Origin: Thermofilum sp.
GTDB lineage: Archaea; Thermoproteota; Thermoprotei; Thermofilales; Thermofilaceae
Reading direction: 5' to 3'
DNA: 32,296 nucleotides
Assembly (NCBI GenBank): GCA_020833575.1
Contig: JAJHRT010000004.1
Span: 1 to 32,296, forward strand
Shown here: positions 1 through 32,296 of the stretch, piece after piece
How the letters are laid out: the number at the start of each line of letters is the position of its first letter
Numbering within the stretch: position 1 is the first letter of the stretch
Program-made: the position numbers and the translations under genes
Notes under the pieces: generated by a model
The model's input: the letters and a program-made list of their open reading frames with translations, nothing else
Database searches by the model: none
What the model was told of the DNA's origin: nothing

Positions 1-1363
1 CCAGCCTCAGCGCCTGCTCCGCCCTCGCCAGCTCCCGGGCCAGGTAGGCGGCGTGGCTGGGCATTAGCGCGCTCAGGTTGAGCCTCGAGAGAATCTCCGC
101 CGCGCTTCTCCCCTCTACCACGCCCGCCAGGCTGCCGTCGGGCGCCCGGTGCTCCAGGACTATCCTGCCGCCCTCCACCCTCACGAGGAAGTCCCCCTTG
201 TCGTCGCGGACGAAGGCCCCCAGGCTGCTGCGGAGCTCTTTGCTCAGCAGCTCCTCGGCTCTCGGCCAGTCGTGCTCGTAGATGTGCAGGCTGGCGCTGA
301 CGATCACCAGGTTCCCCAGTGCGACCTCGGCTCCCAGCCTCTCGGAGAGCTCCCTCCTCACGGCGTCCATGAGGCGCAGCAGCCCGTAGGCATTAAGGGG
401 CCAGGCGGCGAAGGCGTCGTGGCTCCTGAAGTACGCGAGCTGGCTGTACACGCCGCCGGACAGGTCGCCCTGGACGACGAGGAGGCACGGCGGGTCGGGG
501 CTGCCCCAGTCCACCTGGAAGTCCCAGGTGATGGCGACGGCCCTCCGGGTTGCGGGGCTGGTCGCCAGCCTCTCCACGAGCTTGGAGAGCTGGTCGCCAG
601 CCTCCCTGTGCGCCCGCAGCCTCGCGCCGTACGTGTAGGCTGCCTCGGCGGAGGGCTCGGCGACGAGCCTCGCGTGCCGCTCCAGCTCGGACTCCGGGAA
701 GTACGCCCTGAGCCTCCCCGCGCTCCCCAGCGCCTCCTCAGCCCTCAGCACCACGAGCGCGCCGAGCAGCTGCTTCTGCCTCTCCCCGTACTCAGAGGGC
801 TTGGTGTAGCCCCACCGCATCACCGCGTCCACGACCTTCACCCAGGCCCTGAGGAGGTCGCTCTCGACGATGTACAGCCCGGCCGCCTGCACGGGCCAGG
901 TGCGCGCCTCAACCTCCCTGAGCTCCAGCCCGACGACCGGCCTCGAGGAGCCGGGCCTGTAGCTCTCGGCAACAGCGCGCCTCAGCGCGTCCCAGTCACC
1001 CCTCCTGTACGCGTCCCTGAGGTCTACCAGCCTCACCTGCTGCAGCAGGGGCTTCAGCTCCTCGAGGGGCCACATCAGCCTGAGGCCCTGAGGCGGCTCG
1101 CCCCTGAACAGCCTCACCAGCGCCTCGCCGCTGTCCGAGAGCTCCGCGCCGAAGACTATCAGAGTGTCGATGCGCGGCTCATGCGCGAGCGTGTGGAGCA
1201 GGTAGTTCACGCCGTAGGACGTGTAGAGAGTGCCGACTGCGTGCACGAGCCCCGCGACACCCATCTCCCTGAGCCTCTCCGCGACCACCTCCTTCCTCGT
1301 CCACAGCGTGACCACCGCGACGTTGCTCTCCGGGTTCAGCACCAGCACGTCCTTCGACGGCAT
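1..1363 (-). CDS. Archaeal thymidylate synthase: MtrA-like N-terminal domain, ThyA core, DUF4346-like C-terminus (partial, runs off the left edge)
   Basis: Hand translation of the minus strand from ATG at 1363: MPSKDVLVLNPESNVAVVTLWTRKEVVAERL...; TS-like core TWDFQVDWGSPDPPCLLVVQGDLSGGVYSQLAYFRSHDAFAAWPLN with catalytic-Cys and RSxD-type motifs, then SASLHIYEHDW; C-terminal ALMPSHAAYLARELARAEQALRL resembles DUF4346/MtrA. Missing from the ORF track because it has no stop in the window. Confidence 0.8.
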   Translation of the reverse strand, partial: MPSKDVLVLNPESNVAVVTLWTRKEVVAERLREMGVAGLVHAVGTLYTSYGVNYLLHTLAHEPRIDTLIVFGAELSDSGEALVRLFRGEPPQGLRLMWPLEELKPLLQQVRLVDLRDAYRRGDWDALRRAVAESYRPGSSRPVVGLELREVEARTWPVQAAGLYIVESDLLRAWVKVVDAVMRWGYTKPSEYGERQKQLLGALVVLRAEEALGSAGRLRAYFPESELERHARLVAEPSAEAAYTYGARLRAHREAGDQLSKLVERLATSPATRRAVAITWDFQVDWGSPDPPCLLVVQGDLSGGVYSQLAYFRSHDAFAAWPLNAYGLLRLMDAVRRELSERLGAEVALGNLVIVSASLHIYEHDWPRAEELLSKELRSSLGAFVRDDKGDFLVRVEGGRIVLEHRAPDGSLAGVVEGRSAAEILSRLNLSALMPSHAAYLARELARAEQALRL

Positions 1364-1436
1364 GCACCCCTCATGCCTTAGCACTAGGCGTGCGCGTATA
1401 ACTAGCTATTAACAATGCGCGCAGTACGTCCGTATG

Positions 1437-1859
1437 CTATACCTCATCCAGCTGTCCTCGGGCTCGCCTCACGGCGACCAGCCACGCTGCGAAGAGCACC
1501 GCGAAGATGATCGCGTAGACTAGAAGCCGTACCTCGCTCACCTGTCTGAGCTCCATCGTGATTATCTCCCTGACGAGGAAGATGAGGGCTGCCTCCACCA
1601 CGATGACGAGGGAGATGCGCTTCTCCTGAACACCTATCACCAGCGTTCTCATCAGGTCTATCGAGACGATCATGAGCAGAGCCTCGTCGAGGAACGTCAC
1701 GAAGTGGGACCGGTCAAAGGTGGCTGTGAAGGCTAGCTCCGCAGCAGTCCCGGCCAGCTTGACCAGGGAGAGCAGGACCGCCACACCGAGCAGAACAGCT
1801 ATTGCTAACTCCAGAGCGGAGATGAACGTGTGAAAGCCCTTGGCCAGGCCACGCTCCAC
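1437..1859 (-). CDS. PsiE-like (phosphate-starvation-inducible E family) membrane protein
   Basis: 140 aa, four hydrophobic segments, PsiE-like spacing (LLMIVSIDLMRTL, LVREIITMEL). Confidence 0.55.
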   Translation of the reverse strand: MERGLAKGFHTFISALELAIAVLLGVAVLLSLVKLAGTAAELAFTATFDRSHFVTFLDEALLMIVSIDLMRTLVIGVQEKRISLVIVVEAALIFLVREIITMELRQVSEVRLLVYAIIFAVLFAAWLVAVRRARGQLDEV

Positions 1860-1974
1860 AGGCGGCGCACTTCCGCTGCGGAATAAATGCTTTTCCAGCG
1901 AACTAGCATTTTAAATAGCAATGGATCGCGCTGAAATCCTCGGGTAGCGCGCTGGAGCGCGGGGTGCAAGTCCA

Positions 1975-2808
1975 GTGGAGAGAAAGTACATCAGGAAGAT
2001 TGGGAAGGAGCTGCCCGCGCTGGGGATGGGGACCTGGGGGATAGGTGGCGGCTTCTGGACCCCGGACAGGAGCAGGGATGGGGAGTGGGTTCTCGTCCTG
2101 CGCAGAGGCATAGAGCTGGGAGCCTCGCTCATAGACACCGCGGAGATGTACGGCGGCGGGCACTCTGAGGAGCTTGTAGGCGAGGCCATCAGGGGCTTCC
2201 CCAGGGAGGAGGTCTTCGTGATCACGAAGGTCTGGCCTACTCACGCGCGGCGCGACGACGTCCTGAGGAGCGCGGAGGCCAGCGCGCGGAGGCTGGGCAC
2301 GTACATCGACCTCTACCTGATCCACTGGCCGCCCACCGACGTGCCGCTCTGCGAGACGATGCGCGCGCTGGAGGAGGTGGTGGCAAGGGGGCTCGCCAGG
2401 TTCATCGGGGTCAGCAACTTCGGCCTGGAGCTCATCGAGGAGGCTAGGAGCTGCCTGAGCAGGGAGGACGTGGTGGCTGTCGAGAACAAGTTCAGCCTCC
2501 TCGACAGGCGGGACGAAAAAACAGTCGTCCCCTACACGGAGAGGGAGGGCATGGCGTACATCGCCTACTCCCCCCTCGAGGAGGGCTCGCTGGCCAGGGA
2601 CCCCTTCCTCGCCGCTGTGGGCGCGAAGTACGGGAAGACCGCGGCGCAGGTTGCTCTGAACTGGCTCATCCGCTTCCCCTCGGTCATACCCATACCGAAG
2701 GCGGGCAACCTGAGGCACCTCGAGGAGAACCTGGGGGCTGTCGGCTGGAGGCTTAGCGACGAGGACTGGAGGATGATCTCCGAGAAGTACAGGTGGCTCC
2801 CCGCGTAG
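1975..2808 (+). CDS. Aldo/keto reductase
   Basis: 277 aa; GMGTWGIGG, LIDTAEMYGGGHSEELVGEAI, YLIHWP, IGVSNF, IPIPKAGNLRHLEENLGA are AKR signatures; GTG start. Confidence 0.9.
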   Translation: MERKYIRKIGKELPALGMGTWGIGGGFWTPDRSRDGEWVLVLRRGIELGASLIDTAEMYGGGHSEELVGEAIRGFPREEVFVITKVWPTHARRDDVLRSAEASARRLGTYIDLYLIHWPPTDVPLCETMRALEEVVARGLARFIGVSNFGLELIEEARSCLSREDVVAVENKFSLLDRRDEKTVVPYTEREGMAYIAYSPLEEGSLARDPFLAAVGAKYGKTAAQVALNWLIRFPSVIPIPKAGNLRHLEENLGAVGWRLSDEDWRMISEKYRWLPA

Positions 2809-2813
2809 GCGCG

Positions 2814-3446
2814 CTAGACGTGCTCGAGCGGCTTCAGGCAATCAGGCGGGACCCGGCGGACCAGGTAGACGGTTTTGCCGCCCTTGAAGACGCGAAGGCC
2901 CCTCTTCTTCAGGCAGAGGGGGTCCACGGCTAGCACCACAGGGTCCGGGAACCTCCTGGCCCTCTCCAGGGCGTCCTCCAGGCTGGTCGTCAAGTGGACG
3001 TAGAGCCTCTTCATGGGTAGCAGGCCCACCGAGAGTATGCTGTCGAGCCTCGACCTGGACGTGCCGTGGTACAGCGGCTGAGCTGGGTACTCCACCTCGT
3101 ACCTTATGCGGACGGGGATTGAGTGCCCGTAGCGAGCCCGGATGGCCGAGCCAGCGACCTCGAACCTGCCCTTCGGGTCGAGCTCCGCTACGGCTCTCAC
3201 GTGCTCCTCCCCCACCCACTGGTGGCCAAGCCTCCTCAAGGCCTCCGCCAGCTCCTCGATCCCCACAAAGCCCTGGGGGTCGAGCCTGAGGCCTCCCGCT
3301 TCCGGGAAGTGCCTGAGCAGGCCGCTCATCAGCTTGCTCAGCCTCTCCCTGCTGCGCCCGTCCAGCAGGAGCTCCGCCGGCACGCCGCAGTGGCTCCGCT
3401 CCTCGGTGAAGCAGCCGCAGACCCTGCACCTGTAGATAGGCTTCAC
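2814..3446 (-). CDS. kptA: RNA 2'-phosphotransferase (Tpt1/KptA family) with N-terminal Cys-rich motif
   Basis: LSKLMSGLLRHFPEAGGLRLDPQGFVGIEELAEALR, RARYGHSIPV, LYHGTSRSRLDSILSVGLLPMKRLYVHLTTSLEDA. Confidence 0.92.
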   Translation of the reverse strand: MKPIYRCRVCGCFTEERSHCGVPAELLLDGRSRERLSKLMSGLLRHFPEAGGLRLDPQGFVGIEELAEALRRLGHQWVGEEHVRAVAELDPKGRFEVAGSAIRARYGHSIPVRIRYEVEYPAQPLYHGTSRSRLDSILSVGLLPMKRLYVHLTTSLEDALERARRFPDPVVLAVDPLCLKKRGLRVFKGGKTVYLVRRVPPDCLKPLEHV

Positions 3447-3500
3447 GGGGGGAGTTTGGGAAGAGCGATAAATAGGGCTGCCGCACCCATCCCAGGGGCG

Positions 3501-4727
3501 GTGTTGCTGAGCAAGCCTAACGCAAGGCTCTGCAGCCAGTGCAAGGGGTCCAGGAGGCTCTGCGGCCTCCCTGAGTGCCCGATACTAGTCAGGGTGCGGC
3601 AGCAGCTGAAGCTCGAGAAGCTTAGAGAGACCAGGACGCTCTACTCGCCCACACCGCCCTCGGTCCTCGTGGGCGAGCACGGCTACCCGCGCGTGCGCGC
3701 TGGCGTCAACCTCCCAGCGCTGGGCAGCGAGGACCCGAGACTCTTCGAGGACCCCGGCGCGTGGTGGGGGCGCCTCAGCCTTTACGACATCATACGGCTC
3801 AGGGCTGGGCTCGTTTTCTCCTACAGCGTATCGCACGTGAAGGCCGCCGGCAAGCTGAGCGAGGCTGTGCAGGAGGCAGCCCTCTCCCTCAAGCCCGTGG
3901 ACTCGGAGGCCGTCTTCAGGAGGCCGCCGACCCCGAGGCTCACCTTCGACCCCCTGCTCAAGCCTGTGGGGCCGTCAGCGCCCGTGGAGCAGCTGCGCGT
4001 AGTGGGGAACCCTGCCATCCCGCGCCGCGTGGACCAGCTTGTCCTGGACAGGGTGAAGGCGGGCCGCGCCCTCGTGGAGCTCTACGAGCACGGGTACGAT
4101 GTCTACTACCTGCAGCGACTCCTCTCGGCCGGGGTGCTGGGGGTCGAGAAGAGGCTGGTCCCCACGAGGTGGGCGATCACCGCTGTGGACAAGCTCCTGG
4201 GCGACTACCTCCTCGGCAAGCTCCGCGACAAGCCGCCCCTTCAGGGCTACGAGGTCTACCACTCGAGCTACATCGGGAACAGGTACACCCTGGTCCTCAT
4301 GCCGCGGCCGTGGTCGATGGAGATGGTGGAGGTGTGGATGCCGCACAGCGTGTGGGTGCCCGGGGAGCAAGCCCAGGTGTACACGGTCCACGAGTGGAGT
4401 GACGGGAGGCCCTCGGCGGAGGATGGAGGCTACCAGGCGATCAGGTTCGCTGTGCTGGAGGAGCTGAGCAAGCGCGGGAGGCAGGCCTCGGTCCTCGCCG
4501 TCAGGGAGATCACGCCCGAGTACTTCGCCCCCGTGGGGAACTGGCAGATCAGGGAGGGGGTGAGGAACGCCTTGAGGAGGGGGCCCGTCAAGGCCTCCAC
4601 GCTGGAGGAAGCTCTCGAGGTCGCGGCGGGACTTCTGCTCACCCCTCTCCGCGAGATCCTGAGCCGCAGCGTGCTGCTCAGGCACCTAAAGGTGCAGAGG
4701 GGGCTGGAGGAGTTCCTAGAGGCCTGA
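3501..4727 (+). CDS. nreA: Nre family DNA repair protein (NreA-like) with C-terminal PIP-box-like motif
   Basis: From GTG 3501: LLSKPNARLCSQCKGSRRLCGLPECPIL..., VGEHGYPRVRAGVNLP, conserved EVYHSSYIGNRYTLVLMPRPWSMEMVEVWMP; ends QRGLEEFLEA. The track start at 3123 lies inside kptA on the other strand and is not used. Confidence 0.82.
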   Translation: MLLSKPNARLCSQCKGSRRLCGLPECPILVRVRQQLKLEKLRETRTLYSPTPPSVLVGEHGYPRVRAGVNLPALGSEDPRLFEDPGAWWGRLSLYDIIRLRAGLVFSYSVSHVKAAGKLSEAVQEAALSLKPVDSEAVFRRPPTPRLTFDPLLKPVGPSAPVEQLRVVGNPAIPRRVDQLVLDRVKAGRALVELYEHGYDVYYLQRLLSAGVLGVEKRLVPTRWAITAVDKLLGDYLLGKLRDKPPLQGYEVYHSSYIGNRYTLVLMPRPWSMEMVEVWMPHSVWVPGEQAQVYTVHEWSDGRPSAEDGGYQAIRFAVLEELSKRGRQASVLAVREITPEYFAPVGNWQIREGVRNALRRGPVKASTLEEALEVAAGLLLTPLREILSRSVLLRHLKVQRGLEEFLEA

Positions 4728-5513
4728 AGTGGCTACGCGCAGCACGTTAGCAGTGAGCCTGGCCGCTGTCTCCAGGTCCGGCTTCACGATAACCTCTGCT
4801 GAGACATAGCCGGTGTACCCTGTGTCGGCGAGCGCGGCCAGTATGCTGCCGAAGTTGAGGTGGCCCAGCCCCGGCGCGAGCCTGTTGCTGTCGGCGATGT
4901 GGAAGTGGCCTATCCTCGTGCCCGCCTGCCTTATCGAGTCCTCGACCACGCGCTCCTCGATGTTCATGTGGAACGTGTCGAGCAGAAGGTAGAGTGCTCC
5001 GCAGCCGATCTCGTCGAGCAGCCTCAAGCCGTCCGCCACCGTGTTCACGAGCCTGCTCTCGTACCTGTTCAGCGGCTCGAGGAAAAGCCTGACCCCCTGG
5101 CGCTCCGCGTGCGCGCAGAGCTCCGCCAGCTGCCCCTTGAGGAGCTCGTACGCCGCCTCGAGGCTGGGCGCCTCATCCCCCCTCCCCCTGATCAGGCCTA
5201 TTATCACGCCGCCCGCCCCCACGCGCGCCGCAGCGTCGATGAGCTGCTTCAGCCTCTCCTGCGCGCGCCCGCGGACGCCCGGGTCGGGGTGCGTGAGGCT
5301 TAGCCCGTAGTGCAGGAAGTTCAGGCCTGTGCCCACGGCGGGGATCTCTAGCGAGTACTCCTTCGCCATAGCCGCCGAGAATACAAGCTGCTCGGGTTCA
5401 AGCACAGAGACCTCTACACCGTCGAAGTCGAGCCCCTTCAGGATCGCTAGCACCTTCGCGAAGTCCTCCTTTGCCACGGCCTCGAACCTGGCCTTTACGG
5501 GTGTGGCGACCAT
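4716..5513 (-). CDS. iolO: Sugar isomerase/epimerase TIM barrel, IolO (5-dehydro-L-gluconate epimerase)-like
   Basis: AVGTGLNFLHYGLSLTHPDPGVRGRAQERL, GGVIIGLIRGRGDE, LEPLNRYESRLVNTVADGLRLL, LLLDTFHMNIEE, GHFHIADSNRLAPGLGHLNFGS. ATG 5513 preferred over GTG 5534. Confidence 0.7.
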   Translation of the reverse strand: MVATPVKARFEAVAKEDFAKVLAILKGLDFDGVEVSVLEPEQLVFSAAMAKEYSLEIPAVGTGLNFLHYGLSLTHPDPGVRGRAQERLKQLIDAAARVGAGGVIIGLIRGRGDEAPSLEAAYELLKGQLAELCAHAERQGVRLFLEPLNRYESRLVNTVADGLRLLDEIGCGALYLLLDTFHMNIEERVVEDSIRQAGTRIGHFHIADSNRLAPGLGHLNFGSILAALADTGYTGYVSAEVIVKPDLETAARLTANVLRVATSGL

Positions 5514-5540
5514 TGCTGCTTTAAAGCGCGGCACAGCAAC

Positions 5541-5560
5541 CCCCGGGATTCCCCGGGAAT
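5541..5560. promoter_or_regulatory. Candidate operator: two tandem 10-bp units CCCCGGGATT / CCCCGGGAAT
   Basis: Direct reading; lies between iolO-like (-) and iolM-like (+), between a minus-strand TATA-like TTAAATT and the expected iolO TSS. Confidence 0.4.
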
Positions 5561-5608
5561 TTAACGCAGGCTTACTAACGCGGCGTACTACAAGCCCCTA
5601 GCTGGAGA

Positions 5609-5616
5609 ATTATAAA
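5609..5616 (+). promoter_or_regulatory. TATA box candidate (ATTATAAA) for the iolM-like gene
   Basis: AT-rich hexamer in GC-rich intergenic DNA upstream of the ORF. Confidence 0.45.
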
Positions 5617-5667
5617 CCTTCCCCATCCCGGTTATAAGGAGTTTTATGAGCTAGGAGCTCGACGAGC

Positions 5668-6873
5668 ATGCCCACGATGAGGGCTGCAATAGTTAGCGCG
5701 GACTTCGCACCCAGACCGGGCTACAAGCTGACGGAGGCCGAGATGCGAACTCGCAAGGTGAGAGAGGGAAGCAAGGTCTGGAGGAACCCGAAGCTCGTCC
5801 TCAGGACTGACTACCCTGTGCCTGAGCCAAAGCCCGACGAGGTGCTAATCCGCGTGAAGGCCGTCGGCATCTGCGGCAGCGATATTCACTTCCTGGAGAC
5901 GGACAGCGAGGGCTACATCATATACCCCGGCCTCACGCGCTTCCCAGTCGTCATCGGGCACGAGTTCAGTGGTGTTGTCGAGAAGGTGGGCGCCGCCGTC
6001 AAGACGCTGAAGCCAGGCGACATGGTGACCTCGGAGGAGATGTTCTGGTGCGGCGAGTGCGATGCGTGCCGCAGCGTGGACTTCAACCACTGCACCAGGC
6101 TCAATGACCCAGCTGACCTGGAGTACGGGGAGCTCGGCTTCACGCACGATGGCGCTATGGCTGACTACGTGGTGGTCAAGGCGAAGTACGTCTGGAAGAT
6201 AGACTCGCTGCTCGAGGCCTACAAGAGTGAGGAGAAGGCGTTCGAGGCCGGGAGCCTGGTCGAGCCCACGAGCGTCGCGTACCACGCGATGTTCACGCGC
6301 GCCGGGGGGTTCAAGCCGGGTAGCTACGTGGTTGTTTGGGGCGCAGGGCCCATCGGCCTCGCGGCAATATCCCTGGCGAGGGCTGCCGGAGCCGGGAAGA
6401 TAATCGCGTTCGAGGTCAGCCCCGTGAGGAGGGAGCTCGCGAAGAAGGTCGGTGCAGACTACGTGTTCAACCCTGTGGAGCTCAGGAAGAACGGGGTTGA
6501 GCCCTGGGAGAAGATCATGGAGGTTACCGGAGGGAACGGCGCCGAAATGCACGTCGAGGCGGCTGGCGCGCCCGAGCACACACTGCCGCAGATGCAGAGG
6601 AGCCTGGCGATAGACGGGAAGATAGCCTGGATTGGCCGCGCGCCGCAGGAGGTCCCGATATACCTCGAGGTCTTCCAGGTGAGGAGGGGGCAGCTGTTCG
6701 GGAGCCAGGGCCACTCGGGCTTCGGCAACTTCAGGAATGTTATCAGGCTGATGGCGGCGGGCAAGATAGACATGACACAGATTATCACGTCCAGGTTCAG
6801 CCTTGACGACGTCTACAAGGCCTTCGAGAGAGCCCACCAGAGGATCGACGGGAAGATAACAATTAAACCTTAA
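5668..6873 (+). CDS. iolM: Zn-dependent medium-chain dehydrogenase, IolM (scyllo-inosose 3-dehydrogenase)-like
   Basis: CGICGSDIHFLETDSEGYIIYPGLTRFPVVIGHEFSGVVEKVG, structural Zn motif CGECDACRSVDFNHC, AGSLVEPTSVAYHAMF, GAGPIGLAA, EVFQVRRGQLFGSQGHSGFGNF. ATG 5677 is an alternative start. Confidence 0.75.
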   Translation: MPTMRAAIVSADFAPRPGYKLTEAEMRTRKVREGSKVWRNPKLVLRTDYPVPEPKPDEVLIRVKAVGICGSDIHFLETDSEGYIIYPGLTRFPVVIGHEFSGVVEKVGAAVKTLKPGDMVTSEEMFWCGECDACRSVDFNHCTRLNDPADLEYGELGFTHDGAMADYVVVKAKYVWKIDSLLEAYKSEEKAFEAGSLVEPTSVAYHAMFTRAGGFKPGSYVVVWGAGPIGLAAISLARAAGAGKIIAFEVSPVRRELAKKVGADYVFNPVELRKNGVEPWEKIMEVTGGNGAEMHVEAAGAPEHTLPQMQRSLAIDGKIAWIGRAPQEVPIYLEVFQVRRGQLFGSQGHSGFGNFRNVIRLMAAGKIDMTQIITSRFSLDDVYKAFERAHQRIDGKITIKP

Positions 6874-6910
6874 GAGTGAAAACTTAAATACGCATGGTTC
6901 GGTATGACAG

Positions 6911-7831
6911 GTGGATAGCATGGTGGAGTACGAGTCCAGGTTCGCGAGACCTGTCTACAACAAGTTCGGAGAGAAAATCTACCTCGACCAGATGACGATG
7001 GCCGAGCTGCTCGAGAGAGTGAAGAAGAACGACATAGTCTTCGTCCCCTGCGGCTCGACGGAGTCGCACGGCCTCGCGCAGGCAATAGGAGAGGACACGC
7101 TCATCGGGACCTACATCGCGGAGAGAGTGGCCTTCGAGACCGGCGCGACCGTGGCGCCGCCGATCTTCTACGGCAGCCACCCGAGCCACCACTACGGCAT
7201 GCCCGGGACGATACCCATCAAGAAGGAGGCCTACATCGACTACGTGACCAGCGTGGTGAAGTGGTTAAGCAACGCCGGCTTCAAGAAGATAATTCTCTTC
7301 AACAGCCACGGCCAGGAGTACGTGCTGCCGATAGTGAAGGACAAGGCAATCATCGAGGAGGGGGTGAAGGCGCTCATCATAGTTACGAGCTGGTGGCGCT
7401 GGGCTGTGGACAAGCTCCAGGTGGGCACTGAGCTCAAGCCGGGTCTCTTCATCGAGACCCCGTTCATCCACGCGGATGAAGTTGAGGCGAGCGTGCTCTG
7501 GTACGTGGCGCCGAAGCTGATCGACCCCTCTAAGCTGAAGGAGTCTGACGCCGAGAAAATGGTGGGGGTCATACCGGACAAGTGGATCGACAAGGCTGGC
7601 AACGTGTACAACCGCCCGCTCGCCTGGTACGACGTGAGCGCTTACATGGAGATACACCACTACCCGAAGGGGAGCGTAGGCTACCCGAGCAAGGCGAGCA
7701 GGGAGAAGGGCGAGGTGATCGTGGAGACCGCGGTCCAGCGGCTCATCGAGTTTGTGGAGTGGCTGCACAAGACGTACCCGCCGGGAGTCGTGCCGCAGGT
7801 CTGGCCCAACCCAGGCGACTTCAAGTACTGA
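6911..7831 (+). CDS. iolN: Creatininase-superfamily hydrolase, IolN (3-dehydro-scyllo-inosose hydrolase)-like
   Basis: FVPCGSTESHG, IFYGSHPSHHYGMPGTIPI, IILFNSHGQEY, FIHADEVEASV, EIHHYPKGSVGYPSKASREKG; likely start ATG 6920; upstream TATA-like CTTAAATA. Confidence 0.72.
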   Translation: MDSMVEYESRFARPVYNKFGEKIYLDQMTMAELLERVKKNDIVFVPCGSTESHGLAQAIGEDTLIGTYIAERVAFETGATVAPPIFYGSHPSHHYGMPGTIPIKKEAYIDYVTSVVKWLSNAGFKKIILFNSHGQEYVLPIVKDKAIIEEGVKALIIVTSWWRWAVDKLQVGTELKPGLFIETPFIHADEVEASVLWYVAPKLIDPSKLKESDAEKMVGVIPDKWIDKAGNVYNRPLAWYDVSAYMEIHHYPKGSVGYPSKASREKGEVIVETAVQRLIEFVEWLHKTYPPGVVPQVWPNPGDFKY

Positions 7832-7834
7832 CCC

Positions 7835-7874
7835 CCGGTAAACCATTCTTTTTTCGCGTAAAGCATTTTACCGG
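7835..7874. repeat. Inverted repeat CCGGTAAA-N24-TTTACCGG enclosing a T6 tract
   Basis: Arms 7835-7842 and 7867-7874, perfect 8 bp; CTTTTTT inside the loop. Confidence 0.5.
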
Positions 7875-7897
7875 TTATACTGCAGAGGGCGAGCGCT

Positions 7898-8911
7898 ATG
7901 GCCAGGCCCAAGGTGTACGTCACGAGGATAATCCCGGAGCCCGGTCTTTCCATCTTGAAGGAGTGCTGCGACGTCGAGGTTCACCCATCGAAGGAGCTGC
8001 CGCCCTCCCGCCAGGAGCTCCTGGAGAAGGTTAGAGACAAGGACGGTCTCCTCTGCCTCTTAACGGACAAGATAGATAGAGAGGTCTTCGACGCTGCCCC
8101 GAACCTGAAGGTGGTGAGCACCTACAGCGTCGGATTCGACCACATAGACGTGGCTGAGGCGACGCGCCGTGGCATCTACGTCACGCACACGCCAGGTGTG
8201 CTCACAGATGCCGTGGCGGAGTTCACGGTGGGTCTCATCCTCGCGGTCACGAGGAGGATCGTGGAGGCCGACAAGCTCATCAGGAGCGGTGGCTGGGACA
8301 AGCCCTGGCACCCCTACTTCCTAACGGGGCCTGAGCTCAAGGGCAAGACGATAGGGCTGATAGGGCTCGGCAGGATAGGTGTCGCGGTCGCGAAGAGGCT
8401 GTCCTCCTTCGACGTGAGGATACTCTACTACGACATCGAGAGGCGCTGGGACGTCGAGACTGTGCTGAACATCCAGTACGCCGACATCGACACGATCCTG
8501 AGGGAGTCGGACATAGTGTCGCTTCACGTGCCACTTACGAAGGACACGTACCACTTGATCAACGAGGAGAGGCTGAGGAAGATGAAGAAGACCGCCTACC
8601 TCATCAACACGGCGAGGGGCGCTGTAGTGGACACGGAGGCGCTGGTTAAGGCTCTAAAGGAGGGCTGGATAGCTGGGGCTGCCCTCGACGTGTTCGAGCA
8701 GGAGCCGCTGCCCCCCAGCCACCCGCTCACCAGGTTCGAGAACGTCGTCCTGACCCCGCACATCGCGAGCGCGACGATCGAGGCGAGGCAGAGGATGGCC
8801 GAGCTTGCCGCGAAAAACCTCGTAGCGGTGCTGAAGGGCGAGATGCCGCCGGCACTGGTCAACAAGGAAGTGCTCTCAGTGAGGCCGCTCGAGAAAGTGA
8901 AGATGATATAG
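7898..8911 (+). CDS. gyaR: D-isomer-specific 2-hydroxyacid dehydrogenase (glyoxylate/hydroxypyruvate reductase type)
   Basis: VSTYSVGFDHIDV, GKTIGLIGLGRIGVAVAKRL, LINTARGAVVDTEAL, ALDVFEQEPLPPSHPL, LTPHIASAT. Confidence 0.85.
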   Translation: MARPKVYVTRIIPEPGLSILKECCDVEVHPSKELPPSRQELLEKVRDKDGLLCLLTDKIDREVFDAAPNLKVVSTYSVGFDHIDVAEATRRGIYVTHTPGVLTDAVAEFTVGLILAVTRRIVEADKLIRSGGWDKPWHPYFLTGPELKGKTIGLIGLGRIGVAVAKRLSSFDVRILYYDIERRWDVETVLNIQYADIDTILRESDIVSLHVPLTKDTYHLINEERLRKMKKTAYLINTARGAVVDTEALVKALKEGWIAGAALDVFEQEPLPPSHPLTRFENVVLTPHIASATIEARQRMAELAAKNLVAVLKGEMPPALVNKEVLSVRPLEKVKMI

Positions 8912-8993
8912 CGCCAGGAGTGAAACTTCCTCTTATTTACCCGCCCACGGCGTAGGCACGTCTTTTTTATCCCGCCATTGCTCTGTGCTCTGC

Positions 8994-9887
8994 GTGAGTA
9001 GTACCTGGCGCGAGGTGCGTAGGGTAGTAGAGCAGGCCGATGTTGTTCTAGAGGTTGTTGACGCGAGAGACCCCTGGGGGACGAGGGTGCTCAAGGTTGA
9101 GAGGCTGGCGGAGGAGCTGGGGAAGCCGCTAGTCATAGTGATCAACAAGGCCGACCTCGTTCCCAAGGAGGTGCTGGACAAGTGGGTGAGGGTCCTCAGA
9201 CGCGAGAAGGAGGCTGTGTACATAAGCGCCTCCAGGAGGCTGGGGACGAGGAAGCTCTGGGTTGCGCTGAAGAAGGCCACTGAGAAGCGGCCTATGAGCG
9301 TCGCCGTCGTGGGTCTGCCGAACGTGGGCAAGTCGACGATAATCAACCTGCTGCGGGGCTCGCACAGCGTGGGGACATCGCCTATTCCGGGATTCACGAA
9401 GTCCGTGACAAGGGTGAGGGCTAAGACGTGGCTCCGCGTGATTGACACGCCGGGCGTGGTTCCCCGGCTCGACGAGGAGGAGCTCGCCCTGAGGAGCGCG
9501 CTGCGCCCAGAGGCGCTCGAGGACCCGCTGCCTGCCGCTATGAGGCTGGTGCAGCTGATCGCGGGCAAGAAGCCTGAGGTGCTTGAAAAACTGTACGGCT
9601 TCGCCCCGAGGGGTGCGGGGCCCGGCGAGGCCTACGCGTTCCTCGAGGAGCTCGCGCGGCGGAGGGGGCTCCTGGGCAAGGGTGGGCAGCCGCTGGTGGA
9701 GGAGGCTGCGAGGGTTGTGCTGAGGGACTGGCAGAGCGGGAGGAACACGTTCTACCTGGAGCCGGAGGACTACGGGCTAGACGTGAGGGGCGGCGGGAAG
9801 GCGAGTCCACTCCGCGGCTCAGCCAGCGAGAAGGCAGAGAAGGTCGTAGACGAGAAGGCCGGCAGCGAGAAGGGAGACGTAGGGTAG
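8994..9887 (+). CDS. Circularly permuted YlqF/RbgA-type GTPase
   Basis: G-motif order NKAD, then GLPNVGKST, then DTPG; VVEVVDARDPWGTR. Possible leaderless GTG 8994 about 27 nt after TTTTTTAT (track start 8985). Confidence 0.88.
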   Translation: MSSTWREVRRVVEQADVVLEVVDARDPWGTRVLKVERLAEELGKPLVIVINKADLVPKEVLDKWVRVLRREKEAVYISASRRLGTRKLWVALKKATEKRPMSVAVVGLPNVGKSTIINLLRGSHSVGTSPIPGFTKSVTRVRAKTWLRVIDTPGVVPRLDEEELALRSALRPEALEDPLPAAMRLVQLIAGKKPEVLEKLYGFAPRGAGPGEAYAFLEELARRRGLLGKGGQPLVEEAARVVLRDWQSGRNTFYLEPEDYGLDVRGGGKASPLRGSASEKAEKVVDEKAGSEKGDVG

Positions 9888-10493
9888 TAGGACGCTGGCC
9901 CAGAACCTCTCTGCTGGCGGGATGTTCTCGGCTGGCTTCACGGCGACTCTGAGCAGGGGCTCCCCCCTCGCACCAGAGGAGGGGATGTACATGTGCTGCT
10001 TCGCCACGTACTCCTCCGCTGTGACGTAGCGCATCGTGAGGAGGGCGGCTACCTTGGTTGGAAGGCTCTGCCCCCTGAGGGCTTCGAGCGCACCCCTCCT
10101 GATGTTCTCTGCGGCGTTCCAGAGCGTGTAGAGCAGCGCGAGCACGCCTGCTGCAATCACAGCGCTAGCGGGCGGAATGAGGCAAGGCAGGGTCATGCGC
10201 GTGGGCGGCTCGAACAGGCCTATGAAGGCCAGGGCTATGGCGTCAGCCTCGCCCGCCAGCCTTGCCAGCTGGGTTAGGAGCGCGACTAGCAGAGCCAGGA
10301 GCAGCGAGAGCAGGTGCAGCTCCAGGGCGTAGAAACCCCTTATGTGCAGGTAGAGGAGCGGCGGGGCTGCGGCTAGGCTCCCCGCGAGCCAGATCTTGTC
10401 ATCCACCTCCCTCGTCTTGTAGTCGCTCACGCCAGCTGCCAGAAGCGTGGCCAGCACAATAGCCCGCCTAGCTAGGTCTAAGAGCTGCTCCAC
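9819..10493 (-). CDS. A24 family prepilin/preflagellin peptidase-like membrane aspartyl protease
   Basis: GVSDYKTREVDDKIW (first Asp) and GEADAIALAFIGLF (GxxD region), multiple TM segments. Convergent 69-bp overlap with the upstream GTPase ORF. Confidence 0.78.
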   Translation of the reverse strand: MEQLLDLARRAIVLATLLAAGVSDYKTREVDDKIWLAGSLAAAPPLLYLHIRGFYALELHLLSLLLALLVALLTQLARLAGEADAIALAFIGLFEPPTRMTLPCLIPPASAVIAAGVLALLYTLWNAAENIRRGALEALRGQSLPTKVAALLTMRYVTAEEYVAKQHMYIPSSGARGEPLLRVAVKPAENIPPAERFWASVLLPYVSLLAAGLLVYDLLCLLAG

Positions 10494-10541
10494 GAAGACT
10501 GAAGAAGGACTGCTGAATAAATAGGCCGCGCGCCGACCGCG

Positions 10542-10871
10542 CTAGAAGCCGAAGAGAGCGGCAAGTCCCTCCTCGATGCTCTCCTCAGGCGGTGCCTCCT
10601 CCTTCTCCTCTTTCTTCTTCTCTTCGGCAGGCTTAGCCTCCTGCGCTGGGGCTGTGGCAGGTGCCGCAGGCGCGGCTGCCACGGGGGCTACGGGCAGCGC
10701 AGCCGTCTTGAGGGCTTCGGCGATGTTCACCTCCCTCAGGGCGGCGACCATGGCCTTGAGCCTGGCCTCGTCGACCTGCACCCCCGCTGCCTCTAGGATT
10801 CTTCTCACACTCTCCTCCGTTATCTCGCGCCCGGCGTGGTACAGTATCAGGCTTGCGTAAACGTATTCCAT
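10542..10871 (-). CDS. rpl12: Ribosomal protein P1/L12 (archaeal)
   Basis: MEYVYASLILYHAGREITEESVRRILEAAGVQVDEARLKAMVAAL..., Ala-rich hinge, charged tail, terminal EEGLAALFGF. Confidence 0.96.
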   Translation of the reverse strand: MEYVYASLILYHAGREITEESVRRILEAAGVQVDEARLKAMVAALREVNIAEALKTAALPVAPVAAAPAAPATAPAQEAKPAEEKKKEEKEEAPPEESIEEGLAALFGF

Positions 10872-10936
10872 GGTTACCGCCGCTCTGCTCCGCGAATCGG
10901 GCCTTTAAAAGTATTGCGCGCGGCGCGCTATGCGTG

Positions 10937-11989
10937 TCAGCCCCCTACAGCAGCGCGCACAGCGTCCGCAAGCACGCGGACCGGATCCTGGAAGGTCTCC
11001 TTCAAGCGGGCAAGCACCTGCTCCCAGCTCCTCGGCTGGCGCCCTCGGCGCGCCAGCAGGCCGAGCTTGTCTCGGCTCAGGGGGGGCTGGTAGAGGGGGA
11101 AGCCCCTCAACTTGAAGTACTCGAAGACGGAGAGCCTGCCGGGGTAGGTGCTGACTGCTGGCGTGCCGAGGAGGGCGGCTTCGACAGCCATGGTGCCTCC
11201 CCCGGTTATGACGAGCGCTGCGTAGAACTCGAGGCTGAGGAGGTCCGTGGGCTTCTCCAGGAACTTCACCCTTCCTGTCCATGGTGCTAGGGCGCGCCTC
11301 GCTGCGCGGGCTTGGTCGGGGTAGCGCGGGTAGACCAGCAGGCTCAGGTCGGTGGTCTTCAGCAGGTGCACAGCGAGCTGGAGCGGCGCTTCGAAGGCCG
11401 CGCGCCTGGATGGGTAGTAGTAGGCTTTTTCCTCGCCGAGCCTCACGACAGCGTAGTTGAGGGGCTCCAGCCCTAGCTCCTCGAGGTGGTGCTCCCTGGG
11501 TCCCTCCCCTCTGAGCACCCTGGCGAGCTCGAATACCCCTTCGAAGGTAACGAGTGTTGTGAGACCCGCGTAGGCGGAGAGCTCCTGGGCGATGAAGCTG
11601 GGGATTACGACGAGCCTGGAGAGCGGTAGGGCGAGCCTGTTTACAGCGTCGGAGTGCGGTGAGTCAGTAGCGGCAACGGTGGGTATGCCGAGCCCGAAGG
11701 CTACCCTAGAGGAGTCAGGGCTTACGAACGTCACGTGGACATCAGGGGCCTCGCTCAGGGCTATCCGTGCGAGCCTGCGCGACCTCTCGATGCTCTGCCT
11801 GAGTTTCCCAGCTAGGCTGCGGCCACCGTGCCTGCCGACCACGTAGAACTTCCTCCACAACCTGCGCGCCAGCTCCACGTTGAGGTCGTAGTCCCTCGTC
11901 GTGAGGAAGACATCCCCGGGGAGCTCCGCCTGGAGATAGGAGAAAAGCACGACCTGCTTCGGCGTCAGCGCCTCTACCCAGACCCTCAC
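10937..11989 (-). CDS. DUF354 family protein (glycosyltransferase B-like fold)
   Basis: FLTTRDYDLNVELARRL, YVVGRHGGRSLAGKL, PDVHVTFVSPDSSRVAFGLGIPTVAATDSPHSDAVNRL, TGGGTMAVEAALLGTPAVS. Confidence 0.85.
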   Translation of the reverse strand: MRVWVEALTPKQVVLFSYLQAELPGDVFLTTRDYDLNVELARRLWRKFYVVGRHGGRSLAGKLRQSIERSRRLARIALSEAPDVHVTFVSPDSSRVAFGLGIPTVAATDSPHSDAVNRLALPLSRLVVIPSFIAQELSAYAGLTTLVTFEGVFELARVLRGEGPREHHLEELGLEPLNYAVVRLGEEKAYYYPSRRAAFEAPLQLAVHLLKTTDLSLLVYPRYPDQARAARRALAPWTGRVKFLEKPTDLLSLEFYAALVITGGGTMAVEAALLGTPAVSTYPGRLSVFEYFKLRGFPLYQPPLSRDKLGLLARRGRQPRSWEQVLARLKETFQDPVRVLADAVRAAVGG

Positions 11990-12010
11990 CGCGGAGCCAC
12001 CGCGCGGGAG

Positions 12011-12277
12011 CTACCATGCGAGCTCTTCCCGAGCAGGCTCGGGGTTCCCGGGCAGCTTCTCCACCTCCCTAGAGATGTAGAACATGAGGGCTGTGAGCCC
12101 CAGGAAAACCGCCGTGAAGATAACGCCGATCGCGATCATCGCGCCCCTGGAGGACTCTGGCGCGTACCAGGGGTAACCGCCGAGCACGTAGTCCCCGACT
12201 ACCAGCGGCTGAGGGAACCAGTACAGGGTTATCGCCACCACCGATAGAGCAAGCACTAGGAGGGCCTTTAGCCTCAT
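12011..12277 (-). CDS. Small membrane protein, two predicted TM segments, unknown function
   Basis: 88 aa, hydrophobic N-terminal and central helices; follows orderly minus-strand spacing. Confidence 0.55.
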   Translation of the reverse strand: MRLKALLVLALSVVAITLYWFPQPLVVGDYVLGGYPWYAPESSRGAMIAIGVIFTAVFLGLTALMFYISREVEKLPGNPEPAREELAW

Positions 12278-12335
12278 GCGAGCCGAGCTAGAGGGGGTGC
12301 CCCGAGGTATTAAAGGGCTCCGCTCGCGGAAAGCG

Positions 12336-12341
12336 TTATAT
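12336..12341 (+). promoter_or_regulatory. TATA-like element (TTATAT) for the C/D sRNA candidate
   Basis: Centred about 26 nt before the expected 5' end at about 12364. Confidence 0.4.
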
Positions 12342-12362
12342 CGGTCTGAGCCCCCAGCGAGC

Positions 12363-12423
12363 GTGGATGATGAAGCCGCTCCAGTCTAAGAGGATGCGTG
12401 ACTGGCTCGCGACGATCTGAAAT
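12363..12423 (+). ncRNA. Candidate C/D-box sRNA
   Basis: C box ATGATGA at 12367-12373 and D box CTGA at 12417-12420; possible weak D' TCTA 12385-12388 and degenerate C' near 12392-12401; correctly spaced upstream TATA. Confidence 0.5.
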
Positions 12424-12446
12424 CACTTTCGCCGTTCTACCATGGA

Positions 12447-13640
12447 GTGAGCGAAAAGCCCTCCCGACCTCTCTACCTAAGGGGGCTTGGGTTGAAGCTC
12501 CTGGTCAAGCCCGAGTCTCTCTCGAGCAGGTACGTGCCACCAAGGCTGCCGCACAGGGACGAGCAGGTGGACAGGCTTTACTCGCTTGTGAGGAGCTCGC
12601 TAGAGGGCGCTGCTCAGGTCGTCCAGCTCATAGGCCCGGTGGGCACGGGGAAGACTTCGTCGGACGCACTTGTCATGAGGAGGCTAGTTGAGGAAGCCCA
12701 GGTCACCCACCTCTACGTGAACCTCAAGCTGCTGAGCGAGCCCTCCCCCTGGCTCGTCTTCTCGCACCTGGCCTCGCAGCTCGGCGCGAGGATCTCCAGG
12801 AGCATCAGCGCTGGGGAAGCCTTCTTGAAGCTCACGAAGCTTATTGAGCGCGAGAGCCCGAGGCGGGTGGTGATCACGGTGGACGAGGCAGACGAGCTCG
12901 TGGGGACGCGCTCGCTGAAGGGCGGGAGGGTTGTCTACAGCCTGACGAGGCTGCAGGAGCTCGGCGTCCGCAACGTAGCTGCCGTGATCTTCATCGCGCG
13001 CAGGGAGGAGTGGAGCATAGGCCTCAGCGCAGAGGAGAGGAGCACTCTCGGGCGCTTAGTCGTGAGGTACCCGCCCTACACGTACGAGCAGATCGTGGAC
13101 ATCGTGCTGTACAGGGTTGCAGACGCCTTCAGGAGTGGAGCCTTCCTGGAGGAGGCGGCGGAGCTCATCGCCCGGGTCACGCTCGACCTGTTCGAAGGGG
13201 ATATCCGCGCGGCACTGGACCTGGCCCTCTACGCCGGGCTGATCGCGGAGAACGAGGGTGCTGACCGCGTCTCGCAGAAACACGTCGAGAAGGCGGTCGC
13301 GCAGCTGAGCGGCAGGAACCTGGTCTCCGAGGAGCTCGTGGACACGCTGTCGCGGAAGGAGAGACTGGTGCTGGCCGCAGCTATCCTAAGCGCGCTGCAG
13401 CTGGGCCAGCTCTACGTGCCGCTCTCGCTTCTCAAGGAAAGCGTGGACGCACTAGCCCGGCACGCCAACGAGAAGATAACGGAGGAGGAGAGGGATGCGG
13501 CGCTGCAGAAGCTGCACGACGCCGGGCTCCTCAAGGTGAGCGGGCCCCTGAGAGTTTACGTGGCCGCCGCGGGCTTCACAGAGCCAGGGGAGTACGCCAG
13601 GAGGGTTCTCGAGAAGCTGGGTTACGCAGCGCCGCTCTAG
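12447..13640 (+). CDS. cdc6: Orc1/Cdc6-type replication initiator
   Basis: PPRLPHRDEQVDRLYSLV, Walker A GPVGTGKTSS, Walker B VVITVDEADEL, winged-helix C-terminus. Confidence 0.88.
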   Translation: MSEKPSRPLYLRGLGLKLLVKPESLSSRYVPPRLPHRDEQVDRLYSLVRSSLEGAAQVVQLIGPVGTGKTSSDALVMRRLVEEAQVTHLYVNLKLLSEPSPWLVFSHLASQLGARISRSISAGEAFLKLTKLIERESPRRVVITVDEADELVGTRSLKGGRVVYSLTRLQELGVRNVAAVIFIARREEWSIGLSAEERSTLGRLVVRYPPYTYEQIVDIVLYRVADAFRSGAFLEEAAELIARVTLDLFEGDIRAALDLALYAGLIAENEGADRVSQKHVEKAVAQLSGRNLVSEELVDTLSRKERLVLAAAILSALQLGQLYVPLSLLKESVDALARHANEKITEEERDAALQKLHDAGLLKVSGPLRVYVAAAGFTEPGEYARRVLEKLGYAAPL

Positions 13641-13746
13641 CGGCAGCGCCGCGCCGGAGTGCCTGCCGCAGTGGTTTTCGCCGCCGTGAGCACGCACTAA
13701 GCGCTGCTTTAATCTTGGTGGGCGTAACACGGGGAGGGGTTGCTGA

Positions 13747-14457
13747 GTGGAAGTAAAGGTGGACGACAGGGAGCGCAGGTCGCCGGTGATCCCGGAGCTC
13801 GTGAGGCTGGGCTTGAAGCCTGTCTTCGAGAGGCTGGAGGTGGGAGACTACGTGGTCGGTGATGTCTACGGTGTGGAGCGGAAGAGCGCCGACGACTTCG
13901 TGAACTCCATCATTGACAAGAGGCTCTTCGAGCAGGCGAGGCTCCTCCGCGAGGCCTACGAGAAGCCTCTGATCGTGGTGGAGGGTGATCTCGAGCTCGC
14001 AGTTGCGGGTAGAGGGGTGAGGATCAACCAGGTCCTGGGCGCGCTGCTCGCGCTCGCCGAGATGAGGGTACCAGCAGTGCAGGTGTCGAGCCCCGAGAGG
14101 ACGGCGCTGATCATCTATCTGCTCTCGAGGAGGCTGGAGAAGGACAGCGAGTACCTGACGCCTGTAAAGAAGAGGGTTGTCAGGAAGGACAGCGGCAGCG
14201 TGCCTATAGCTCAGCTGAACCTTCTCGCAACCCTCCCCGGCATCAGCAGCACTACAGCGAAGCGGCTGCTGGAGCACTTCAGAACTCCGAGGCGGTTCTT
14301 CCTGGCTTCGCCCGCTGAGCTGCGCAAGGCTGGGCTTGGCCCTAGGAAGATTAGCAGAATTCTCGCGGTCCTGGACACCGACTTCACCCAGACGTTCTTC
14401 TCGCCACAGGAAAGGGAAAACGATAAAAGCGCCGAGGAGGATATGACAGAGGGATAG
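13747..14457 (+). CDS. xpf: XPF/ERCC4-type nuclease (short archaeal XPF) with C-terminal HhH2
   Basis: VDDRERRSPVIPELVRLGL, VGDYVVGDVYGVERKSADDFVNSI, LPGISSTTAKRLLEHF. Confidence 0.93.
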   Translation: MEVKVDDRERRSPVIPELVRLGLKPVFERLEVGDYVVGDVYGVERKSADDFVNSIIDKRLFEQARLLREAYEKPLIVVEGDLELAVAGRGVRINQVLGALLALAEMRVPAVQVSSPERTALIIYLLSRRLEKDSEYLTPVKKRVVRKDSGSVPIAQLNLLATLPGISSTTAKRLLEHFRTPRRFFLASPAELRKAGLGPRKISRILAVLDTDFTQTFFSPQERENDKSAEEDMTEG

Positions 14458-14461
14458 AGCC

Positions 14462-14767
14462 TTGGCTGGGATAAGAGAGGAAGATGTGATCAACGCCCTG
14501 AGGGAAGTCTACGACCCAGAGCTGCCCTTCAACGTGGTGGACCTGGGGCTTGTGTACGGCGTCGAGGTAAACGGGAGGAAGGTAAAGGTGAAGATGACCC
14601 TGACCGCCATCGGCTGCCCCCTCTCCGTCTACCTAGTTGACATGGTGGAGGAGACTATCAAGCAGAAAATACCGGAGGTGGAGGACGTAGAGGTGGAGCT
14701 CGTCTTCGATCCTCCCTGGACACCCGACCGCATGGCCCCCGAGGTCAGGCGGCTCCTGGGGCTCTAG
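14462..14767 (+). CDS. MIP18/DUF59 family protein (Fe-S assembly, PaaD/SufT-like)
   Basis: LREVYDPELPFNVVDLGLVYGVEV, MTLTAIGCPLSVYL, VELVFDPPWTPDRM. Confidence 0.92.
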   Translation: MAGIREEDVINALREVYDPELPFNVVDLGLVYGVEVNGRKVKVKMTLTAIGCPLSVYLVDMVEETIKQKIPEVEDVEVELVFDPPWTPDRMAPEVRRLLGL

Positions 14768-14803
14768 CGGGCGGCGTGCCAGCCCCTCGGCCGAGTTGGC
14801 ACG

Positions 14804-15466
14804 GTGCTGTGCGTGTCCGAGTGCTCTCCTGCAATCAGCGAAGCCGGGGTCTACCCGGTATCCGAGGACACGCTGCTCCTAGCACGCTTCGTGGAGCGCG
14901 CAGGCCGCGTTGGAGTTGCTGTTGAGGTTGGCTGCGGTAGCGGGCTTGCAACACTGGAGTTAGCCCGCCGAAGCGAGTACACTGTCGGCGTGGACATAAG
15001 CGAGCAAGCAGCACTAGCCGCGAAGTCCCGCGTCGAGAGGCTGCCCAACGTAGACGTCGTCGTGTCAGACAGACTCTCCGCCCTTAGGGAACGCTCAGCA
15101 GACCTGGTCGTGTCTAACCCACCCTACCTGCCCTGCGACTACTGCAGCGAGCCACTATGGTGCGGTGGCACCAGCGGGGTTGAGTTCTCTGCAAAGCTAG
15201 CCCTGCAGGCTGCGGAAGTCCTCAAGGAGAACGGCAGCTTCGTCGTCCTCGCCTCCTCCCTCGCCGACGTTGAGAGCCTTGTCGAGCTCATGAGGGAGGT
15301 GCTCGGCGAGGTTGCTGTTGAGGAGGAGTACAGGATCGGGCTATTCGAAACCCTTTATATACTCCGTGCCAGGAAGATCCCACTGCATAGTGATGATATA
15401 CCCGAGAAGGTTCTTCGTGGTAAAGGGGAGGGGGCTGAGCAGGACGTCCGACCTCCTAGCCTTTAA
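14804..15466 (+). CDS. HemK/PrmC-related class I SAM methyltransferase
   Basis: VYPVSEDTLLLARFV, VEVGCGSGLATLELA, catalytic SNPPYLP, ends after LFETLYILRARK with a short tail. Confidence 0.85.
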   Translation: MLCVSECSPAISEAGVYPVSEDTLLLARFVERAGRVGVAVEVGCGSGLATLELARRSEYTVGVDISEQAALAAKSRVERLPNVDVVVSDRLSALRERSADLVVSNPPYLPCDYCSEPLWCGGTSGVEFSAKLALQAAEVLKENGSFVVLASSLADVESLVELMREVLGEVAVEEEYRIGLFETLYILRARKIPLHSDDIPEKVLRGKGEGAEQDVRPPSL

Positions 15467-15866
15467 CAACGCGTTGAAGAGCGCCGGGATACACCAGCTG
15501 AACCTAGTCCCGGTCTCCTCGATTCTGCCCCCAGACGCCGAGGAGGAGGACTACCACCCCCTTCCCCCGGGCGCCGTAGCATTCGTGGTGATGAGTGAGA
15601 AGAGGGCAAAGGGTCCTGCTAAGATAAGCGCAGGTGTCTCGTGGGCTAGGGGCAGGCCGCACGGCTACGTCCTCGAGTTCCACGATGGCAACTCCTCCCA
15701 GGAGACCTTGAAGCGGCTGGAGAGCATGTGGCAGGAGATAGTGGAGGGTGAGCGACTCAACCTAGAGAAGCCGAGGTACGTAGTGGAGGAGCTCGAGGTG
15801 CCAGAAGGGTTCTACGGCTCCGTGGTTGCAGCTCTCGTGTTCTCAAAAATAGACTACTACCCATAG
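15393..15866 (+). CDS. pdaD: Pyruvoyl-dependent arginine decarboxylase
   Basis: MIYPRRFFVVKGRGLSRTSDLLAFNNALKSAGIHQLNLVPVSSILPP (Ser-Ser self-cleavage site), AGVSWARGRPHGYVLEFHDGNSSQETL. ATG 15393 (or GTG 15390) rather than the track start 15312. Confidence 0.88.
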   Translation: MIYPRRFFVVKGRGLSRTSDLLAFNNALKSAGIHQLNLVPVSSILPPDAEEEDYHPLPPGAVAFVVMSEKRAKGPAKISAGVSWARGRPHGYVLEFHDGNSSQETLKRLESMWQEIVEGERLNLEKPRYVVEELEVPEGFYGSVVAALVFSKIDYYP

Positions 15867-15949
15867 CGTGAAAGCGGGGGATCAGCCCGCCCGTTCGAGC
15901 ATCATCTCCTGCTCATCCTCCAACGCGCTCCTCATCTCCCCGCAGTGCT

Positions 15950-16192
15950 CTAGCGCGACGAAGCTATAAGCGTAGAGGTTCTGGTCACACCGGGCATGTT
16001 CCTTATGTTGGTGACCACCTTGTCCAGGAGCTCGAGCGCCGGAACCTCGAGCTTTGCGATCACGTCATATTCTCCGTATATGATGTAGGCCTCCTCCACG
16101 TACTCCAGCCCTCTAAGAGCCTTGAGAACCTCGTCCTCCTTGCCCACCTGGGTGTTGACCAATACAAAGACTTTGATCCTCTCAGAGCTCAT
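15950..16192 (-). CDS. Stand-alone Lrp/AsnC effector-binding (RAM) domain protein
   Basis: IKVFVLVNTQVGKEDEVLKALRGLEYVEEAYIIYGEYDVIAKLEV...TNIRNMPGVTRTSTLIA; no HTH domain. Confidence 0.85.
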   Translation of the reverse strand: MSSERIKVFVLVNTQVGKEDEVLKALRGLEYVEEAYIIYGEYDVIAKLEVPALELLDKVVTNIRNMPGVTRTSTLIASSR

Positions 16193-16277
16193 GGTTATGC
16201 AGTAGTTCACTGATCAGTTTTGGAAAATAAGCTTTACTATGGGAGACCCGATGTCGTTTTTCGGTCCGAGAAGGGAA

Positions 16278-16330
16278 CTCTAGCGCGCAACCACCCGGAG
16301 AAAGACCGCTGCCATCTCTGCGCGCTAGAG
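16278..16330 (-). repeat. Perfect 12-bp inverted repeat CTCTAGCGCGCA / TGCGCGCTAGAG, 29-nt loop
   Basis: Arms 16278-16289 and 16319-16330; one arm contains the TAG stop of the presenilin-like gene. Confidence 0.7.
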
Positions 16331-17308
16331 CCCTAGAAGGTAGCACACCGCGTACGTGGCCAGAGAGAAGGTGACAGGCAGTGGTAGCGCCGGCATGTAA
16401 CGCCTATGCCGGAGCATCTGCAGAGTGGCCAGGAAGCCCAGGAGGAGGGCTGCGGAGCATGCGAGCCACCTAGCAGGGGAGAAGCTCGGGGTCACCAGGA
16501 AGACCGGGGAGAGCATTGAGTACACCAGCACATCGCCCATGCCGAGGCTCAAGGGGCCTATGTGCACGACCGCTCCCCGCAGAGGTTCCCTGGAGGGTGC
16601 GCCCGAGCCCGGCTGCCCGCTCACGGTTTCGAGGAACTTCTTCAAGGGGCCTCTGGTGACCGAGTAGGCGTCGTAGGCTGCCAGCGTGATGGACACCGCG
16701 ATCGTGCTCAGCGGCGTGAGCATCGCTGTGAACAGGGGCCCGGCCATCATGCCGTAGAGAAGCAGCAGCACGCTCAGCAGGGTCAGGTTTAGGGGTTTCA
16801 CGACCAGTACTGCCGTGAGGGCTGCCACTGTGAGGGACAGCACGTCCATGAGCGCGTAAAGCTCCTCGCCGCTCACAAGCGCGCTGGCGTAGATCTCCAG
16901 TATACCCCAGTAGGACACGAATATCGCAACTGCCAGCACCAGGTGCAGGATGTCGAGCCGCTTCTTCCGAGCCAGTGCAAGTAGCAGCGCTGCGCCGGCC
17001 AGGACAAGGATCAGGAAGAAGAGACTATTGATGGCTGCACCGAGCGGTGTATCGCCCTCGGCGTAGAAGGCACCAAGGCTGCTCGCAATGCCCGACTGTA
17101 GGACTAGCAGCCCGAGAAGCGCCGAGCCTGACAGCACCAGGAAGACCACCAGCGCCGTTGAAACCACGAACTGGGGTGCATCGAGAGGAAACCCCTCCTC
17201 CCGGCCCAACCCCTCTCCTCTGCCCCCTCCGCTCATATCAGCTACCCCAGGATCGAGCTCATCCCTCGCGCTGGCATGACTCTCATCATCCAGCGAAGTT
17301 TTGCGCAC
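16325..17308 (-). CDS. Presenilin/signal-peptide-peptidase-like intramembrane aspartyl protease (A22)
   Basis: Multi-TM; LAAYDAYSV (YD motif), LGMGDVLVYSML (GxGD), PALPLPV (PAL motif) in the canonical order. Confidence 0.85.
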   Translation of the reverse strand: MRKTSLDDESHASARDELDPGVADMSGGGRGEGLGREEGFPLDAPQFVVSTALVVFLVLSGSALLGLLVLQSGIASSLGAFYAEGDTPLGAAINSLFFLILVLAGAALLLALARKKRLDILHLVLAVAIFVSYWGILEIYASALVSGEELYALMDVLSLTVAALTAVLVVKPLNLTLLSVLLLLYGMMAGPLFTAMLTPLSTIAVSITLAAYDAYSVTRGPLKKFLETVSGQPGSGAPSREPLRGAVVHIGPLSLGMGDVLVYSMLSPVFLVTPSFSPARWLACSAALLLGFLATLQMLRHRRYMPALPLPVTFSLATYAVCYLLGL

Positions 17309-17348
17309 AGCTAATTAAACTCTTCCAGACACTTTTCACAGACGCCGC

Positions 17349-17744
17349 ATGCCTAGCGACGTGAGGGGGCGGCGCAGCAGGGCGTTCAACGTAGAGAGGA
17401 AGCTCGTGAAGATGCTGTCCGCAAATAAGGCGAACCACGTGTTCAGAGTGCCTGTGAGCGGCTCCCGCAGCTTCCCCGACGTCTTCCTGGTGAACAACGT
17501 CAGGGACCTCGTGGTGGCGTTCGAGGTGAAGACCACCCAGGAGAGCAAGGTCAAGGTGAGGCGAGAGCAGGTGTCCAGGCTGTTCTCATTCATCGAGGCG
17601 TTCAAGAAGTACGCGAACCGGGAGGCCGTAGTAGCGGTGTGGTTCTCCAGGGAGGGGAAGTGGGTCTTCAAGCGCCTGGACGGGCTGCTCAGCGAGGACG
17701 TCGTGGTGTCAGCGGACGAGGAGAGCAACTGGTCCCCGCCGTGA
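17349..17744 (+). CDS. hjc: Holliday junction resolvase Hjc
   Basis: GRRSRAFNVERKLVKML, FRVPVSGSRSFPDVFLVN, VAFEVKTTQESKVKVRREQVSRLFSFIEAF. Confidence 0.93.
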   Translation: MPSDVRGRRSRAFNVERKLVKMLSANKANHVFRVPVSGSRSFPDVFLVNNVRDLVVAFEVKTTQESKVKVRREQVSRLFSFIEAFKKYANREAVVAVWFSREGKWVFKRLDGLLSEDVVVSADEESNWSPP

Positions 17745-17798
17745 TCGCACAAGCTTTTAAGCAGACACCCGCATGTCACTGGTTACTTGGGAGGGGCG

Positions 17799-19121
17799 AT
17801 GGGTGAGCGCACCAGGGTCGGTGCGCACAGCCACATACGCGGGCTGGGTGTGCGCGACGGTGAGCCTCTCCCGGTCGCCGACGGCCTTGTGGGGCAGGTA
17901 GAGGCTAGGCGAGCGGCTTGGCTCGTCGTTCAGCTGATCAAGGCTGGTAAGATGGCTGGAAGAGGAGTTCTCCTCGTGGGGCCTCCCGGCACTGGTAAGA
18001 CCGCACTGGCCGTGGCCATAGCGAGAGAGCTGGGGCCTGAGACGCCCTTCATGGCGCTCAGCGGCAGCGAGATCTACTCGGCCGAGGTCAAGAAGACGGA
18101 GGTGCTGATGCAGGCCATGCGTAAGGCCATCGGTGTGAGGATCAGGGAGAGGCGCTGGATCTACGAGGGCGTGGTGGAGAAGCTCGAGGTAATGTACGGT
18201 AGGCACCCGCTGAACCCCTACGCGGAGGTGCCCGTGGGCGGCACAATAACCCTCAAGACTGACCGGGAGACCAGGACGCTGAGGGTGGACTCCAACATCA
18301 TCTACCAGCTCCTGCAGAGGGGGGTCTCCGAGGGCGACGTGATATGGATAGACGAGGAGACGGGTAGGGTCACGCGCGTCGGCAGGGCTAAGGGCTACGC
18401 GAGCGAGTACGACATCTCCCCGAAGGAGCTGGTGGAGGTTCCCAGCGGTCCCATCTACAAGGAGAAGGAGTTCGTGTACACCCTGACCCTCCACGACCTG
18501 GACGAGATGAACGCTCGCAGTGAGAGCCTCCTCTCCATACTCTTCGGCAGCCCTGCTCAGCGGGAGATACCGCCGGACGTCAGAGCCCGGGTGGACAAGC
18601 TGGTGAAGGAGTGGGTGGAGTCGGGGAGGGCCGAGCTGCTGCCCGGCGTCCTCTTCATCGACGACGCGCACATGCTGGACATCGAGGCGTTCAGCTTCCT
18701 GTCGAGGGCTATGGAGAGCGAGCTCAGCCCCATCATCATCCTGGCTACAAACCGCGGCTTCACGAGGATAAGGGGCACGGACGTGGAGGCTCCTCACGGC
18801 ATGCCCCTCGACCTGCTCGACCGGCTGCTGATCATCAAGACCGGCGAGTACACACCTGAAGAGATAAGGGAGATAATAAAGATCCGGGCGCACGAGGAGG
18901 GGGTGGAGCTGGAGGAGGAGGCGCTAAACGAGCTGGTGAGGCTGGGCGTGGAGAGAAGCCTGAGATACGCGGTGCAGCTGCTGGCCCCTGCTAAGATCGT
19001 AGCGGAGAGGCACGGAGGGAAGGTAACAAAGAAGGATGTGGAGTACGTTTCAAGGCTGTTCATAAGCACGAACGAGTCCGCAAGGTACCTGAAGGAGTAC
19101 GAAGACAAGTTCCTGCGCTAA
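17799..19121 (+). CDS. TIP49 (RuvB-like/pontin-reptin) AAA+ ATPase
   Basis: GLVGQVEARRAAWLVVQLIKAGKMAGRGVLLVGPPGTGKTALAVAIARELG, FMALSGSEIYSAEVKKTEVLMQAMRKAIGVRI, LFIDDAHMLDIEAFSFLSRAMESELSPIIILATNRG. Confidence 0.94.
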   Translation: MGERTRVGAHSHIRGLGVRDGEPLPVADGLVGQVEARRAAWLVVQLIKAGKMAGRGVLLVGPPGTGKTALAVAIARELGPETPFMALSGSEIYSAEVKKTEVLMQAMRKAIGVRIRERRWIYEGVVEKLEVMYGRHPLNPYAEVPVGGTITLKTDRETRTLRVDSNIIYQLLQRGVSEGDVIWIDEETGRVTRVGRAKGYASEYDISPKELVEVPSGPIYKEKEFVYTLTLHDLDEMNARSESLLSILFGSPAQREIPPDVRARVDKLVKEWVESGRAELLPGVLFIDDAHMLDIEAFSFLSRAMESELSPIIILATNRGFTRIRGTDVEAPHGMPLDLLDRLLIIKTGEYTPEEIREIIKIRAHEEGVELEEEALNELVRLGVERSLRYAVQLLAPAKIVAERHGGKVTKKDVEYVSRLFISTNESARYLKEYEDKFLR

Positions 19122-19158
19122 GGTAAAAATTAAAAAAATTGGAAAAGAAAAAGAGCGG
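19122..19158 (-). terminator. T-rich terminator (minus sense) downstream of the roadblock gene
   Basis: Minus strand reads CTTTTTCTTTTCCAATTTTTTTAATTTTTACC right after the TAG stop at 19161; striking AT-rich island in GC-rich DNA. Confidence 0.6.
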
Positions 19159-19160
19159 AT

Positions 19161-19466
19161 CTAGCTTAAGTTGAGCTTCTCTAGTAGCTGGGGTAGGTTC
19201 TTCTTCTTAACGAGCACCGCAGCGTAGAGGTCTTCGGAAAGCCTAAGGAGCACTGCCGCCACGCCGTTGCTGCTGGCCACTACCGTGTAGCTGTAGTCCT
19301 CGGAGAGCTCCTGCATGAGGCGCGCGCTGCTGTCTACAACCACGGCGGAGAGCGCTGTGACCGCTAGGTTGTCCTCGCTGTTTACCGGCATGCCTGTGCT
19401 CGAGAGCAGCACTACCCTTTCCACGCCGGGCAGCCTCCTCAACTCCTCGAGGACCTCGACCGCCAT
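19161..19466 (-). CDS. Roadblock/LC7 domain protein
   Basis: 101 aa; LRRLPGVERVVLLSSTGMPVNSEDN...YTVVASSNGVAAVLLRLSEDLYAAVLVKKKNLPQLLEKL. Confidence 0.75.
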   Translation of the reverse strand: MAVEVLEELRRLPGVERVVLLSSTGMPVNSEDNLAVTALSAVVVDSSARLMQELSEDYSYTVVASSNGVAAVLLRLSEDLYAAVLVKKKNLPQLLEKLNLS

Positions 19467-19556
19467 ACCGCTTCACACCTGCGAGCGCTGAGAAGGCGGG
19501 GGCCTTTTTAAGGAATTTAGTTCAATCCGCGCCGCCGGAGCCGTCTCATGAGGGAT

Positions 19557-20006
19557 CTACGGCTGGCGCGAGCTCTCGGCAGATCCCTTAGGGCCTCGAA
19601 AAGCCAGCGCGAGCTCTTTCCTGTAGGCGAGCGCGGTGAGCGCGAGCACGACCTGCCCTAGGTCTAGGAACAGGGGGCTGTTGCCCCCCACAAGGTAGAA
19701 GAGGGGGAGGAGGCGGACAGGTTCTCGGAGGCTTACGAGGTAGAGTGTGAGGTAGTGGTAGGCTGCGAAGGTGACTGCGGAGCCTAGGAAGCTGAGCTTG
19801 AGGTGGTACCTCTTCTCACTGTAGAGCGCACCTGTTACAAGCCAGAGTATGAGCGAGACAACGGCTCCGCGCCAGGGGATGTACCAGTTGAAGGCGAAGG
19901 TGGGTACCTGGTAGGTGCTGAGCAGGCTCTCCAATGGCACTGCGACGAACACTGTGGATATTATCGCCGGGGCCACGATTGCGAGGAAGCTTGTCGAGGA
20001 GCGCAT
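19557..20006 (-). CDS. Multi-TM membrane protein of unknown function
   Basis: 149 aa, about four TM segments; directly downstream of the M50 protease gene on the same strand. Confidence 0.55.
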   Translation of the reverse strand: MRSSTSFLAIVAPAIISTVFVAVPLESLLSTYQVPTFAFNWYIPWRGAVVSLILWLVTGALYSEKRYHLKLSFLGSAVTFAAYHYLTLYLVSLREPVRLLPLFYLVGGNSPLFLDLGQVVLALTALAYRKELALAFRGPKGSAESSRQP

Positions 20007-20019
20007 TCCTCATCCCCCC

Positions 20020-21126
20020 TCACAGAGGGGGTGCCATTGATAAAGCTACGTTGAGCAGCAGCAGAGTGGTCGTGTAGGCGCTCACGCCGGTCACCAGGTT
20101 CTTCCTGCTCTTGGGGCTGAGGGAGCTCAGAGCCGCTGCTAGGAGCCTGCCGCCGTCAAGCGGGTAGATCGGCAGCATGTTTAGCAGGGCAACGCTACCC
20201 GTGAGCACGAGGGACCACCAGAGCGCGCTGTAAAGTGCCTCGTTGCTGAACGCCTGCTCGATGACCACGCCCAGCGCAGGCTTCGTGGGGTCCTCGGGGC
20301 GGCCCGCCAGCCTTAAACACACCTTCACCGACGAGCCGCCTCTGACTACTTCAAGCGTCACGTTGTCCCCTGGCTTGTACCGCGAGAGAGCCCCTGAGAA
20401 CTCTCCCAGCGTCGACACCCTGACCTCGCCCACACCGACTATCAGGTCGCCCGGCTCCAGGATGCCGTGAGCAGGGTAGTTCTCGCGAGTCTCGACGACG
20501 CGTACACCAACGGGCTTCACGAGCAGCTGGGTTGCCAGCAGCAGGAGGAAGAACGTGAGGAGGTTAGCCAGGCTGCCCGCTGAGAGAACCCTGGCCTTGG
20601 TCCTCGCGGGCCTCCTCTCCAGCTCCTCCTCGTCGAGCTCGGCGAAGCCGCCGGGGAAGACCAGCAGGAGGAAGGCTCCCACGGACTTCACCGGTATTGA
20701 CTCGGCGGCTGCAACTAGCGCGTGAGCTAGCTCGTGCGGTACAAGCGCGAGGGCCACCGCAATCATGAAGTAGGGGAGTGCGTCGAGGCCTATCGTCCAG
20801 CCTGGGACCAGCGGCACCACAGGGCTCGCGGCGGGGGAGCGCGCTAGGAGCTGGAGGAGGTTAACGTGCAGGTAAGCGAGCCCGGCCACGCCCAGGATGA
20901 CTCCGGAAACTGCTCCTGCATCCCCGAAGGCGCGCAGCACTCTTGCGTGGCTCGCTCCAACCCGCTGTATTTGCTCGTGGACGCGCCTGCACCTTAGGAC
21001 TACCGCGAGGCCTTCGATCGACAAGCCCAGCCTCTCCGCGAGGGTTTTACGCCTCGAGGCAATGTACCCGAGGCTGTAGACGGCTGCCGCACCTGCCAGC
21101 ACTAGCGCGATTTCAGCGTAGCTCAA
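20020..21126 (-). CDS. Site-2 protease family (M50) intramembrane zinc metalloprotease with PDZ domain
   Basis: LVPHELAHALVAAAE (HExxH), PDZ-like YPAHGILEPGDLIVGVGEVRVSTLGEF, LLNMLPIYPLDGGRLL. Confidence 0.93.
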   Translation of the reverse strand: MSYAEIALVLAGAAAVYSLGYIASRRKTLAERLGLSIEGLAVVLRCRRVHEQIQRVGASHARVLRAFGDAGAVSGVILGVAGLAYLHVNLLQLLARSPAASPVVPLVPGWTIGLDALPYFMIAVALALVPHELAHALVAAAESIPVKSVGAFLLLVFPGGFAELDEEELERRPARTKARVLSAGSLANLLTFFLLLLATQLLVKPVGVRVVETRENYPAHGILEPGDLIVGVGEVRVSTLGEFSGALSRYKPGDNVTLEVVRGGSSVKVCLRLAGRPEDPTKPALGVVIEQAFSNEALYSALWWSLVLTGSVALLNMLPIYPLDGGRLLAAALSSLSPKSRKNLVTGVSAYTTTLLLLNVALSMAPPL

Positions 21127-21805
21127 CCTGACACCCCACTCCAGGAACCTCGAAGTCGAGGGGGAACTTATTATACTTCTCCAGCACCAGGCGCCTCGCC
21201 TCCCACGCCGTGGAGTGTAGGGGGAGGAGGAGCCTCGTGCCGGCTCTCGCGAGCGCCCTCAGGAAGCTCAGGTTGACGAAGTCCCTAGAGCTCAGGCCAA
21301 GTCCTCCGATCACGGCGAAAGGCGCGCCCAGCTGCGAGATTGCGCGGCCGAAAGTCTCGTAGAGCCCGTGGACGCTGCAGCCCACTACTAGAACTTCGCC
21401 AAGCCTGCTCTCCACGAGGAGCGCCTGCTCCGGCCAGGGGTTCAGGGCTAGCAGCAGCCGCACTCCCGGCACCCCTGGGACGCTTCTCAGCAGGAAGCCC
21501 CTTCTCCTAATGGATAGCGGCGGTGGTGGCAGCAGGGCCCTCTTGAGGAGGCCTAGCCGTGCCAGCGCGCCGAGGTGGTGGTAGTGCATCAGGCTGCCGA
21601 CAACAACATCTGGGGCCAGCTTCTCGCCGAGGGCTTCAAGATTCCACCTCAGGATCCTGGCGCTAGGCCCCCCATCGAAGAGGATCTCCCTCGTTGTGGT
21701 CCCGCTGCGCAGGCGGAGCAGTATGGATAGCCCGTGCGCGGTGGCCACTCCCTCCACGGAGGGCATGTCGTCCACGAGAACAGTCAGGGAGACTTCGTCG
21801 TACAC
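21113..21805 (-). CDS. Metallo-beta-lactamase-fold protein related to COG1237-type hydrolases, metal motif degenerate
   Basis: VLVDDMPSVEGVATAHGLSILLRL...ILFDGGPSARILRWNLEALGEKL...GSLMHYHHLGAL in place of SHGHYDHTGG; VVGCSVHGL. Confidence 0.65.
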   Translation of the reverse strand: MYDEVSLTVLVDDMPSVEGVATAHGLSILLRLRSGTTTREILFDGGPSARILRWNLEALGEKLAPDVVVGSLMHYHHLGALARLGLLKRALLPPPPLSIRRRGFLLRSVPGVPGVRLLLALNPWPEQALLVESRLGEVLVVGCSVHGLYETFGRAISQLGAPFAVIGGLGLSSRDFVNLSFLRALARAGTRLLLPLHSTAWEARRLVLEKYNKFPLDFEVPGVGCQVELR

Positions 21806-21817
21806 CGCGTGCGACCG

Positions 21818-21826
21818 GGTTTATAC
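21818..21826 (+). promoter_or_regulatory. TATA box (GTTTATACG) for the helicase gene
   Basis: Centred about 27 nt upstream of GTG 21850, consistent with a leaderless transcript. Confidence 0.55.
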
Positions 21827-21849
21827 GGCGCAGCAGCGATAAAGGTGTT

Positions 21850-24078
21850 GTGGCAGTGGAGCTGCTGGAAGAGCTGAGAAGCGACAGCGGGCACAGGGTT
21901 GTGTACGTCAAGGTGGAGGAGCCCGTCGAGCCGAAGCCGGGGCCCCCTGTCGAGGAGGTTGTGAGGTCGGAGGAGCTCGTCAGGGCTTTGAGGAGAAGGG
22001 GCATCCACCGCCTCTACGAGTTCCAGGCGGAGGCCATACGGCTGATAAGCGAGGGGCGCAACGTCCTGGTGGTCGCGGGGACTGGGAGCGGCAAGACCGA
22101 GGCCTTCCTGGTGCCCGTCCTCGACAGGATGCTGTCAGGCTCCCAGGAGCTCGCTGTGCTCGTGTACCCGACGAAGGCGCTGGCCAGGGACCAGATAGAG
22201 AGGGTTGAGGGTTACACGAGCGAGATCTTCGGCTTCCGCGTGGCGACCTACGACGGCGACACGCCGGAGAAGGAGAGGGAGCTCATCTTCCAGTACCCGC
22301 CCAGGCTGCTGGTGACGAACCCAGACATGCTGCACCTCTCCCTGAGGCAGTCGCAGAGGTTCAGGGACCTGGTGAAGCGCGTGGGGAGCGTGATCCTGGA
22401 CGATGCACACGTGTACAGCGGGGTCTTCGGCTCGCACGTCTATTACGTGCTGAAAAGGCTGCGGAGGGTCATCGAGAGAAGCCCGCAGCTCGTCGCGGCC
22501 ACAGCGACCATCGGGAACCCCCAGGAGTTCGCGTCCAAGCTTCTCGGCGAGGACTCTGCCATCGTCGTCGCAGAGCCCGCGCGCAGGGCTCCCGTCTACC
22601 ACGTCATGCTCGAGCCTACAGCCAGGTCGCGGACAGCAGAGGTCCTAGCGCTCCTGAGGAGGCTCTCCGAGCGGGGGCTGAGAACCCTGGTGTTCGTCGA
22701 CAGCCACAGGCTCGCCGAGAGCCTCTCGATCCTGGCAGCGCGAGAGGGGGTTAGGGCGGCGGTCCACCGGGCAGGTCTCCTGCCCGAGGAGAGGAGAAAG
22801 GTCGAGGAGAGGCTGCGGAAGGGGGAGCTGGACGCAGTCGTCGCCACACCAACCCTTGAGCTCGGCATAGACATCGGCGAGCTGGACGCGGTGATCATGT
22901 ACGGGGTTCCGCCGACCTTCTCGAAGTACCTCCAGAGGGCCGGGAGGGTGGGGCGGAGGAGGAAAGCTGGCTACGTCTTCCTAGTACTCGGGAACGACCC
23001 CATCAGCAGCTACTACGGGAGGCACCCGGAGGAATTCTACGGGCAGAGCCCGGACCCCGTCTTCCTCGAGCCCCGCAACGAGGAGGTTGCGAAGGTGCAC
23101 CTCCTCTCCATGAGCCTCGACTCGCCGCTCAGGCTGGATGAGCTCGACGAGTTCGAGAGAGTGGTTGCGCTCCGCCTGCTGTCCGAGGGGCTGCTGAGGC
23201 AGAGCAGCGGGTACCTGCGGCCGACGAGGAGGGGCGTCGCGTTCCTGCGAGAGCGCGACAACATCAGGGGCGTCGGCGAGCAGGTGAGGATAGTCACGGA
23301 CACGGGCAAGGTGATAGGGTACCGGGAGCTGCCACAGGCTATAAAGGAGCTCTTCCCCGGGGCCGTGTACCTCCACGCCGGCAGGGCCTACCTCTCCGTG
23401 AGGCTGGAGGGGAGGAGGGCTGTGGTGAAGCTCGTCCCCACGAAGGCTCCCCCCGTGGTTACATCCCCGCTCTACTACACGATGCCGTCAGAGGAGGAAG
23501 TGCACGACGAGAGGAGGGTCTACGGCATCCCGGTGCGGTACATAACCCTGACTGTGCAGGACGTGGTTTACGGGTACGTGGTTAAGTCGTTCCCAGAGGG
23601 GCAGGTTATCTCCCAGAGGCTTCTCGAGAGCGAGCTGAGCTACTCCTTTAGGACCAAGGGAATCCTCATCGAGTTCCCGCCGAGGGCGGCGTGGACGGAG
23701 CTGCAGAACGCCGAGGCCTTCCACGCAATAGAGCACGCGCTGATCTACGCTGCACAGATGATCGTGGGAGCCTCGCCCACAGACCTGGGCGGGGTGAGCT
23801 TCCCCTCAGGGCACATATTCATCTACGACGCCTTCCCGGGAGGCTCCGGCGTGTCCGCTAGGCTGTTCGCTGAGCTGGAGAAAGCAATGGCGCGCGCCCT
23901 CGACATAACCTCGAGGTGCACCTGCGAGGACGGGTGCCCCCGCTGCATCTTCTCCCCCTACTGCGGCAACAACAACAAGGTCCTGTCGCGGAGAAGGGCT
24001 GCGGAGGTGCTCGGGGAGGTGATGTCGCTGAGGCTCACGGCTGCTAGAACAGAGCGCTTTGGAAAGCCTATCGTCTAG
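21850..24078 (+). CDS. DEAD/DEAH-box helicase of the MrfA/Hrq1-like class with C-terminal DUF1998-type four-Cys domain
   Basis: GTGSGKTEAFLVPVLDRML, LVYPTKALARDQIERV, ILDDAHVYSGVFGSHVYYVLKRL, ATATIGNPQEFA, LELGIDIGELDAVIMYGVPPTFSKYLQRAGRVGRR, CTCEDGCPRCIFSPYCGNNNKVLS. Track start 21694 rejected. Confidence 0.92.
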   Translation: MAVELLEELRSDSGHRVVYVKVEEPVEPKPGPPVEEVVRSEELVRALRRRGIHRLYEFQAEAIRLISEGRNVLVVAGTGSGKTEAFLVPVLDRMLSGSQELAVLVYPTKALARDQIERVEGYTSEIFGFRVATYDGDTPEKERELIFQYPPRLLVTNPDMLHLSLRQSQRFRDLVKRVGSVILDDAHVYSGVFGSHVYYVLKRLRRVIERSPQLVAATATIGNPQEFASKLLGEDSAIVVAEPARRAPVYHVMLEPTARSRTAEVLALLRRLSERGLRTLVFVDSHRLAESLSILAAREGVRAAVHRAGLLPEERRKVEERLRKGELDAVVATPTLELGIDIGELDAVIMYGVPPTFSKYLQRAGRVGRRRKAGYVFLVLGNDPISSYYGRHPEEFYGQSPDPVFLEPRNEEVAKVHLLSMSLDSPLRLDELDEFERVVALRLLSEGLLRQSSGYLRPTRRGVAFLRERDNIRGVGEQVRIVTDTGKVIGYRELPQAIKELFPGAVYLHAGRAYLSVRLEGRRAVVKLVPTKAPPVVTSPLYYTMPSEEEVHDERRVYGIPVRYITLTVQDVVYGYVVKSFPEGQVISQRLLESELSYSFRTKGILIEFPPRAAWTELQNAEAFHAIEHALIYAAQMIVGASPTDLGGVSFPSGHIFIYDAFPGGSGVSARLFAELEKAMARALDITSRCTCEDGCPRCIFSPYCGNNNKVLSRRRAAEVLGEVMSLRLTAARTERFGKPIV

Positions 24079-24118
24079 CTCGCGAAAAGTACTTGTCCCC
24101 CGCGAGCGCGCGGAGTGA

Positions 24119-25417
<1,299 letters not shown>

Positions 25418-25432
25418 GCGCCGCGCTGGCGG

Positions 25433-25443
25433 TTCTAAAAGAA
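25433..25443. promoter_or_regulatory. Dyad TTCT-AAA-AGAA overlapping the probable feoAB core promoter
   Basis: About 26 nt upstream of the feoA ATG (25466). Confidence 0.35.
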
Positions 25444-25465
25444 TTTAACGCCGTATCGCAGTGCT

Positions 25466-25711
25466 ATGACTGTGGACTATCGTAGGACGACCCTGGAGCT
25501 AGCCCCTCCCGGGTCCCAAGTCAGGGTAGTTGAAATACGGCACCACAGCGGCCAGGCAAGGAGGCTGATGGAGCTCGGGGTAGTGCCGGGAGCTGTAGTA
25601 AGGGTTGTCAGCAACTCAGCAGGGCCCGTCGTCATCGAGGCGGGCTCGGCGCGCTTCGCCATAGGGAGGGGGTTGGCCAGGAAGATCGTCGTCGAGGTGG
25701 TTGAGCAGTGA
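25466..25711 (+). CDS. feoA: FeoA-domain protein
   Basis: TLELAPPGSQVRVVEIRHHSGQARRLMELGVVPGAVVRVVSNSAGPVVIEAGSARFAIGRGLARKIVVE. Confidence 0.92.
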   Translation: MTVDYRRTTLELAPPGSQVRVVEIRHHSGQARRLMELGVVPGAVVRVVSNSAGPVVIEAGSARFAIGRGLARKIVVEVVEQ

Positions 25712-27864
25712 CGCGGTTGGCTCGCGAGCATGCAGGCACCCAACCCCAGAGCAGGGCGCGAGAGGAAGGCGGCAGGAGGAGGGTGAGGGTGGCCCTCGCC
25801 GGTGCTCCGAACGTCGGGAAGAGCACGCTCTTCAACGTGCTCGTGGGGGCTAGGCGCTTCGTGGGCAACTGGCCCGGGAAAACGATTGACCGGTACGAGG
25901 GGGAGCTGGAGCACCACGGCGTTGTGCTGCGGCTGGTCGACCTGCCGGGGACCTACAGCCTCAGCGCACTCTCGGAGGAGGAGGTGATAGCCAGGGACTT
26001 CATCGTCCACGAGAAGCCCGACGTCGTGGTCGTCGTTGTGAACGCCGTGTCCCTCGAGACGACAATGTACCTGGCGCTGCAGGTGCTAGAGCTCTACGAC
26101 CGTGTTGTCGTGGCTGTGAACAAGATGGATGCCGCGGCTAGGCGCGGCCTGCACGTCCTGCTCGACAGGATGTCCAGAGCGCTGGGGGTTCCCGTCGTGG
26201 GAGTCTCGGCGCTGCGCGGAGAGGGGCTCCACGAGCTGATCGAGAGCGTGCTTGCGGTAGCGAGCGGCGCCGCCAGGACGCAGCGCCTCAGGCTGAACTA
26301 CGGCGGGCTGGCGCACTACGCCGCCCTCCTTGAGGGAGAGCTCGGGAGGTGCGCTGCGCTGAGGGACTACCCGCCCGACTGGGCAGCAGTGAGGCTGCTG
26401 GAGGGGGACAGCGAGCTCGAAAAGGTGCTCGCGGAGGCCTGCCCGGAGCTGCTCGAGAAAGCTAGGCAGGCAAGGAGGAGGGCCGAGGAGGAGCTGGGAG
26501 CGGAGCCCGCGCTGCTCGCCGCCAGCACAAGGTACGCGTTTATATCCGAGCTGCTGAGAAGCTGCGTCGTCTACTCGGGTGTTGCCAGGAAGAGCACATC
26601 CGAGCTGCTCGACAAGATATACTTGAGCAGGCTCCTGGGCCTGCCCGCGGCTCTGACAACGCTAATGAGCGTAGTAGTGGTCGCTTTCGCGATAAACACC
26701 GGGTTCCCCCTTGTTCAGATACTCGAGGCGCTGGGCCACAGCGACCTGGCAGAGCTCGTAGAGGCTTACACGCTGTCAGGCCTCGTCAACGCGGCACTCT
26801 CAGGGCTCGCCGACATTACCGCAAGCACCCTGTCAGCACGCGGTGTAAGCCCTCTGCTCATCTCGCTCGTCACAGAAGGCATCCTGGGCGGTGTAGGCGC
26901 GATCCTAGCGTTCCTCCCGCTGATCTTCCTGGTCTTCATCTTCTTCGGGTTCCTCGAGGACACTGGTGTCATGGCGCGTATAGCCGTCGCGTCCCACGCC
27001 CTAATGGAGAAGGTGAGGCTCTCGGGGAAGGCCCTGCTGCCCCTGGCCCTCGGCCTCGGCTGCAACGTGCCAGCGATCATGGGAACCAAGATACTCCCGA
27101 GCGACAAGGAGAAGCTCGTAGCATCCTTCGTGGCCCCCTTGATCCCATGCCAGGCCAGGCTCGTTATACTGCTGGCGCTCGCCACGGCGCTGTTCAGCAG
27201 CGCGGCAGCAGCTCTCACAGCCTTAATCCTGGTCTACCTGGTCGCGCTCCTCGCAGCGGGCATCCTAACCCTGATCCTCAACAGGGTGATCCCCCCGAAG
27301 GAGGAGGTGCCCGAGCTGCTGGTCGAGCTGCCGCCGTACCACGTGCCGAGCATCAGGGTGATCTGGTGGTACGCTGTGGACAACGCCCTCCACTTCTTGA
27401 AGAAGGCCGGAGTGATCATCTTCCTCCTCTCCCTGGCCACCTGGGCGCTCCTTAGGCTGGGCCCCTCGGGATACGTGGAGAGCGTTGAGAACTCATTCGC
27501 CTACATCGTGGGGTCCGCCGTGGCGCCCCTGCTGGCTCCAATAGGCCTGGGAAGGTGGGAGATAGCCCTCGCCCTGGTGTCCGGCTTCATAGCGAAGGAG
27601 AGCGTCCTAGCGACGCTGATCATAGCCACCAGCTCCACCAGCGCCGCGGAGGCTCTCTCCCGCCTCGCCCTCTCCCCCTCCCAGGCGCTCACCCTAATGG
27701 TGTTCGCCACGCTGTACATGCCCTGCCTAGCCACGCTCGCGACGTTCCACGCCCAGTACAGGCGCCCAAAGCTGACGCTAGCCTTCGTCGCGGCGTCCCT
27801 GGTGCTGGCATACGCGATCTCATTAGTTACGTACATAGTGTGCCAGGCTATACCGGTGGTCTGA
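25708..27864 (+). CDS. feoB: Ferrous iron transporter FeoB
   Basis: GAPNVGKSTLFN, NWPGKTIDRYEG, DLPGTYSLSALSEEE, NKMD; gate domains GFLEDTGVMAR, LGLGCNVPAIMGTK; 4-nt overlap with feoA. Confidence 0.96.
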   Translation: MTRLAREHAGTQPQSRAREEGGRRRVRVALAGAPNVGKSTLFNVLVGARRFVGNWPGKTIDRYEGELEHHGVVLRLVDLPGTYSLSALSEEEVIARDFIVHEKPDVVVVVVNAVSLETTMYLALQVLELYDRVVVAVNKMDAAARRGLHVLLDRMSRALGVPVVGVSALRGEGLHELIESVLAVASGAARTQRLRLNYGGLAHYAALLEGELGRCAALRDYPPDWAAVRLLEGDSELEKVLAEACPELLEKARQARRRAEEELGAEPALLAASTRYAFISELLRSCVVYSGVARKSTSELLDKIYLSRLLGLPAALTTLMSVVVVAFAINTGFPLVQILEALGHSDLAELVEAYTLSGLVNAALSGLADITASTLSARGVSPLLISLVTEGILGGVGAILAFLPLIFLVFIFFGFLEDTGVMARIAVASHALMEKVRLSGKALLPLALGLGCNVPAIMGTKILPSDKEKLVASFVAPLIPCQARLVILLALATALFSSAAAALTALILVYLVALLAAGILTLILNRVIPPKEEVPELLVELPPYHVPSIRVIWWYAVDNALHFLKKAGVIIFLLSLATWALLRLGPSGYVESVENSFAYIVGSAVAPLLAPIGLGRWEIALALVSGFIAKESVLATLIIATSSTSAAEALSRLALSPSQALTLMVFATLYMPCLATLATFHAQYRRPKLTLAFVAASLVLAYAISLVTYIVCQAIPVV

Positions 27865-27869
27865 GACTC

Positions 27870-28655
27870 ATGGAGGAGGCCCTCTGGGTTGGCGGCTGGA
27901 AGGACGTAAGCCTCGTGGACGTCCTCGAGAGCATTAGCTTCACCCTATGGACCTCCTTCTGCAACCTCAAGTGCCCGTGGTGCGCTAACTCGCGGCTCGC
28001 CCGGGGGCAGGAGCGCCGGCTCGTCAGGGTGAGCGAGGTAGTGAGCGAGGTTGAGAGGGCGGCTCCCTTCGTCGAGTACTTCCACGTGACAGGTGGGGAG
28101 CCCACGCTCCAGTACAAGCCCCTTACAGCGCTCTACAAGGCTGTGAGGGAGAGAACGGGGCTCATGCTGAGCCTTGACACGAACGCGACCGTGCCCAGGG
28201 CGCTGGAGCACATCCTCGGGGAGGTGCGAGTGGAGCACGTGGCCGTCGACTTGAAGGCGCCGCTCAGCGACCCGGAGAAGTACGCGGCCGCCTCTGGCTT
28301 AAGCGCCGCAGTGGGTGAGAGGGTTGTTAAAATGGTGGCGAGGGGTCTCGAGGTGCTTTCAGGGAGGGTGGAGTTCCTGGAGCTGAGGACGACTCTCGTC
28401 CCGGGCCTCCTGAGCGTCGAGGACATCCTTCGGGTTGCTGAGGACGTAGCGCGGTTCGCGCGGGGCAGCGGCAGGCTGGTCTACGTGGTGCAGCAGTTCA
28501 TCCCGTACGAGGGGGTTCCGCCGGAGTACAGGTCCGTGAAAGCAACCCCGGAGAGCCTTGTTGCCGAGGCTGCGAGGAGGGCGGCAGAGGTGCTAGGAGG
28601 GGCGGCAGAGGTGTGGTACAGAACGCTGGAGAGCGGGAGCAGGAGGGTTGCCTAG
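27870..28655 (+). CDS. Radical SAM protein (activase-like, NrdG/PflA-type)
   Basis: From ATG 27870: SFTLWTSFCNLKCPWCANSRL (CxxxCxxC), YFHVTGGEPTLQ, LMLSLDTNATVPRAL, VAVDLKAPLSDPEKY. Confidence 0.85.
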   Translation: MEEALWVGGWKDVSLVDVLESISFTLWTSFCNLKCPWCANSRLARGQERRLVRVSEVVSEVERAAPFVEYFHVTGGEPTLQYKPLTALYKAVRERTGLMLSLDTNATVPRALEHILGEVRVEHVAVDLKAPLSDPEKYAAASGLSAAVGERVVKMVARGLEVLSGRVEFLELRTTLVPGLLSVEDILRVAEDVARFARGSGRLVYVVQQFIPYEGVPPEYRSVKATPESLVAEAARRAAEVLGGAAEVWYRTLESGSRRVA

Positions 28656-30496
28656 GCCCCTACGGCGGCGGCGCGGCGGCGCTCAAGGGGTATTGCGGCG
28701 TGCTTGTAGGCTATTATCCTTATGAGGTCTGCGGTGTCCTGGAAGTCATCGGAAGTGAGCTCTACCAGGTCCGCCACACTCATAAGGCTTAGCGCTGAGA
28801 GCAGGTCCACCCTGCCCTCGCTGAGCAGAGCCCTGAGCTCGCGGACAAATTCTGCCCTCAGCTCGTCAACCCGCCGCTCACCGGCGTCGATCTCGCTAGT
28901 CGCCTTCACCGCGTAGAGGGGGGAGAGGCTGAGCAGCCTCAGGTTCTCCGCGAGCTTCTCGGCGAGGAGCTCGGTCTCCCTGAGCATCTCGATGAGCAAC
29001 CTGTAGAGGTTATCCATGCCGGGGCTCTGCTTCACCCAAAGGAGCTTCTCCCCGCTCTCCAGCATAGCGCCAGCGACCTTGTCTATCTCCTCCACAAGCC
29101 TCTCGAACTCCTCCCTGCTCGAGGTGGGGAAGACGCCGGACCACATCCTCCAGATGATCTCGCGCTTCACCGCGTCAGCCCTCCTCTCCAGCTCCTTGAC
29201 CCTCCTGCTGTACTCAAGCATCTCCGCGTGCCGCTCCTCGAAGAAGCAGCGGATCACCTCGCGCTGCAGCCTGAGAACATCCCTGATTATGCTCACATGC
29301 TCTGTCACCAGGTCCAGGAAGGGCCACGTGGGGCGGGTCTCCCTGAACACCACCGAGAAGACTGTCGCCGCGGTGGCAAGCAGGATTCCCGTGTTTATCA
29401 GGGCCCCATCGAAGCGTGCTGAAAACGCCTGGAGGAGCAGGCTGCCGAGGGCAGCGCCCGTGGAGTACCCAGCATCCCTAACCGCCCTGTACAGACCGAT
29501 TGCCAGCTCCCTCTTACCCGGGGGGGCCAGGTCTGAGAAGGGGGTGGGGAGGACAGGGTAGTACATCGCGTAGCCGACGCCTAGTACCATCGCCGTCAGG
29601 AGCAGGTCGGAGGGGCCCCGGGTCTCCGGGAGCGCAATGAGCATCGCGGCTGCGGCGAGCAGGCCCAGGGTGGAGACGAACTTCCTACCAGCCCTGTCGG
29701 AGTAGTGGGACCAGAAAGGCATCATGAGAGCCCACATCACGAGGAGGAATGACTGCGCGAGCCCCGCGTAGTAGGCTCCCCAGCCCCTTGCCACGACCAT
29801 GAGCGGGACCACACCCCAGACGATGCTGTCCGCGGCCTTAGCGACATGCGCCGCCAGCAAGGAGGATGAGCAGCTAGGATTCCTCAGCAGCTGGGCTAGG
29901 GAGAACTCCTCCGAGGACCACCTCTCCGGCCTCTCGTACTCGCTGCCGCCTCTAACCTCGGGCACGGCCAGCGACGCGGCGAAGGCCAGCGCTGACGCGG
30001 CCAGGATTAGGCGCAAGGGGGCTCCGGGGCCCAGCAGCGACAGCGTGTAGCCCCCCAGGAAGGCCCCAGCCGCGTAGCCGATGTAGCAGGCGCTCTCAAT
30101 GTAGCTGAAGGAGAGGGCGGACCTCTCGAGGCCCAGCACATCCCTGAGAATTATGGCTGCCGTGGCGTAGACGAAGCCCTCTCCGGCGCCAACGAGGATG
30201 TTCCCAAGTAGGAAGTTGTGAGGAGGGGGGAGCAGAATGATCGAGAGGGCGCCCGCTAGGTACGCGGACACCCCGAGCAGGAGGGACCTGCGCCTGCCCT
30301 TGCGCAGCGACAATACGGCTGCGAGGTAGTCGGAGGCGGACTTCGCAGCCCCGAAGGAAATTATGGGTAGGAGTGCCAGGGCCGCTCCCACCTCGCGGCT
30401 CATCTCGATGCTCAGGACAGCCCGCTGGACGCCCGTCGCCGTGCCTATCAGAACCTCGGTGAGGAGTACTAGCAGCACTACCGCGGTGGCTCTCAA
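28652..30496 (-). CDS. MFS transporter fused to C-terminal PhoU-like (DUF47) domain
   Basis: About 12 TM MFS region with WSHYSDRAGRKFVSTLG, then a soluble helical domain RRVKELERRADAVKREIIWRMWSGVFPTSSREEFERLVEEIDKVAGAMLESGEKLL...SVADLVELTSDDFQDTADLI, typical of DUF47. Confidence 0.8.
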   Translation of the reverse strand: MRATAVVLLVLLTEVLIGTATGVQRAVLSIEMSREVGAALALLPIISFGAAKSASDYLAAVLSLRKGRRRSLLLGVSAYLAGALSIILLPPPHNFLLGNILVGAGEGFVYATAAIILRDVLGLERSALSFSYIESACYIGYAAGAFLGGYTLSLLGPGAPLRLILAASALAFAASLAVPEVRGGSEYERPERWSSEEFSLAQLLRNPSCSSSLLAAHVAKAADSIVWGVVPLMVVARGWGAYYAGLAQSFLLVMWALMMPFWSHYSDRAGRKFVSTLGLLAAAAMLIALPETRGPSDLLLTAMVLGVGYAMYYPVLPTPFSDLAPPGKRELAIGLYRAVRDAGYSTGAALGSLLLQAFSARFDGALINTGILLATAATVFSVVFRETRPTWPFLDLVTEHVSIIRDVLRLQREVIRCFFEERHAEMLEYSRRVKELERRADAVKREIIWRMWSGVFPTSSREEFERLVEEIDKVAGAMLESGEKLLWVKQSPGMDNLYRLLIEMLRETELLAEKLAENLRLLSLSPLYAVKATSEIDAGERRVDELRAEFVRELRALLSEGRVDLLSALSLMSVADLVELTSDDFQDTADLIRIIAYKHAAIPLERRRAAAVGA

Positions 30497-30541
30497 TACG
30501 AACCCTTAGGGTATATTCCGGGTGCTGGCTATATAGGTTTC

Positions 30542-30620
30542 GTTAGTCTAAAACCTTGCTAGAGCATGACAGCTAGCCGGTTGTACGCAACTGTTTATAG
30601 GCGTGCGTTGCGAGACTAAC
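30542..30620. repeat. Inverted repeat GTTAGTCT-N63-AGACTAAC in a divergent intergenic region
   Basis: Arms 30542-30549 and 30613-30620, perfect 8 bp; nested GCTAG/CTAGC and GTTG/CAAC. Confidence 0.45.
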
Positions 30621-30634
30621 TGCAGGCGAACTCG

Positions 30635-31693
30635 ATGGCGGTAACCCTGGATGTTCAGCGCTACCTCAGAGCGGGGTACAAGCTCGTCGGGAACCACAGC
30701 GCAGTGGCCATCTGCAGGTGGACGCGCTCCGCCCTGAGGGGTGAGAGGCTCTGCTACAAGAGCTGGTACGGGATTAAAAGCCACCGCTGCCTCCAGATGA
30801 CCCCTGTGCTCAACTTCTGCGACTTCGCCTGCAAGTTCTGCTGGAGGATGCACCTGCCCGGGCGGTACCAGGTGCCTCGGGGGTGGCGCTGGGACGACCC
30901 GCGGGAGGTGCTCGACAAGTCCATCATCGCGCAGAGGCTGCTGCTCATAGGATTCAAGGGCAACCCCCTCGTCACCCGGGAGAGATTCCTGGAGGCTATG
31001 TTCCCCAGGCACCTCACGATAAGCCTCGACGGCGAGCCGCTGCTGTACCCGGGGCTCGCGGGGCTCATCAGGGAGGCCAAGGAGCGGGGCTTCACGGTGT
31101 TCCTGGTGACCAACGGGTCCATACCGGCCAGGCTGCGTGAGCTCCTGAAGAAGGATGCCCAGCCGACAAACCTCTACCTCAGCGTCTACGGGCCAAACAG
31201 GGAGGTCTTCGACAGGGCCGCGGACCCGCGCATCCCCAGGGCGTGGGAGATGGTGAACGAGAGCCTGGAGCTGCTCGGGGAGTTCAGGGAGAGCAGGACC
31301 GTGATGAGGCTGACCCTCGTGCGGGGGCTTAACATGGTTGAGCCCGAGGGCTACGCGGAGCTAGTGAGGAAGGGTGAGCCGATGTTCGTCGAGCTGAAGG
31401 GCTACACGTGGGTGGGGGAGAGCCAGAAGAGGCTGCCCATAACCGCTATGCCCGAGATGAAAGAGTTGGTCGACTTCGCCTCCAGGCTCTCGGAGCTCAC
31501 AGGGTACCGGGTCAAGCTGACCGACGACAAGAGCAGGGTCGTTCTGCTCGTGAGGGACGAGGAGTCCTGGGAGAGGAACCTGAAGATGGTGGAGGAGTGG
31601 AGGAGGAGGGAGAGGGAGCTCGACGAGAGGATACTCAGCAAGATTGAGGACTTCACGATGGAGGAGCACGGCTACAGGATCCTGAGGTACTAG
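30635..31693 (+). CDS. taw1: 4-demethylwyosine synthase (Taw1/TYW1), radical SAM
   Basis: YKSWYGIKSHRCLQMTPVLNFCDFACKFCWRMH, LTISLDGEPLLYPGLAGLIREAKERGFTVFLVTNGS, VELKGYTWVGESQKRL; TATA GTTTATAGG at 30593-30601. Confidence 0.95.
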   Translation: MAVTLDVQRYLRAGYKLVGNHSAVAICRWTRSALRGERLCYKSWYGIKSHRCLQMTPVLNFCDFACKFCWRMHLPGRYQVPRGWRWDDPREVLDKSIIAQRLLLIGFKGNPLVTRERFLEAMFPRHLTISLDGEPLLYPGLAGLIREAKERGFTVFLVTNGSIPARLRELLKKDAQPTNLYLSVYGPNREVFDRAADPRIPRAWEMVNESLELLGEFRESRTVMRLTLVRGLNMVEPEGYAELVRKGEPMFVELKGYTWVGESQKRLPITAMPEMKELVDFASRLSELTGYRVKLTDDKSRVVLLVRDEESWERNLKMVEEWRRRERELDERILSKIEDFTMEEHGYRILRY

Positions 31694-31707
31694 CTGCAGC
31701 TGGATTC

Positions 31708-32296
31708 TTGCGCGAAACCGATATCGCCGGGGGCTGGCTGGCTCTGCGGGGAGCTTTGCAGGCAGCCGAAGCTGCTGGCATGATCGCGGCAGCGCTCGCT
31801 AGGAGGAACGTTGTCGTGATTGTAGCCACATGTACTGTTGAGTACGATGGCAGGGCCCGGTCGAGGCTGGGCGAGGGGGACCGGGTGATCATAGTCAAGC
31901 CCGACGGCACCGTCCTGGTTCACAGGCCCTACGGGTCCCTCCCGGTGAACTACCAGCCAGAGGGCTCCGCTGTGAGCGTGAGAGCTGAAGGAGACACCCT
32001 GGTGATCACCGCTGTGAGGCCGAGGCCCTCGGAACGCCTCACGATTCGAGTGCGCAGGATAGCTCACCTGGTCGTAGCGGAGCTGAGGGACGACGCCGAG
32101 TTCGAGCTGTGGGGCTCCGAGGATGAGCTGAGAGACGCTATAGCGCGTAACCCAGAGCTGCTCCTGGGGGAGAAGCTGAAGCCCGTCGAGGTGGAGGCTA
32201 AGCTGGGCCGAGTGGGCTTCGCGGACCTGCTCATGGTCGACGAGGCGGGCAACTACGTGGTGGTTGAGGTGAAGAGGGAGGAGGCGGGGGTTGACG
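31708..32296 (+). CDS. nucS: Endonuclease NucS/EndoMS (partial, runs off the right edge)
   Basis: Hand translation (TTG 31708 or ATG 31780): VIVATCTVEYDGRARSRLGEGDRVIIVKPDGTVLVHRPYGSLPVNYQPEGSAV...LRDAIARNPELLLGEKLKPVEVEAKLGRVGFADLLMVDEAGNYVVVEVKREEAG. Not in the ORF track because it has no stop. Confidence 0.88.
   Translation, partial: MRETDIAGGWLALRGALQAAEAAGMIAAALARRNVVVIVATCTVEYDGRARSRLGEGDRVIIVKPDGTVLVHRPYGSLPVNYQPEGSAVSVRAEGDTLVITAVRPRPSERLTIRVRRIAHLVVAELRDDAEFELWGSEDELRDAIARNPELLLGEKLKPVEVEAKLGRVGFADLLMVDEAGNYVVVEVKREEAGVD

Follow-up and report, generated by a model that had tools for sequence, protein, structure and literature searches.

Two routes of inositol breakdown frame the locus described here. 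The Bacillus-type iol pathway runs through IolG, IolE, IolD, IolB, IolC and IolJ. Thermotoga maritima reportedly uses IolG, IolM, IolN and IolO, and the TM0411-TM0416 operon plus InoEFGK are said to have been described by Rodionova et al. in 2013. The hexuronate formed in T. maritima proceeds to KDG. That the T. maritima inositol pathway was established by Rodionova 2013 is stated in passages of three later papers (PMC5931981, PMC12632266, PMC9603128), and a passage of a further one cites the UxaE study (PMC3750489). No report of archaeal inositol catabolism was found in the literature covered, although most subscription journals fall outside that coverage and absence is not proven; the Thermofilum literature examined held no mention of inositol use. 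The genes described here probably constitute a T. maritima-type catabolic pathway for inositol, or for a closely related cyclitol, in an archaeon (probability about 0.78). Gene presence, family membership, kept catalytic residues, linkage and co-occurrence are the basis from which we infer the substrates and every reaction.

The window, a stretch of 32,296 nucleotides, is contig 92 of a draft genome of 1.12-Mb (153 contigs, 81% complete) from Thermofilum (Thermofilaceae, Thermoproteota). The sequence-only reading had placed three adjacent genes at 4716-7831, and all three ORFs are open there. The module consists of these genes, iolO, iolM and iolN, and of one further gene on the right that encodes a hydroxyacid dehydrogenase (Table 1). 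iolO diverges from iolM-iolN, and a TATA-like TTATAAGG in front of iolM, ~30 bp upstream of its start, may act as the promoter of this gene; comparison by eye found similar sequences in several Thermofilum genomes. Elsewhere the window carries archaeal-looking genes for Nre, KptA, TIP49, a Cdc6-like protein and an aspartyl/asparaginyl-type tRNA synthetase. A candidate presenilin-like intramembrane protease, scoring slightly below the Pfam cut-off, is encoded at 16325-17308 on the minus strand.

Table 1. Features of the iol module in the window.
Feature	Position	Strand	Description
iolO-like	4716-5534	-	272 aa; xylose-isomerase-like TIM barrel; probable 5-keto-L-gluconate epimerase
iolO/iolM spacer	5535-5667		Divergent intergenic region, 133 bp (sequence)
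iolM	5668-6873	+	401 aa; zinc dehydrogenase, scyllo-inosose 3-dehydrogenase family
iolN	6911-7831	+	306 aa; creatininase-fold hydrolase, 3-dehydro-scyllo-inosose hydrolase family
D-2-hydroxyacid dehydrogenase	7898-8911	+	337 aa; glyoxylate/hydroxypyruvate reductase-type; starts 66 bp past iolN

All three Iol proteins far exceeded chance matches to the NCBIfam models of their families (E values of 1.3e-162 for IolM, 4.6e-77 for IolN and 4.1e-77 for IolO). The family matches suggested for IolM and IolN by the sequence-only reading were borne out, both proteins scoring above the NCBI equivalog cut-offs (541 versus 450 and 259 versus 245 bits, respectively). For IolO, the suggested family was the best one by 145 bits, but the score stayed under its own cut-off (259 versus 300). 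The motifs that had been quoted for the dehydrogenase and the creatininase-fold protein were all located in the translations. IolM reached 540.9 bits with NF041097, the second-best family reaching 202 bits, and showed 46% identity to PDB 3ip1, with which it shares the EVFQVRRxQxxGSQGHSG segment and the Cys/His zinc motifs; in the window protein the segment EVFQVRRGQLFGSQGHSG starts at residue 334. A threonine dehydrogenase identity was rejected (202 bits versus 541). The IolO-like protein scored 259.1 bits with NF041099, while the runner-up family gave 113.9 bits, and was 40% identical to TM_0416 (PDB 2zvr), whose metal residues it retains; EPLNRYE, DTFHMNIEE, HFHIADSNR (HFH[IV]ADSNR) and the last Glu region are also kept. 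Some IolO homologues score just 206-225 bits against the same profile. An IolE-type (Bacillus) identity was discarded for this TIM barrel (23 bits versus 259 for IolO).

IolN scored 259.1 bits with NF041098, and its second-best family 106.5 bits; a plain creatininase identity was rejected (106 bits versus 259). Two archaeal homologues fell marginally below the cut-off, with 239.5 and 237.4 bits. HADEVEASV starts at residue 187 and PKGSVGYPSKASREKG at residue 252. The metal ligands of IolN had been singled out earlier for structural comparison. The corresponding positions in creatininase are E34, H36, D45, H120 and E122. Four of them are kept, since E51, H53, D62 and H133 of IolN align with E34, H36, D45 and H120 and are invariant in 12 archaeal homologues. 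The fifth position, that of E122, is occupied by Q135, which is invariant in the same homologues, so the metal site differs from that of creatininase in one ligand.

Genes for two further enzymes lie outside the window, on other contigs of this fragmented, 81%-complete MAG. The IolG-type dehydrogenase for which the sequence-only reading had proposed a search is encoded on contig 151 (G000:C151); it scored 358.6 bits with TIGR04380, above the cut-off of 355, and is 68% identical to an IolG that directly adjoins iolO in another Thermofilaceae genome (G010, L041). A UxaE-family protein is encoded on contig 152 (G000:C152) and matched PF16257 with 91 bits over half the profile (cut-off 27.1). Its similarity to a solved UxaE is remote (~44 bits), and it belongs to a distant archaeal subfamily, the nearest solved relative being PDB 9kcs, labelled only 'isomerase'. 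This archaeal UxaE-like subfamily, noted at L084:8728-10191 (-), has a close solved relative in PDB 9kcs/9kct. In the proposed upper half, IolG would convert myo-inositol into scyllo-inosose, from which IolM would form a diketo-inositol. IolN would then hydrolyse the ring to give 5-keto-L-gluconate, IolO would turn this into D-tagaturonate and the UxaE-family enzyme would yield D-fructuronate. Sequence cannot tell myo-inositol apart from other cyclitols as the starting compound.

The module recurs widely among archaea. IolN-level scores (239-261 bits) were obtained in 18 of the 61 relatives searched, all seven Thermofilum genomes among them, and the next creatininase-like proteins in these relatives gave at most 107 bits. 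All six Thermofilum congeners examined carry the module. Across 84,980 species genomes, a scan retrieved 36 loci, of which 33 are archaeal and 3 bacterial. The archaeal loci belong to Thermofilaceae, Guaymas Thermoprotei, Ignisphaera, Desulfurococcales, Pyrodictiaceae, Aeropyrum, Acidilobaceae, Bathyarchaeota and Calditenuaceae, and two pairs of them possibly come from single genomes. IolM was present in 25 of the scan loci, IolO in 23, IolG in 16 and UxaE in 8. Linkage is retained across genera, families and classes despite altered gene order, with IolG directly adjoining iolM in G030 (L049). In L109, L110, L111, L116, L117 and L120, iolN, iolO, uxaE and iolG are clustered together with c6, a second TIM-barrel gene; of all the evidence, this proximity points most strongly to the IolO product as the substrate of UxaE. 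The UxaE family was found in 12 of the 18 IolN-bearing relatives and in 1 of the 43 others; some IolN-bearing genomes show none. Sugar ABC transporters adjoin the module in several archaea, of the CUT1 type in L043, L049, L107 and L120 and of the ribose type (RbsBC-type) in L116, L117 and L120; none lies beside the cluster in the window. A TrmB-like sugar regulator that adjoins iolN in G030 (L049:12676-13770, -) may control the module there, and a free-standing ORF that resembles a homing endonuclease, judged by eye to be of the LAGLIDADG type, lies between iolN and iolM of the same genome (L049:15022-15882, +). Since the Iol families and IolG/UxaE recur in archaea, often clustered, archaeal opening of the inositol ring is supported on genomic grounds, as is the earlier suggestion that this archaeon opens the ring of inosose or another keto-cyclitol. 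The wide and conserved archaeal occurrence of a known ring-opening pathway, as read from these genomes, is new.

The tagaturonate-to-KDG branch proposed in the sequence-only reading was not supported. Searches of nine genomes, eight of which are at least 95% complete, yielded no UxuA (PF03786), altronate dehydratase (PF04295) or mannitol-type dehydrogenase (PF08125), control genomes being positive, and no dehydratase occurred among the recurrent neighbours of the module. Four genes travel with it, encoding the dehydrogenase at 7898-8911, c6, a DeoC-family class I aldolase and an FGGY kinase. The dehydrogenase scored 489.3 bits with NF009714 (PRK13243; cut-off 455), had the glyoxylate reductase 2dbq as its best PDB match (E 5.8e-117) and carries the catalytic Arg, Glu and His motifs NTARG 237, EQEP 267 and TPHI 286. 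This type of dehydrogenase is present in 13 of the 18 IolN neighbourhoods, re-ordered ones included, and also adjoins iol genes in L109 and L123. c6 is a metal-binding TIM barrel in which E164, D201, H226 and E275 are invariant; its gene adjoins that of the hydroxyacid dehydrogenase in G027 and lies between those of an IolO homologue and that dehydrogenase in G030 (L152, L154). The aldolase, with its GADIVKT lysine motif, is encoded next to c6. In G017 (L043), a single stretch of no more than 14 kb encodes a transporter, the aldolase, c6, the FGGY kinase, IolO, the dehydrogenase, IolM and IolN. L115 and the bacterial locus L132 likewise have FGGY kinase genes flanking their iol genes. In the genome of the window, contig 12 carries copies of c6 and the aldolase, and an incomplete FGGY gene is located at the end of a contig. 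The FGGY orthologue clade was found in 16 of the 18 IolN genomes and 1 of the 43 others (by genus p ~2e-5), and within Thermofilaceae in 11/11 genomes with IolN versus 0/6 without; because the clade limit (600 bits, or a partial match of >60% identity) was set once the score gap was known, and because the genomes share ancestry, the p-values serve as a rough guide only. Some genomes without IolN also carry c6 and the aldolase, which therefore probably serve hexuronates more widely. Many of these archaea encode small cyclophilin-like proteins (PF04126) next to c6, the aldolase and iol genes, for instance at L043:4643-5041 (-) and L120:7090-7827 (-).

From these genes we tentatively propose, at less than even odds, a carboxylate glycolysis in place of the KDG route. 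The FGGY kinase would phosphorylate D-fructuronate at C1, and the DeoC/DhnA-type class I aldolase would cleave the product into dihydroxyacetone phosphate and tartronate semialdehyde. The candidate c6 would convert tartronate semialdehyde into hydroxypyruvate, which the dehydrogenase at 7898-8911 would reduce to D-glycerate, to be phosphorylated by glycerate 2-kinase. The product of UxaE is a fructose-like epimer, the configuration used by fructose-bisphosphate-type aldolases and transaldolases, which fits the scheme. Homologues of glycerate 2-kinase are reported from T. pendens as well as A. pernix (PMC2063504) and fit the glycerate end. Two points weaken this scheme. The best-scoring models for the module-linked aldolase are those of 2-amino-3,7-dideoxy-heptulosonate synthase. 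The AlphaFold model of c6 (pLDDT 92) has D-tagatose/psicose 3-epimerases as Foldseek relatives (TM ~0.65-0.74) and showed no preference for hydroxypyruvate isomerase in that search, so its fold, nearest to a sugar 3-epimerase, weakens the hydroxypyruvate role, and another epimerase activity is equally possible for c6. In T. adornatum, an archaeal class I fructose-bisphosphate aldolase is reported to stand beside the phosphofructokinase (PMC6965361); Thermofilum genomes encode two or three aldolases of this family, so the module-linked one need not be the glycolytic copy. In some Desulfurococcales-like genomes, a transaldolase-like protein might take the place of the aldolase in the cleavage. 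A protein of 722-740 aa that contains a transaldolase domain (PF00923, 45 bits) is encoded near iol genes at L109:1637-3805 (-) and L110:11304-13526 (+); its versions in these genomes are 64% conserved and keep the STNP and NIVIKV motifs. The structure prediction of the 722-aa protein was poor (pLDDT 44) and was not used as evidence.

Three other explanations were weighed. In the first, the upper enzymes are the same and are followed by reduction and dehydration to KDG (Entner-Doudoroff), carried out by non-homologues of the bacterial enzymes, with the dehydrogenase at 7898-8911 as a redox partner only. In outline this is the route of T. maritima, UxaE fits it directly, and KDG metabolism is common in Thermoproteota. 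We nevertheless consider it unlikely, given that the three bacterial families were not found in the nine genomes, nor a dehydratase among the recurrent neighbours, and that T. adornatum is reported to use an archaeal Embden-Meyerhof pathway for glucose (PMC6965361). It is more doubtful still that the substrate is a different ring polyol or keto-sugar, such as a different isomer of inositol or a cyclitol from plants or lipids, the Iol names being inherited from Thermotoga. The identity to Thermotoga-type structures of just 40-46%, the IolO score below its cut-off and the two transporter types that accompany the module in different archaea would agree with such a substrate, but four independent families of one pathway co-occur and three of them score above curated equivalog cut-offs. 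Finally, an unrelated dehydrogenase, creatininase-like amidohydrolase and sugar isomerase standing together by chance is scarcely credible and is refuted on genomic grounds, because the window proteins, although all members of large superfamilies, have specific family scores, keep their linkage across archaea with changed order and co-occur with IolG, UxaE and the FGGY kinase.

Inositol is familiar in archaea as a compound that they synthesise, for lipids and solutes. Were its breakdown widespread among archaea too, inositol would be a carbon source exchanged within hot-spring and vent communities. The Bathyarchaeota genome B24 encodes a protein of the glycerophosphodiester phosphodiesterase family (119 bits, cut-off 264) at L107:5972-6754 (+), with iolO on one side of the gene and an ABC transporter on the other. 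The growth of T. pendens requires a polar lipid fraction of Thermoproteus tenax (PMC4673724), and this need, together with that phosphodiesterase gene, makes inositol lipids a plausible source. The lower half of the archaeal pathway is probably new and, if true as proposed, would represent a new route of hexuronate degradation.

Altogether, the archaeal module resembles the T. maritima system in its four enzyme families, which would carry out the two oxidations, the hydrolysis that opens the ring and, with a probable IolO, the epimerisation, and in the presence of the UxaE family in the genome; the sugar ABC transporter found nearby in related archaea may be a further likeness. It differs in its archaeal host, in the unlinked iolG and uxaE of Thermofilum and in the hydroxyacid dehydrogenase within the module. 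Unlike in T. maritima, UxuA, altronate dehydratase and the mannitol-type dehydrogenase were not found in the nine genomes, and an FGGY kinase, a class I aldolase and a second TIM-barrel isomerase accompany the module; no TM0415-type kinase was seen in the archaeal clusters. The Bacillus-type iol pathway shares the first step, catalysed by the inositol 2-dehydrogenase IolG, but then uses dehydration by IolE and ring hydrolysis by IolD. Sulfo-EMP sulfoglycolysis consists of an isomerase, a kinase, a class I aldolase and a reductase. The proposed lower half would be analogous to it, with a kinase, aldol cleavage to DHAP and a three-carbon acid aldehyde, and reduction. It would act on a carboxylate rather than a sulfonate, with the FGGY kinase and the 2-hydroxyacid dehydrogenase replacing the sulfo-EMP kinase and reductase families.
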